Assembly: GCA_002919265.1 (NCBI GenBank)
Contig: PKEY01000088.1
Span: 1 to 57,024, forward strand
DNA: 57,024 nucleotides
Source of the DNA: Hyphomicrobiaceae bacterium
Lineage (GTDB): Bacteria; Pseudomonadota; Alphaproteobacteria; Rhizobiales; Hyphomicrobiaceae
Direction of reading: 5' to 3'
Under the pieces are notes generated by a model, which worked only from the letters and a program-made list of their open reading frames with translations, did no database searches and was not told the origin of the DNA. Positions 1 to 57,024 of the stretch are shown in pieces. Position numbers and translations under genes: made by a program. Positions within the stretch are counted from its first letter, which is position 1. The number at the start of each line of letters is the position of its first letter.

Positions 1-1580
1 ATGATCGAGCGTTCGGAGCGCGCATAGAGCCGCGCCACCTCGCGGATCGTCTCTGCCGGAATCCCGCAGACAGGCTCCATGCGCTCGGGCGTGAAATCCG
101 CGACCCGTGCCTTCAGATCTTCAAAGCCAGTGGTATGCGCCTGGACGTACTGAACGTCGACCAGCCCTTCCGTGATGATCACGTTGAGCATGGCGTTGAG
201 CAGCGCCACGTCGCGACCTGGCTTGAATTGCAGGACGTAGCTGGCGTATCGCGCAAGCCCTTGGCTGTGGCCGCGCGGATCCATGACGATGAGCTTCGCC
301 CCGCGCTTGGCTGCATTCTTGAGATAAGTTGCAGCGACAGGATGGTTCTCCGTTGGCCGCGCGCCGATGACGATGATGCAATCGGCATCCTTGGCCGCCG
401 TGAACGGCGCGGTGACTGCGCCTGAGTTGAGGCCCTCCATCAGCGCGGCCACGGATGAGGCGTGGCACAGGCGCGTGCAGTGGTCGACGTTGTTGGTGCC
501 AAATCCCTGACGGATCAGCTTCTGGAACAGATAGGCTTCCTCATTCGAGCCCTTCGCAGAGCCAAAGCCTGCAAGCGCTTGACCGCCGTCGCGCTCGAGG
601 ATGCGCCGGAAGCCGGCGGCGGCCTTCTCCAGCGCCTCCTCCCAAGTTGCCTCGCGGAACACATCCCACGGATTCCGCGGATCGACGACGATGTCGCCGC
701 GCTTGGGTGCGTCCTCGCGGCGGATCAATGGCTTCTTCAGTCGGTCAGGGTGATGGATGTAATCGAATCCGAAGCGGCCTTTGACACAGAGCCGATTTTC
801 GTTTGCCGGACCGTTTCGACCGTCGACATAAAGAATTCGGTCGCCCTTCACGTACACCTTGGTCTGGCAGCCGACACCGCAGTACGGGCAAACCGTATCG
901 ACCGACCTCTCCTCGAACTCCACGCGCTTGCCCGAAGCATCGAGCAGGTTGGCTTCCATGAGAGCGCCGGTCGGGCAGGCCTGCACACACTCGCCGCACG
1001 CCACGCAGGTCGAGTCACCCATGGGCTTATCGAAATCGAACACCGGCCTGGCGTCGAAGCCGCGATACGCCATGCCGATGACGTCGTTCATTTGCACTTC
1101 GCGGCAGGCGCGCACGCATAGGCCGCATTTGATGCAGGCGTCGAGGTTGACCGCGATCGCCGCGTGCGAGTTGTCCGCCGCCGGCATGTCGGCGCGCGGA
1201 TAGCGGCTCGAAGTCGCGATCCCCATCGCTGCGACCCAGTTCCAGAACTTGGAAGCCGGATCGTGGCTCTCCTCTTTCGGCGGCTGATCGGCGATGAGAA
1301 GCTCGAAGACCATCTCGCGGCTCTTGCGAGCGCGCTCGCTGGCGGTCTTCACCTTCATGCCCGGCGTTGGCTTGCGGATGCAGGAAGCGGCAAGCACGCG
1401 CTCGCCTTCGATCTCCACCATGCACGCCCGGCAATTGCCGTCGGCGCGATAGCCCGGCGCGGGGTTCCAGCACAGGTGCGGAATCGTCGTGCCATACCGC
1501 TGCGCGACTTGCCAGATGGTTTCGCCTTCGTTGGCTTCGACGAGCTTGCCGTCGAGCTCGAACGTGATTTTCTCGGACAT
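1..1580 (-). CDS. fdhA: NAD-dependent formate dehydrogenase alpha (catalytic) subunit, partial
   Basis: Large subunit that oxidises formate to CO2 at a bis-pterin molybdenum or tungsten centre and passes electrons through Fe-S clusters to the beta subunit. The first 526 residues are present; the C-terminal part lies beyond the left edge. An N-terminal [2Fe-2S] domain (C37, C50, C53, C67) is followed by two ferredoxin-type clusters (C149/152/155/159 and C192/195/198/202) and the C231-PYCGVGC cluster closed by C265. The metal ligand is C372 in RLCHASSVAAL, encoded by TGC, so it is not selenocysteine. The start ATG is at 1578-1580. The gene diverges from a DUF2267 gene and is therefore separated from its beta-subunit gene. 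Its closest known type is Fdh1A/FdsA of methylotrophs. Whether it uses W or Mo cannot be read from the sequence. Confidence 0.95.
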   Translation of the reverse strand, partial: MSEKITFELDGKLVEANEGETIWQVAQRYGTTIPHLCWNPAPGYRADGNCRACMVEIEGERVLAASCIRKPTPGMKVKTASERARKSREMVFELLIADQPPKEESHDPASKFWNWVAAMGIATSSRYPRADMPAADNSHAAIAVNLDACIKCGLCVRACREVQMNDVIGMAYRGFDARPVFDFDKPMGDSTCVACGECVQACPTGALMEANLLDASGKRVEFEERSVDTVCPYCGVGCQTKVYVKGDRILYVDGRNGPANENRLCVKGRFGFDYIHHPDRLKKPLIRREDAPKRGDIVVDPRNPWDVFREATWEEALEKAAAGFRRILERDGGQALAGFGSAKGSNEEAYLFQKLIRQGFGTNNVDHCTRLCHASSVAALMEGLNSGAVTAPFTAAKDADCIIVIGARPTENHPVAATYLKNAAKRGAKLIVMDPRGHSQGLARYASYVLQFKPGRDVALLNAMLNVIITEGLVDVQYVQAHTTGFEDLKARVADFTPERMEPVCGIPAETIREVARLYARSERSI

Positions 1581-1711
1581 TTCCAACCCCTGGCTCAACC
1601 TGTGCTGCTGTTCGTGCGTTTTGCCCTGGCGCTGATTTGACCCGGCGCATTCACGACGCGCCCAGCGCGTCTGACAATCGTGCCTGGAACCTTCCCCAGG
1701 GAGTCATGACG

Positions 1712-2161
1712 ATGACACTGCCATCTACCATAGCGCATGCCGTGCAGCAGACGCAGGAATGGCTGAAAGAGCTGCGCGACAATGGCGGATTGGCGAGCGA
1801 AGGCGAAGCCTACGCGGTGCTGCGCGCCGTTCTTCACCAACTTCGCGACCGCCTGACGCTCGCGGAAGCCGTCGACCTCGGCCAACAGCTTCCGCTCATC
1901 ATACGTGGAATCTACTACGAAGGCTGGCGGCCGTCCCATGCACCGGAAAAGATCCGCACAAAGCAGAAGTTCCTCGACCAGGTCACGATGCGTCTGCTGC
2001 CGCATCAAATTCCGCCCGAGCCGGCGGTCCGCGACGTGTTCGCCCTGCTGGCCCACCACCTCGATCCCGGCGAAATAGCGGACGTGATCGATCAGCTTCC
2101 GGCCGAGATCAAGGAGCTGTGGCCCGAAACTGCGCGGACCTTCCGTGCGCGTGCTGGCTGA
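1712..2161 (+). CDS. DUF2267 family protein
   Basis: A 149-residue protein of the DUF2267 family, recognised by the helical core with the YYEGWRP motif and the C-terminal DPGEIADVIDQLP segment. The molecular function of the family is not established; members often sit near stress or acetate/PHB genes. The start at 1712 is preferred over the ATG at 1706 because AGGGAG at 1698-1703 then lies 8 bases upstream. It is the only plus-strand gene among the formate dehydrogenase genes and lies between the cupin (convergent) and fdhA (divergent), so it cannot share a transcript with them. No signal peptide or membrane segment is seen. Confidence 0.8.
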   Translation: MTLPSTIAHAVQQTQEWLKELRDNGGLASEGEAYAVLRAVLHQLRDRLTLAEAVDLGQQLPLIIRGIYYEGWRPSHAPEKIRTKQKFLDQVTMRLLPHQIPPEPAVRDVFALLAHHLDPGEIADVIDQLPAEIKELWPETARTFRARAG

Positions 2162-2221
2162 TATGACCAGGGAGGAGATCACTACCCGAAAGCACTCCTG
2201 AATCGCCAGAGCCCGTCGACC

Positions 2222-2512
2222 TCAGCCTTTGAGCTCGATCTCTATGAACGCGAATTCGCCCTCGCTCGCGTTGATGACATTGTGGTGCACGCCCGCCTTC
2301 CGGAAGTACGAAACACCGAGCTTCAGATCGGCATAGGTCTCCTCCCCTTCGGGCGAAACGAGCTTCAAACGTCCATTGCCGGCGGGCACCACCACGTAAT
2401 CCAATTCGTGAACGTGAAAGCCTGTCTCGGCGCCGGGGGCGAATCGCCATTCCGTCACGCGAACCCGCTCATTGTCGACCTGCACTGTCGGTACGGCACG
2501 CGGCGCTGTCAT
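2222..2512 (-). CDS. small cupin-domain protein
   Basis: A 96-residue single-domain cupin. The usual metal-site pattern is present as HVHELDYVVVPAGNG near residues 33-47, with a second motif around HHNVINASEGEFAFIE near residues 76-91. The start codon overlaps the stop of fdhB by 4 bases (ATGA), so it is translationally coupled and is the last gene of the ligase/fdhB operon. Such stand-alone cupins can be enzymes or small-molecule sensors. Its position suggests a link to formate or a related small carboxylate, but that is inference and no substrate can be assigned. Confidence 0.8.
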   Translation of the reverse strand: MTAPRAVPTVQVDNERVRVTEWRFAPGAETGFHVHELDYVVVPAGNGRLKLVSPEGEETYADLKLGVSYFRKAGVHHNVINASEGEFAFIEIELKG

Positions 2513-4230
2513 CGAAAATCCTCCGGGAAATATTTGAGAACCGATCGCAAGGGATTAGGCGCGGCCTGACCCAGGCCGCAGATGGAGGCGTCTGCCATCA
2601 CCTGCGCCAGGTCTTCAAGCAGCTCCTTGTCCCAGTGCGGCTCGGACATGAGCTTGACCGCTTTTTCCGTGCCATTGCGGCACGGCGTACATTGGCCACA
2701 GCTCTCCTCCCGGAAGAACTTCATGAGATTGAGGGCGACAGCCTTCATGTCGTCCTTGTCGGACAGGATGACGACGGCATGGCTCCCCACGAAACACCCG
2801 TGATTCTCGAGCTGTCCGAAATCAAGCGGAAGATCGGCCATCGACGCCGGAAGGATGCCGCCCGAGGCTCCGCCCGGCAGATAGCCCTTGAACGTGTGCC
2901 CTTCGGCCATGCCGCCGCAAAGCTCAATAAGATCCCGAACAGTCGAGCCCGCAGGTGCAAGCACCACGCCGGGATTCTTTACACGTCCGGAAACGGAGTA
3001 TGAGCGGAAGCCTTTCGCACCATTCTTGCCCTGCGACGCGAACCACTCCGCGCCTTTGGCCAGAATTTGCGGCACCCAGTAAAGCGTCTCGACATTGTTG
3101 ACGAGCGTCGGCCGCCCGAATATGCCCACTTGCGCGACGTATGGCGGCCGATGCCGCGGCAGACCGCGCTTTCCTTCGATCGACTCGATCATCGCGCTTT
3201 CTTCACCGCAGATGTAGGCGCCAGCGCCGCGGCGAATATGGACTTTCGTGTGGCGTGACAGGCCCGCGGCTTCGAGCTTCGGCACCTCGCGTCGCAAAAT
3301 TTCGAGCACGGCGGGATATTCATCCCGCATGTAGATGAAAACCTCGGATGCCTCGACGGCCCAGGCGCCGATCAGCATGCCCTCGAGGAACTGGTGTGGG
3401 CGGCGTTCCAGGTAATACCGGTCCTTGAACGTGCCCGGCTCGCCCTCGTCGCCGTTGACCGCCATGAACCGCGGGCCTGGCTCTGCGCGCACGAGGCTCC
3501 ACTTGCGGCCCGTTGGAAATCCCGCACCGCCGAGCCCGCGCAGGCCGCCATCCGAAAGCGTCGCGATCACATCCTCAACGATGCGCTCGCCTGAAAGACA
3601 GGCTTCGAGCACCTTGTAACCGCCCTCGGCGCGATAGGCCTCGAGGTCTTGATAGGCTGGAACATTCGGATGCGTGTTTCCGGATTCCACTACAGCAAGC
3701 ACACGCTCCAGCGTGGCGCGATCGACATGCCGATGCCCCACTTCGACCGCGGGCGCCATATCGCAAGAGCCCATGCACGGCGCGCGGACGACGCGCACAT
3801 TCGGCAGCTGCTCCTGCTGGAGCGCCTTCAGAAGCTCCTCTGCGCCCGCGAGCATGCAGGAGAGGCTATCGCAGACGCGCACCGTGACGGCCGGCGGCCG
3901 CGGCTCTCCGTCGTTCACCACGTCGAAGTGCGCGTAGAACGTGGCGACCTCGTAAACCTCCGCCATCGGAATGCGCATCAGCTCAGCGAGGCCATGCAGA
4001 TGGCCAGCCGGCAAGCAGTGCTCCGCATCCTGAATTTTATGCAGGTACTCGATGAGCAGCGCGCGCTCATATGGGCCCGGACCGATCAACTGCCGTACGG
4101 CCTCGACCTCCTCCTGGCGCAGCACGCGGCCCTTCGGGAACATCGGCGCCTTGCGCCGGCCTGAACCCGGTCGATTGGATCGCCCCCCGTTTCCATTAGA
4201 GCGAGGACCTGAATTGCTCATATCGTTCAT
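2509..4230 (-). CDS. fdhB: NAD-dependent formate dehydrogenase beta subunit (FdsG-FdsB fusion)
   Basis: A 573-residue diaphorase subunit that takes electrons from FdhA and reduces NAD+. A NuoE-like thioredoxin-fold domain (about residues 38-180) with [2Fe-2S] ligands C120, C125, C152 and C156 is fused to a NuoF-like domain. The latter has the FMN/NADH loops RGLGGAGFPTGRKW (231-244) and NGDEGEPGTFKDR (259-271), ICGEES (340-345), and the [4Fe-4S] motif ESCGQCTPCR with C511, C514, C517 and C551. The fusion and the length match Fdh1B of Methylorubrum extorquens rather than the separate FdsG and FdsB of Cupriavidus. The first 37 residues are a basic Gly/Ser/Asn-rich tail. Overlaps of 4 bases with genes on both sides show translational coupling. 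Confidence 0.96.
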   Translation of the reverse strand: MNDMSNSGPRSNGNGGRSNRPGSGRRKAPMFPKGRVLRQEEVEAVRQLIGPGPYERALLIEYLHKIQDAEHCLPAGHLHGLAELMRIPMAEVYEVATFYAHFDVVNDGEPRPPAVTVRVCDSLSCMLAGAEELLKALQQEQLPNVRVVRAPCMGSCDMAPAVEVGHRHVDRATLERVLAVVESGNTHPNVPAYQDLEAYRAEGGYKVLEACLSGERIVEDVIATLSDGGLRGLGGAGFPTGRKWSLVRAEPGPRFMAVNGDEGEPGTFKDRYYLERRPHQFLEGMLIGAWAVEASEVFIYMRDEYPAVLEILRREVPKLEAAGLSRHTKVHIRRGAGAYICGEESAMIESIEGKRGLPRHRPPYVAQVGIFGRPTLVNNVETLYWVPQILAKGAEWFASQGKNGAKGFRSYSVSGRVKNPGVVLAPAGSTVRDLIELCGGMAEGHTFKGYLPGGASGGILPASMADLPLDFGQLENHGCFVGSHAVVILSDKDDMKAVALNLMKFFREESCGQCTPCRNGTEKAVKLMSEPHWDKELLEDLAQVMADASICGLGQAAPNPLRSVLKYFPEDFR

Positions 4231-5108
4231 CTATACCCCGCCAACGCCTGCCGCATTGTCACTCCCACCAGGTCGGCCCTGGGCGCGATCACGACGCCCG
4301 CCTCCCGTAACGCTTCCATCTTGGCCTTTGCACTGCCCATTTGGCCAGCCGCGAGTGCACCCGCATGACCCATTCTCCGTTGTTGCGGGGCATTTTGGCC
4401 AACCACGATCGCCACGATGGGCTTCTCGGGCTTCAGCTCCTTAATCAACGCGGCCGCTTCCTCCTCATCCGTTCCGCCGATCTCTCCGATGAGGATGATA
4501 CCCTCGGTGGCGGGATCCTCCAAAAACAGCCGCACACAATCCGCGAGACTGACACCGTGGACGGGATCACCGCCGACTCCGATCGTCGCCGACTGCCCGA
4601 GGCCCGCGGCTGTGGTTTGGGCGACGATTTCGCTCGTCAGCGATGCAGAGCGCGACGCAATCCCGACCGGCCCTTTGCAGGCGTTGATCGTCGTCATCAC
4701 GCCAAGCTGCGTTTCGCCCGGAACGAGGATGCCCTGCGAATTGGGGCCCACCAGCCGCGTACGCGATCCTTGAAGCCTCTGCCGCACGCGGATCATGTCG
4801 AGGACAGGAACGCGCTCCGTCACGCAAACAAGAAGCTCGATGCCGGCATCAATCGCCTCGATCATCGCGTCGGCGGCGCTGGCCGGCGGCACGAACACCA
4901 GGCTGGCCGTCGCTCCCGTTGCCGCCACGGCCTCCACTACAGTGTCGAAGACGGGCACATCAAGATGCCGCCGTCCACCTTTCCCGGGCGTCACACCGCC
5001 GACGACCTGTGTGCCATAGGCCACCATGCGGCCGACGTGGTAGGTCGCGGCACGGCCAGTCAGGCCTTGGCAGATGACACGCGTCTCTTTTGTTGCAAGG
5101 ACAGCCAT
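4227..5108 (-). CDS. SucD/MtkB-like ADP-forming acyl-CoA ligase, alpha subunit
   Basis: A 293-residue alpha subunit of the succinyl-CoA synthetase/malate-CoA ligase family. The CoA-binding Rossmann domain (VICQGLTGRAATYH, GGVTPGKGG) and the phosphorylated histidine in RRMGHAGAL are intact, so phosphoryl transfer looks possible. The acid-binding loops differ from true SucD: GPNCPG is GPNSQG and SRSGTLTYE is SRSASLTSE. This suggests a substrate other than succinate, although malate-CoA ligase remains possible. The ATG at 5106-5108 overlaps the beta-subunit stop by one base (TGATG), and the stop overlaps fdhB by 4 bases. The acid substrate is unknown; formate or oxalate are suggested only by the neighbours. 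Confidence 0.85.
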   Translation of the reverse strand: MAVLATKETRVICQGLTGRAATYHVGRMVAYGTQVVGGVTPGKGGRRHLDVPVFDTVVEAVAATGATASLVFVPPASAADAMIEAIDAGIELLVCVTERVPVLDMIRVRQRLQGSRTRLVGPNSQGILVPGETQLGVMTTINACKGPVGIASRSASLTSEIVAQTTAAGLGQSATIGVGGDPVHGVSLADCVRLFLEDPATEGIILIGEIGGTDEEEAAALIKELKPEKPIVAIVVGQNAPQQRRMGHAGALAAGQMGSAKAKMEALREAGVVIAPRADLVGVTMRQALAGYR

Positions 5109-6277
5109 CACGCGGCCTTAAGTGTTGCGAGTTGTACGGCTGTATTGACCGCCTGCCACATGTCCGCCGTCTCTACGACAGAAACGCCGTAGCTCTTGAG
5201 ACGTGTCGCAGCAAATTCGGCGTTATTCCCAGCAAGGCGCACAACGATCGGAACCGAGCATCCGAACCGGCGAAAAGCGATGCCAATGCCATCGGCGATC
5301 GTATCGCAGCGTTGCATTCCGCCGCCGTGAACATTGACCAGCACGCTGCGCACTTGCGGATTGGTCGCGATCAGTCCGAAGGCATACGCAATGTCGAGGC
5401 TCGTGGCGGTGGTGCGGATGTCCATGAAGTTGGCCGCGCGTCCACCTGCCTGATGCAACAGATCAAGGGTCGCCAGGGCCAAACCAGCACCATTCACAAC
5501 GACTCCAATATCGCCGTCGAGCTTCAAATAGTTGATCTGATGACGATCGGCGGCCAGCATCACGGAATCGTTGTCCTCGCCCTCATTGACGTCCTGCAAC
5601 GCCGCGATGTCGGGATGTCGGAACAGCGCGTGGTCGTCGATGGTCACTTTGGCATCGAGGGCGACGAAATCCCCGGAGGGCGTCAAAGCGAGCGGACTGA
5701 TTTCGACCAGAATAGCGTCGAGTGATACAGCTGCCTCAGCAATTTGCGACAGCCGCTTCGCGAAAAGCGACCTTTGCACTGGCTCGAAGCCAAAGGGGCT
5801 CGCAGCACGGTCAAAATCGCCTCTGGCCGTGCTGCCAACGATCTCCAGGGGAAGGACGGTGCCGTCGCCACATCCAGCAGAGCGCTCATCGTCGCGATCC
5901 CGAGTGACGAGGATTAGCTGTCCCCTCGATCGGTCGACGACAGCAGCGCAATAGAAGCTGCGCACAACCGGGACTGCTTCTTCGATATAAACCCAGCGCA
6001 CTTCCTCACCAGCGGGGCCAGTCTGATTTGTCATCAGCCGTCGCCCGATGATTTCGGCTGCGATCGTGCCAACTTCGTCAGGGCTGGTTGCGAACCGGAT
6101 CCCACCACCAGCTGCGCGCTCACCGGCCTGGATTTGCGCCTTGACGACGAACTCCCGAACGTTCAGCCGACGCGCAACCGATGCCGCCTCTGCGCCGCTC
6201 GCCGCAAGCCGGCCGCGAGGGATCATGATACCAAATCGGGTGAGAAGCTCCTTCGCCTGGAACTCGTGCAGGTTCAT
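5108..6277 (-). CDS. SucC/MtkA-like acyl-CoA ligase beta subunit, degenerate motifs
   Basis: A 389-residue ATP-grasp beta subunit, full length for the SucC family (MNLHEFQAKELL start, VNGAGLALATLD, VVRLAGNNAE). Several usually invariant positions have changed. The nucleotide loop AGGRGKAGG reads AGERAAGGG. The magnesium-site EINPL reads EISPL, while the paired Asp in ALDAK is kept. NFLDVGGGA reads NFMDIRTTA, and NIFGGI reads NVHGGG. These are family-level comparisons from memory. The protein may have altered chemistry or substrate, or may be losing activity; the clean frame and tight coupling argue against simple decay. The start at 6277 has GGAGGAG about 9 bases upstream. It is the first gene of the operon ending with fdhB and the cupin. 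Confidence 0.82.
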   Translation of the reverse strand: MNLHEFQAKELLTRFGIMIPRGRLAASGAEAASVARRLNVREFVVKAQIQAGERAAGGGIRFATSPDEVGTIAAEIIGRRLMTNQTGPAGEEVRWVYIEEAVPVVRSFYCAAVVDRSRGQLILVTRDRDDERSAGCGDGTVLPLEIVGSTARGDFDRAASPFGFEPVQRSLFAKRLSQIAEAAVSLDAILVEISPLALTPSGDFVALDAKVTIDDHALFRHPDIAALQDVNEGEDNDSVMLAADRHQINYLKLDGDIGVVVNGAGLALATLDLLHQAGGRAANFMDIRTTATSLDIAYAFGLIATNPQVRSVLVNVHGGGMQRCDTIADGIGIAFRRFGCSVPIVVRLAGNNAEFAATRLKSYGVSVVETADMWQAVNTAVQLATLKAA

Positions 6278-6706
6278 CTGCGGCGCTCCTCCTGCAGGCA
6301 GCCGCAGGCACAAGCAGCCACTTGCCCATCCTGCGGCGTGTTCTCATTCCCCCCGTGAGATGAATTGCGGCATTCCGGCAAATGCCAGCCTTCCTTATCC
6401 GAGTGGCTTTCGCTTATGCCAGCGCATTTGGGCGCCTCTGGCATACCAAATACAATATGCCAATTGCGCTGAACTGTCGAGCGTGCCACGATGCATTCAT
6501 TCCGTTCTGGACGAAGAGGGGGAAATCTGGTGTTGAGACGCTTCCGCTGTAGGAGCGATCCTCAGCGTATTTCCACTCAACGAATGACGGGAAAGGGTCG
6601 GCAGGGGATTATGGAGACACAGTTGCGCCCCTCGACCGCACGCCGAGCATCAAAGCCAGCGCGTTTCGCAAACGGCTGACAATGAAATATGCGCCGGGAG
6701 AATGGA
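6278..6706. other. divergent intergenic region, ligase/fdh operon versus terC
   Basis: A 429-bp stretch without a convincing gene. It separates the SucC-like gene (minus) from the TerC-like gene (plus) and so should hold promoters for both. It contains four copies of TGGCAT: one on the plus strand at 6439-6444 and three on the minus strand at 6457-6462, 6416-6421 and 6382-6387. One pair forms the operator-like site described separately. No clear -35/-10 pair stands out. Confidence 0.6.
6439..6462. promoter_or_regulatory. operator-like inverted repeat upstream of the ligase/fdh operon
   Basis: TGGCATA (6439-6445) and TATGCCA (6456-6462) form an inverted repeat with 10 bases between the arms. 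The first 16 bases match the motif found before tctA and gntR at 13 of 16 positions. Read along the gene it precedes, the motif has the same orientation at all three sites. It lies 162 bases before the start of the SucC-like gene. This suggests control by the GntR protein encoded at 11428. It is a weaker match than the other two sites. Confidence 0.5.
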
Positions 6707-7477
6707 ATGGAATTGTTAGTTGCAGCAGGCGCTGTCACTGACCAAGCGGCCGATTATCTCAACGGATTGTTCGGCCTCGATACGACGACCATCATAAATA
6801 TCCTACGGATCATCGGCATCGACATCATTCTAGCCGGCGATAACGCCGTCGTTATCGCTCTAGCATGCCGATCTCTGCCACCACGCCAGCGTACGGCTGG
6901 CATTATTCTGGGCGCCGGCGTCGCCGTCCTTCTCCGGATTTTTTTCACGGTCATCATCCAGTTCCTTCTCGAGGTTCAGTTCCTGAAACTCGTTGGCGGC
7001 CTCATTCTTTTCTGGATCGCCATCAAGTTGCTCACATCCGAGGAAGGAAGTGAAGATAACGTCAAAAGCGGTTCCAATCTTTTTGAGGCCGTGAGAATTG
7101 TGGCCATCGCGGACCTTGTGATGAGCCTCGACAATATGCTGGCGATCGCTGCCGCAGCAGGCGGCAACACGTATCTCATCATTTTTGGTCTAGCCCTCAG
7201 TATCCCGCTCGTTGTTGCGGGATCGACATTAATCATGGCGCTCTTGACCCGCTTCCCGATTTTCGTGTGGGCAGGTGCGGCATTGCTTGGCTGGATTGCT
7301 GGGGAACTCATTGCAACCGAGCCCGTCATGAGACCGGTCATCGATGCCATTTCGCAAACGCTGCAGGCCACGCCAAAGCTGATAGCGCGCGTGATGGAAG
7401 TCATCGGCGCATGTCTCGTCCTGCTGATTGGCTGGATCATTCTGCGCCGCTCAGGCAAATCCGTCGGACACGCCTGA
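6707..7477 (+). CDS. TerC/YjbE family integral membrane protein
   Basis: A 256-residue inner-membrane protein of the TerC family, with about seven hydrophobic segments. It carries the two family signatures with membrane-embedded acidic residues: DIILAGDNAVVIALA in the first half and DLVMSLDNMLAIAAA in the second. Members are linked to metal (Mn2+) export or to tellurium resistance; which applies here is unknown. The ATG at 6707 is chosen because GGGAG at 6696-6700 lies 6 bases upstream; an in-frame ATG at 6689 has no such site. It diverges from the acyl-CoA ligase/formate dehydrogenase operon and ends at a good terminator 23 bases after the stop. Confidence 0.9.
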   Translation: MELLVAAGAVTDQAADYLNGLFGLDTTTIINILRIIGIDIILAGDNAVVIALACRSLPPRQRTAGIILGAGVAVLLRIFFTVIIQFLLEVQFLKLVGGLILFWIAIKLLTSEEGSEDNVKSGSNLFEAVRIVAIADLVMSLDNMLAIAAAAGGNTYLIIFGLALSIPLVVAGSTLIMALLTRFPIFVWAGAALLGWIAGELIATEPVMRPVIDAISQTLQATPKLIARVMEVIGACLVLLIGWIILRRSGKSVGHA

Positions 7478-7499
7478 TCGACAAGGCCAACGTTGCGAG

Positions 7500-7531
7500 G
7501 CTGCCTCGGATATTCCGGGGCAGCTCCTTTT
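7500..7531 (+). terminator. rho-independent terminator after terC
   Basis: The arms GCTGCCTCGG (7500-7509) and CCGGGGCAGC (7515-7524) pair over 10 bp with one G-T wobble and a 5-base loop, followed by TCCTTTTC. It lies just after the TerC-like gene. The rest of 7532-7838 shows no gene. Confidence 0.7.
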
Positions 7532-7838
7532 CGAGCGCGCTTTCGGCGACTTTCGTTCAAACCTGAGGAAGATGTGGCGTGAGGAAATCCGCGTGTGAGC
7601 CTTCGATCCAGGCCAGTATATCGCCAGCCTCTAGCCAGCATCCGTCGAAACTCGGCCTCTATAGACTGAAGCAACTACAAGATCGGGACAACGGACAACG
7701 TACAGTTCCTAGATAAAACAAGAGGGCGCCGAAGCATTCGCTTTCCGCGCCCAGTCGTTCCCCTTCCGCCCCCTATTTTTATATAAGTTTATCCGTCCCC
7801 AAGAGGCCTTTCTACTTTTTGTTGCGGCCAGGGTTGGC

Positions 7839-8357
7839 TCAATAGCCAAGATAGGCTTCAAGCGGCCCCTTCGGTAACGGAACCAGGAACCAAACCTCGA
7901 ACATCAGGAATAAAAACACAGGAACAGCGATGCCAACAAGCGCTGCTCGGAGGATTGATTCACGCCCCAAGACCAGCATAAAGGCCATGATGAAAATTGC
8001 CGATGACACGTAAAGGCCGAGATATTGGATCGCCCCTACGTACACGATGGCCGGCACCAGAACGGCAAGCACCCTCATAAAGGCCGTCTTGGTCACAAAA
8101 GCGTCGCTTCCGTTTCCGCCCTTAGCCAGAACAGCCCGGGCTAAATTCACGAAACTTGCCCCGGCCAATATCACCGCGATGTAGAACGGAAAATATCCTG
8201 ACGCCGGCCCCTCGTTTTCCCGCCAGTCGAATCCTAGCCGCGTACTGTCGTAGATCACGATTGAACTGACGAGCAGAAGCAGCAGGGCGACGACGATATC
8301 CATCGTCCTGTTCGATACGAGGCCTGGTTCGTCGCCGGAACCTTCATTACCGTGCAT
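7839..8357 (-). CDS. tctB: TTT transporter small membrane subunit, TctB-like
   Basis: A 172-residue protein with four hydrophobic segments, typical of the poorly conserved TctB subunit that accompanies TctA in tripartite tricarboxylate transporters of the inner membrane. Recognisable family features are the first segment followed by GPASGYFPFYIAVILAGASF (residues about 50-70) and the C-terminal PKGPLEAYLGY. It is the last gene of a tctA-tctC-tctB set, 128 bases after tctC. The usual order is C-B-A, so this set is rearranged. The substrate is not visible in the sequence; the setting suggests oxalate. Confidence 0.85.
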   Translation of the reverse strand: MHGNEGSGDEPGLVSNRTMDIVVALLLLLVSSIVIYDSTRLGFDWRENEGPASGYFPFYIAVILAGASFVNLARAVLAKGGNGSDAFVTKTAFMRVLAVLVPAIVYVGAIQYLGLYVSSAIFIMAFMLVLGRESILRAALVGIAVPVFLFLMFEVWFLVPLPKGPLEAYLGY

Positions 8358-8485
8358 CTGGCTTCCTTTTTTATATTTCGAGCCTGAGCTTGACCTCTCG
8401 CGAGCCGCAAGTTTTCCGTAACCGCGCAGCTCCCCTCGCAGGAATCATCGGGCCAAGCCGGCGGATCACCAGCTTGGCCGGCGTA

Positions 8486-9499
8486 TCATTTCCCAGGTGC
8501 CAGGAATCCAGCCTCTTTCATGAGATCGTAGTGAATCTTTTCGGCTTCCTCGACCCACTTGGCGAATTCCTCACCCTCCATGAACGTCTGATTATACGCG
8601 CCGCTTTCCATGAAAGTCTTCCAATCCTCCGTCTCCCTCACCTTCTTGAAGAGGTCGACGTAGAATTGCACCTGCTCCGGAGTTACGCCGCTCGGCATGA
8701 AAATGCCACGGAGCATTTGGTAGACGACCGGCAGCCCTGACTCCGTGCACGTTGGAATGTCGCTCCAGGCCATCGTTTCCGTAATTTTGTCGGTGTAAGT
8801 CGACCGCTCCTTATCGAAGATGCAAAGCGGCTTGAGCGCGCCGGATTTCCAATGCTGGGCTGCTTCGATGGGGTTGTTGACGGTTGAATTGACATGCTTG
8901 CCTACGAGCTGGACTGCAACCGTGCCGCCTCCCTGGAACGGAACGTAGGTGAATTTTTTGCCGCCCGTCTCCCGCTCAATGGCGACGGTTATGATTTGGT
9001 CCTCCTGCTTGGACCCAGTGCCGCCCATTTTGAACTGACGGTCAGGCGCCGCCTTTACGGCCTCGATGTACTCCTTGGCCGTGTTGTAGGGCGCGTCAGC
9101 AGGCACCCATAGGATAAACTGGTCCAGCGCCAGCATCGCAACCGGCGTCAGATCTCTCCAGCTGAATGGAGTACCCGTGCTCAGCGGAGTCGTGAACAGA
9201 TTGGAGAGCGTGATAATGATCTTGTGTGGATCGCCTTTGCTGTTCTTGACCTCGAGGAAGCCCTCGGCGCCAGCGCCACCGGACTTGTTGATGACGACCA
9301 TGGGCTGCTTCATCAGCTTGTGTTTGGACACAACGCCCTGAATGAAGCGCGCCATCTGATCAGCACCGCCACCCGTTCCAGCCGGGATGACAAATGTTAC
9401 TGGCTTCGTCGGCTCCCAGGCCATGGCCTGGTGCGGTGCAATCGTTGCGGCAGAGATCAGCCCTCCTGCAAGCGCAACTAAAGAGCAAAACTTTTTCAT
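8486..9499 (-). CDS. tctC: TTT transporter periplasmic binding protein, TctC-like
   Basis: A 337-residue periplasmic solute-binding protein (Bug/TctC family) that captures a carboxylate and hands it to TctAB. A signal peptide occupies about residues 1-27 (MKKFCSLVALAGGLISA...AMA), and the family motif VTFVIPAGTGGGADQMAR follows. The start at 9499 has AAAGGAG about 8 bases upstream; longer in-frame starts would bury the signal peptide behind a charged tail. It lies between tctA and tctB. The substrate is unknown. Its operator is shared with the regulator of the oxalate genes, so an oxalate or related dicarboxylate ligand is the favoured inference. Confidence 0.9.
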   Translation of the reverse strand: MKKFCSLVALAGGLISAATIAPHQAMAWEPTKPVTFVIPAGTGGGADQMARFIQGVVSKHKLMKQPMVVINKSGGAGAEGFLEVKNSKGDPHKIIITLSNLFTTPLSTGTPFSWRDLTPVAMLALDQFILWVPADAPYNTAKEYIEAVKAAPDRQFKMGGTGSKQEDQIITVAIERETGGKKFTYVPFQGGGTVAVQLVGKHVNSTVNNPIEAAQHWKSGALKPLCIFDKERSTYTDKITETMAWSDIPTCTESGLPVVYQMLRGIFMPSGVTPEQVQFYVDLFKKVRETEDWKTFMESGAYNQTFMEGEEFAKWVEEAEKIHYDLMKEAGFLAPGK

Positions 9500-9613
9500 A
9501 CTCCAGCTCCTTTTTCGTTTCCTCTCATTTGTATTTTTCATTGGCATTTTGTTTCTTTGAACGTCAGTAGAGGTTCATGAGGGCCAAATGGTCTCCCACT
9601 TGGCCCCACATTT

Positions 9614-11122
9614 TTATGCGTGTTGTGGCTTCGGCTTGCGAAGACTCGCTATGACCCACCGAATTCCTGGCCAGAACAGCAGGACCAATCCTAGGGTCAT
9701 GATGCTGCTTACGAGCCAGTTGGAGAAGAAGATGCCGAGGCTACCCTGGCTCAAAAGCATTGCCTGTCTGAAGGATCCTTCGGCCATGTCACCAAGGACC
9801 AGCGCCAGGACCAATGGCGGTAACGGGTAACCGAGTTTTACGAAAACGTACCCTATCACCCCGAACACCACCATCATCCATACGTCGAAGATGGAGTTGT
9901 TGACGGTGTAAGCCCCCACTGCGCAAACGACGAGAATGATGGGCGCAATGATTGAGAACGGTATGCGCAGGATCGAGGCGAATAGCGGCACGCACGTGAG
10001 GATAATGATAAGGCCCGCGATATTGCCCAGATACATGGACGCGATGAGGCCCCAGACAAAATCCGGCTGTTCGACGAACAGCATCGGCCCCGGCTGAAGG
10101 CCCCAGATCAAGAGACCTCCCAGCAACACCGCAGCGGTCGGCGAGCCCGGAATGCCGAGCGTTAGCATCGGCAGCAACGCACTCGTTCCGGCAGCATGCG
10201 CGGCCGTTTCCGGCGCCAGTACGCCTTCAATTTCCCCTTTGCCGAAATTCTTGGAGTTCTTTGAGAACTGCTTGGCCAGGCCATAGCTCATGAACGAGGC
10301 TGGTGTGGCGCCGCCGGGCGTAATGCCCATCCAGCAGCCGATCAGGCAGCTTCGCAAAAATGTGAACCAGAATTTCGGCAGCTGCTTCCACGTTTCCAGA
10401 ACCGCGTTCAGCCGGATTTTTGCGTGAGCGCCGGAAAAGCTGAGCCCCTCCTCCATCGACGACAAAATTTCGCCGATGCCAAAAAGACCGATGACTGCCA
10501 CCAGGAATACGAAGCCGTTCAGCAGCATTTCGTACCCGAACGTCATCCGCAGCTGGCCGGTAACGTTATCGAGCCCTACGGAGGCTAACGCGAAGCCAAG
10601 GCACATGGACGCGAGCGTCTTGAACGGAGAACCCCGCCCCATGCCGATAAAGCTCGCGAAGGTGAGGAATTGAACGGCGAAAAATTCAGGTGGACCAAAT
10701 CGTAATGCAAAATTCGCGACCAGCGGTGCGAGAAATGTAATGACGATCACCGCAACGATCGCCCCGATGAATGACGAGGTGAACGCCGCCGTCAGTGCCT
10801 CGTCGGCTTTTCCCTTTTGAGCCATGGGGTGGCCGTCGAATGTTGTTGCCACGGACCAAGGCTCGCCGGGAATATTGAACAAAATCGAGGTGATGGCGCC
10901 ACCGAACAAAGCCCCCCAATAGATGCAACTCAGCATGATAATTGCTGAGGTCGGCGGCATTGAAAATGTCAGGGGGAGGAGGATTGCAACACCATTGGCA
11001 CCTCCCAGCCCGGGCAAAACGCCGATGATCACACCAAGGAGGATGCCAATAAGCATCAGGAGCAGGTTAAACGGGGTCAATACGACCGCGAAACCTGCAA
11101 AAAGCGAGGCGATCTCTTCCAA
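9614..11122 (-). CDS. tctA: TTT transporter large permease subunit, TctA-like
   Basis: The 502-residue permease of a tripartite tricarboxylate transporter, with about 11-12 membrane segments. Diagnostic motifs are GVLPGLGGANGVAILLPLTF near the N-terminus, the repeat-like FNIPGEPWSVATTFDGHPMA, and in the second half GITPGGATPASFMSYGLAK and TLGIPGSPTAAVLLGGL. The start is most likely TTG at 11120-11122, with AGGGA 8 bases upstream; another TTG lies 27 bases further out. It is the first gene of the set. It sits opposite gntR across a 305-bp region with a matching pair of promoters and operators. The substrate is inferred, not shown, to be oxalate or a similar acid. Confidence 0.9.
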   Translation of the reverse strand: MEEIASLFAGFAVVLTPFNLLLMLIGILLGVIIGVLPGLGGANGVAILLPLTFSMPPTSAIIMLSCIYWGALFGGAITSILFNIPGEPWSVATTFDGHPMAQKGKADEALTAAFTSSFIGAIVAVIVITFLAPLVANFALRFGPPEFFAVQFLTFASFIGMGRGSPFKTLASMCLGFALASVGLDNVTGQLRMTFGYEMLLNGFVFLVAVIGLFGIGEILSSMEEGLSFSGAHAKIRLNAVLETWKQLPKFWFTFLRSCLIGCWMGITPGGATPASFMSYGLAKQFSKNSKNFGKGEIEGVLAPETAAHAAGTSALLPMLTLGIPGSPTAAVLLGGLLIWGLQPGPMLFVEQPDFVWGLIASMYLGNIAGLIIILTCVPLFASILRIPFSIIAPIILVVCAVGAYTVNNSIFDVWMMVVFGVIGYVFVKLGYPLPPLVLALVLGDMAEGSFRQAMLLSQGSLGIFFSNWLVSSIMTLGLVLLFWPGIRWVIASLRKPKPQHA

Positions 11123-11205
11123 CGGACGTTTCCCTATATTTTGATGCAAGCAGAGTTCTTGAGCCCTGCTTTGCCGCTTCCACTGCCTCCAAAGGCACAG
11201 AAACT

Positions 11206-11221
11206 TGGTATACCATATACC
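11206..11221 (+). promoter_or_regulatory. operator 1, before tctA
   Basis: TGGTATACCATATACC. The first ten bases are a perfect palindrome (TGGTATACCA), typical of GntR-family operators. It matches operator 2 at 15 of 16 positions, on the opposite strand. It overlaps the predicted -10 of the tctA promoter, which fits repression. It lies 84 bases before the tctA start. Confidence 0.7.
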
Positions 11222-11241
11222 GGCAAGGAAGCCTCGCGCAA
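11212..11241 (-). promoter_or_regulatory. predicted tctA promoter
   Basis: On the minus strand, TTGCGC (11241-11236), an 18-base spacer, then TATGGT (11217-11212). The same layout appears in front of gntR. The -10 element lies inside operator 1. Confidence 0.5.
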
Positions 11242-11325
11242 TCCCGGACTTGAGGAATAAAGAAATTCAAAATTGCTGGTATTCAGTTTTTGCCTAGCTG
11301 GCGAGACTGCAAAAAGAATATCAAC

Positions 11326-11355
11326 TTGCCCGGAACAACCGCGCTGGTGTATGGT
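11326..11355 (+). promoter_or_regulatory. predicted gntR-oxc-frc promoter
   Basis: TTGCCC (11326-11331), an 18-base spacer, then TATGGT (11350-11355), identical in layout to the tctA promoter. The -10 element lies inside operator 2, about 70 bases before the gntR start. Confidence 0.5.
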
Positions 11356-11361
11356 ATACCA
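11346..11361 (-). promoter_or_regulatory. operator 2, before gntR
   Basis: On the minus strand this reads TGGTATACCATACACC, with the palindromic core TGGTATACCA at 11352-11361. It is a mirror copy of operator 1 and lies 67 bases before gntR, suggesting autoregulation of the regulator and of the oxc-frc genes behind it. Confidence 0.7.
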
Positions 11362-11427
11362 GAGGCCAGCGACGAGAGGAGCCGGTCGCCTATCGCGTGA
11401 GTTTGTAAGGAGCTTTGGCGGTTAGGG

Positions 11428-12114
11428 ATGGCGAACACGCAGATCAGGATCGCGCCCCTTGGGGAGGCACAAAGCCTCAAGACACGCGCCTATGAAGCGT
11501 TGAAGGCGGCCATCCTGAACATGAACATCTATGACGAGAACGCAGAGCTCCGGCTCGATGAGCGGCAGCTTTCGGCCCGGTTCGGCGTGAGCCGCACCCC
11601 GCTTCGCGAGGCTCTCGCGCAGCTGGACCAGGAGGGGCTGGTCCGCATCGTCCCACGCCGCGGCATTTACATCGTGCGCAAGACCAAGGCCGAAATTCTT
11701 GAAATGATTACGGTCTGGGCCGCGCTTGAAAGCATGGCGGCACGGCTTGCCACCAAGGAGGCCTCCGACGAGGAGATCGCAAGCCTTCATGAATTGATTG
11801 ATGATTTTTCAGCAGACGAAATCGCCCGCAAAATGGGTGAATATTCGGACGCCAATATTCGTTTCCATCAGGCCATCATCAATCTCGGCAAGTGCGCCCT
11901 GATCCGCGAGCTCACGGATAAGCTGTTTTTCCACGTTCGCGCTATTCGGCATCGGACGATTTTCGAACAGGACCGCGCGCGGCGTTCGATCGTCGACCAC
12001 CGCGAAATCGTTGCTGCGCTCGAGGCGCGCGACACGGAGCGGGCCGAACGGCTGGTGCGCGAGCACACCCTGAGACTTCGGGACCACGTCGAGCGCTACG
12101 TCAACCTCGACTAG
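11428..12114 (+). CDS. GntR/FCD-family transcriptional regulator, candidate oxalate-pathway regulator
   Basis: A 228-residue regulator. The winged helix-turn-helix spans about residues 18-82 (LSARFGVSRTPLREALAQLDQEGLVRIVPRRGIYI), and the all-helical FCD ligand domain spans about 90-220. Likely metal/ligand residues are D141, H147, H191 and H213, the usual FCD pattern for sensing small carboxylates. It lies 33 bases before oxc and opposite the TTT transporter genes. Operators on both sides overlap predicted -10 elements, so it is probably a repressor released by oxalate or a product of it; the ligand is inference. The nearest good Shine-Dalgarno sequence (AAGGAG, 11407-11412) is rather far from the ATG. 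Confidence 0.9.
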   Translation: MANTQIRIAPLGEAQSLKTRAYEALKAAILNMNIYDENAELRLDERQLSARFGVSRTPLREALAQLDQEGLVRIVPRRGIYIVRKTKAEILEMITVWAALESMAARLATKEASDEEIASLHELIDDFSADEIARKMGEYSDANIRFHQAIINLGKCALIRELTDKLFFHVRAIRHRTIFEQDRARRSIVDHREIVAALEARDTERAERLVREHTLRLRDHVERYVNLD

Positions 12115-12147
12115 GCAATCTACAGATCATCGAAAGAAAGGAGCGAA

Positions 12148-13887
12148 ATGTCCGTAACGGCGCAAAGTGTGCAGGCACAGTCTGCAGGCGGGGAGCAGGA
12201 GCTGACGGACGGCTTTCATCTCATCATCGAAGCCCTGAAGCTCAACGGCCTCAACACCATCTACTGTGTGCCCGGCATCCCGATCACCGACCTGGCCCGT
12301 CTGGCGCAAGCATCGGGCATGCGCGTCATTTCCTTCCGGCATGAGCAGAACGCCGGCAACGCCGCAGCCATCGCCGGCTTCCTCACCAGGAAGCCTGGTA
12401 TTTGCCTTACCGTGTCTGCGCCCGGTTTCCTTAACGGACTGACCGCCCTGGCGAACGCGACGACCAACTGCTTCCCGATGATCCTCATTTCGGGGTCGTC
12501 CGAACGGGAAATCGTCGACCTGCAACAGGGCGACTACGAGGAGATGGACCAGCTCGCCATCGCCAAACCTCTTTGCAAGGCGGCGTATCGTATTCTGCGG
12601 GCGGAGGACATCGGCATCGGCGTAGCGCGCGCCATCCGTTCGGCTGTGTCTGGGCGACCCGGTGGCGTTTATCTCGATATTCCTGCCAAACTTCTTTCTC
12701 AGGTCATTGATGCCGAGCTCGGCCGGAAATCGCTCGTCAAGGTCATCGACCCGGCACCAGCCCAGATCCCGGCCAAGGAAGCCGTTGATCGGGCCCTCAA
12801 CCTTCTCCGGCAGGCGAAGCGTCCGCTCATCATTCTCGGCAAAGGCGCAGCTTATGCGCAGGCGGATGACGCAATTCGCGATCTTGTCGAGAAAAGCGGC
12901 ATTCCGTTCCTGCCCATGAGCATGGCGAAGGGCATCTTGCCTGACACGCACCCGCAGTGCGCCGGCGCGGCACGTTCGCTGGTGCTGAAAGAGTCCGATG
13001 TCGTCATGCTCATCGGCGCGCGGCTCAACTGGCTGCTCTCCCACGGCAAGGGCAAGACCTGGGGTGATGCGCCGAAGAAGTTTATTCAGATCGACATCGA
13101 ACCCAGGGAGATGGACAGCAACGTCGAGATCGCCGCGCCAATCGTGGGCGATATCGAATCGTGCGTCTCCCGGCTGCTCGAAGGCATGGGCAATGACTGG
13201 CCAAATCCGCCGGAGGAGTGGATCAAGACAGTCAACGCCAAAAAGGAAGAAAACATCGCCAAGATGGCGCCGCGGTTGAGAAACAACTCGGTGCCGATGG
13301 ATTTCCACGCCGCGCTTGGTGCGCTGCGTACCGTCATCAAGGAGCGGCCTGATACGATCCTCGTCAACGAAGGCGCCAACACCCTCGATCTGGCGCGCGG
13401 CATCATCGACATCCACAAGCCGCGCAAGCGTCTCGACGTCGGTACCTGGGGCGTCATGGGCATCGGCACGGGCTTCGCGATCGCGGCGGCGATCGAAACC
13501 GGCAACCGCGTGCTTGCCGTCGTCGGCGACAGCGCCTTCGGATTCTCCGGCATGGAGATCGAAACGATCTGCCGGTACAATTTGCCGGTCTGTGTTGTCG
13601 TCTTCAACAACAACGGCATTTATCGCGGGACCGAGGTCAATCCATCGGGCGGTCCTGACCCCGCGATCACTGTGTTCGTCAAGGACGCCCGCTACGACAA
13701 GATGATGGAAGCCTTCGGCGGCGTTGGCGTCCATGCTACGACGCCTGACGAACTGAAGCGCGCCGTCGAGGAAGCGCTGGATTCGGGCAAGCCTACCCTC
13801 ATCAACGCAGCAATCGATCCCGCGGCAGGCAGTGAAAGCGGCCGCATCGGAAATCTTAATCCACAAAGCCTGCTGAAAAAGAAATAA
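12148..13887 (+). CDS. oxc: oxalyl-CoA decarboxylase
   Basis: A 579-residue thiamine-diphosphate enzyme that converts oxalyl-CoA to formyl-CoA and CO2, in the cytoplasm. The N-terminal Pyr domain has the ThDP-activating glutamate E66 in [18 protein letters not shown]. The middle domain binds the nucleotide part of CoA/ADP. The C-terminal PP domain has the Mg/ThDP motif [11 protein letters not shown] followed by FNNNGIY. Length and motifs fit the Oxc group rather than acetolactate synthases. GAAAGGAG lies ahead of the ATG. It follows gntR and is 11 bases before frc, and these two enzymes together form the classic oxalate-degradation pair. Confidence 0.96.
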
Positions 13888-13898
13888 GGGAGCTTGAA

Positions 13899-15167
13899 AT
13901 GAAGGCCCTGGAAGGCATCCGCGTCCTGGATTTCACCCACGTGCAGTCCGGCCCCACCTGCACGCAGCTTCTGGCCTGGTTTGGCGCCGACGTTATCAAG
14001 GTGGAGCGGCCAGGCACCGGAGACATCACCCGCAATCAGCTGCAGGATATCCCGAACGTGGATAGCCTGTATTTCACGATGCTGAACCACAACAAGCGGT
14101 CGATCACGCTCGATACCAAACACCCCAAGGGCAAGGAGGTATTGGAGCGGTTGATCAAGGTCTGCGACGTGCTGGTGGAGAATTTTGCGCCGGGCGTGCT
14201 TGATCGCATGGGTTTTTCCTGGGAGCGGATCCAGGAGCTTAATCCGCGGATGATCTACGCCTCCATCAAGGGGTTCGGCCCTGGCCCTTATGAGGATTGC
14301 AAGGTCTACGAAAACATCGCCCAGTGCACAGGCGGCGCCGCGTCCACCACGGGCTTTGACGACGGCCCGCCGCTGGTGACGGGCGCGCAGATCGGCGACA
14401 GCGGTACCGGCCTGCACCTGGCCCTCGGCATCGTGACCGCCCTCTTCCAGCGAACGCGCACCGGCCGTGGTCAGCGCGTCACCTGCGCCATGCAGGACGG
14501 CGTGCTCAATCTCTGCCGCGTGAAGTTGCGTGACCAGCAGCGCCTCGCCCACGGTCCGTTGACCGAATATCCGCAGTACAGCGAGGGCAAGCCGTTCGGT
14601 GACACCGTTCCGCGCTCGGGCAATGCTTCCGGTGGTGGCCAGCCTGGCTGGATTTTGAAGTGCAAAGGCTGGGAGACCGACCCCAACGCGTACATCTACT
14701 TCATCGCCCAGGCACCCGTCTGGGACAAGATTTGCGACGTCATCGGCGAGCCTGAATGGAAGACGCACCCCGATTACGCAACACCGAAGGCCCGGCTTCC
14801 GCGGCTCAAGCAAATCTTTGAGCGCATTGAGCAGTGGACCATGACCAAGACGAAGTTCGAGGTCATGGAAACTCTCAACAAGTACGACATCCCCTGCGGG
14901 CCGATCCTTTCGATGAAGGAGCTTGCCGAGGATCAGTCGCTGCGCGCCACCGGCACGATTGTCGAGGTCGATCACCCGACACGCGGCAAGTATCTGACGG
15001 TCGGCAACCCCATCAAGCTCTCCGACAGCCCGGCCGAAGTGAGGCGCTCTCCGCTGCTCGGCGAGCATACGGAAGAAATTCTGCGTGACGTGTTGGGCTA
15101 TACCGACGAGGAAATCGCCGAAATCAGGCCGGCGACAGAACCGCCGCAAAGGCAGGCCGCAGAATGA
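13899..15167 (+). CDS. frc: formyl-CoA:oxalate CoA-transferase
   Basis: A 422-residue class III CoA-transferase. It moves CoA from formyl-CoA to oxalate, giving oxalyl-CoA for Oxc and releasing formate. The catalytic aspartate is D167 in [10 protein letters not shown]. Other fingerprints are the N-terminal [23 protein letters not shown] with Q16, and the substrate loop [21 protein letters not shown], which matches bacterial Frc/YfdW well. GGGAG lies ahead of the ATG. Together with Oxc it makes a cycle whose net reaction is oxalate to formate plus CO2. A hairpin follows 10 bases after the stop. Confidence 0.96.
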
Positions 15168-15177
15168 TTTTCGAAAA

Positions 15178-15208
15178 TGCCTCCGCAAAGTTTTCACCTG
15201 CGGAGGCA
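15178..15208 (+). terminator. stem-loop after frc, no T-run
   Basis: TGCCTCCGC (15178-15186) pairs perfectly with GCGGAGGCA (15200-15208) around a 13-base loop. No T-run follows, so it is more likely a partial terminator or an mRNA 3'-end stabiliser than a complete stop. Confidence 0.4.
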
Positions 15209-15401
15209 GACGCCCAATGCCAGTCTCATCGACAGGAAAGAGTCGATGTTCGTCAAGGTGAAAAGACTGAAACAGAGCGCGCCTGATCCGTCGGCTCGAT
15301 TTCCCTCAGGCCCAATCCCGGATGACCGGCTACCCCGCGATTTCCGAGAAAATTGGGCATCTCTCATATTTGGGGGCCATCCAGGCAGCTCTTGAAAGAA
15401 A

Positions 15402-15419
15402 TTCCCGTGATTACGGGAA
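15402..15419. promoter_or_regulatory. palindrome before the formyltransferase-ligase gene
   Basis: TTCCCGT (15402-15408) and ACGGGAA (15413-15419) form a perfect inverted repeat with a GATT centre, 58 bases before the start of the fusion gene. It could be an operator or a leader hairpin. It does not resemble the TGGTATACCA motif. The remaining 15209-15401 shows no gene. Confidence 0.4.
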
Positions 15420-15476
15420 AGGAGCCGAGAAAAAAGGTCCGCACGGCACAGACAAAGAAATTTGGGAAGGAATCAA

Positions 15477-18113
15477 ATGCGCATCGTAGTCCATGGGCAG
15501 CAGGCTTTCGGAAAGGCCGTTCTTGAGAAGCTGCTGGAGCGCGGAGAGAACGTGGTTGCCGTGTTCTGCGCGCCCGACAAGGAGGGCAAACCGCGCGATC
15601 CACTCGCTGCCTTTGCCGAGGAAAAAGGCCTGCCTGTTCACCAGCCCAAATCATGGAAGACGCCGGAAGCGCTCGAGTTGATGCGCTCCTACGAGCCAGA
15701 TCTGTGCGTGATGGCCTATGTCACGCTGTTCGTACCGCAGGCGGTGCTCGACGTTCCGAAGCTCGGCACCATCCAGTACCACCCCTCTCTGCTGCCTCTG
15801 CACCGCGGCCCGTCCTCGATCAACTGGCCCATCGCCATGGGCAAGACGCGCACGGGCCTTACGATTTTCTGGCCCGATGAGGGGCTCGATGAGGGGCCCA
15901 TCCTTCTCCAAAAGGAGGTTGAAATCGGCCCGGACGAGACGCTGGGAGACGTGTACTTCAAGAAGCTCTTCCCCCTCGGCGTCGAGGCCATGATGGAGGC
16001 TGTCGACCTCGTCCGCGCGGGTAAAGCCCCGAAAATTCCGCAAGATCACTCAAAGGCCACTTACGAGAGCTGGTTCAAAAAGGAGCTCGCCGAGATCGAT
16101 TGGTCGAAGCCGGTTTCCGAGGTTTACAACCTCATTCGCGCGAGCAACCCCGCGCCGGGCGCCTGGAGCACAATCAAGGGCACAAAGCTCGACATCTTCG
16201 ATTCTGCCAAGCTAGATGGCTCAGGCGGCCCTGGCGAAATTGTCGCCATTACAGGCGAGGGCATTCAGGTTGCGGCCAAGGGCGGCCGTATCTTGATCAA
16301 GCGGGTGCGCGCGCCTGGCGGCCAGAAAATTCCGGCAACGGAATATGCCGTCTCCGCGGGACTCAAGGTCGGAGATCGGTTCGATCCGCCGTCAGGAAAG
16401 TCAACGCCAGACAAGTCTTCAGGGGGAACGTCCTCCTCCACGGTGAAATCGGACATTGAGATCGCCCGCGAAGCGAAAATGAAGCCGATCCAGGAGGTCG
16501 GCGCGAAGCTGGGCATCCCGCCTGAGGCGCTTCTTCTTTATGGACCGACGAAGGCAAAGGTTTCCTACGACTTTATCAACACCCTTCAGGATCGCCCGGA
16601 CGGCAAGCTCATCCTCGTGACCGCGATCAACCCGACGCCGGCTGGCGAGGGCAAGACCACCACGACGGTGGGCCTTGGCGATGCCCTCAATCGCATCGGC
16701 AAGAAGGCCATGAGCTGCCTTCGCGAGCCCTCGCTGGGCCCGTGCTTCGGAATGAAGGGCGGCGCAGCCGGTGGCGGTTACGCCCAGGTCGTGCCGATGG
16801 AGGACATCAACCTCCACTTCACCGGCGATTTCCACGCGATCACGTCGGCGAACAACCTGCTCGCCGCGATGATCGACAATCATATTTACTGGGGCAACGA
16901 GCTCGGCATCGACCCACGGCGCATCGCCTGGCGGCGCGTCATGGACATGAACGACCGCGCACTGCGCTCTATCGTGAACTCGCTGGGCGGCGTCGCGAAT
17001 GGCTTCCCACGGCAGGACGGCTTCGACATCACGGTCGCGTCCGAGGTCATGGCCATCCTGTGCCTTGCCACGGACCTCAAGGACCTGCAGCGCCGGCTCG
17101 GCAACATCGTGGTTGCCTACACGCGTGACCGGAAGCCGATCCTCGCGCGAGATCTCAAGGCAGACGGCGCCATGACCGTCCTGCTCAAGGACGCGCTGAT
17201 GCCAAACCTCGTGCAAACGCTGGAGAACAACCCCGTGTTCGTCCACGGCGGCCCGTTCGCCAACATCGCGCACGGCTGCAACTCGGTGCTGGCGACGAAA
17301 ACGGCGTTGAAGCTTGCGGATTACGTTGTGACCGAGGCCGGCTTCGGCGCGGATCTCGGCGCCGAGAAGTTCTTCGACATCAAGTGCCGGAAGGCTGGCC
17401 TCAAGCCGTCGGCGGCGGTGATCGTCGCAACGGTGCGTGCGCTCAAGATGCACGGCGGCGTCGCCAAGGAAGACCTCAAGACCGAGAACGTCGAAGCTGT
17501 GCGCAAGGGCGCGGAGAACCTGAAGCGCCACATTGAGAACGTGCGCAAGTTCGGCATCCAGCCCGTGGTCGCCATCAACCGCTTCATTTCCGATACCGAC
17601 GCGGAATTGAAAGCTGTCATGGAGATCGCGGAGAGCGCCGGAACGCGGGCATTCGCCTGCACGCACTGGGCCGATGGCGGCAAGGGCGCCGAGGACCTCG
17701 CACGGCACGTCGTCGAGATCTGCGAAAGCGGCAAGGCCGACTTCAAGCTGCTTTATCCCGACGACATGCCGCTGTGGGAGAAGATCAAGACGATTGCGAC
17801 CAGCCTGTACGGCGCGGCGGACATCAGTGCGGATGCGAGCGTCCGCAATCAGCTGAAAGAGTTCGAGGAGAACGGCTACGGGCACCTGCCCATCTGCATG
17901 GCGAAAACGCAGTACTCGTTCTCGACGAACCCGAACCTGCGCGGCGCTCCGACGGGCCACGTGGTCAATATCCGTGAGGTGATCCTGTCGGCGGGTGCCG
18001 AGTTCGTCGTTGCGGTCTGCGGCGACATCATGCGGATGCCGGGCCTGCCGCGCGTGCCCTCAGCCGAACAGATCCGCCTCAATGAGAAAGGGCAAATCGA
18101 GGGTCTGTTCTAA
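15477..18113 (+). CDS. fusion of formyltransferase/10-formyl-THF hydrolase-like module and formate-tetrahydrofolate ligase
   Basis: An 878-residue two-module protein. Residues 1-203 form a formyltransferase N domain and about 204-302 its C domain, closest in pattern to the hydrolase part of ALDH1L1. H102 in [11 protein letters not shown] and D138 in DEGLDEG keep the catalytic spacing of 36. A Ser/Thr/Gly/Pro linker (about 303-325) leads to a complete formate-THF ligase (about 326-878). This has [11 protein letters not shown] (386-396), [15 protein letters not shown] (425-439) and [12 protein letters not shown]. The ligase makes 10-formyl-THF from formate, THF and ATP. The first module may hydrolyse it, or may load THF from another formyl donor such as formyl-CoA; that part is open. 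GGGAAGG lies 6 bases before the ATG. The position behind oxc-frc suggests formate capture. Confidence 0.92.
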
Positions 18114-18123
18114 GACACCCATT

Positions 18124-18150
18124 GCCGAGCAGCCTCGATAAACGCTCGGC
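18124..18150 (+). terminator. first of two hairpins after the fusion gene
   Basis: GCCGAGC (18124-18130) pairs with GCTCGGC (18144-18150). It directly precedes the stronger terminator at 18171 and may act with it. Confidence 0.4.
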
Positions 18151-18170
18151 AACGGAATTTCAAAATTTTT

Positions 18171-18208
18171 GGCGTCCCGAAGGGCCTCTTTCGGGACGCC
18201 ATTTTTTT
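18171..18208 (+). terminator. strong rho-independent terminator
   Basis: GGCGTCCCGAA (18171-18181) pairs perfectly with TTCGGGACGCC (18190-18200), followed by ATTTTTTT. It closes the oxalate/C1 gene run, between convergent genes. Confidence 0.9.
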
Positions 18209-18234
18209 GCGATCGTCGTTCAAAATCGAGATGG

Positions 18235-19014
18235 TTACAGCGTTCCGGGATATGCGCCGCCGTCGACAACAATGTTTTGGCCTGTAATGTAACCGGCGTG
18301 GACGGAGCACAGGAACGCCGCCACGGCGCCGAATTCCTCAGGCGTGCCAAAGCGCTTAGCAGGCACCTCGTTCTTCCGCGCCTCGTGCACTGCCTCAAAG
18401 GATTGACCGCGGGCCTCGGCGATTTTCTGGGACGTCGCACGAAGCCGATCGGTTTCAAAAGGCCCTGGCAGTAGCGCATTGATCGTCACGTTCCTGTGCA
18501 CCGTCTTGCGCGCAAGCGCAGCAACAGCGCCCGTCAGCCCAGCGCGTGCACCGTTCGAAAGCTCCAACGTGGGAATAGGCGCTTTCACGGACGAGCTTGT
18601 AATGTTCAGAATGCGCCCGAAGCCGCGCTCCATCATCCCGTAAACCGTCGCATGAATGAGCGCGATGGGCGTCAGCATGTTGCCCTCGACAGCCTTCCGC
18701 CAGTCGTCGAGCGAAAAGTCCTTGAAGTCGCCCGGAGGCGGACCGCCGGCGTTGTTGATGAGGATGTCGGGGTTGGGGCAAGCCTCGAGTAGCGCGCGCC
18801 GCCCTTCTTCCGTTGTCACATCGCACACCACGGTGGTGACGCTTGGAGCGCCTAAACTCCGCAGGTGCTCCGCCGTTGCTTCCAGCGCTTCCTTGCCGCG
18901 GGCGCAAATGGTCAGCGCAACGCCTTCCCGAGCCAATGCCTCGGCGCATCCCCTGCCCAGTCCCTTCGACGCCGCGCAGACGATCGCCGACTTTCCTCTA
19001 ATACCGAGATCCAT
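18235..19014 (-). CDS. SDR-family oxidoreductase lacking the usual catalytic Tyr/Lys
   Basis: A 259-residue Rossmann-fold protein of the short-chain dehydrogenase family. The cofactor loop reads AASKGLGRG (14-22) instead of TGxxxGIG, and the NNAG motif is present. Where YxxxK is expected the sequence reads LELSNGARAGL, so the standard Tyr-Lys pair is missing. This pattern belongs to a known FabG-like subgroup without the canonical tetrad, often labelled 3-oxoacyl-ACP reductase. A true reductase function is doubtful. It is convergent with the fusion gene and separated from it by a terminator. Confidence 0.85.
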   Translation of the reverse strand: MDLGIRGKSAIVCAASKGLGRGCAEALAREGVALTICARGKEALEATAEHLRSLGAPSVTTVVCDVTTEEGRRALLEACPNPDILINNAGGPPPGDFKDFSLDDWRKAVEGNMLTPIALIHATVYGMMERGFGRILNITSSSVKAPIPTLELSNGARAGLTGAVAALARKTVHRNVTINALLPGPFETDRLRATSQKIAEARGQSFEAVHEARKNEVPAKRFGTPEEFGAVAAFLCSVHAGYITGQNIVVDGGAYPGTL

Positions 19015-19088
19015 GTTTTCCCATTCCTCCTTGGATCGATAGCTGCAAACTAGGCATGCCGTGACGCGATGTCGATGGAGGATTGGCC

Positions 19089-20057
19089 CTACAGCCAGCC
19101 CTTACGGCGGAAGTAGATGAACGGCACCACCGCCGAAAGCACCATGAGAACCAGTGCCAACGGATAGCCGAACGACCATTCCAGCTCGGGCATGACGCGG
19201 AAGTTCATGCCGTAGATGGATGCAATCAGTGTCGGTGGCAGTAACGCCACCGCTGCGACGGAGAACAATTTGATAATCTGGTTTTGCTCGATGGAAACGA
19301 GGCCCAGCGAAGCATCAAGCATGAACGTAAGGCGGGAGTTGAGATACCCGAGGTGGTCGGACAATGACTGGACATCGCGGCCAGCGGTTCTGATCTGTTC
19401 ACGGACAGAAGGGCTGTCACCTCGGCTTGTGGCGACCTGGGTGAGATAAGTCAGCAAACGGCTAAGCGAGAGCATACTGTCCCGGAGTTTCGAGGTGATT
19501 TCACCCAGGCGGCCGATTTGCTTCAAAACGACTTCGAACCGCTTCGTGCGGGTCGCCGTGCCGCCTCTCATCTCGAAAATGGATTGCCCCAGCCGATCGG
19601 CCTGAGCCTGAATCCCTTCGATGATGTCGGCCTCGCGATCGATTATGGCCTCGAGCAAGCCGACAAGAACTTCGATTGCAGAGCCGGCTGAAGCATCACC
19701 CCGCGCCGCACGGGCCAGGAACATCGCAAAGGCGCGCGGTTCCGCATAGCGGATCGTAATGAGCGTCCGTTCTGTCAGAACGAAGGTAATCGCTGTTGCC
19801 TCAGGAGTGGCTGTTTCCGCGCGGTGGAGCACGGTGGCCGTCATGAAGTAGGCGCCCCCTTCCTGATAAAGGCGGCTTGAGACTTCGATTTCCGCCATCT
19901 CCTCGCGGGTCGGCAACAGGATGCCAAGCCGCTTCTCCACGTCCCGCTCTTCTTCCCGCGTCGGGTGGAGCAAATCGATCCACACGGCTCCCGTCGTTGC
20001 GTTTTCACCTTCCACTTTGGCCAATCCTGCCCCGCTCGCGTGGTAGACTGTCAGCAT
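19089..20057 (-). CDS. corA: CorA-like divalent cation transporter
   Basis: A 322-residue CorA-family channel for Mg2+ or related ions in the inner membrane. A large cytoplasmic alpha/beta N-terminal part is followed by a long helix and two C-terminal membrane segments. The signature YGMNF ends the first of these, and the C-terminus is the short basic FRRKGWL. The ATG at 20057 (MLTVYHAS) is chosen because AGAGGG lies about 8 bases upstream; the longer ATG at 20096 has no proper ribosome site. It diverges from the mutarotase gene. Confidence 0.92.
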   Translation of the reverse strand: MLTVYHASGAGLAKVEGENATTGAVWIDLLHPTREEERDVEKRLGILLPTREEMAEIEVSSRLYQEGGAYFMTATVLHRAETATPEATAITFVLTERTLITIRYAEPRAFAMFLARAARGDASAGSAIEVLVGLLEAIIDREADIIEGIQAQADRLGQSIFEMRGGTATRTKRFEVVLKQIGRLGEITSKLRDSMLSLSRLLTYLTQVATSRGDSPSVREQIRTAGRDVQSLSDHLGYLNSRLTFMLDASLGLVSIEQNQIIKLFSVAAVALLPPTLIASIYGMNFRVMPELEWSFGYPLALVLMVLSAVVPFIYFRRKGWL

Positions 20058-20163
20058 GCTCTGGCCCTCTGTCTGCTCGCTCGTGCATGCAGTCATACCT
20101 TAGACCGCGAAGCAGAAGCAGTCGGAAGCGACCTTCGTGCGTTTTCCCGAGGACAGGAACGAG

Positions 20164-21069
20164 ATGCAAGCCATGAAAAATGCTGCAGAACTGAACGCGG
20201 AATTCGGGATCGAGAACGAGCTCGGCTTTGCCGAAATGGATGGCGAGCCGATCGCCTGGATCAGCAATGCCGCGTGCTCTGCCCGAATAGCGCTGAAAGG
20301 GGCGCAAGTGCTCAGCTGGCACCCGACGGACCACTGCGAGGTCTTCTGGCTATCGCCTATCCGGCCGGGCAGAGACGAGCCGGTGCGTGGCGGCGTGCCG
20401 GTGTGCTGGCCGTGGTTCGCCACTCACCCTACGGACCCCAGCAAACCCAAGCACGGGTTCATGCGCACGCGCCGCTGGTCGCTGCTATCTACCGCCAGTA
20501 CGGGGCAGTCGACCAAGCTGACCCTACGCACGGAAACGAGTCCTGAAGATCGTGCCCTGTGGCCCTATCGCGCTGAAGTAAGCCTGCATATCGAAGCCAG
20601 TGCGACGCTGCAGCTCGAGCTGACGACCAAAAACACTGGTGATGAGGCCTTCGATCTGACAGAGGCGCTGCATTCCTACTTCCAGGTGTCGGACATCGAG
20701 CGGATCGAGGTCGAGGGTTTCGACGGGCTCGAATATCTCGACAAGACGGACGGCTATGCGCGAAAGCGCCAAACCGGCCCTATTACATTCAGTGGCCTCG
20801 TCGACCGCATCTATCTAAACCACACCGGACCGGCGGTTGTTCGCGACCCTGGTCTTGGACGAGGCATTGTGATCACCAAGTCGGGCAGCTCCAGCAGTGT
20901 CGTGTGGAATCCCTGGCGAGAGCTGGCTCAGCAGCTCGGTGACATGCCCCCTGAAGACTTCCGGCGTATGGTCTGCGTGGAGACCACGAATGCTGGAGAA
21001 GACATCATTCGGCTTTCTCCCGGCGCGTCTCACACGCTCCGCGCGGAAATTCAGGTGGCGAGCGGCTGA
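20164..21069 (+). CDS. D-hexose-6-phosphate mutarotase (YeaD family)
   Basis: A 301-residue aldose-1-epimerase-like protein of the YeaD group, which interconverts the anomers of glucose-6-phosphate. Family motifs are GAQVLSWHP, FWLSPIRP, RGGVPVCWPWF, HGFMRTRRW and the acidic segment ALHSYFQVSDIERIEVEGFDG. The Glu in the C-terminal CVETTNAG is a likely catalytic base. The ATG at 20164 is chosen because AGGA lies 5 bases upstream; a GTG at 20137 would give nine more residues. It diverges from corA and shows no obvious operon partner. Confidence 0.9.
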   Translation: MQAMKNAAELNAEFGIENELGFAEMDGEPIAWISNAACSARIALKGAQVLSWHPTDHCEVFWLSPIRPGRDEPVRGGVPVCWPWFATHPTDPSKPKHGFMRTRRWSLLSTASTGQSTKLTLRTETSPEDRALWPYRAEVSLHIEASATLQLELTTKNTGDEAFDLTEALHSYFQVSDIERIEVEGFDGLEYLDKTDGYARKRQTGPITFSGLVDRIYLNHTGPAVVRDPGLGRGIVITKSGSSSSVVWNPWRELAQQLGDMPPEDFRRMVCVETTNAGEDIIRLSPGASHTLRAEIQVASG

Positions 21070-21285
21070 TTATTGGCGTGGCCTGGAGCGCGTGTGCCGT
21101 CTGTGGGCAGAGCAGTGCGCGATCCTTCTGTTCGCAAAAACGGCTGCTTAACCAGCAATCAAATCATGAATGCCTGATGAACGACGTGCTCCGTGGTCGT
21201 TCATCTTTCCTGTGCCAGTCTTCATCCCATCGGAACGGTCGAGTTCCGGAGTGAACTGGGGACCATTAGCACGGGAGTTTTGGAA

Positions 21286-21588
21286 ATGCTCGGAAAGTCA
21301 GCTATCTTCGCCACCGTTCTTGCAGCTGCAGCCGCGGGAATGTCCCTCAGTGCGAACGCAGCTCCGATCGCGGCTGCCGGTGCGCTCGCTGCCCAGAAAG
21401 GATCGGCGGTCGAGAAGGTGCACTGGGGCACCAGAGTTGTTACGCGGTGTGTTCACGGCAAGCGGGTTGTGATGCGCGTCAATCGCTGGGGCCGCGTGAT
21501 CTCCAGCCGCGTGGTTGGGCGCTGCTGGTACCCACGCCCGCATCATCACCACCATCACCACAAGCACAAGCATAAGCACTGGCACTAA
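21286..21588 (+). CDS. small exported His-rich protein of unknown function
   Basis: A 100-residue protein. An N-terminal signal peptide (about residues 1-26, Ala-rich, ending SANAA) is followed by a short basic domain with two cysteines (TRCVHG and GRCWYP). The C-terminal tail is HHHHHHHKHKHKHWH. It resembles many small uncharacterised periplasmic proteins of Hyphomicrobiales. The tail could bind Ni, Zn or Cu, which is inference. GGGAG lies 8 bases before the ATG. It stands alone and ends at a bidirectional terminator. Confidence 0.75.
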   Translation: MLGKSAIFATVLAAAAAGMSLSANAAPIAAAGALAAQKGSAVEKVHWGTRVVTRCVHGKRVVMRVNRWGRVISSRVVGRCWYPRPHHHHHHHKHKHKHWH

Positions 21589-21647
21589 GACGGGCCATCC
21601 GAGCCTGGCGGCATCCAGCAGGCTCAGTACCCCGCCTCAAGCAAAAA

Positions 21648-21678
21648 CCCCGGCTACCGTGTGGTCGCCGGGGTCTTT
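21648..21678 (+). terminator. bidirectional rho-independent terminator
   Basis: CCCCGGC (21648-21654) pairs with GCCGGGG (21667-21673), followed by TCTTTT on the plus strand and preceded by AAAAA, which gives a T-run on the minus strand. It serves the His-rich gene and the convergent DUF2093 gene. Confidence 0.85.
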
Positions 21679-21700
21679 TGTGTCTTGGGTCGAGGACGGA

Positions 21701-21970
21701 CTACTTTTCTGACCTGTCAGATTCCTCTTTTGAAGCTGGTTGCGCGCGCTTCGCCCGCAGCTCGAGATAGCGCTTGAGCGACGCCTCTGGTGTTGCATAG
21801 GCTTCCTGCAGCTCGACGCTCCAATAGCGTAGCTCCTGCAGCGGAATGGGCTCGCCTGTCACGGCACAGCGGACGTATTCACCGGGCGAGAGGACATGAA
21901 ACTCCCCGTCCGAGAAGCGGATGCGCGCCTCTCCACCCTGGGCCCCAAACAATCTCTCGAACCGGTTCAT
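21701..21970 (-). CDS. DUF2093 family protein
   Basis: An 89-residue protein of the DUF2093 family, recognised by ARIRFSDGEFHVLSPGEYVRCAVTGEPIPLQELRYWSVELQEAY. The family is small, confined largely to alphaproteobacteria, and of unknown function. The ATG at 21970 is chosen because homologues begin near MNRFER; a GTG at 22063 would add an unconserved tail. It lies downstream of xseA on the same strand, a common neighbourhood in Hyphomicrobiales. Confidence 0.85.
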   Translation of the reverse strand: MNRFERLFGAQGGEARIRFSDGEFHVLSPGEYVRCAVTGEPIPLQELRYWSVELQEAYATPEASLKRYLELRAKRAQPASKEESDRSEK

Positions 21971-22084
21971 CACTGCGAATTCCGATGATGCTGTCGAACA
22001 CTGCCGCTGGCGGTTGAAATTGAGATCGCTAATGCGACCCGATCCGTCAAGGTTCCGGAGCACCGCTTCAGTCGTTGATCACGA

Positions 22085-23746
22085 TCAGAAGAGTGAACCT
22101 TGGCCACCCGGAGGCAATTCGCGCTTTCGGCGAGGGCGGCGAACCTGTACAGAGTCGGCTATGCGCGGCCGTGCGGCTTCGCCACTCTGCCTTACGTCGC
22201 GCACATCCGCATCCAGGCAACCATCCGCGAGCTCCACTTGCACCTCGGCGCCCGGAGCAACAGCCCTCACGGATCTTATGGTTCGCCCTTCAGCGTCCCG
22301 TACCAAGGCAAATCCGCGCTTCAGCACGCCCTGATAACTCACTGACTCGAGTAGCTTCGAGAGCCCCGCGAGCCGTGCCCGTTCATGGCCGATGCGGTTC
22401 CTGTAAGCCTGCTCCGCACGAGAAGAGGCAGTTGCAAGCCGCTCCGAGCCACGATGGACCCGGCTTCGTACGGCCTCGATGTTGAGCCGCCCGGCGACGC
22501 GCTCGAAGCGGGAACGCCGCGCAGCGGTCATCTGCGACAGTGCGTCGCGGCTGTGACGGCCCAGCGCCCGCAGCTGGTCACGCAGGCGGTGGAGGCGCGT
22601 TTCCAGCAGCCTAGGATGAAGCCGCGCGGACACGCGCGCGAGTCGCATGGCATGGGCGCGGGTATTGGCGAGGAGAGCACGCGCGAGCCGGTGCTCAACG
22701 GCGTCGAACCGCTGCCGTGGCAACGCCAGCAGGTCCTCGCGCCGTGGAAGCCCCCGAGCGGCAGCTTTCAAATGAGCGCGCGCAGCCTCCAATACGCGAC
22801 GCATGCTGCGCATGAGCCGCAGACCCAACGTGGTGTTCGCCTCGACGAGATCCGAATGCTTGGGCACCGCCCACTCAGCGGCCTTGGTAGGCGTTGGCGC
22901 GCGGGCATCGGCTGCCAGGTCGATAAGCGTCCAGTCGGTCTCGTGACCGACAGCGGAGATCAGCGGGATCTGGCTCGCTGCGGCTGCGCGCACAACGGCC
23001 TCGTCGTTGAACCCCCACAAGTCCTCGAGGCTGCCACCGCCGCGGGCAACGATGAGCACGTCAGGCCGCGGCACAGGCCCGTCCTTCGGCAGCGCGTTGA
23101 ACCCTTGAATGGCGGCCGTGACCTCGGCCGCGCACGTCTCGCCTTGTACCCGCACCGGCCAGACGACGACGTGGACCGGAAACCGCTCGTTGAAACCGTG
23201 AAGCATGTCCCGGATCACAGCGCCCGTTGGCGATGTTACGATCCCCACGACGCGTGGCAGAAACGGAAGCGGCTTCTTGCGCGACTCCTCGAACAAGCCT
23301 TCGGCGGCGAGCCGGCGTTTGCGCTCCTCAAGGACGGCCATCAGCGCGCCGATGCCAGCAGGCTCTAGGCTTTCGATGACGATCTGATACTTGGACGAGC
23401 CCGGGTAGGCGGTGACGCGCCCCACCGCGACCACCTCCATCCCTTCCTCGGGCTTCACCTTGAGGCGCCGCCAGGTGGTGCGCCAGATGACGGCATCGAT
23501 CTTGGCGCCCTCGTCCTTCAGCGCGAAATAAACATGCCCGGAGGCTTGCGGGCCACGATACCCAGAGACCTCGCCTCGCAGGCGCACGTAGCCGAACCCA
23601 TCTTCGAGCGTCCGCTTGATGGCGTTCGCGAGCTCGGAGACGGAGTACTCGACAATGTTGGCGCCGGTGCGCTGCTGTGCGACAGATTCGGCCACGCTGA
23701 TCTCTGCTAATTGGGTCGAGGGATGATACACCATGGTGGCCGCCAT
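22085..23746 (-). CDS. xseA: exodeoxyribonuclease VII large subunit
   Basis: A 553-residue large subunit of exonuclease VII, which degrades single-stranded DNA in mismatch repair and recombination. An N-terminal OB-fold (about residues 33-130, [33 protein letters not shown]) is followed by the nuclease domain with [41 protein letters not shown] and [29 protein letters not shown] long Arg-rich coiled-coil region comes after it. An alternative ATG lies four codons inside, at 23734, and no clear ribosome site separates the two. It diverges from purD. The small subunit gene xseB is not in the window. Confidence 0.95.
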
Positions 23747-23796
23747 GCGGCGGCGTCGAATTGCCTTTTGTCCACGACATCCGGGACACTGCTCGC

Positions 23797-25080
23797 ATGA
23801 ACGTTCTTCTTCTGGGCTCCGGCGGCCGGGAACACGCTTTGGCTTGGGCTATCGCTGCGAGTCCGCTGCTCGACAAGTTGTATTGCGCCCCTGGCAACGC
23901 CGGCATCGCCGAGGTGGCAACGTGCGTGCCGCTGGACATCACTGACCATGCGGCGCTGGCTGCCTTCTGCAAGGAGAACAGAATCGATCTCGTGGTAGTG
24001 GGCCCCGAGGCGCCGCTGGTGGCCGGAGTGGCCGATGATCTGACAGCTGCCGGCATCAAGGTATTTGGGCCATCGCGGGAAGCGGCTCGCCTCGAAGGAT
24101 CGAAGGGCTTTACCAAGGATCTCTGTCGCGATCTTGGCATACCCACAGCAGCCTATGGCCGCTTTTCGGACGCAGCCGCCGCCAAGGCATTCGCGCGGAA
24201 GCAGAAGCTGCCCGTGGTTGTGAAGGCCGACGGATTGGCCGCCGGCAAGGGTGTCGTCATCGCCGAAACCTATGCAGAGGCGGAAGAAGCTATCGACGCT
24301 TGCTTTGGCGGCACCTTCGGCGCAGCCGGAGCCGAAATCGTCATCGAGGAATTTCTCGACGGCGAGGAGGCGAGCTTTTTCGCTCTTATTGATGGAAAGA
24401 CCGCCCTGCCCCTCGGCGCTGCGCAAGACCACAAGCGCGCCTTCGATGGCGACAAGGGCCCGAATACCGGCGGCATGGGGGCCTATTCGCCCGCTCCGGT
24501 GATGACTCCGGAGATGACCGAGCGGGTCATGGCGGAAATCATCCGCCCGGTGGTTGCCGGCATGGCCGCTCGGGGGACCCCGTACAAAGGCGTTCTGTTC
24601 GCCGGGCTCATGATTACGCCGGAAGGCCCGAAGCTCATCGAATTCAACGTGCGCTTCGGCGACCCCGAATGCCAGGTGCTGATGATGCGCCTCAAGTCAG
24701 ACCTGCTGGCGGCCGTTCTTGCGGCTTGCGACGGCGTGCTCGACAACTTCTCACTGCGTTGGCACGACGATGCCGTGCTCACCGTGGTGATGGCCGCGCA
24801 GGGCTATCCCGGCACGCCCGTGAAAGGTACAGAGATCCGCGGGCTGGAGCACGCCGCGCAGGTGGAGGGGGTCGAGATCTTCCACGCAGGCACGCGCCGT
24901 GACGGCTCCCGGTTGATCGCCAACGGCGGCCGTGTCCTCAACATAACTGCCCGCGGGCGGACGGTGACGGAAGCACGCGATCGCGCCTACGAGGCAATCG
25001 CCAGGATCGACTGGGCGGAGGGGTTCTACCGTAAGGACATTGGCTGGCGGGCTATCGCGCGGGAGCGTTCCGCCAGCTAA
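23797..25080 (+). CDS. purD: phosphoribosylamine-glycine ligase
   Basis: A 427-residue ATP-grasp enzyme of purine synthesis (GAR synthetase) that joins phosphoribosylamine to glycine. It begins [17 protein letters not shown]. The PGNAG motif, [12 protein letters not shown], the acidic [38 protein letters not shown] and [12 protein letters not shown] are all present. The ATG at 23797 is set by the conserved N-terminus; upstream in-frame codons do not resemble PurD. It diverges from xseA and is followed after 39 bases by a hydrolase gene. Confidence 0.97.
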
Positions 25081-25119
25081 GCTCACGGTGCGCAATCCTC
25101 ACTCGCCGGAGGAGAAGAG

Positions 25120-26046
25120 ATGAGCACCGCCACCGACCTTCCTGATCTGTTCCCGAGCTTCCAGTCAGCCCGTCTCCCGGCGGCTTCCGGCGAAGTTTTC
25201 GCACGTATCGGCGGAGCCGGCGCTCCGCTCGTGCTCCTGCACGGCTACCCCCAAACGCACGTCTGCTGGCACCGCGTCGCGCAGGAGCTTGCCCGCGAGT
25301 TCGCCGTTGTCGTCATGGACCTCCGGGGTTACGGCGCAAGCTCCGTCCCCGAACCCGATCCGGAGCACCGCACCTATTCAAAGCGCGCCATGGCGGAAGA
25401 CCTGATCGTCGCGATGCGCGCGCTCGGCCACGAGCGCTTCAGCATCATGGGCCATGATCGAGGCGCCCGCGTCGCCTACCGTCTTGCGCTCGACCATCCG
25501 GAGCAGATTGATCGGCTGGTCCTGCTCGACATTCTACCAACGTCCGAAGTCTGGGCCCACATGAACGCGCAGACGGCGCTCAAGTCCTACCACTGGAGCT
25601 TCCTCGCACAGCCCGAACCCCTGCCTGAAACTCTCATCGCGGCGGACCCGGTCTATTACGTCGAGCATACCCTGCGCAGCTGGACCCGAGAGAGAACCCT
25701 CGACTGCTTCGCGCCAGAAGCCCTCACCCACTATCGGGCCATGCTGCGAGCCCCCGAACGCATTCGCGCCGTCTGTGAAGACTACCGGGCCGGCGCAACG
25801 ATCGACCGCCAGCTGGACGAGGCAGATCGCGCGGCTGGCCGCAAAATCATCGCGCCGACACTGGTGCTCTGGGGCACAGATTATGTCGGAAGAGGAAACT
25901 CCGATCCGCTGGACATCTGGCGCAATTGGTGCGCGAATGTGCGGGGGGAAGCCATCGTTTCTGGCCATTTTCTCGCCGAGGAGAACCCGGAAGCTACACT
26001 GAATGCTGTGCTTCCGTTCTTGAAGCAGGCAAGCGAAACCCGTTGA
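25120..26046 (+). CDS. alpha/beta hydrolase, fluoroacetate/haloacetate dehalogenase-like
   Basis: A 308-residue alpha/beta hydrolase with the residues known for fluoroacetate dehalogenase. The nucleophile is D113 in GHDRGARVAYRLALDHP, the acid is D137 and the base is H283. R114 and R117 would bind the carboxylate, while H158, W159 and Y222 form the halide pocket (KSYHWSFLAQP, CEDYRAGA). These sit in the same order as in the Rhodopseudomonas enzyme RPA1163. It would release halide from fluoro- or chloroacetate to give glycolate. The substrate is inferred. GGAGGAG lies ahead of the ATG. It follows purD by 39 bases and may be transcribed with it. Confidence 0.85.
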   Translation: MSTATDLPDLFPSFQSARLPAASGEVFARIGGAGAPLVLLHGYPQTHVCWHRVAQELAREFAVVVMDLRGYGASSVPEPDPEHRTYSKRAMAEDLIVAMRALGHERFSIMGHDRGARVAYRLALDHPEQIDRLVLLDILPTSEVWAHMNAQTALKSYHWSFLAQPEPLPETLIAADPVYYVEHTLRSWTRERTLDCFAPEALTHYRAMLRAPERIRAVCEDYRAGATIDRQLDEADRAAGRKIIAPTLVLWGTDYVGRGNSDPLDIWRNWCANVRGEAIVSGHFLAEENPEATLNAVLPFLKQASETR

Positions 26047-26125
26047 CCTTGCCTCTCAATCCCACCCCGTGTTCGACCAAAGTGTCGTCTTGACGGGTAG
26101 GTTCGATTAGCGGCGTTTTAGAAAC

Positions 26126-27055
26126 ATGAACCAACAGCTCCACCAGGGGAATCCCCCTTCGGCCAAACTTCCGTCGGTGGCGCTGGCGCTTGGCGGGGGC
26201 GGCGCGCGGGGCCTCGCCCACATCCTGATGCTTGAGGTGTTTGACGAGCTCGGCATCAAGCCGACCATCATAGCGGGCACTTCCATCGGTGCGCTTTACG
26301 GAGCAGCTTACGCGTCGGGGCTCTCTGCGAAACAGATCCGGGCATACACGGAGGAAATTCTCGGCCGGCGGCTCGATCTCATCCGGCAGCTCTTCGCATC
26401 GCGCTCCGAGCCGGTGCAGCGGCTGTTGCGCGTGGTGCCGGTACGCTCGTCGTTACTTAATTCGGCAACTTTGCTCGACCTGCTGTATCCCGATCAGGTC
26501 GCGAAGGATTTCTCTGAGCTTTCCATCCCCCTAAAGGTCGTTGCCACCGATCTCGCTTCTCAGGAAGCGGTGGTGTTGGACAGCGGTCCTCTGCGGCCAG
26601 CGGTGGCTGCAAGCATCGCCATCCCTGTACTTTTCTCCCCGGTAATCCTTGATGGGCGGATGATGGTGGATGGCGGCCTTGCCAATCCGCTGCCGTTCGA
26701 CCTCATTGACGGCGCTGCCGACATCACCGTGGCAATCGACGTCAACGCCAAGACAGCCAAGGCCGACATCGGCCCGCGGCCAACAGCCGTGGAGGTCATC
26801 GTTCAGTCGATCCAGATCCTCCAGAAGAGCATCACACGCGAGCGTCTGCGCTACCGGCGGCCTGACATTCTGATCCAGGTCGCGGTCGATCAATTTGCCG
26901 TGCTTGAATTCACCAAGCCGCGTGAAATTCTGGAAGCCGCACAGCCTGCGAAAGATATACTGCGCCGCGAGCTTCTGCGCGCGCTAAGCTCCGGCGGCCA
27001 GCGTCGCGAAATCGGAACGCGGGCAGAGTCACACGTCCCAGTCCATCCGAAATAA
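26126..27055 (+). CDS. patatin-like phospholipase (RssA/NTE family)
   Basis: A 309-residue patatin-type lipid acyl hydrolase. It has the oxyanion-hole motif GGGGARG (23-29), the nucleophile S53 in GTSIG and the catalytic D182 in VDGGLANPLP, so the Ser-Asp dyad is complete. No signal peptide or membrane segment is seen, suggesting a cytoplasmic or membrane-associated enzyme. The likely substrates are phospholipids or lysophospholipids, which cannot be narrowed from sequence. It is a single gene, convergent with tadA. Confidence 0.9.
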   Translation: MNQQLHQGNPPSAKLPSVALALGGGGARGLAHILMLEVFDELGIKPTIIAGTSIGALYGAAYASGLSAKQIRAYTEEILGRRLDLIRQLFASRSEPVQRLLRVVPVRSSLLNSATLLDLLYPDQVAKDFSELSIPLKVVATDLASQEAVVLDSGPLRPAVAASIAIPVLFSPVILDGRMMVDGGLANPLPFDLIDGAADITVAIDVNAKTAKADIGPRPTAVEVIVQSIQILQKSITRERLRYRRPDILIQVAVDQFAVLEFTKPREILEAAQPAKDILRRELLRALSSGGQRREIGTRAESHVPVHPK

Positions 27056-27070
27056 CCGTCTGAACCGGCG

Positions 27071-27538
27071 TCAATCGCCGTTGCGACGGGCCTCGAAGAA
27101 CGCCTTCAGCAGCTGAGCCGCTTCCTTTTCAGCGATTCCACCGTAAATCTCCGGCGTGTGATGACACGTGGGCTGGGTGAATATGCGGGGTCCGAACTCA
27201 ACGCCGCCACCTTTGGGGTCGCTCGCGCCGTAGTACAGTCGCCGAATCCGCGCAAATGAGATGGCCGTGGCGCACATCGGACAAGGCTCGAGCGTCACGT
27301 AAAGGCTGAACCCGGTCAATCTCTCCGAGCCGATCGCGCGACAAGCCTCGCGGATGACGAGTATCTCGGCATGCGCCGTAGGATCGCAGAGCTCCCGCGT
27401 GCGGTTGCCGTTCCGTGCGGCGACGGTACCATCAGGCGCGACAATGACCGCGCCCACGGGCACCTCACCGCGTTCCGCAGCACGCTGGGCTTCCTCCAAT
27501 GCAAGGGCCATGTGGCTTCCGGACGAACGTGGTGCCAT
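27071..27538 (-). CDS. tadA: tRNA-specific adenosine deaminase
   Basis: A 155-residue zinc enzyme that converts adenosine 34 to inosine in tRNA-Arg(ACG). The zinc and proton-shuttle motif HAE is in CDPTAHAEILVIREAC, and the two cysteines are in TLEPCPMCATAI. The ATG at 27538 is chosen because GAGGG lies 6 bases upstream; one at 27550 is possible. It diverges from the pseudouridine synthase gene with only about 36 bases between starts, a common pairing in alphaproteobacteria. Confidence 0.95.
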   Translation of the reverse strand: MAPRSSGSHMALALEEAQRAAERGEVPVGAVIVAPDGTVAARNGNRTRELCDPTAHAEILVIREACRAIGSERLTGFSLYVTLEPCPMCATAISFARIRRLYYGASDPKGGGVEFGPRIFTQPTCHHTPEIYGGIAEKEAAQLLKAFFEARRNGD

Positions 27539-27574
27539 AAAGGCCCTCATTCCGAATCGAACACGTTGCAGATC

Positions 27575-28570
27575 ATGCGCAAGCCTCGCACGGCTCAAAC
27601 CAAACGGCGACCGGCACCCGTGCAGAAGAGGCCGGCGGGGCCAAGTGTGTCTGCCCAGCGCCACCAACAATCTCAGCCGGCGGAGCCCAAACAGCAACCC
27701 GAGCGCCAGAAGGCTGCGACCAAAGTGGCAGCAGGCCGTCCCCCTCAAACCATGCGCATCGCCAAGGCCATGGCCCGGGCTGGCCTGTGCTCGCGTCGCG
27801 AAGCAGAGCGTTGGATCGCCGAAGGGCGGGTCACGGTCAACGGTGAAGTACTCACCACGCCCGCACGCGACGTTGGCCCCGATGACGTCGTCTTGGTCGA
27901 CGGCAAACCGCTGCCTTCCTTCGAGCCTGTTCAGCTCTGGCGGTACCACAAGCCGCGCGGCTTGGTAACGACCCATCGCGATCCTGAGGGCCGGCCGACC
28001 GTGTTCGAAAACCTTCCGGAAGGGATGCCGCGTGTCATCTCTGTCGGCCGCCTTGACTTCAATTCCGAAGGATTGCTGCTGCTGACCACCGACGGCGCGC
28101 TCGCGCGGTACATGGAGCTTCCATCCACCGGCTGGGTTCGCCGCTATCGCGTGCGCGCCCACGGCAAGATCACCCAAGTCGAGTTGGACAAGCTGAAAGA
28201 CGGCATCGAGGTAGAAGGCGTCCGCTATGGCCCCATCGAGGCCATGCTCGAACGCGTTCAGGGCAGCAACGTCTGGCTTACCGTCGCCCTACGGGAAGGA
28301 AAAAACCGCGAGGTGCGAAAAGTCCTCAAGAGCCTCAACCTCGAGGTCAACCGGCTTATCCGCGTCTCCTATGGGCCGTTTCAGCTTCACGATCTGCAAC
28401 CCGGCGAAGTCGAGCCTGTACGCCGGCGGGTACTGATAGATCAGCTTGGGCCGCGGGTGTCTCGAGAACTTGGCCTCCTCGATGCCAGCGATGACGAGCG
28501 GGTGCGCCGCCGTAGTCGCAAGGCGGAGCGTGCCAGCGCGGCCTCGGAAGCCGAGAGCAACGAGAAATGA
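27575..28570 (+). CDS. rluB: 23S rRNA pseudouridine synthase, RluB/RsuA family
   Basis: A 331-residue RsuA-family synthase that isomerises uridine in rRNA. A basic, Gln/Pro/Arg-rich tail (1-58) precedes an S4 RNA-binding domain (about 60-110, RIAKAMARAGLCSRREAERWI) and the catalytic domain with D161 in GRLDFNSEGLLLLTTDG. Similarity favours RluB (23S position 2605) over RsuA, but this cannot be settled here. Its stop overlaps the rsmD start by 4 bases, so the two rRNA-modifying enzymes are coupled. Confidence 0.9.
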   Translation: MRKPRTAQTKRRPAPVQKRPAGPSVSAQRHQQSQPAEPKQQPERQKAATKVAAGRPPQTMRIAKAMARAGLCSRREAERWIAEGRVTVNGEVLTTPARDVGPDDVVLVDGKPLPSFEPVQLWRYHKPRGLVTTHRDPEGRPTVFENLPEGMPRVISVGRLDFNSEGLLLLTTDGALARYMELPSTGWVRRYRVRAHGKITQVELDKLKDGIEVEGVRYGPIEAMLERVQGSNVWLTVALREGKNREVRKVLKSLNLEVNRLIRVSYGPFQLHDLQPGEVEPVRRRVLIDQLGPRVSRELGLLDASDDERVRRRSRKAERASAASEAESNEK

Positions 28571-29127
28571 GAATTGTTGGTGGTCAGTTTCGCGGGCGCC
28601 CGCTTGCGACCCCCAAGGATGATCGCGTGCGCCCCACGTCGGATCGCGTGCGCGAGGCGGTGTTCAACATCCTGACACACAGCGTACCGGGCTTCACGCT
28701 GGAAGGCGCGAAAGTGCTCGACCTGTTCTCAGGTACTGGTGCGCTCGGCATTGAGGCACTGTCGCGCGGCGCAGTCTTTTGCCTGTTCGTCGAACAGGAT
28801 GCCGAGGCACGCGGCCTCATCCGGCGCAATATCGAAGCGCTCGGGCTTGCGGGCGTAACGCGCGTCTTTCGCCGCGACGCCACGGACCTCGGGCCGGCGG
28901 GAAACCGCAATCATTTCACGCTTCTTTTCGCCGATCCACCTTATGAGCGCGGCCTGGCCGAAAAGGCGCTCGAGTCGGCTGCAGCGGGTGGATGGCTAGC
29001 GCCTGGCGCCATCGCCGTTGTCGAAGAAGCTGAACGAACCACCCTTGTCCTGCCGGCTGCATTTGAGGAAATCGACCGGCGCGTATGGGGCACCACCCAG
29101 GTTGTATTCGCCAGATATGCGGGCTGA
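28567..29127 (+). CDS. rsmD: 16S rRNA (guanine966-N2)-methyltransferase
   Basis: A 186-residue SAM-dependent methyltransferase acting on G966 of 16S rRNA. It has the characteristic start MRIVGGQFRGRPL, the RPTSDRVREAVFNIL segment, the SAM loop VLDLFSGTGALGIEALSRGA, and the catalytic motif ADPPY. The length is normal for the family. The ATGA overlap with rluB shows translational coupling. No anomalies are seen. Confidence 0.95.
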   Translation: MRIVGGQFRGRPLATPKDDRVRPTSDRVREAVFNILTHSVPGFTLEGAKVLDLFSGTGALGIEALSRGAVFCLFVEQDAEARGLIRRNIEALGLAGVTRVFRRDATDLGPAGNRNHFTLLFADPPYERGLAEKALESAAAGGWLAPGAIAVVEEAERTTLVLPAAFEEIDRRVWGTTQVVFARYAG

Positions 29128-29161
29128 TCTCGCTGGCCTTTAGGACTGAAAGCCACCATCA

Positions 29162-30139
29162 ATGCAAAAAGAGACACCTCAACAGCAGGCCGGTCACGGC
29201 GAGCGCATCAGCGGCTGGGTTGAAGCCGGCTTCTACGTCATCGCCATCGCCATTCTGGGCGTAATGAACGCGTTTGCGATCTCGCAGGGCGCCCATCCCA
29301 TTGTCTTCATCCTCTATTCGCTGCTGATCGCTGCTGCCGGCATGCTGTCAGTTACGGGCCTCGGGAACGAGGCTGTCCCGATCATGCTCTCGCCGAGGAG
29401 CTGGATCGTCGGCATTGCAGCAATCCTGGTCGAGATCTGCTACTGCCTCGCGCTCGTGACGCTGTCGCCAGCAGAGGGCACTCTGGTCCTGCGCCTTTCA
29501 ATCCCGATGGCGCTGGTGGTGGGTTGGCTCGTATTTCATCGCAGCCCTGGGCTGGGGGCGTGGATTGGGGCGGGGATCGTCGGAGCAGGCGTAGCAACGC
29601 TTCTCTGGCTGGTCGATCTCAACAGCCAGACGATCGGCCTGTTCTACGGCTTCCTCGCTGCCGCGGCCATCTGCCTGCGTGGCTACGCGAGCGAATTCCA
29701 CCCATGGAACCGCGCCGCCCGCACGGTCATGGCCAAAATGCAGATCACCGGGCTGGTGGTGCTGGTGACGGGGTTTGCGTGTCTGATCCTTGTTGCCGCC
29801 TCAACCGTCCTCGTCGCGAGTGGATACCTGGAACGCAGTAGCTTGTTTGCGGCGCCTTCGGATCTCTGGCACTGGCCGACCCTCGTCATCGCCCTGCTGA
29901 TGGGCGGCCTGCTCTTTACGGCGATGAACTATCTGCAGTTGTCGTCCGTGGTGAAGATCCAGACCGAGAACTTCATCGCCACCAGCGCCTTCATGCCGCT
30001 CGCAGCACTGCTGATGCAGAGCCTGGCCGTATCCGCCGGCATCATCAACACGACGATGTTCGACTGGCGGCTGGTGCCTGGAGGCGTCCTCGTGATTATC
30101 GGCGTGCTGGTGCTGATCGCCTCTCGCGCGAGGCGATAA
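29162..30139 (+). CDS. EamA/DMT-superfamily permease-like protein
   Basis: A 325-residue polytopic membrane protein with about ten hydrophobic segments arranged as two five-helix halves, as in the drug/metabolite transporter superfamily. Family-like stretches include SPAEGTLVLRLSIPMALVVGWLVFHRSPGLGAWIGAGIV in the first half and IQTENFIATSAFMPLAALLMQSLAV in the second. The substrate is unknown. It follows rsmD by 34 bases and ends 2 bases from the convergent mutL stop. Confidence 0.75.
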   Translation: MQKETPQQQAGHGERISGWVEAGFYVIAIAILGVMNAFAISQGAHPIVFILYSLLIAAAGMLSVTGLGNEAVPIMLSPRSWIVGIAAILVEICYCLALVTLSPAEGTLVLRLSIPMALVVGWLVFHRSPGLGAWIGAGIVGAGVATLLWLVDLNSQTIGLFYGFLAAAAICLRGYASEFHPWNRAARTVMAKMQITGLVVLVTGFACLILVAASTVLVASGYLERSSLFAAPSDLWHWPTLVIALLMGGLLFTAMNYLQLSSVVKIQTENFIATSAFMPLAALLMQSLAVSAGIINTTMFDWRLVPGGVLVIIGVLVLIASRARR

Positions 30140-30141
30140 GG

Positions 30142-31956
30142 TCATCGGCGGCCAAACAACCGCTCGATATCGCTCAGGGCCAGCTCGACATAAGTCGGGC
30201 GGCCGTGATTGCATTGGCCGGCAAACGGCGTCGCTTCCATCTCGCGGAGCAGCGCATTCATCTCCGCCGCTGTCAGACGCCGCCCGGCACGCACGCTGCC
30301 GTGGCAAGCCATGGTCGCACAGACGGCCTCCAGCCGCTCCTTGAGGGAGATATGCGTGCCTTCCCGCAGGATGTCCGCAGCAAGATCGCGAATCAATCCT
30401 TGGACATCGGTTTGGCCGAGCAACGCCGGGATTTCGCGCACGGCGACGGCGCCACGCCCAAACCGCTCGAGCACCAAGCCAAACTCCGCGAGTTCGTCCG
30501 CGTGCTCGGCCAACGCCTCGGCCTCATCTTCGCCGACCTCGACAATTTCAGGGATGAGAAGCCCCTGCCGCGCCACGCCGCCGTTCGCCAGCATGGCCTT
30601 CATGCGTTCGTAGACGAGCCGTTCGTGCGCGGCGTGCTGGTCGACGATGATCATCGACGTGCGTGTCTGCGCGATGATGTAGGTCTCGTGGATCTGGCAG
30701 CGCGCGGCACCCAGCGGCCGGTCCAACAAGTCTTGCGGAGCTAGCTCATCGTCGATGTGAACTTCCGCACTCGGCTGGTCGATGGCCGTCAGCGGCGCCT
30801 GAACCGCCTCGGCAAACCCACGCAGGTCCGGCGGCGAAGCTCTGTAGCTCGGAGCGGTATCAAACCTGCGCATGGGAGGCGGCTGTGCCGAAGCCAGGTT
30901 TGCGCTGCGCTCGGCAATCACCTCGATGGCCGCGGCACCGCCGGAGCTGGATGCGCGGTGTCCCGCCTTTTGCAGCGCTTCCATGAGCGCGCGGACGATG
31001 AGTGCACGGACCGCAGCAGGATTGCGAAAGCGCACCTCGGCCTTCGTGGGATGAACATTGACATCGACCTGCCTCGGGTCGAGGTCGATGAATAAGGCGA
31101 GCAGCGGATGGCGACCACGCGGGATGAGATCGGAATAAGCCGCCCGTAAAGCGCCGACGAGCAGCTTGTCCCGCACCGGCCGGCCGTTCACGAAGAGGAA
31201 CTGCTGGCTTGCATCCGGCCGATGCAACGTCGGCAGTCCTGCGAAGCCTGTGAGGCGAATGCCTTCGCGCTCCCCCGCGACCTCTAGGGCATCGTCCACA
31301 AACGTGCGCCCCATGATGTGGCCAAGCCTTTGCAGCAAGCCTCCCGGACCTCCGCTGGTGGGGGGCATACGCAAGGGCGCGCGATCCTCGGTCACGACGA
31401 CGAAACCGACGTCCGGACGGGCCATCGCGAGTCGCTTGACCACATCCATGATCGCCAAGTTCTCGGCGCGGTCGGACCGGAGAAACTTGAGCCGAGCCGG
31501 CGTTGCCGAAAAGAGGTTGCGGACTTCGACCCGAGTACCCGGATTGCCGGCAGCCGGCTGCAGAGGTCGTTTGTGGCCCCGCTCAACCCGCAGTGCATAG
31601 GCTTCGTCGCTGCCGCGCAGGCGCGAGACGATCGTCAGATCAGCGACGGAACCGATGGAAGGCAGCGCCTCGCCCCTGAAGCCCAGCGTTCGAATATCGA
31701 GAAGATCATCGCCGTTGAGCTTGGAGGTGGCGTGCCGCTCGACTGACAGCCGCAAGTCATCAGGGTCCATGCCGATGCCATCATCGGTGACGCGGATCAG
31801 CGATACACCGCCGCCGGACGTTACCACCTCGATCTCGCGGGCCTGGGCATCGATGGCGTTCTCGACCAGCTCCTTCACGACGCTCGCAGGCCGCTCGATC
31901 ACCTCCCCCGCAGCGATGCGGTTGACGGTTTCCGGTGGAAGCTGCCGGATGGCCAT
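30142..31956 (-). CDS. mutL: DNA mismatch repair protein MutL
   Basis: A 604-residue mismatch-repair mediator. The N-terminal GHKL ATPase has [22 protein letters not shown] and [16 protein letters not shown] variable Pro/Ala-rich linker (about residues 330-410) leads to the C-terminal dimerisation domain. This carries [12 protein letters not shown], the endonuclease motif DQHA-x2-E-x4-E, so it is probably a nicking MutL, as expected in bacteria without MutH. A G-rich Shine-Dalgarno lies 5 bases before the ATG. mutS is not in the window. Confidence 0.96.
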
Positions 31957-31993
31957 CGATTCCCCCTCACCGCTCCCTCATGGGTGCGGCCCT

Positions 31994-33337
31994 TTAAAGA
32001 CCTTTCTGCAGGTGTTCGCGCGAAAGCCTTTTGCCGAGCTCAACGGCCGGCTGATCGAACGGATCGATGCCAAGCAAACGGCCAGCAAGGATTGTCTCCA
32101 GCATGAAATGCATGAGCAGCGCACCGAGCGTTCGCTCGTTAAGCTGGTCGATCTCAAAGATGCGTACCGGCCGGCCCGCTTGCAGCAGCGCCTCAGGAAC
32201 GCCGCGGGTCTGCGCGGCAACGAGATCTCCAGCCGTACGCCCGGCCATCTCGTCGAGCCCCGCCATCGCGGCGAGTTCGGCATCGATCTTTGGGCCCACA
32301 CCTTTGGTCGCGAGCCGCAACACCGTGATCAGATGCTCGCGTGGGCCATCCAAGAACAGCTGCAGTTGGCTGTGCTGATCGAGCGGTCCAAGGCACGCAA
32401 TCGGCGTGGTGCCTTCTCCATTCTTGCCTAGGCTTTCCGCCCAGAGCTGCACGTACCAGTGGCCGAACCGCGCGAGCCGGTCCACGTACGGCATCACCAC
32501 GCTGATGCGCACGCCCCGTTCTTTCGCCAGCGCGATGTTCAGGGCTGCGCCCACGGCGGCAGGCAGCTCGGCAGGTGAGCTCGCGGACCGCATCACCGCG
32601 ACGACATCCGCTGCACCGGCCCGCAAGGCTCGAATATCGAGCCCCCGCGCAATGGCTGGCAACAGTCCTACGTTGGTAAGAACGGAGTAGCGACCACCAA
32701 TACCGGTATGGTGATCTAGCATTGGAATGCCGTGCGCTTCGCAAAGTTTCCTCAGACCATTCTTGCGGCCGGGCATTGCCGGCTCCGTCAGCCCAAGGAA
32801 CATTCTCGGAATTTGGTCTGCCAGACCTGCAGCCTTGACAGCTTGCAGTGCCGCGATGGCCTGCACCAGCGTCTCGGGCGTGTTGCCGGATTTTGAAATG
32901 ACCACGAAGCGCGTTGTGGCGAGGTTCAAGCTCTCCAGCGAGCGGCCCAGAGTATCGGGGTCCAGATTGTCGTAGAATCGTGTGCGAGGCCGCCGAAGCT
33001 GCTCTGGATCGGCCACACCCGGAATGCACCACCCCGCAAGCTGCGCCAGGGTCTGCCCACCCAGGCTTGAGCCACCAGTTCCGAAGAACACGATGGTCTC
33101 GGCACCCTCTGACAGGGCCGCCATGGCTTTTTCGGCGGGCGCCAAATCTTCAGTTTCCTCAGGAACTCGGAGAAGTGGCAGGCGACCAGTCTCCCAATCA
33201 CGACGAAGATCGTTCAGGGCCGGAGCCAGCTTCGCGACCCAACGATCGAAATCGGCTCTGCTCAAGCCATGCGATCCGATCGTATCATCGAGAACACCGT
33301 CTACGATCTGCCGGAAGGGGAGTACTGACTGGACCAT
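31994..33337 (-). CDS. pgi: glucose-6-phosphate isomerase
   Basis: A 447-residue phosphoglucose isomerase that interconverts glucose-6-phosphate and fructose-6-phosphate. It is a short bacterial version with the two SIS domains. Phosphate-binding loops are FFGTGGSSLGGQTL and VVISKSGNTPETL; GGRYSVLTNVGLLP and the C-terminal GKRL segment also fit. The ATG at 33337 is chosen over a TTG at 33361. It lies 37 bases upstream of mutL on the same strand. The hexose-phosphate mutarotase at 20164 acts on the same metabolite pool. Confidence 0.94.
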   Translation of the reverse strand: MVQSVLPFRQIVDGVLDDTIGSHGLSRADFDRWVAKLAPALNDLRRDWETGRLPLLRVPEETEDLAPAEKAMAALSEGAETIVFFGTGGSSLGGQTLAQLAGWCIPGVADPEQLRRPRTRFYDNLDPDTLGRSLESLNLATTRFVVISKSGNTPETLVQAIAALQAVKAAGLADQIPRMFLGLTEPAMPGRKNGLRKLCEAHGIPMLDHHTGIGGRYSVLTNVGLLPAIARGLDIRALRAGAADVVAVMRSASSPAELPAAVGAALNIALAKERGVRISVVMPYVDRLARFGHWYVQLWAESLGKNGEGTTPIACLGPLDQHSQLQLFLDGPREHLITVLRLATKGVGPKIDAELAAMAGLDEMAGRTAGDLVAAQTRGVPEALLQAGRPVRIFEIDQLNERTLGALLMHFMLETILAGRLLGIDPFDQPAVELGKRLSREHLQKGL

Positions 33338-33370
33338 GCCGCTCACGTCTCCTCTGTCCAAAACGCAGTC

Positions 33371-33399
33371 GGGGGCCCTCAGTTACACCTGAGTCCCCC
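33371..33399 (-). terminator. hairpin between the M16 genes and pgi
   Basis: On the minus strand, GGGGGACTCAG and CTGAGGGCCCCC pair with a small internal mismatch around a GTGTAA loop. No T-run follows directly. A possible terminator for the M16 peptidase pair. Confidence 0.4.
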
Positions 33400-33427
33400 G
33401 ACCATGCCAAGCATGCGAACCGCGGTT

Positions 33428-34801
33428 TCAGCTGCGGCCCTTCAGATTCTTCGGTTGACCGACCACCGTCGTGATGAGGTTGTCGGTCACAAGAATTCGT
33501 TTTGCGGCCCGTTTCACGTCTTCCAGTGTCACCGCTTGGATCAGCGAGTTCCGCTTCTCCACATAATCCTTCCCCAGCCCGTCCTGCATGATGCCGAGGA
33601 GCTGGTTTGCGATCTTGGCGTTCGTGTCGAACCGCAACGGGTAGGAGCCGATGAGATAGCTCTTGGCGTTGTCGAGCTCCTCCTGGGTCGGACCATCCTT
33701 CGCCATGCGCTCCAGCTCCGCGCGGATCACCTCAAGAGATTGGCCAATCTCCTCGTTTTTCGTGGCAACACCGCCAGCAAATATGGCCGTGTGCTGATAG
33801 GGCTGCAGGTAGCTGTAGACTGAATAGGCGAGGCCGCGCTTTTCGCGTACCTCTTCCATAAGCCGGGAGGAAAACCCGCCGCCGCCCAAGATGTGATTCA
33901 TCACAAAGGCCGGGATGAAATCCGGGTCCTTGCGCGGAATGCCCGCAAGGCCAAATGTCGCCACGGACTGCGGGACTGGCATTTCGATGACCCGCAAGGC
34001 TCCGCCCTTCATGGGCTCGACATAGGGCACCGGGTTCAGGTCGGCTTTCTCGGGAAGATCACCGAAGACTTTATCCAGGATTTTGCCCAGCGTTTCAGCG
34101 TCGATATCACCGACAACGACAACCTTCAGCGTGTCCTTGGCGAATACGCGTCGCCGATAGTTTTCAAGGTCATCGCGCGTGATTTTTGCAATGCTTTCCT
34201 CGGTTCCGGCGGCCGGTCGACCGTAAGGATGGTTCGGAAATGCCGTCTTAAACCATTCACGCGCCGCGACGCGGTCTGGATCCTTTGCGGCATAGGCAAG
34301 TGAAGTAAGAAGCTGACCGCGAATGCGCTCCATCGCATCGGCATCGAAGCGTGGATTGTTGATGGCGAGCCGAAGCAGCTCGACGGCCTCGTCGCGGTTC
34401 TCCGTCAGCGTCTCGAAGCTTCCGTAGAAGGCATCCCGCCCGTCCTCGAAACTCATGCGCATGGCGATCTCTTCCATGCGCTCCTGGAACTCGATGGCCT
34501 TAAGCTCGCCGGCGCCCTCATCCATCATGGCCGTGAGAAAGTTGGCCACGCCCTCCTTGCCGTCAGGATCCTGAGAGTTGCCGCCATCGAAGGCGAACCG
34601 CATCGCAATCAGAGGAACGCTACGTTCCTCAACCAGCCAAGCCTCTATGCCGCCGGGACTTTTTACTGTCTGAATGTTCATTGCTGATGCTGTTGTTGGG
34701 TGAGTTGCACCGGCCCCCAGCAGGAACGCAGCGGCAAGCACAACGACCGTGAGACGCGAGAGAAGAAAGTGAAATAAATCGAATCGATGGGCGCCGGACA
34801 T
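33428..34801 (-). CDS. M16 peptidase, non-zinc partner subunit
   Basis: A 457-residue M16-family protein with an N-terminal signal peptide or anchor (about residues 9-40). The zinc motif HxxEH is absent. The C-terminal domain keeps the Arg/Tyr pair in EVREKRGLAYSVYSYL that completes the active site of the partner. Such pairs form heterodimeric periplasmic peptidases. The ATG at 34801 is chosen because GAGGAG lies 8 bases upstream; a GTG at 34816 would overlap the previous stop. It is directly downstream of the zinc-bearing subunit gene. Confidence 0.9.
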   Translation of the reverse strand: MSGAHRFDLFHFLLSRLTVVVLAAAFLLGAGATHPTTASAMNIQTVKSPGGIEAWLVEERSVPLIAMRFAFDGGNSQDPDGKEGVANFLTAMMDEGAGELKAIEFQERMEEIAMRMSFEDGRDAFYGSFETLTENRDEAVELLRLAINNPRFDADAMERIRGQLLTSLAYAAKDPDRVAAREWFKTAFPNHPYGRPAAGTEESIAKITRDDLENYRRRVFAKDTLKVVVVGDIDAETLGKILDKVFGDLPEKADLNPVPYVEPMKGGALRVIEMPVPQSVATFGLAGIPRKDPDFIPAFVMNHILGGGGFSSRLMEEVREKRGLAYSVYSYLQPYQHTAIFAGGVATKNEEIGQSLEVIRAELERMAKDGPTQEELDNAKSYLIGSYPLRFDTNAKIANQLLGIMQDGLGKDYVEKRNSLIQAVTLEDVKRAAKRILVTDNLITTVVGQPKNLKGRS

Positions 34802-34812
34802 GCGATGTCTCC

Positions 34813-36222
34813 TCACGTACGACGCTCTGATGAGGCTGTATCTGTCTCCTGCACGACATCCGGCGCGACGGGAATAAGAGTGCCCGTTACCGACCGGCGC
34901 GGGTCGAGATAGCGGCGCGCGACCATCTTGATATCGTCGAGCGTGACCTTGGCGATGCGCTCGGGCCAGGCCTCGATGTCCTCAACCGTTCGGCCTACGA
35001 CCAATCCCCACCCGTAGCGGCGCGCCAGGGTGGCCTGATTGTCGCTTTCATACACGTATTCCGCCAGGTAGGCCTTCTTGGCACGGGCGAGTTCGGCCTC
35101 GGTGACACCGTTCTCGATGATGTCGGCCAGAACTTCGTCGATGGCCTTTTCCACGGTCTCAAGCGATACGCCATCGGCAGGAATTGCGTAGACGGCGATC
35201 TTGCCGAAATCCATGCTCGAGCCGCCGTACCATCCGCCTGCTGACGATGCGATTTTGTCGGTTGCCACGAGCTTCTGATAGAGCCGGCTCGTCGCGCCAG
35301 AGCCCGCGATCTTCATAAGAAGATCGAGCGCCTCGGCCTCACCCGGCTTGGCCGTCACGTAGCTGGGCGTCACGTAGTAGCGCTGAACGGACGGCTTGCC
35401 CGCGCGCGGATCCTTGAGCTCGACGCGGCGCGCGGCGCGCTGCTCCGGGTCCATGGGTCGGACCCGCGGCTTGATCTCTGGATTGGCGGGAATTTTTCCG
35501 TAGGTCTCCTCGGCCAGGCGGCGCACCTCTTCCGGCGTCACGTCTCCGGAAACCACAAGAATCGCGTTATTGGGCGCATAATGATGCTTGTAGAAGCTCA
35601 GCGCATCCTCGCGGGTCAGCCGGGCGATTTCATGCTCCCAGCCAATGACGGGAATGCCGTAGGTGTGGGAGTAGTAGAGCACTGCATTCATCTGCTCATC
35701 GAGCACCGCCTGCGGGTTGTTCTCCACGCGCGAGCGGCGCTCTTCGAGAATAACGTCGCGTTCAGTTAGCACCTCGTGCTCGGTGAGCCGCAGGTTGACC
35801 ATGCGGTCGGCTTCCATGGCCATGACCTCACCGAGACGGTCTTTATGGATGCGCTGGAAGTAGGCCGTGGCGTCCTGGCTGGTGAAGGCGTTGTCCTGCC
35901 CGCCCATGCGCGACACGATGCGTGAAAACTCGCCCGACGCGATCTTTTCGGTGGACTTGAACATCAGGTGCTCGAGGAAGTGGGCAATGCCCGACTTCCC
36001 GCGGGGCTCATCGGCCGCGCCGACGCGGTACCACACCATGTGCGTCACGACAGGTGCCCGATGATCGGGAATGACCACCACCTGCATGCCGTTGGAGAGG
36101 GTGAACTCCGTGGCCCGCCGTTCAGTGGTTTTTGCCAAGGAAGGAAGCTGAGCAAACGCCAACATCATCATGAACGCCAAGAAGGTGGAAGCCAAGGATG
36201 AGACCCGAACGCGTCTAAGCAT
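34813..36222 (-). CDS. M16 zinc metallopeptidase, catalytic subunit
   Basis: A 469-residue M16B peptidase with a signal peptide (about residues 1-30). The inverted zinc motif HFLEH is in SGIAHFLEHLMFKST, and the distal glutamate is in TERDVILEERRSRVEN, so the metal site is complete. It probably acts in the periplasm on peptides or misfolded fragments, together with the downstream partner. The ATG at 36222 has AAGGGA 7 bases upstream. It lies behind the ileS-lspA-lipoprotein genes, separated by a hairpin. Confidence 0.92.
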   Translation of the reverse strand: MLRRVRVSSLASTFLAFMMMLAFAQLPSLAKTTERRATEFTLSNGMQVVVIPDHRAPVVTHMVWYRVGAADEPRGKSGIAHFLEHLMFKSTEKIASGEFSRIVSRMGGQDNAFTSQDATAYFQRIHKDRLGEVMAMEADRMVNLRLTEHEVLTERDVILEERRSRVENNPQAVLDEQMNAVLYYSHTYGIPVIGWEHEIARLTREDALSFYKHHYAPNNAILVVSGDVTPEEVRRLAEETYGKIPANPEIKPRVRPMDPEQRAARRVELKDPRAGKPSVQRYYVTPSYVTAKPGEAEALDLLMKIAGSGATSRLYQKLVATDKIASSAGGWYGGSSMDFGKIAVYAIPADGVSLETVEKAIDEVLADIIENGVTEAELARAKKAYLAEYVYESDNQATLARRYGWGLVVGRTVEDIEAWPERIAKVTLDDIKMVARRYLDPRRSVTGTLIPVAPDVVQETDTASSERRT

Positions 36223-36380
36223 ACTGTGTCCCTTATGCACTGGCGCGGTCCCGGTAGGGGGAGGGAAAGGCAGAGATTAACGGCGAGCCAGACGCGTACG
36301 TCAGCCCAAGTGATTGCCCTTCTCCGACGTTATGTCGGTGTTCAAGCCAGTGTTGTCAAACGGTGCTGTAGTCAAAGATT

Positions 36381-36404
36381 AAGCGGCACAAACACGTGCC
36401 GCTT
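36381..36404 (-). terminator. hairpin between the lipoprotein gene and the M16 operon
   Basis: On the minus strand AAGCGGCAC pairs perfectly with GTGCCGCTT around a six-base loop and is followed by AATCTTTG. A probable terminator of the ileS-lspA-lipoprotein run. The remaining bases of 36223-36494 show no gene. Confidence 0.6.
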
Positions 36405-36494
36405 TCCTGTGCATGTCGCAATCCGCACCAGCGATTGCGGCGGCGCACACAAGACACACTATCCCTACAACCTATGCAAGAGCTGCAGGATGAT

Positions 36495-36947
36495 TCACTG
36501 CCGCGTCGTGATGTCCTTGCCAGTCAGGTTACGCAGAATCGACGGATTGCACGGCCCCTTCGGCCCCGTGATCTGTACATCCGGTTGCCCGGAGGCACGA
36601 GCCTTCCACAACGCTTCGCGGCAGTAATCCTGATGTCGGCGCTCCAACTCCTCGGCCGCGGCAATCCTGCTCTGCTCGGGGTCAGTCGGCCAGGCTTCTC
36701 CCGGCGGCGGCGCGGCAACATCGGTTTCAGACGGCGGCGGCAGCCTCTGGGTATCCGGCGGCAGAACGATTCCGGCGCGCGGCGGTAGCTTGGGCTCCTC
36801 GTAGCTCTTGTTGTTATTGAGGCCCATTGCCTCGAAGATGGCGCCGTTGAATTGGACGTCATCGAAGCCGCAGCCCGCAAGTGCCGAGGATGCCAGCGCG
36901 GCGCCGAGCACCAGCGCAATCCGCTTCTGACGACGCATCCAGTTCAT
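36495..36947 (-). CDS. putative lipoprotein of unknown function
   Basis: A 150-residue protein with a basic N-terminus, a hydrophobic segment and a lipobox LAGC (about residues 24-27), so it is probably a lipidated outer- or inner-membrane protein. The mature part begins GFDDVQFNGAIFEAMGLNNN and then becomes Pro-rich (LPPRAGIVLPPDTQRLPPP). Two cysteines lie near the C-terminus. The function is unknown. Its place between lspA and an M16 peptidase pair is typical of Hyphomicrobiales. The ATG at 36947 is set by the signal sequence. Confidence 0.8.
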   Translation of the reverse strand: MNWMRRQKRIALVLGAALASSALAGCGFDDVQFNGAIFEAMGLNNNKSYEEPKLPPRAGIVLPPDTQRLPPPSETDVAAPPPGEAWPTDPEQSRIAAAEELERRHQDYCREALWKARASGQPDVQITGPKGPCNPSILRNLTGKDITTRQ

Positions 36948-36999
36948 GAGCGGCCCCCGATGGAGTTCCCGTAAGGGAGAATCGTTTCTCCCCGGATCT

Positions 37000-37518
37000 T
37001 TATGGACCATTTGCGGCGCGATTGCGACTCGAAGTGAGTGCGTCGAATAGCAAACCGGCCACACCGGCCACGATCGCGACGTCAGCAATGTTGAACACGT
37101 ACCAGGAGTATCCGAAGGCGTGGAGCAGAAAGAAATCGGCCACGCCTCCGAGATGCAGGCGATCTATGGCATTTCCGATGGCGCCGCCGATGAGAAGTCC
37201 GACGCTCGTGGCGGTGAGCCCATTCATCTCTCCCCGCGCGAGCCAGACGGCGAGAGCCACCGCCACGAGAAAGGCGAAAGCCGCCAGGACGCCTTGCCCG
37301 ATGAAACCGGCGCCCAGGCCGTAGCTGATGCCGGTGTTCTTCACATAAACAAGGTCGAAGAACGGCAGCACACTGACCCGTCCCTTCTCCTCGATGCGAT
37401 AGACGCTGAGCATCCACCACTTGTGGAGCTGGTCCACGATCAGCGTGACAAATGCCACCGTCAGGCCAAGACGCGAGTATGGCCCCCACAACCAGCCGGG
37501 CTTCGCGTCAGGCGGCAT
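37000..37518 (-). CDS. lspA: lipoprotein signal peptidase (signal peptidase II)
   Basis: A 172-residue inner-membrane aspartic protease that removes signal peptides from prolipoproteins. Four membrane segments are visible. The catalytic aspartates are D119 in GNAIDRLHLGGVADFF and D146 in FNIADVAIVAG, and KNTGISYGL is conserved. It starts 3 bases after the ileS stop, the common ileS-lspA arrangement, and precedes a lipoprotein gene. Confidence 0.96.
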   Translation of the reverse strand: MPPDAKPGWLWGPYSRLGLTVAFVTLIVDQLHKWWMLSVYRIEEKGRVSVLPFFDLVYVKNTGISYGLGAGFIGQGVLAAFAFLVAVALAVWLARGEMNGLTATSVGLLIGGAIGNAIDRLHLGGVADFFLLHAFGYSWYVFNIADVAIVAGVAGLLFDALTSSRNRAANGP

Positions 37519-37521
37519 GAT

Positions 37522-40500
37522 TTACTCGGCCGCCTGAGCTGCCAGATTGCGCTTGTCGAACTCGCGGACCGCCGCGGCATCGCGCGCTGAAAGATCGGGG
37601 TACTCCGGATCGGAGCCCACATCCGGCACGATCCGCCAGGACCGGGCGCACTTGCGGCCCTCCGCCCGCCGCGGCACGACGCCGACCCGCGGTACTTCCG
37701 GCAACGTGAAGGCGCCGACAGGCGGCTCGCTAGGCACCACCTGCGCCGCGCTAGTGATGGCGACCTCGGCAATATCGACGTCCTCGAGCGCGTCGAGCAG
37801 CTCGTCGTCCGCCACGTAAATATCGGGCGCGGCCTCAAGGCTCGAGCCGATCCGCTTCGCCGCGCGCTCCACTTCCAGCGCGCCGGTGACGACACGGCGG
37901 ACGCGGCGGATACGCTCCCACTTCCGGGCGAGCGTTTCGTCACGCCAAGCCTTCGGAATCTTCGGGAACGTCTGCAGGTGGACCGAATCATCCTCCGACG
38001 GATAGCGCGCCAGCCACGCTTCCTCGGCAGTGAAACAGATGATCGGCGCCAGCCAGATCGTCAGACAGTTGAAGATCTCGTTCAGAACTGTCAGGCACGC
38101 ATGCCGCTTCTTGCTGGAATATGGCTCGCAGTAGAGCGTGTCCTTACGGATATCGAAGTAGAACGCCGAGAGATCCACGACGCAGAAGTTCGACAGCGCG
38201 TGGAACACCCGTTTGAAGTCGAACGTCTCGTAGCCCTGCCGCACGAGCGGGTCGAGTTCCGCCAGCCTGTGGAGCATGTAGCGGTCGAGGCTCGGCATCT
38301 CACGCGGACGGACCTTCAGCTTCTCCTCAAAATGCGCGAGGTTGCCGAGCATCCACCGCAGCGTGTTGCGGATCTTGCGGTAGGCCTCAATGTTCGACTT
38401 CAGAATTTCCGGACCGATGCGCAAATCCTCAGAGTAATCCGCGCTGGCCACCCAGATGCGCAGAATCTCGGCGCCCGACTGCTTGATGACGTCCTGAGGC
38501 GCCACCACGTTGCCGAGCGACTTCGACATTTTCCGCCCGTCCTCATCCACGACGAAGCCGTGCGTGAGGACTGCCTCATAGGGGGCCCGGCCGCGCGTAC
38601 CGCAGCTCTCCAGCAGCGAGGAGTGGAACCAGCCGCGATGCTGGTCCGAACCCTCGAGATAGAGCGATGCCGGCCACGCCAGGTCCTTGCGCTCCTCGAG
38701 CACGAACGCGTGCGTAGAACCTGAATCGAACCAGACGTCGAGGATGTCGCGGACCTGCTCCCACTCGTTGAGATCATCGACAAGCCCGCCGAGGAAGCGC
38801 TCCTTGGCGTTATCCGCAAACCAGGCGTCAGCGCCTTCAGCCTTGAAGGCCTCGATGATCCGTCGGGTGAGTTCCTTGGAGCCCTTCCACTGCCGGTTCG
38901 GGATGTAGGTCTGCGTCGTTTTGTTCACGAAGACGGTGATCGGCACGCCCCAGGCACGCTGGCGCGAGATGACCCAGTCCGGCCGCTGCTCGATCATGCC
39001 GCGCAGCCGGTTCTGGCCAGTTGGCGGATAGAAGCGCGTCTCGTCGATCGCCTTCAGGGCATACTCGCGGATCGACGCCTTGCCCTTCTTGCCCGGCACA
39101 TCGATCGGCTTGTCGATGGCGATGAACCACTGCGGCGTATTGCGGAAAATGACCGGCGCCTTCGACCGCCATGAGTGCGGATAGGAGTGCTTGAGGCGTC
39201 CACGGGCAATCAGTGCACCAACCTTGATCAGCTCCTGGATCACCGCTTCATTGGCGTCACCGAACTTGCCCTTGTCGTCGATGACACGCTTCGGATTCTC
39301 GCCACCGAATAGCGGTACATGCCGGAAGTAGTAGCCGTCCTCGTCGACGGTATGCGGCACCTCGGGTACGCCCGCCTCGGCGAAGGCCTCCCGGTGCTCT
39401 TCGAACACGGCATAGTCCTCTGAGCCGTGGCCGGGGGCTGTGTGCACAAAGCCCGTACCCGCGTCGTCGGTGACGTGATCACCGTGGAAGAGGCGAACCT
39501 GAAACTCGTAGCCCTGGCCATGGAACGGGTGATGACAGATCATCGCCTCGAGCGTGGCCTCGGTGACGTCACCCAAACGCCGCCACTCGTTAATTCGCGC
39601 CGCGGTGCGGACGCTGTCAGCGAGCTTATCGGCCACAATCAGGCGCTCGCCCACCTTTGCCCAGTTATCAGCCGGGGCATCGGTGATCTCGTACAGCCCG
39701 TACTGGATATTGCGGTTGTACGCGATCGCGCGGTTGCCCGGGATAGTCCATGGCGTGGTCGTCCAGATGACGATCGCGGCCTGACTAACGTTGGCAATCT
39801 CGTTGAGCCCCTGGCTCAGCTGCCGCTTCGTCACCTGCACTTCAGCGACGGGGAAGCGGACCCAGATCGTCGGGCTCGTGACCTCGTGATATTCGACCTC
39901 TGCTTCCGCGAGAGCCGTGCGCTCCACGACGGACCACATTACCGGCTTCGAGCCGCGATACAGCGACCCGTTCATGGCGAACTTGATAAGCTCGCCAGCG
40001 ATCTTCGCCTCGGCATCGAAGCTCATCGTCGAGTACGGATTCTCCCAATCCCCGACGACGCCGAGCCGCTTGAATTCCTCGCGCTGAATGTCGATCCACT
40101 TCTCGGCAAACGCGCGGCAGTCACGCCGCAACTCGATGATGGGTACCGAGTCCTTGGTCTTGCCCTTGGAGCGATACTCCTCCTCGATCTTCCACTCGAT
40201 CGGCAGGCCGTGGCAGTCCCACCCCGGCACGTAATTGGCGTCGCGGCCCATCATCTGCTGCGAGCGCACGACGAGATCCTTGAGGATCTTGTTCAGTCCC
40301 GTGCCGATATGAATGTGCCCATTCGCGTAGGGCGGGCCGTCATGGAGAATAAACTTCTTGCGGCCCTTCGCGGCTTGGCGCAGGCGGCGGTACAGGCCGA
40401 TCTCGTTCCAACGGTTGATGATTCGCGGCTCGAGCTCCGGCAAGCCAGCCTTCATCGGGAACGAGGTACGGGGCAAGAAGAGTGTCTGGCTCCAGTCGCG

Positions 40501-40539
40501 GCCCTGCGGGCCCGTATTGCTGCCATTGTCCTTGGGCAT
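37522..40539 (-). CDS. ileS: isoleucyl-tRNA synthetase
   Basis: A 1005-residue class I synthetase that charges tRNA-Ile and edits valine. The HIGH motif is HIHIG (75-79) in [18 protein letters not shown], and KMSKS follows in [13 protein letters not shown] near residue 670. The CP1 editing domain lies between them ([31 protein letters not shown]). At the C-terminus, [15 protein letters not shown] keeps only one cysteine where E. coli IleS has zinc-binding pairs, so the zinc site seems lost, as is usual in alphaproteobacteria. It is the first gene of the ileS-lspA-lipoprotein run. Confidence 0.97.
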
Positions 40540-40623
40540 GGGCTCACTTTCGGGTTTGGGATCAGTGGCCTTCTAGCAACCTCCGCTCGCGAAGCACAAG
40601 TGGAACGTCGGCCGCTGTAGCTT

Positions 40624-41607
40624 TCAACTCTCCGCCAGAGGCGATCCGGCCAGCGGAGAGGTCTTTTCCACGCCCGCGATGATCTCATGGGCGCGGGCGC
40701 AGTCCAGTTTCATTTGCTCGATCAAGGCTTCGGCATTCGGGAAGCGCTGGTCCTCACGAACGAAGTCGATGAACTCGACCTCGATCTCCTTACCGTAAAG
40801 ATCGCCGTCGAAATCGAAAAGGAATACCTCAAGGACGGGCGCGCCGTGATCGAACGTGGGCCGGGTGCCAAGGTATGCCGCGCCGTGGTGGCGCTGACCG
40901 TCCACATAGACACGGACGGCATAGATGCCGTGCGCCAATGCCGTGCCCTTGGGCAAGGTGATGTTCGCGGTCGGGAAACCCAATCCGGTTCCCCGCTTGG
41001 CACCGCCGGTTACCGTCCCGACGATCCGCCACCAATGTCCAAGATCATGAGCCGCTGAGCGCACGTCTCCAGCGGAGAGTTTCGCCCGGATCGCGCTCGA
41101 TGAAAATGCCTCCCCGGCCTCTGCCACAGGCGGGATAACCGTCACGCCGAACCCGTGCTCGAGCCCGGCGGAGCGCATCAGCTCCGGATTGCCGCCGCGC
41201 CCTTTGCCGAAGAAGAAATCATATCCGATCACGACGTGGCTGACCTGCAGATCGCGGACGAGGATTTTTTCTATGAACCGGGTTGCGGGCAGGTTCGCCA
41301 GATCGGCGTCGAACTTCATCACAATGGCGAAGTCCATCCCCAGGCGTTCCACCAGCCGAAGCTTCTGGTCCAACGTCGTTAGCCGAAAATGCGGTTCGTC
41401 CGGACGGAAAAACTCTCGCGGATGCGGCTCGAACACCATGACGCCGGCAGTCTTGCCCGTTTTCCGCGCTTCCTCGCGCGCGGCAAGCATCAGCGCCTGG
41501 TGGCCGCGATGCACACCGTCGAAATTGCCGATAGCGAGGACAGAACCGCAGATCTCCGGCGGAACGATGTGGTGGCCGTGGACGACGCGCAGGCGGTGCG
41601 CAGGCAT
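40624..41607 (-). CDS. ribF: bifunctional riboflavin kinase/FAD synthetase
   Basis: A 327-residue enzyme that makes FMN from riboflavin and then FAD. The N-terminal adenylyltransferase domain has IGNFDGVHRGHQ (27-38), IGYDFFFGKGRGGN and SSSAIR. The C-terminal kinase domain has GTGLGFPTANI and the segment with GIYAVRV. The ATG at 41607 has GGAGAG a few bases upstream. It lies ahead of ileS on the same strand, the usual bacterial order. Confidence 0.96.
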   Translation of the reverse strand: MPAHRLRVVHGHHIVPPEICGSVLAIGNFDGVHRGHQALMLAAREEARKTGKTAGVMVFEPHPREFFRPDEPHFRLTTLDQKLRLVERLGMDFAIVMKFDADLANLPATRFIEKILVRDLQVSHVVIGYDFFFGKGRGGNPELMRSAGLEHGFGVTVIPPVAEAGEAFSSSAIRAKLSAGDVRSAAHDLGHWWRIVGTVTGGAKRGTGLGFPTANITLPKGTALAHGIYAVRVYVDGQRHHGAAYLGTRPTFDHGAPVLEVFLFDFDGDLYGKEIEVEFIDFVREDQRFPNAEALIEQMKLDCARAHEIIAGVEKTSPLAGSPLAES

Positions 41608-41692
41608 GATCTCTCCGCGAAAGCCTCTCTTCGAGGCCCGATGGAATAACTGCAGTGGAGGCTGATGAGAAGGGGCGCGCAGCAATCCGCCT

Positions 41693-42130
41693 TCAGGCGG
41701 GCCGAGAGGGCACCATCAACATGGCCTCGCCTTCCAGCACCACTTTCCCATCGACCGTGCAAATTGTATCGAACCGCGCGCGGCGCTTTGCCGGAAACAA
41801 CTCAACAACGCGAACCTTGGCGGTCACCGTCTGGCCAATCTTGACCGGGGCGCGGAAATTGAGCGTCTGCGAGACGTAAATTACTCCCGGACCGGGCAGC
41901 TCCATGGCGAAGACAGCCGAGATAAAGCTCGCCGTCAGCATCCCGTGGGCGATGCGCTCCTTGAAAATCGTCTTCGCAGCATACTCGGGATCGAGATGGA
42001 CCGGATTCCTGTCGCCGGTGACCTCTGCGAAAGCGTTGATGTCCCCTTCGGTTACAAGCTTCTGGTAGCTCGCTTCCATGCCAAGCTCCAGGTCCTCGAA
42101 GTAGTAAGTTTTCCGCGTCAGGATGGTCAT
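41693..42130 (-). CDS. MaoC-like (R)-enoyl-CoA hydratase
   Basis: A 145-residue hot-dog-fold hydratase. The catalytic Asp/His pair lies in DRNPVHLDPEYAAKTIFKERIAHGML, the pattern of PhaJ-type (R)-specific enoyl-CoA hydratases. It may supply (R)-3-hydroxyacyl-CoA to polyhydroxyalkanoate synthesis or take part in other acyl-CoA pathways; the substrate is not determined. TAGGAG lies about 9 bases before the ATG at 42130. It is upstream of ribF on the same strand and diverges from trcR. Confidence 0.88.
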   Translation of the reverse strand: MTILTRKTYYFEDLELGMEASYQKLVTEGDINAFAEVTGDRNPVHLDPEYAAKTIFKERIAHGMLTASFISAVFAMELPGPGVIYVSQTLNFRAPVKIGQTVTAKVRVVELFPAKRRARFDTICTVDGKVVLEGEAMLMVPSRPA

Positions 42131-42404
42131 GTTCGGTTCTCCTACGCCCAGCAAGAGACCTGGGCGTCCCCCCAGAGCCTGGTCACGGGAAAGTATTCGG
42201 GCTTTGTGTGCAGCGCAATAACGAATCAGGATCGCCCATTCCAGTGCGAGACTGTCTCACCCGCAACCTCAGGTCGCATAGCCAGTTGCATCTTTCGACT
42301 CGTTGCGCGGCGGAGTGGCGGCCTATATAAGCAAGCATCCCCCTCATGAATTCGAAACAAGCAAGTCCTCGCATCCGGGCGCGGGGGCAGGAGGAGAATT
42401 CTTT

Positions 42405-43163
42405 ATGAGCACACGCAGACCCCTGATGCCCAAGTCCACCGCCGTGTGGCTTGTAGAGAATACGTCTCTCACCTTCGAACAGATCGCCGAGTTTTGCGGC
42501 TTGCACATACTCGAGGTGAAAGCAATCGCCGACGGCGACGTGGCGGCTGGGATCAAGGGCATGGACCCGATTGCGACTGGCCAGCTCACGCGAGAGGAGA
42601 TCAAGCGGGGCGAAGCGGACCCCAATTATCGCCTTAAGCTGGCCGAGCCCAAGATCGAGATCCCGCAGGTCAAGACCAAGCGCGGCCCGCGGTATACGCC
42701 CATTTCACGCCGCCAGGATCGGCCGAATGCGGTGCTGTGGCTCCTGCGGAACCATCCTGAGCTGAACGACAGCCAGATCATGCGTCTGGTTGGCACGACC
42801 AAGCCGACCATCCAGGCTATTCGCGACCGTACGCACTGGAACTCGGCGAACCTGGTGCCTCAGGATCCGGTGGCGCTTGGCCTATGCTCGCAAACCGACC
42901 TCGACGCAGAAGTCGAGAGAGCGGCGAAGCGGCTCGAAAGAGAACGTGCCCGTAGCGGCGAAGAAGCTGGCGGAACTCTGCTGCCGGTCTCCGAGACGCT
43001 GAAGTCGTCCGAGATCATGCCCGAGCAGCAAGAAGAAGTTCACGAAGAGACCGAGCAGGAAGAAGAGGCCCGCGTGCTGGCAAAACTGCGCGAAATTGGC
43101 CAGCGTCGGTCGGAGGATGAGGAGCAGGAAGAGGCCGACCCTGCTCACGAAAGCAACGACTGA
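42405..43163 (+). CDS. trcR: TrcR/DUF1013 cell-cycle transcriptional regulator
   Basis: A 252-residue DUF1013 protein. TrcR is a conserved alphaproteobacterial factor associated with RNA polymerase and cell-cycle genes in Caulobacter. Two helix-turn-helix-like stretches are seen, at about residues 21-40 (SLTFEQIAEFCGLHILEVKA) and in LNDSQIMRLVGTTKPTIQAIRDRTHWNS. A very acidic Glu-rich tail (QQEEVHEETEQEEEA...) ends the protein. AGGAGGAG lies just ahead of the ATG. The gene strongly supports an alphaproteobacterial source. Confidence 0.9.
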   Translation: MSTRRPLMPKSTAVWLVENTSLTFEQIAEFCGLHILEVKAIADGDVAAGIKGMDPIATGQLTREEIKRGEADPNYRLKLAEPKIEIPQVKTKRGPRYTPISRRQDRPNAVLWLLRNHPELNDSQIMRLVGTTKPTIQAIRDRTHWNSANLVPQDPVALGLCSQTDLDAEVERAAKRLERERARSGEEAGGTLLPVSETLKSSEIMPEQQEEVHEETEQEEEARVLAKLREIGQRRSEDEEQEEADPAHESND

Positions 43164-43171
43164 GGCAAATC

Positions 43172-43193
43172 GGGGGCCGAGCCCACGGCCCCC
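43172..43193. terminator. hairpin between trcR and the convergent SDR gene
   Basis: GGGGGCC (43172-43178) pairs with GGCCCCC (43187-43193) around an 8-base loop. No T-run is present, but its position between two convergent stops suggests termination. Confidence 0.45.
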
Positions 43194-43202
43194 TGCTCGC
43201 TC

Positions 43203-44000
43203 CTACTCGTTGACCGGAACCACGTAATTGAGCGGCATGCGTCCGCCGTCGGCATAAACCGTCGTCCCGGTCACGTAGCTCGCTTCATCGCTGGCAAGCC
43301 ACGCAACGATTGCGGCAATTTCCTCGGGCTTTCCGAAGCGTCCAAGCGGCGTTCGCGACAACACTTTCGTGCGGAACGCCTTGTCCTTGATGACCTCGTC
43401 CAACATTGGCGTCGCGATGGAGCCCGGCCCCACAGCGTTGACGCGAATGCCGTAGGGGGCAAGCGCAATCGCCATCGACTTGGTGAGCTGGGCAATTCCC
43501 CCCTTTGAGACGGAATAGGCCACGTGATCGGGCAGGCCGAACCACGCGTTGACCGAGCTCATGTTGACGATGGCGCCCGGACTGCCGCTCCCATCACCCT
43601 CGGTGATCTGCTTGACGAGTTGCCGCGCCACTGCCTGGGCGCAGAGGAAACTGCCTTTCAGATTGGTGCGAATGACGCGGTCGAACTCGGCCTCTTCAAG
43701 GTCGAGGAACGGCTTGTCGTCGAGGACCGCCGCGTTGTTGACCAGCACATCGATGCGCTCGTAGCGGGCGAGCGCCGCAGCGATGAGGTTATGAACATCA
43801 AGGCGCTCGGCGACGTCACACTGATGGAAAAACGCCTCGCCGCCTGAGGACTTGATCCCCTCCGCCACTTTCGTCCCGAGCTCGTCGTTAACGTCGGCAA
43901 CAACGACTTTCGCCCCTTCCCTAGCCAGCCGTTCCGCGCACGCCTGACCAATTCCTTGAGCCGCGCCGGTTACGATGGCGACTTTTCCCGCGAGCAGCAT
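43203..44000 (-). CDS. SDR-family oxidoreductase
   Basis: A 265-residue classical short-chain dehydrogenase/reductase. It has TGAAQGIG (11-18) for NAD(P) binding, LVNNAA, the catalytic serine in NMSSVNA (148-149) and the YSVSK pair Y162/K166, and a C-terminal GTTVYADGG. The active site looks intact. The acid after the second strand (VVADVND) favours NAD(H). The substrate is unknown: it could be a sugar, an alcohol or a 3-hydroxyacyl derivative. It lies 71 bases downstream of the lytic transglycosylase gene on the same strand. Confidence 0.88.
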   Translation of the reverse strand: MLLAGKVAIVTGAAQGIGQACAERLAREGAKVVVADVNDELGTKVAEGIKSSGGEAFFHQCDVAERLDVHNLIAAALARYERIDVLVNNAAVLDDKPFLDLEEAEFDRVIRTNLKGSFLCAQAVARQLVKQITEGDGSGSPGAIVNMSSVNAWFGLPDHVAYSVSKGGIAQLTKSMAIALAPYGIRVNAVGPGSIATPMLDEVIKDKAFRTKVLSRTPLGRFGKPEEIAAIVAWLASDEASYVTGTTVYADGGRMPLNYVVPVNE

Positions 44001-44071
44001 TGCGGTCCCTTCCAGCAGATTTGATGAGGTCGGTGGAGGCTGGCGCGGATAGCCCAGAACCGGGCCGACGT

Positions 44072-45289
44072 CTACAGGCGCCGGAGACGTTCGACGAGTT
44101 CACGCGAGGGATAGCCGTCTGCGGGCAGCCCAAACTTGATCTGGGCCGCCTTTATGGCCGCCCGCGTGCCCGCGCCCATGATTCCATCGATGCTCTCGTT
44201 GTATAAACCCGCCCGTCGGAGCAATTGTTGCAGCTCCTTCGTCTCAGCCATGCCGAAGGGCTCCACCGGGCCGCGTCCCCTGCTCAATGGTGGCGCGCCA
44301 TCGAGACGGGTGGCCAGGTAGGCTGCAGTTATCGAGTAGTAAAGGGACTGGTTCCACTTCAAGTAGACATCGAAGTTCGGGTACGCAAGAAACGCAGGCC
44401 CGTTCCGCCCCATCGGCAGAAGAAGCGAGGCCGGCATGTTGTCCCTTGGCAGCGGCCGTCCGTCCCGCTGGGTGACGCCCCACCGTGCCCACTGGGCACG
44501 CGGGTGTTTGACGGCAAGGTCTGCCTCTTTCCAGGGAAGGTCGCCTGTCAGGACCACTTCGTGCAACCACGGTTCGCCGCGGCGCCAGCCGAGGCTTGCG
44601 AGGAACGCCGCTGTCGAGCCAATGACGTCGGCAGGGCTGTTGAGAAGATCGCGCCTGCCATCGCCGTCATAATCGACAGCGTGGGCCAGATAGTGGGTGG
44701 GCAAGAACTGCGTTTGCCCGAGCTCACCTGCCCAGGATCCGATCATCTGGCTCGGGCGCAGATCCCCGCGATCGATGATCTTGAGCGCAGCCATGAGCTC
44801 CTTGCGGAACATGTCACCGCGGCGGCAATCGTAGGCCAGTGTCGCCAGCGAACGGAGGACCGGCAATTTGCCCATCCCTACGCCGAAATCACTCTCCAGC
44901 GCCCAAAACGCCGTGATCACTGGAGCGGGCACCCCGTATTGCCGCTCAGCTCTCTGGAAGACGGCCTGATGCCGTTGCATCGCCTTCCTTCCATTCTGGA
45001 TGCGATTGTTGGTGGCGAGCTTGTTCACCACATCGAGGAAGGACTGGGCGAAAAACGTCTGGCGCCTGTCGCGCGCAATGATGCCGCGATCGAGCGTCAT
45101 ACCGTCGAGCGCAGCCGAAATCGTGCGTTGAGAAATGCCCTCTGCCGCCGCCTCACGCCGGAATTCCGCCAGCCAGCGGTCGAACCTGCCAGTGTTCTCG
45201 CAGGCCGCGAACGCAATACTCCCCAGCGGAGCTGAAATCGACACAAGAACCGAGATGAAAGCCAAAGCGCGCGAAAAGGCTCTGAGCAT
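44072..45289 (-). CDS. lytic murein transglycosylase (MltB-type) with peptidoglycan-binding domain
   Basis: A 405-residue exported enzyme that cleaves peptidoglycan to anhydromuropeptides. A signal peptide (about 1-29) precedes the MltB-type catalytic domain (about 33-330) with catalytic E132 in WALESDFGVGMG and GQTQFLPTHYLAHAVDYDGDGRRD. A C-terminal PG_binding_1 domain follows (about 345-402, LQQLLRRAGLYNESIDGIMGAGTRAAIKAAQ). The mature N-terminus starts with a cysteine but lacks a clear lipobox. It is probably a soluble periplasmic enzyme. Confidence 0.92.
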   Translation of the reverse strand: MLRAFSRALAFISVLVSISAPLGSIAFAACENTGRFDRWLAEFRREAAAEGISQRTISAALDGMTLDRGIIARDRRQTFFAQSFLDVVNKLATNNRIQNGRKAMQRHQAVFQRAERQYGVPAPVITAFWALESDFGVGMGKLPVLRSLATLAYDCRRGDMFRKELMAALKIIDRGDLRPSQMIGSWAGELGQTQFLPTHYLAHAVDYDGDGRRDLLNSPADVIGSTAAFLASLGWRRGEPWLHEVVLTGDLPWKEADLAVKHPRAQWARWGVTQRDGRPLPRDNMPASLLLPMGRNGPAFLAYPNFDVYLKWNQSLYYSITAAYLATRLDGAPPLSRGRGPVEPFGMAETKELQQLLRRAGLYNESIDGIMGAGTRAAIKAAQIKFGLPADGYPSRELVERLRRL

Positions 45290-45911
45290 GAGGCGCTACC
45301 TTACTCGGGATTGAGGTGTTCGATCCGAATGACCGAAACAATTGGGGCGATTGATGGCAACGGTCGGGCGGCAGACGCAGCAGCCGGCACCCGTCGACGC
45401 AGTTCGCAATCGACTGTGAATAAAGGAAATGAAAATTCCGAGGAAAAGCGAGCAAGACTTGCAGCCAGTATAGAGGGCCCGGCTGCAAGTTTGAATTGCT
45501 TACTCTGCAGGTTGGCTGATGACTGCCGACTGATCTGAAGCCTGCGTGGGCGGCACACCTAGCACTGCGATCGCCGTGCTTCCAAGCAGCACGGCCGCTG
45601 CAAACCCCACGCAAAAGCTCAAAAAGTTGTTCCGCATCGATACGCCCCATTCTGGTCGGCCACTCACGGCCGCAGAGCTCGACGCGCACTAACGAGCTCG
45701 GGGGCAGTGTAGCGGCTCAACGTTAACCTTACGAGCACCAACAGATCGCCTGTGCACAACCGCGGAAGGCCGCACCCTCTGCAGCCAAGCGCAGACTTGA
45801 AGCGTGCGGCTGGCTGGGATAGGTGCAAAGCTGGGTTGGTATGGATGTCCCGCAACCAATGTATGCGGGGTAATGCCTAATTCAGGATTAAGACAGTTTT
45901 GGAGGGGAGCA
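45290..45911. other. intergenic region with one possible small gene
   Basis: A 622-bp stretch between the transglycosylase (minus) and the oxidase subunit IV gene (plus). Apart from the 45-codon frame at 45500-45637 there is nothing clearly coding. It must hold promoters for both flanking genes, but no strong element is evident. Confidence 0.5.
45500..45637 (-). CDS. possible 45-residue single-span membrane peptide
   Basis: A short frame starting MRNNFLSFCVGFAAAVLLG and ending in a polar Gln/Ser tail. It would place one hydrophobic helix (about residues 5-27) in the membrane or serve as a signal peptide. A weak G-rich stretch lies about 7 bases before the ATG. No family is recognised. It may equally be chance coding. 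Confidence 0.3.
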   Translation of the reverse strand: MRNNFLSFCVGFAAAVLLGSTAIAVLGVPPTQASDQSAVISQPAE

Positions 45912-46055
45912 GTGAGCATCGACACTTCGGGCGGCAGCCCAGCCATGGACTACCAAGAGCACATCAGGACCTATAACGGCTTCATCAAGGGAGCCAAGTG
46001 GCTCACCGCCCTCGTGGCGCTGACCCTGATCCTCATGGCGATCTTCCTGCTGTAA
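45912..46055 (+). CDS. aa3-type cytochrome c oxidase subunit IV
   Basis: A 47-residue peptide of the alphaproteobacterial aa3-oxidase subunit IV family: a short polar start with MDYQEHIRTYNGFIKGAKW, then a single membrane helix (LTALVALTLILMAIFLL). It packs against the oxidase core; its role is minor. The start is probably GTG at 45912, with a perfect GGAGGGG just upstream; an internal ATG at 45945 is the alternative. Its place directly before the transhydrogenase genes is common in Hyphomicrobiales. Confidence 0.85.
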   Translation: MSIDTSGGSPAMDYQEHIRTYNGFIKGAKWLTALVALTLILMAIFLL

Positions 46056-46072
46056 TCAGTACAGTCACTTCT

Positions 46073-46100
46073 CCGTGCCGCGGATGTCCACGCGGCACGG
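46073..46100. promoter_or_regulatory. leader hairpin 1 before pntAA
   Basis: CCGTGCCGCG (46073-46082) pairs perfectly with CGCGGCACGG (46091-46100) over 10 bp, with an 8-base loop. It begins 18 bases after the subunit IV stop. No T-run follows, so it is not a standard terminator. Confidence 0.55.
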
Positions 46101-46118
46101 GCTCGATCTCGACACGAC

Positions 46119-46139
46119 CTGAGGAGGTGTCCTCCTCAG
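46119..46139. promoter_or_regulatory. leader hairpin 2 hiding a Shine-Dalgarno-like GAGGAGG
   Basis: CTGAGGAGG (46119-46127) pairs perfectly with CCTCCTCAG (46131-46139) around TGT. It holds the only strong Shine-Dalgarno-like sequence before pntAA, 23 bases from the ATG. This could be translational control or a chance feature. Confidence 0.5.
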
Positions 46140-46150
46140 CCCAACCAAAT

Positions 46151-47302
46151 ATGGTGCCCCCGATGGTCGTTATTGCTGTTACGGCTGAACCGGCGAACGA
46201 GACACGTGTCGCCATTTCGCCTGATACCGTCAAACGGCTGGCGAATGCCGGTTGCAACGTGAAGATCGAGTCGGGGGCGGGCCTGCGATCACGCTTCGCT
46301 GACGACCTGTACGAGGCCCAAGGGGCGCATATCGCTCGCACCCGCGAGGAAGCGCTGTCCGGGGCCGATATACTGCTCAGGGTTCGCCGCCCCTCAATCG
46401 AAGATGTGAAGGCGCTGAAGCCCGGCGCCTTCGTGGTGGGCATGCTCGATCCCTACGCCGATCGTGCCGACCTCGATGCCCTCGCGGCCACGGGCGCAGC
46501 CCTGTTCGCGATGGAGTTCATGCCGCGCATCTCGCGCGCGCAGTCGATGGACGTGCTGTCGAGCCAGGCCAACCTCGCCGGCTACAAGGCGGTGGTGAAT
46601 GCAGCCGCCATGTTTGAGCAGGCCATGCCCATGATGATGACGGCCGCCGGCACCGTGCCGGCCGCGCGTGTCTTCGTGATGGGCGTCGGCGTGGCCGGGC
46701 TACAGGCGATCGCGACGGCGCGCCGGCTGGGAGCGGTCGTGACCGCTACGGACGTCCGCCCGGCGACCAAGGAGCAGGTGCTGTCGCTGGGTGCCAAGTT
46801 CATTGCTGTCGAAGACGAGGAGTTCAGGCAAGCGGAGACGCAGGCCGGCTACGCGAAGCCGATGTCGGCCGAATACCAGAAGAAGCAGGCCGAGCTGATC
46901 GCCAGCCACATCAAGACCCAGGACGTCGTCATCACGACTGCGCTGATTCCGGGGCGCGCGGCGCCGCGGTTGGTCACCCGCGAGATGGTCGAGAGCATGA
47001 AGCCCGGCTCGGTTATTGTCGATCTTGCGGCCGAACGCGGCGGCAACTGCGAGCTGACGAAGCCGGGGGAAGTCGTCGAGGTCAACGGCGTCAGGATCGC
47101 CGGGCCCATCAACCTCGCGGGCGAGGTGCCGGTCAACGCGTCAAACCTGTATGCCCGTAACCTGTATGCGTTCCTCGAGCTGATGATCGACAAGAAGGAA
47201 CGCGCGATCAAAGTCGACTGGGACGACGAGATCATCAAAGGCACGCTTGTCGCGCGGGACGGCAAGATTGTGCATCCCAACTTGCAGCAGCAGGGTGCAT
47301 GA
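46151..47302 (+). CDS. pntAA: NAD(P) transhydrogenase subunit alpha, part 1
   Basis: A 383-residue NAD(H)-binding domain I of the proton-translocating transhydrogenase, which uses the proton gradient to move hydride from NADH to NADP+. It has [41 protein letters not shown], the nucleotide loop [20 protein letters not shown] and the mobile loop near [15 protein letters not shown]. An in-frame ATG at 46163 is an alternative start, and neither has a good ribosome site. It overlaps pntAB by 4 bases. NADPH supply would fit C1 and biosynthetic demand. Confidence 0.95.
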
Positions 47303-47739
47303 CCATGGCAGAGGGAATGGCAAAGATGTTCACTCTGGGACGGGGTTCAGGCCCCATCGCGTCTGTGCTCGCTGCATTGGCATTTCTGACCTTACCGTCG
47401 ACAGCGTGGGCCGCAGCCATAGGCGGGGCTGACGTGGACCCGCTGGTCTACCAGTTCATGGTGTTCGTGATTGCGATCTTCGTCGGCTACTACGTCGTCT
47501 GGAGCGTCACGCCGGCTCTCCACACCCCGCTGATGTCGGTTACGAACGCCATTTCCTCCGTGATTGTCGTCGGCGCGCTCCTCGCTGTCGGCGTAAGCCT
47601 CGTCGTTTCCGGATCGGGGCTTGCCAAGTTCTTCGGCTTCCTCGCCCTCATCATGGCCTCCGTGAACATCTTCGGTGGCTTTCTCGTCACCCAGCGCATG
47701 CTGGCCATGTACAAGAAAAAGGGCGGCAAGCAGCGCTAG
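47299..47739 (+). CDS. pntAB: NAD(P) transhydrogenase subunit alpha, part 2
   Basis: A 146-residue membrane subunit holding part of domain II, with about four hydrophobic helices. The core [48 protein letters not shown] is typical. It has a longer N-terminal stretch than many homologues, with a hydrophobic segment ending in LPSTAWAA. The start at 47299 overlaps the pntAA stop (ATGA); an ATG at 47305 is possible. It works with PntB to form the proton path. Confidence 0.94.
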
Positions 47740-47750
47740 AGGATCCCCTC

Positions 47751-49160
47751 ATGTCGGCCAATCTCGTTGCACTTCTCTACCTGCTGTCGGGTATCCTCTT
47801 CATCCTGGCGCTCCGTGGACTGTCGAGCCCCGAAACCTCGCGGCAGGGCAACCTATTCGGCATGGTCGGCATGGCCATTGCCGTTTTCACAACACTTACG
47901 CAGATCTCTGCACCCGACTCAGTCCTGACATGGGTGCTGATCATCGCCGGCATTGGCATTGGCGGCGGCATCGGCGCGTACATCGCGCGCTCCATCCCGA
48001 TGACGGCCATGCCGGAGCTGGTCGCAGCGTTCCACTCGCTCGTGGGTCTCGCCGCCGTGTTCGTGGCTGCGGCGGCCCTCTATGCGCCTGAAGCCTTCGG
48101 GATCGCAGGCCCCGACGGCCGACTGGTGTTTGGTAGCCTCATCGAGATGTCGCTCGGCACCGCCATCGGTGCCATCACTTTCACGGGCAGCGTGATCGCA
48201 TTCGCCAAGCTCTCCGGCCGGATGTCTGGCAAGCCAATTCTCCTGCCGGCGCGGCATGCCATCAATCTTGGGCTGGGCGTGTTGCTCATCCTTCTGATTG
48301 CCGCCTTTGCACAGTCCGGCGGCTCTGCGTGGCTGTTCTGGCTGATCGCCATTGTCGCTCTTGTCTTTGGTGTGCTGATCATCATCCCGATCGGCGGCGC
48401 CGACATGCCGGTCGTCGTGTCGATGCTCAACTCGTACTCGGGCTGGGCTGCTGCAGGTATCGGGTTCACCCTTGGCAACGTGGCGCTGATTATCACGGGG
48501 GCGCTGGTCGGCTCCTCGGGCGCGATCCTGTCCTACATCATGTGCAAGGGCATGAACCGCTCGTTCATTTCCGTCATTCTCGGCGGCTTCGGTGGCGAGG
48601 TGGCAGGGCCGTCCGGCGAGGCTGAGCGCCGTCCTGTGAAGCAGGGGTCGGCTGAAGATGCCGCCTTCATGCTCAAAAACGCGAGCAAGGTTATCATCGT
48701 GCCGGGCTACGGCATGGCGGTAGCGCAAGCCCAGCACGCCCTGCGTGAGATGGCCGATGTGCTGAAGAAGGCGGGTGTCGAGGTGAAATACGCTATTCAC
48801 CCGGTCGCCGGCCGTATGCCGGGCCACATGAACGTGCTGCTCGCCGAGGCGAACGTTCCGTACGACGAGGTCTTCGAGCTGGAAGACATCAACCACGAGT
48901 TCTCGCAGGCTGATGTGGTCTACGTCATCGGCGCCAACGACGTGACCAACCCAGCTGCGAAGGAAGATCCGTCCTCGCCCATCTACGGGATGCCTGTGCT
49001 TGAGGTGTGGAAGGCCGGAACAGTGATCTTCAACAAGCGCTCACTTTCATCCGGCTACGCGGGGATCGACAACACCCTGTTCTACCGCGACAACACGATG
49101 ATGCTCTTCGGCGACGCGAAGAAGATGACCGAAGAGATCGTGAAGGCGCTGGAGCACTAG
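47751..49160 (+). CDS. pntB: NAD(P) transhydrogenase subunit beta
   Basis: A 469-residue subunit with about nine membrane helices (domain II) followed by the NADP(H)-binding domain III. The latter has VPGYGMAVAQAQHALREM, HPVAGRMPGHMNVLLAEANVPYD, DVVYVIGANDVTNPAA and KRSLSSGYAGIDN. GGADMPVVVSMLNSYSGWAAAGIGF is conserved in the membrane part. It begins 11 bases after pntAB and completes the three-gene transhydrogenase. Confidence 0.97.
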   Translation: MSANLVALLYLLSGILFILALRGLSSPETSRQGNLFGMVGMAIAVFTTLTQISAPDSVLTWVLIIAGIGIGGGIGAYIARSIPMTAMPELVAAFHSLVGLAAVFVAAAALYAPEAFGIAGPDGRLVFGSLIEMSLGTAIGAITFTGSVIAFAKLSGRMSGKPILLPARHAINLGLGVLLILLIAAFAQSGGSAWLFWLIAIVALVFGVLIIIPIGGADMPVVVSMLNSYSGWAAAGIGFTLGNVALIITGALVGSSGAILSYIMCKGMNRSFISVILGGFGGEVAGPSGEAERRPVKQGSAEDAAFMLKNASKVIIVPGYGMAVAQAQHALREMADVLKKAGVEVKYAIHPVAGRMPGHMNVLLAEANVPYDEVFELEDINHEFSQADVVYVIGANDVTNPAAKEDPSSPIYGMPVLEVWKAGTVIFNKRSLSSGYAGIDNTLFYRDNTMMLFGDAKKMTEEIVKALEH

Positions 49161-49218
49161 TTCGGAGCGCTATCCTCCGTCTGTTGAGGACGAGAGCTTT
49201 ATCACGGTCGCCACAAGA

Positions 49219-49241
49219 ACCCTGCCTTACTGTGGCAGGGT
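49219..49241 (+). terminator. hairpin after pntB
   Basis: ACCCTGCC (49219-49226) pairs perfectly with GGCAGGGT (49234-49241) around a 7-base loop. No T-run follows; a possible weak terminator of the pnt operon. Confidence 0.4.
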
Positions 49242-49281
49242 GCACAGTTAACTGGTTCGAAAGCCACGGGGCGGAGGGCCT

Positions 49282-49932
49282 ATGGGCGCACATAGTCATG
49301 CCAATGCGGATTTCCGTACGCGCAACCCGTTGGCTAGCGAGAAACGCATCAGGCATTTTATCATCGTTGGTATAGTGTTCATCAACGCCGCGTTTCTTGC
49401 CGCGTGGTGGGCCGGCTATGGGCCTCCTCTCAGCAAAGAGCACGGTATCCTGGAACATACCCAGCTTCTCGTTCTGCTATCGGTCTTCGTACTGTTTTTC
49501 TTGGGCTGGCGGTATGGTGTCGAGGAAGAGAAAACGGCTTCCGGTGCACTCTCCATGCTGACTGCTGCAGCATTCGTCAGAGAGCTCGACGTAAAGACGT
49601 TAGGCGGTCCGGATTGGTTTCGCTGGCTTTCACACCACGGCTTACAAGAAATCCTCCTCGTGGCGATGACTTTGCCGATCCTTTGGTATCTCGCGCGTCG
49701 CCGGCATCACTGGTGGGGCCTGATCCGTCTCGCGCTTGCACCGGCCGCCATGCCGCTATTCGTCGCCGGCACTCTGCTGGTGGTTGCCGTCGAGTTCGAT
49801 CGGGACATCGCCGTCGACGCGGAGCTGCGATTCTGGGAGGAATTTATCGAGCTCAACGGCTACCTGTTCCTCCTGCTTTCCGCCTGGAACCACTGGCTCA
49901 TTATCCAACGCCGCAGGTGCACTCCTGCCTAA
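49282..49932 (+). CDS. membrane protein of unknown function
   Basis: A 216-residue protein with about five hydrophobic segments (near residues 26-45, 60-76, 118-135, 146-170 and 193-208). Acidic and aromatic residues sit in the loops (FVRELDVKTLGGPDWFRWLSHHGLQEILL; EFDRDIAVDAELRFWEEFIELNGY). The many conserved-looking polar residues near the membrane could indicate an enzyme or a cofactor site, but no family is recognised. GCGGAGGG lies just ahead of the ATG. It follows the pnt operon after a hairpin and is convergent with rpsU. Confidence 0.75.
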   Translation: MGAHSHANADFRTRNPLASEKRIRHFIIVGIVFINAAFLAAWWAGYGPPLSKEHGILEHTQLLVLLSVFVLFFLGWRYGVEEEKTASGALSMLTAAAFVRELDVKTLGGPDWFRWLSHHGLQEILLVAMTLPILWYLARRRHHWWGLIRLALAPAAMPLFVAGTLLVVAVEFDRDIAVDAELRFWEEFIELNGYLFLLLSAWNHWLIIQRRRCTPA

Positions 49933-50026
49933 TCGGCTAGCCTCGGAAGGCGGTCCAAGGAGCACAACGCCCAAAGGGCCACTCAGCGACTGAGCAGCCC
50001 CACAAACGCTTGGACGAAATTTTGGG

Positions 50027-50057
50027 AAAAGCCCCCGGCCTTAATAGCTGGCCGGGC
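50027..50057 (-). terminator. rho-independent terminator after rpsU
   Basis: On the minus strand GCCCGGCC pairs with GGCCGGGGGC, followed by TTTTCCC. It lies 12 bases past the rpsU stop. Confidence 0.75.
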
Positions 50058-50068
50058 TTGGCCTTGAC

Positions 50069-50302
50069 TTACCGCGCTTTGCCCTTGCCCTTGCTAGGCA
50101 GCAGCCCCTCCCGCTGAGCCCGCTTGCGCGCCAGCTTCCGTGCGCGCCGAATGGCTTCCGCCTTCTCACGGGCCCTTCTCTCAGAGGGCTTCTCGTAGTA
50201 ATTCCGGAGCTTCATCTCCCGGAAAATACCCTCGCGCTGCATCTTCTTCTTCAGCGCCTTGAGGGCTTGATCGATGTTGTTGTCGCGAACGAGGACTTGC
50301 AC
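50069..50302 (-). CDS. rpsU: 30S ribosomal protein S21
   Basis: A 77-residue basic ribosomal protein, with [50 protein letters not shown] and a Lys/Arg-rich tail ending GKGKAR. The start is GTG at 50302, set by the conserved N-terminus; AGAGG lies about 10 bases upstream. Longer in-frame starts give an unrelated N-terminus. It forms a single-gene unit with its own terminator. Confidence 0.94.
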
Positions 50303-50442
50303 GCGGCTTCTACCTCTTCTTTCTAACGTTGGCCAATAAACACAACCAACCACTCCCGCATGGTCGCCCATGGGGTGGCCAGCTCTCCAAATCTGGAACT
50401 GATATAGCAAACTCCCCCTGTCAAGTCCACGGGATCAGCAGC

Positions 50443-51543
50443 TCAGCACTTGGGAAAAAGCCTGTTGATGTGTCCCATCTTACGGCCGTCGCGCGGCTCC
50501 CGCTTTCCGTAGAGGTGGATCAGCGTGCCCGCCTCGGCCGCCAGCTCACGCCAAGCCTGCGCGTCCTTTCCGATAAGATTTATCATCTCCGCATTGGAGT
50601 GGCGCTCTGTTGAGCCTAGCGGCCACCCGGCTACGGCCCGGATATGATTCTCGAACTGGCTCACCGGACAAGCGTCCATCGTCCAATGACCACTATTGTG
50701 GACGCGCGGAGCGATCTCGTTGACGTACAGTGGCTCCTCGCTTCCCGGCCCCATGTAGAACATCTCGACCGCCAGCACGCCGACATAGTCCAGCGCTTCT
50801 GCAATCCGCTGAGCCATCCTGCGGGCGAGTTCCTGCTCTTCCGGTGCGAGTGAAGACGGCACCACTGACCGGCGAAGGATACCACCCGAGTGCGTGTTCT
50901 GAGGAATGTCGTAGAAGCGATCCTGGCCGTCCCGCCCGCGCACCACGAGCACCGAAACTTCGCATGCGAATGACAGGCGCTTCTCGAGTATCGCGGGAGC
51001 ATTTCCGACGGCAGCAAGGGCCTGAGCGCAGTTTTCTCCTGGCGCGACGCTTACCTGCCCCTTGCCGTCATAGCCAAAGCGACGGGTTTTCAGGATGCAC
51101 TGGCCGCCGAAACGATCGAGAGCGGCCGCGAGATCCTGAGCCGTGTCCACGCGGGCAAACGGGGCCACCTGCACGCCGAGCCCCGAGATGAACTGCTTCT
51201 CGACCAGCCTGTCCTGGGCAACTTGCAGCGCGCGGGGGCCCGGCCGTACGGGCACTATCTCGGCAAGATGGCAGGCGGCTTCGACCGGAACGTTCTCGAA
51301 TTCGTAGGTGACCACATCCACGCTCCGGGCGAATGCCGTCAACCGTTCGAAGTCCGTATAGCTACCCACCGTCTGCTGGGCAGAGACATCGAACGCCGGA
51401 CACCGCGGCTCGTCGCAGTAGATGTGCGTCCGCAGCCCCAGTTTGGCCGCTGCCATGCTGAGCATTCGCCCCAGCTGACCACCGCCGAGAACGCCGATCG
51501 TGCTGCCGGGGGGCAGCGGTTCGGCCAGACCGATTTCAGACAT
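50443..51543 (-). CDS. purK: N5-carboxyaminoimidazole ribonucleotide synthase
   Basis: A 366-residue ATP-grasp enzyme of purine synthesis that carboxylates AIR with bicarbonate and ATP. It has [20 protein letters not shown] at the N-terminus, [33 protein letters not shown] and the Mg-site region [23 protein letters not shown]. Its start overlaps the purE end by 8 bases, so the two consecutive enzymes are coupled. Confidence 0.97.
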
Positions 51544-52039
51544 CTTCCGGCGCCTCGGCTACGGCCGCGGTTTGCCGCGCGCGAAACTGCTCCAGGCGAG
51601 CCGCAAGCGCCGGATCTTCGAGCGCCAGGATCTGGGCAGCAAGCAAGCCGGCATTCTCCGCACCGGCCTCCCCGATGGCCAAGGTGCCGACGGGAATGCC
51701 CGCTGGCATCTGCACGATGGAATAAAGGCTGTCTTGCCCCTTGAGCGCCCGGCTCTCGATAGGCACTCCCAGCACAGGCAGCGTCGTCAGAGCCGCAACC
51801 ATGCCAGGAAGATGCGCCGCGCCGCCTGCTCCGGCGATGATAACCTTAAGGCCTCGCTCCTTGGCCGATTTTGCGTAAGCGTAAAGCCGATCAGGCGTAC
51901 GGTGCGCAGAAACGATCTTCTTTTCGAAAGGCACCCCGAGCCGGGTCAGGGCATCCGCGGCGCGCTTCATCGTGGGCCAATCGGACTGGCTGCCCATAAT
52001 GAGGCCCACTTTCGGAGAGTCGGGCTTGGTTGCGCTCAT
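51536..52039 (-). CDS. purE: N5-carboxyaminoimidazole ribonucleotide mutase
   Basis: A 167-residue class I PurE that moves the carboxylate from N5-CAIR to C4 of AIR. It has [21 protein letters not shown], the catalytic histidine in [13 protein letters not shown], and the [26 protein letters not shown] segment. It is the first gene of purE-purK, with an 8-base overlap into purK. Two small DUF465 genes lie upstream. Confidence 0.97.
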
Positions 52040-52159
52040 CTTCGCATCTTTGGTTTGGGCATTCGGCCAGCGTAAGAAAGGACGCGCAATTACAGACCCG
52101 GCAGCCTTTTGACAAGTGGTTACGCGCGCGCAGAGCCAACTTGCCCACGATCCGGAAAA

Positions 52160-52393
52160 TTACGCGATAATGTCGGGCAAGAGCTGGTCTTCCAGTGCCG
52201 TAATTCGGTCCTTGAGCTGCAGCTTCTTCCTCTTAAGTCGCTTTACGTGAAGCTGATCCACATAGGGCTGCGATTCGAGGGCCGCAATCTCCATATCCAG
52301 CGCGCGGTGTTCGGCGCGGAGCGTAATCAACAGCTCGCGAATGTCTCGTTCATCCTGCCGCTGCATGCGCGAACTCAACCACCGCAATGACAT
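52160..52393 (-). CDS. DUF465/YdcH-family small protein
   Basis: A 77-residue, mostly helical and highly charged protein with the DUF465 pattern AEHRALDMEIAALE...DQLHVKRLKRKKLQLKDRITALEDQL, probably a short coiled coil. The function of the family is unknown. The ATG at 52393 has GAGG a few bases upstream; one at 52366 would give 68 residues. It lies upstream of purE on the same strand and diverges from a paralogous gene at 52605. Confidence 0.78.
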   Translation of the reverse strand: MSLRWLSSRMQRQDERDIRELLITLRAEHRALDMEIAALESQPYVDQLHVKRLKRKKLQLKDRITALEDQLLPDIIA

Positions 52394-52604
52394 ATGCCTC
52401 GTTCGCGGCAATATCTGCCAGAGCGCCCGAGCTGGCAAGAGCACGGAACAGAAATTCAAAGGAAAAACCTGAAATTACCGAGGCTTGTCTTCGCACACTG
52501 AGATTCTGCCCGTAGTTTTCGGGCAAACGATTTACCACTGTGATTCGACATTTTTCGACAATTCTGCCAAGATTATCGCGTCCTAAACTCGATCGGAGGG
52601 CAAG

Positions 52605-52778
52605 ATGTCGGCCTCCCCAGATCTGGCGGAACTGACGGAAAAGCATCGGTTGCTTGACAGGATGATCGAGGAAGAGCTGTCGAGACCTGCGGTGGATTCC
52701 ATCAAGGTCAACAGCCTGAAGCTTCAAAAACTCCGACTTAAGGACCAGATCGCGCGCCTGAGCCGCGGTAAACAGTAG
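52605..52778 (+). CDS. DUF465/YdcH-family small protein, second copy
   Basis: A 57-residue helical protein starting MSASPDLAELTEKHRLLDRM and ending DQIARLSRGKQ, with the DUF465 core EKHRLLDRMIEEELSRP...VNSLKLQKLRLKDQIARL. CGGAGGG lies 5 bases before the ATG, which supports translation despite the small size. Divergent from, and distantly similar to, the gene at 52160-52393. The function is unknown. Confidence 0.8.
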   Translation: MSASPDLAELTEKHRLLDRMIEEELSRPAVDSIKVNSLKLQKLRLKDQIARLSRGKQ

Positions 52779-52910
52779 TAGACCGGCTCAGAACCAGACT
52801 CCGTTGTTCATCAACCCGAGCGGGCATTGCAGGCGTCTCGGCAGCTGGGTATTTGATTGCGCCTGAGGTCCGCTTCCAAGAATACTCCAAGCCCCGCTCA
52901 CGTCGATTTC

Positions 52911-53798
52911 TCATGCCGGACGCTTCTCGGAGCTGGCGCGCGGAGTTTCGATTTTCCGCCGGTGCGTTGCGATCGTTCCCAGGACGATAAGCCCTGCCCC
53001 CGCGATTGTCGTCAAGCCAGGCAGGTCAGCAAAAAGCAGGTAGCCGAACAGCACACCCCAAGCGAGCGTGACGTAATGAATTGGCGCAAGCCGTGCGGCC
53101 TCCGCCCGGGCAAATGCGAGCGCCAAGAGAAAATGGCCGGAGACTCCGAGCAGGCCGATCAGTGCGAGAAGAGCGAGATCCTCTGAAATCAAAGGTGTCC
53201 AGACGAACGCCGCAGCCGGCGCAAGCAAAAGTGCCGGTCCCATATTTTGGAACCAGACGATGATAGACAACGCGTCTCTCTGCGCCCGAGATCTCAGCAG
53301 TACCAGATTGAGCGCATAGGTTACCGCCGAGAGGACGCACGCAACCGTTCCAAGGAGCGCGCCTTCGCCATAATCTCCCGAACCTATCCGCCCACCCGCA
53401 ATCAGCAGCATGCCACAGAAGCCTGCTACCAGGGCCAGGACGATGCCGGTGTCGATGCGCTCCTTGAGGAAAATCGCGCCGAACAGCGCGATGAACATGG
53501 GCGAGAGGAACGACAGCGCAACGGCGTCGGCGAGCGGCAGCTGACCCAAGGCAAAAAAGAATGACGTGGCCGTCATGACCACAAGAACCGACCGCGTCGT
53601 GTTGTAGAACACAGTTTCGCGGCTGGGCCAGCCTGGCCGCAGAATGGCGAGAACCAGGCTCGCCCAGAGGAGGCCCGACGAAAACCGCATGAAAGCGATT
53701 TGAAACGTCGGGTATCGGGGCGTCATGGATTTGATGAGGGCATCCATGAGCGAAAGCAGGCCATCGCCCGCGACGGCCATGATGATTGCTTGAAGCAT
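52911..53798 (-). CDS. EamA/DMT-superfamily permease
   Basis: A 295-residue membrane protein with about ten helices in two EamA repeats. ATSFFFALGQLPLADAVALSFLSPMFIALFGAIFLKERID is the classic first-repeat pattern, and HYVTLAWGVLFGYLLFADLPGLTTIAGAGLIVLG the second. It probably exports or imports a small metabolite; the substrate is unknown. It lies near the aspartate-dehydrogenase-like gene on the same strand, 58 bases downstream of it. Confidence 0.88.
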   Translation of the reverse strand: MLQAIIMAVAGDGLLSLMDALIKSMTPRYPTFQIAFMRFSSGLLWASLVLAILRPGWPSRETVFYNTTRSVLVVMTATSFFFALGQLPLADAVALSFLSPMFIALFGAIFLKERIDTGIVLALVAGFCGMLLIAGGRIGSGDYGEGALLGTVACVLSAVTYALNLVLLRSRAQRDALSIIVWFQNMGPALLLAPAAAFVWTPLISEDLALLALIGLLGVSGHFLLALAFARAEAARLAPIHYVTLAWGVLFGYLLFADLPGLTTIAGAGLIVLGTIATHRRKIETPRASSEKRPA

Positions 53799-53856
53799 AG
53801 AATCTCACTGGTCCCGGCGCGCCTGCGATTGGCGCGGCCGTCTTATGAAGTCGGCC

Positions 53857-54669
53857 TCAAGTACCAACAACCAAGGGAGAAGCAAGCCGGCGCAGAGCCG
53901 CGATGACGCTCAGAGGTGTGATCACGCCGGTTCGCGGATTCTCAGCCGACGGGATGTTCTCGATTGTCATCGTGAGCTGGGAAGAATCCGACTTCACGAT
54001 AATCGTGTGGGTGTTGTGTGACACCGTCGGATCGGCCCAAACCTCGACCTCGGTTCGGTCAGGGCCAACACCAGCGAGGGACAGTGCCACTGACACATTG
54101 AGATTGGCAGGAAAACCCTTTGCCGCTTCGCGCGCCGTTCCTGAGAAAACTTTGAGGGGTTCCTTCAACCCTTCGACGGATATTCCCTTTTCGACGAGCA
54201 ATGGTGCCCCAGCCAAGCCGGCAGGCGGCTTGCGCGTAATGAGCCGTACCGAATGGACGTTGCCCTCGGCCACCGCGCGTACCGCATCGAGCCCCAGTAT
54301 CGCGCCGCTTGGAACCACGATCCGTGCCCCCGTCTCGCGTGCCAGATCGACGAGATGCATGTGGTTCAATAATGCGCCGACGGAGAGCGGCATGAAGATT
54401 CGGCCAAGGCGGATCGGCCCTTCGGCTGCCGCCAGAAAATGGGCGGCAGGAACGCACTCCACGACGACGTCAGCTTCCTCGGCCAATCGCTCCAACGGCA
54501 GAAGTTTCGGAGGATTGCGAAAACTGGCGATTGTTCTTTCGGCCTTCACCTGATCTCGCGCGGAGACGGCCGTGAGCACGAGCCTCTCGATATCGCCGGA
54601 ATCGATCCGCCGCGCCACTTTCAGCCCGATCGCGCCCAATCCCGCAATGGCTACCCTGATCTCTGCCAT
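53857..54669 (-). CDS. aspartate dehydrogenase-like protein (NadX/DUF108 family)
   Basis: A 270-residue protein with an N-terminal Rossmann domain (VAIAGLGAIGLKVARRID) and the C-terminal domain of L-aspartate dehydrogenase. It has VPSGAILGLDAV, GFPANLNVSVALSLAG and the histidine-containing WADPTVSHNTHTI that includes the likely catalytic residue. The known reaction is NAD(P)-dependent deamination of aspartate to iminoaspartate/oxaloacetate. The ATG at 54669 has GGAGG about 9 bases upstream. It diverges from a TTT transporter, so it may act on an imported dicarboxylate derivative rather than in NAD synthesis; that is inference. Confidence 0.85.
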   Translation of the reverse strand: MAEIRVAIAGLGAIGLKVARRIDSGDIERLVLTAVSARDQVKAERTIASFRNPPKLLPLERLAEEADVVVECVPAAHFLAAAEGPIRLGRIFMPLSVGALLNHMHLVDLARETGARIVVPSGAILGLDAVRAVAEGNVHSVRLITRKPPAGLAGAPLLVEKGISVEGLKEPLKVFSGTAREAAKGFPANLNVSVALSLAGVGPDRTEVEVWADPTVSHNTHTIIVKSDSSQLTMTIENIPSAENPRTGVITPLSVIAALRRLASPLVVGT

Positions 54670-54769
54670 GCCCACCACCCTCCGTCCGCGCACCAGCGGC
54701 TTGCCTTGGTGCCTCATCTAAGGTGTTATTACCCGGAAGACAGAAACAAACAAATCCGGGAGGAATGCC

Positions 54770-55720
54770 GTGAAGATGAAATGGGCTTCGTCTTTTCTCG
54801 CCCTGCTCGGCCTCACGCTCACGACGCCAGCTCTCGCCGATTTCCCTGAGAGGCCGATCAAGATGATCGTCCCGTGGGCCGCGGGCGGTGATACGGACAA
54901 CATTTTCCGACCTTTTGTCCCACATTTCCAGAAGCACATCGGCCAGACGGTCGTCATCGCCAACATCGGTGGCGCTTCAGGAACGGTGGGGGCTCGGGAA
55001 GCTCGTAACGCGCCGGCGGATGGATACACGCTCCTTGCTGTCCACGATTACATCCACCTCACCTATTACGCCGGCATGGCTGACGTCAGCTACAAGGATT
55101 TCGAGCCGATTTGCCTGATTGCGGCCACGCCGTCTGTGCTTACGGCCAGTGCCAAGACGCCGTGGAAAACCTTCAAGGAGTTCGTCGAGGACGCGAAAAA
55201 GCGGCCCGGAGAAATCACGGTAGGCGCAACGCTCGGGTCGACCAGCCACCTTTTTCCGGCGAGGATCGAAAAGGCTGCCGGAATTAAACTGAAATATGTC
55301 TCCTATGACGGCCTCGCACCGCGGATGAACGCCATTCTGGGCGGACACGTTGATCTCACGGATTCCAACTTGACCCAGAAGGGCAAGGTCGAGGCTGGCG
55401 AGCTCAAATTCCTTGCGGTTGGGACGGAGCAGCGCCTGCCAGAAATTCCCGATGTCCCGACCCTGAAAGAGAACGGCATCGACGTCGTTTATGAGGTCGT
55501 CCGTGGTCTGCTCGTGCCCAAGGGGACGCCTGCGGATGTACGTGCGAAGCTCGACGAGGCCTGCGCGAAGGCGACCGCCGAACCGGAATTCGCTGAGGCA
55601 CTAAGGCTCCAAGGGACGCGGGTGGCGTACCTCAATGCAAAAGACTACGGTGAGTTTCTCGACAAGCTCGACGCGGAGAACAAGGCCATCATGACGGAGC
55701 TTGGGCTCGCGAAGCAATGA
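54770..55720 (+). CDS. second TTT periplasmic binding protein, TctC-like
   Basis: A 316-residue Bug/TctC-family binding protein with a signal peptide (about 1-24, ending TTPALA) and the motif PIKMIVPWAAGGDTDNIFRPF, followed by VVIANIGGASGTVGAREARNAPADGYTLL. The start is GTG at 54770 or ATG at 54776, both behind GGGAGGA. It differs clearly from the TctC-like protein at 8486, so the ligand is probably different. Its stop overlaps the TctB start by 4 bases. Confidence 0.9.
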   Translation: MKMKWASSFLALLGLTLTTPALADFPERPIKMIVPWAAGGDTDNIFRPFVPHFQKHIGQTVVIANIGGASGTVGAREARNAPADGYTLLAVHDYIHLTYYAGMADVSYKDFEPICLIAATPSVLTASAKTPWKTFKEFVEDAKKRPGEITVGATLGSTSHLFPARIEKAAGIKLKYVSYDGLAPRMNAILGGHVDLTDSNLTQKGKVEAGELKFLAVGTEQRLPEIPDVPTLKENGIDVVYEVVRGLLVPKGTPADVRAKLDEACAKATAEPEFAEALRLQGTRVAYLNAKDYGEFLDKLDAENKAIMTELGLAKQ

Positions 55721-56196
55721 GAGTTGGCCGCGACGGCGTCATCGGACTCATTCTGACGGCGCTTAGCTTTGGCCTGCTGGTCCAGTCGTTCAGCCTTCCC
55801 CAGCTACCGCTGACACCGGTAGGCCCGGGCTTCTATCCACGGATCGTTCTGAGCCTCCTCGCGTTTGCGGGCGTCGTCCTTTTTGTTCAGAACGTCCTCG
55901 CAAATCGCGCCCAGGCAACAGCAGCCGGGAGCATGCAAGCAGATGCCGCCTTCTGGCGCGTGCCGCTGCTGTTCGGCATCGTTGCAGCCTACGTCTTTTT
56001 GCTGCCAATCCTCGGCTACCGGCTCGCCACGATCCTTTTTGTGTTGGCTCTGATGCCCGCCATCGAGTGGCCCACGTCCGTGAGGGCCTGGGCCACTGTC
56101 ATTCTCATTTCGATCGCCACATCGCTCGTCAGTCACCTGGTTTTCGAGCGATATCTTCTCGTGCTGCTACCTCGGGGCAGTCTGACGGGCTGGTAG
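55717..56196 (+). CDS. second TTT small membrane subunit, TctB-like
   Basis: A 159-residue TctB-family membrane protein with four hydrophobic helices and the family stretch TPVGPGFYPRIVLSLLAFAGVVLF near the N-terminus. It starts inside the stop of the TctC-like gene (ATGA) and ends 1 base before the TctA-like start, so the set is tightly coupled in the usual C-B-A order. Confidence 0.88.
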   Translation: MRVGRDGVIGLILTALSFGLLVQSFSLPQLPLTPVGPGFYPRIVLSLLAFAGVVLFVQNVLANRAQATAAGSMQADAAFWRVPLLFGIVAAYVFLLPILGYRLATILFVLALMPAIEWPTSVRAWATVILISIATSLVSHLVFERYLLVLLPRGSLTGW

Positions 56197-56197
56197 G

Positions 56198-57024
56198 ATG
56201 CTCGAGCTACTCGGCAACGCGCTGCTGAACATCATGCAGTGGAAGTATCTGCTTCCGCTGTTCTTGGGCACCTTGATGGGGGTAATCGGCGGCGCCATCC
56301 CTGGCGTCACCATTACGCTCACAATCATCATCCTCCTGCCGTTCACGTTCGGTCTCGACCCGCTGCAGGGCCTTGCCGCAATGACGGGTGTCTACGTCGG
56401 AGGATCCGCGGGTGGTCTGATTACCGCGTCGCTCCTTGGCATTCCGGGAACGCCATCGGCCATTGCGACGACCTTCGATGGTTTCCCGATGGCCCGCGCC
56501 GGAGAGCCGGGGCGGGCCGTCTGGCTGGGCATCTGGGCGTCCTGCTTTGGCGGATTGATTGGCGGACTGTTCCTCGTGCTGGTCACTGGTCCGCTTGCTG
56601 CCATCGCCCTCCAGTTTGGACCGTGGGAGTATTTTTCTCTGTTTATCCTGGCCCTGGCGATGGTTGCGGGCCTTGCAGAAAGCTCGATGACCAAGGGCCT
56701 CATTTCCGCCGGCATCGGCCTCGTCATCGCGATGTTTGGGAATGATCCGGTCGGCGGCATCCCGCGCTTCACATTCGGGTCCGATTTCCTGAGCGGCGGC
56801 TTTCCCTTCCTGCCGGTGCTGATCGGCATCTTCGCCTTTTCGCAGATCATGACCGACGTGCAAAATCTTGGTCGGTCGCAGACGGCGCGAGATTCAACTC
56901 AAGTCAAGGGATCGCTGCGCGTCTCGCAGCTGAAGGTGATCGGAGAAATCATCAGCAGACCATTTCTTCTGCTGTGGTCGACCATCGTCGGCATCGCCAT
57001 CGGCGTATTGCCGGCAATTGGCGG
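56198..57024 (+). CDS. second TTT large permease subunit, TctA-like, partial
   Basis: The N-terminal 275 residues of a TctA permease, cut by the right edge. It starts MLELLGNALLNIMQWKYLLP and has GGAIPGVTITLTIIILLPFTFGLDPLQGLAAMTGVYVGGSAGGLITASLLGIPGTPSAIATTFDGFPMA, the hallmark region of TctA. It is distinct from the permease at 9614. Substrate unknown. Confidence 0.92.
   Translation, partial: MLELLGNALLNIMQWKYLLPLFLGTLMGVIGGAIPGVTITLTIIILLPFTFGLDPLQGLAAMTGVYVGGSAGGLITASLLGIPGTPSAIATTFDGFPMARAGEPGRAVWLGIWASCFGGLIGGLFLVLVTGPLAAIALQFGPWEYFSLFILALAMVAGLAESSMTKGLISAGIGLVIAMFGNDPVGGIPRFTFGSDFLSGGFPFLPVLIGIFAFSQIMTDVQNLGRSQTARDSTQVKGSLRVSQLKVIGEIISRPFLLLWSTIVGIAIGVLPAIG

Follow-up and report, generated by a model that had tools for sequence, protein, structure and literature searches.

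Oxalate breakdown by oxalyl-CoA decarboxylase (OXC) and formyl-CoA:oxalate CoA-transferase (FRC) ends in free formate in the scheme printed in an excerpt of PMC3720670, where priming of the oxalate cycle is treated as a known concern. A paper on a bacterial formyl-CoA-making enzyme supposes, in its excerpted text, that formyl-CoA is hydrolysed (PMC7176365). According to an excerpt of PMC8748788, ALDH1L1 moves the formyl group of 10-formyl-tetrahydrofolate (10-formyl-THF) onto the 4'-phosphopantetheine thiol of its carrier domain. For the isolated ALDH1L1 hydrolase domain, the mechanism proposed in an excerpt of PMC4388273 opens with attack by the thiol of mercaptoethanol. HypX, which holds CoA, is a proposed maker of formyl-CoA from 10-formyl-THF and CoA, and its authors state that direct proof is lacking (PMC6802093, in excerpt).

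Here we describe a formyltransferase module fused to formate-THF ligase (FTHFS) within a predicted oxalate operon, in a 57,024-nucleotide stretch of Hyphomicrobiaceae DNA that we call the window. Our search of the open-licence literature found neither a formyl-CoA:THF enzyme of oxalate operons nor this domain architecture. The parts are of known kinds, and it is their combination and the predicted reaction that we did not find described in the literature searched, in line with a sequence-only reading of the locus that knew of no characterised enzyme with this order. We put at roughly 0.5 the probability that the formyltransferase module (FT) exchanges formyl groups between formyl-CoA and THF, mostly from formyl-CoA to 10-formyl-THF.

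The fused gene and its operon

The predicted operon runs on the + strand in the order GntR/FCD regulator, OXC, FRC and fused FT-FTHFS gene. Pfam identifies the regulator at its head (11428..12114, +). OXC (12148..13887, +; TIGR03254, 1019 bits against a cut-off of 739) and FRC (13899..15167, +; TIGR03253, 748 bits against a cut-off of 504) lie directly upstream of the fusion and each score above the curated cut-off, so the oxc-frc setting first read off the sequence is borne out. A gap of 309 bp separates FRC from the fused gene. Divergent from the operon is a tripartite tricarboxylate-type transporter comprising TctA (9614..11149, -), the solute-binding protein TctC (8486..9547, -) and TctB (7839..8357, -). 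The same strand carries a SucC-like subunit of an ADP-forming type acyl-CoA ligase (5108..6313, -), which does not reach the curated cut-offs for succinate and malate, and its SucD-like partner (4227..5111, -; 353 bits, with cut-offs at 336 and 353.2). Beside them is a fused flavoprotein that is NuoE/NuoF-like by domain content (2509..4230, -) and probably a formate dehydrogenase subunit. Flank gene maps, including those of the window and of genomes G482, G546 and G325 discussed below, come from a simple ORF picker whose strand is sometimes wrong. A promoter scan was at chance level (1 found against 1.5 expected).

The fused gene (15477..18113, +) encodes 878 residues in a frame that runs unbroken from the ATG at 15477 to the stop at 18113, and Pfam and NCBIfam matches delimit its modules. 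FT (15477..16349, +), a predicted formyl-CoA:THF formyltransferase, consists of Formyl_trans_N (residues 1-162, 107 bits) and Formyl_trans_C (residues 201-291, 75 bits). A linker rich in Ser, Gly and Lys (residues 292-323; 16350..16445, +) leads to a complete FTHFS module (16446..18110, +), matched by Pfam at residues 324-878 with 927 bits over profile positions 1-556 of 556. This full-length PF01268 match, together with 952 bits for NF010030 (cut-off 652), places the module within the curated family by sequence. The protein differs from FTHFS/FtfL, to which its C-terminal module fully belongs, by the FT module at its N-terminus. The fused FTHFS is also the sole FTHFS detected in the 3.44-Mb, 94.8%-complete source genome. 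The open frame and its Pfam matches agree with the earlier description of a Formyl_trans N+C module, a Ser/Gly linker and a complete ligase. In the predicted model of the full-length protein the FT part is good, pLDDT is below 50 at residues 307-334, and pTM is 0.58 overall, so we make no claim for the arrangement of the domains. Just 5' of the ATG stands GGAAGGA, and an alternative in-frame TTG lies at 15462. On the 3' side of the gene, a terminator-like stem-loop (18170..18201, +) has 14 pairs followed by 7 T.

A search with the N-terminal 330 residues as query returned 219 matches among proteins of similar length, and all three Pfam domains occurred together in 51 of the best 120 protein clusters. 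The FT modules of two three-domain clusters, P0001 and P0002, match that of the window at 100%. Another three-domain cluster, P0070, groups with ALDH1L rows in the tree. For genome loci we used the best 80 of 551, which are the closest relatives and no random sample, with counts restricted by flank length to 74, 63 and 63 of these 80 loci. FT and FTHFS share one open frame in 3 of the 80. Since three-domain proteins occur among the protein clusters and the same fusion recurs in genome loci, the 878-residue fusion is real and no frame artefact.

The stress that had been laid on the fusion was nevertheless misplaced, because FT and FTHFS are mostly encoded by two genes. FTHFS lies no more than 1 kb downstream of FT in 48 of 63 loci (among the best 80 of 551), 3 of them fused, and the fused gene is one form of this common gene pair. 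The FT tree contains three changes between the fused and split states, a count based on four fused rows, which suggests that the fusion arose repeatedly or was lost. With the 310-residue FT module as query, all 8000 of 8000 scored candidates matched, a tally that includes related formyltransferases. The best 120 of these contain FT alone, in some 311 residues and with 74-88% identity, and standalone FT proteins, where named, carry the name methionyl-tRNA formyltransferase.

Kinship with known formyltransferases

Among solved structures the ALDH1L1 hydrolase domain comes closest to FT (228 bits), and it also occupies the first rows of a Foldseek search at 38% identity. Besides Q100, FT carries H102, S104, R110, D138 and Y196. 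In an alignment with 12 ALDH1L rows, numbered after the excerpt of PMC4388273, ALDH1L1 His106, Asp142, Ser108, Arg114 and Tyr200 are the counterparts of H102, D138, S104, R110 and Y196, respectively. None of these five residues varies across an alignment of 39 FT sequences, and they include the ALDH1L1-like H102/D138 pattern pointed out earlier. Alignment A2 was made without locus L069, which has a stop within its stretch, and the FT stretches of genomes G056 and G120 contain one in-frame stop each.

Several features set FT apart from ALDH1L1 and ALDH1L2. By Pfam, the FT protein has neither the carrier domain (PF00550) nor the aldehyde dehydrogenase domain (PF00171), and FT is encoded in bacterial operons with OXC and FRC. 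In the tree, FT rows stand apart from ALDH1L rows (95/92), and 25 positions fixed in FT differ from the 12 ALDH1L rows. The N-terminal domain of HypX/HoxX has the same fold as FT, but its enoyl-CoA hydratase-like C-terminal domain has no Pfam match in the 878-residue protein. HypX rows came low in the VIA list, which bears neither way on CoA binding.

We also considered whether FT is the Fmt of this genome and rejected that assignment. FT scores 170.9 bits with TIGR00460, below the cut-off of 201.5, and a separate fmt sits between def and truA (names read off the sequence). The Asn of the Asn-His-Asp set has a role in Fmt; its place is taken by Q100 in FT, whereas the genome's own Fmt keeps N. 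The row of that Fmt lies on a very long tree branch, and no claim here rests on it. The PurU model TIGR00655 is absent from the 8 NCBIfam matches of the 878-residue protein, and no PurU match was found in the source genome at E 1e-60.

Like FT, the acetyl-CoA:oxalate CoA-transferase YfdE/UctC is an accessory enzyme of OXC/FRC operons, but it is a class III CoA-transferase whose fold is other than that of FT. YfdE above its cut-off was found in 0 of 45 genomes, those with and those without FT alike. Eight matches below the cut-off scored 358-430 bits; seven are in FT-bearing genomes of the window's class and one is in G060.

Gene order and co-occurrence with predicted formyl-CoA enzymes

We counted oxc and frc in the neighbourhood of FT, as had been suggested for this locus. 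Among the best 80 of 551 loci, FRC lies directly upstream of FT, on the same strand and within less than 1 kb, in 67 of the 74 with at least 1.5 kb of upstream sequence. Upstream flanks of at least 4 kb are available for 63 of the best 80 loci, and OXC or an alternative TPP gene is found in 58 of them: 48 have OXC, 10 have the alternative and 0 of 63 have both. Neither TPP enzyme is in reach in the other 5 (L035, L054, L065, L076 and L081). By eye, small split TPP-type subunits are located upstream of FT in L035 and also in L026, which has a slightly shorter flank.

A survey of 190 genomes of the same class found FT (presence threshold E 1e-90) in 14, FRC in 15, OXC in 8 and the alternative TPP enzyme in 9. 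Of the 17 class genomes with one of the two TPP enzymes (OXC or the alternative), 14 have FT, against 0 of the 173 others (Fisher 1.2e-18, kinship ignored). The genomes with a TPP enzyme and without FT are G007, G060 and G127, the last of which is 74% complete. FT and FRC occur together in 13 class genomes and lie within about 310 bp of each other in 7 of these. The two genes are 58 kb apart on the same contig in G120 and on different contigs in G104, G107, G122, G178 and G187, where contig breaks may hide their adjacency. In G178, FT and FRC each end close to a contig edge.

OXC was found in 29 of 398 genomes of a phylum sample. With the window's genome excluded, 8 of the 28 further OXC genomes have FT, and in 6 of these FT and OXC lie no more than 3.5 kb apart. 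FT was not found in the other 20 of the 28, and because of this absence we regard it as an option, not a requirement, of OXC pathways.

OXC and the alternative TPP enzyme are never co-resident (0 of 17 class genomes; p 1.6e-4 among genomes with FRC). Counting well-supported branches of the FT tree, the TPP slot switches between them five times or more, and in the best tree it does so eight times. The nearest solved protein to the alternative enzyme is AcHICL (268 bits), and the two have an MG-x-LQD-x-PH stretch in common. We rejected the alternative as a true 2-hydroxyacyl-CoA lyase, since the four tested score 347-357 bits with NF058623 against 600. The catalytic Glu that depositors varied in the AcHICL entries is not kept either: five AcHICL chains differ at this position (A, S, Q, E, D), and the enzyme of L004 has Ile there. 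The alternative may be either a second oxalyl-CoA decarboxylase or an enzyme that makes formyl-CoA from something else, and formyl-CoA would be the common metabolite under both readings.

Predicted reaction and its direction

The ALDH1L1-type fold of FT, the pantetheine arm of CoA and the place of FT among formyl-CoA enzymes together argue for exchange between formyl-CoA and THF. Domains, residues, fold, gene order and co-occurrence are observed, and from them we infer substrates, direction and mechanism. Oxalate would be imported by TctABC and converted to oxalyl-CoA by FRC or the SucCD-like ligase, from which OXC, by its family assignment, would make formyl-CoA. The pantetheine arm would hold formyl-CoA in the ALDH1L1-type site of FT, and the H102/S104/D138 set would hand the formyl group to N10 of THF. 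Using ATP, the fused FTHFS would trap the free formate released by FRC, and both one-carbon products of the operon would end in one 10-formyl-THF pool. The reaction would be reversible, so that the same protein could restart an empty FRC/OXC cycle by priming it with formyl-CoA; formyl-CoA to folate is likely the usual direction, with priming as the main rival. Among the three roles offered by the sequence-only reading, formyl-CoA to THF transfer is the best supported by gene order, co-occurrence and fold family, with the exchange itself predicted. The accompanying phrase 'without ATP' suits the FT step, but the window also has a SucCD-like CoA ligase of an ATP-dependent type.

We hold at even odds a wider proposal, that the FT family is a misnamed, widespread formyl-CoA:tetrahydrofolate formyltransferase whose TPP partner in formyl-CoA pathways is swapped between OXC and a second family, which is repeatedly fused to FTHFS and by which both one-carbon products of oxalate reach folate. 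If true, formyl-CoA has a second natural fate, one that joins the C1 pool on CoA to the pool on folate and takes oxalate carbon straight into one-carbon metabolism. This would explain how such bacteria could make biomass from oxalate carbon and would correct the name of a large family now called methionyl-tRNA formyltransferase. One-carbon engineering would gain a formyl-CoA-to-folate bridge.

Evidence on direction comes from genomes and proteins in which FT keeps different company. FTHFS was not found at E 1e-90 in five genomes, listed 100% complete, that have FT and OXC, namely G325, G375, G463, G546 and G532, which suggests that FT is a direct formyl-CoA-to-folate route there. The occurrence of FT in genomes without detected FTHFS also removes, as a general role, the scaffold channelling formate to C1 units that had been suggested earlier. 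The operon order in G546 and G325 is OXC-FRC-FRC-FT. The FRC-FT pair of G482 has SucCD-like, CitE-like, FDH-like and FTHFS genes in its vicinity (CitE and FDH names read off the sequence), an apparently serine-cycle-like set that would favour the forward direction. Also in favour of the forward direction, the EukProt transcript P0047 fuses FT to OXC, with no FRC in the protein; its OXC part scores 587 bits with NF006721 (cut-off 557) and 556 with TIGR03254 (cut-off 739). That this fusion is a single transcript weighs against the forward reading, and no second FT-OXC fusion was found in the best 120 of 2554 protein matches. P0241, an isoform under the gene id of P0047, is OXC alone. We set aside two FRC-FT fusions, P0041 and P0046, as likely gene-model artefacts with partial FRC and garbled ends.

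Priming is a possible but distinctly less probable account. FTHFS and ATP would charge THF with formate and FT would pass the formyl group to CoA, making the fusion a two-step formyl-CoA synthetase that refills the FRC/OXC cycle. This is the direction, formyl-THF to thiol, in which the excerpts cited above have ALDH1L1 run and HypX proposed to run, opposite to the forward reading. Unless oxalate is activated by some other enzyme, forward flow would also drain formyl-CoA and leave the FRC/OXC cycle empty, and SucC- or SucD-like matches turned up in only 28 of the best 80 of 551 FT loci. The exchange reading itself is weakened by the 20 of 28 further OXC genomes of the phylum sample and the three class genomes with a TPP enzyme in which FT was not found, and by the 5 of 63 loci with neither TPP enzyme nearby. 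The pairing and fusion of FT with FTHFS suit the reverse direction too, and FTHFS is present in 13 of 14 class genomes with FT against 68 of 176 without. An excerpt of PMC3720670 suggests YfdE as primer of E. coli oxalate catabolism and puts the half-life of formyl-CoA in quenched mixtures at 1.9 h.

Further support for priming comes from the FT-less operons of G007 and G060, where a single-chain acyl-CoA synthetase of the ADP-forming type occupies the FT-FTHFS position, and from G217, which has an ADP-forming type acyl-CoA synthetase beside OXC; that synthetase was not found above 60 bits in the best 80 of 551 FT loci, many of them short-flanked. A clean swap between FT and a CoA ligase is disfavoured by SucC- or SucD-like matches in 28 of these 80 loci, many short-flanked, and in the window, whose own SucCD-like ligase also counts against priming. 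The five FT- and OXC-bearing genomes without detected FTHFS argue in the same sense, although priming could still draw on folate charged in some other way, as does P0047, which joins FT to a formyl-CoA-making enzyme. Bulk flux from 10-formyl-THF to formyl-CoA is probably uphill, which again counts against priming.

We think it unlikely that FT is a formyltransferase with a different acceptor or donor, such as some other acyl-CoA, a carrier protein or a small amine, or that it is an inert docking module. Across the class sample FT accompanies FRC and TPP genes far more often than chance would give, which speaks against other partners, and inertness is unlikely given that five counterparts of catalytic and folate-site residues do not vary across the 39 FT sequences.

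Least likely is the hydrolase role of the sequence-only reading, in which FT would balance FTHFS by releasing formate from 10-formyl-THF or formyl-CoA, a cleavage for which the N-domain of ALDH1L1 employs a thiol: the closest relative bears the name hydrolase domain, and PurU (E 1e-60) occurs in 0 of 14 FT-bearing class genomes against 40 of 176 others (Fisher 0.044), but within FTHFS-bearing genomes this difference is not significant (0 of 13 against 12 of 68, p 0.20), which leaves FT a weak candidate for a PurU replacement. ATP would be wasted if a hydrolase shared one protein with the ligase supplying its substrate, and a hydrolase role would sit poorly with an ALDH1L1 domain whose own proposed mechanism opens with thiol transfer (PMC4388273, in excerpt) and would leave the bond to OXC and FRC unexplained.

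A second TPP enzyme family in the OXC slot

Operons combining FRC with the formyltransferase (FT) can carry a different TPP enzyme in the position of OXC, as seen at loci L004 (6500-8257), L020 (6790-8532), L056 (4962-6707) and L073 (6786-8636). The same replacement occurs in an FRC operon lacking FT (L175:7306-9012). This alternative family shares about 24-27% identity with OXC, and its closest solved protein is the 2-hydroxyacyl-CoA lyase AcHICL. The two enzymes were found together in none of 17 class-sample genomes and none of 63 loci drawn from the best 80 of 551 FT matches. We consider the alternative family a candidate second kind of oxalyl-CoA decarboxylase.

At two further loci, small TPP-type subunits lie upstream of FT (L026:3085-3807 and L035:8777-9900, read by eye); they resemble two-part sulfopyruvate decarboxylases by eye, and neither OXC nor FRC was found in the retrieved flanks.

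Acyl-CoA ligases near the operons

Near the oxalate operon, the window encodes a SucCD-like ligase (4227-6313, minus strand) whose SucC-like part scores under curated succinate and malate cut-offs. It is possibly an oxalyl-CoA ligase. SucC- or SucD-like matches occur in 28 of the 80 FT loci (best 80 of 551, many with short flanks).

In operons without FT, a single-chain ADP-forming type acyl-CoA synthetase adjoins OXC/FRC or alternative-TPP/FRC: L174 (1156-3294) and L166 (10849-12978), each with Pfam ATP-grasp_5, CoA-binding, Succ_CoA_lig and Ligase_CoA_2, and L175 (3438-5555; 70% identity). This synthetase is a candidate for ligating oxalate or formate to CoA.

Domain fusions and neighbouring genes

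Among the matches listed, moss and green-algal proteins (P0271, P0275, P0313) join an AMP-binding ligase domain to an OXC/lyase-type TPP enzyme, which fits the order ligase then decarboxylase. P0078, a match listed separately, is a peptide synthetase in which an FT-like domain (42% identity) accompanies the condensation, adenylation and carrier domains.

The Methylobacterium oxalyl-CoA reductase, PanE2, belongs to the 2-dehydropantoate reductase-like family, and one such gene lies near the L020 operon (3047-4069). A small PAS-domain protein sits between two FRC genes in an OXC operon (L158:9555-9983); by eye, similar small ORFs lie near OXC at L168, L171 and L173.
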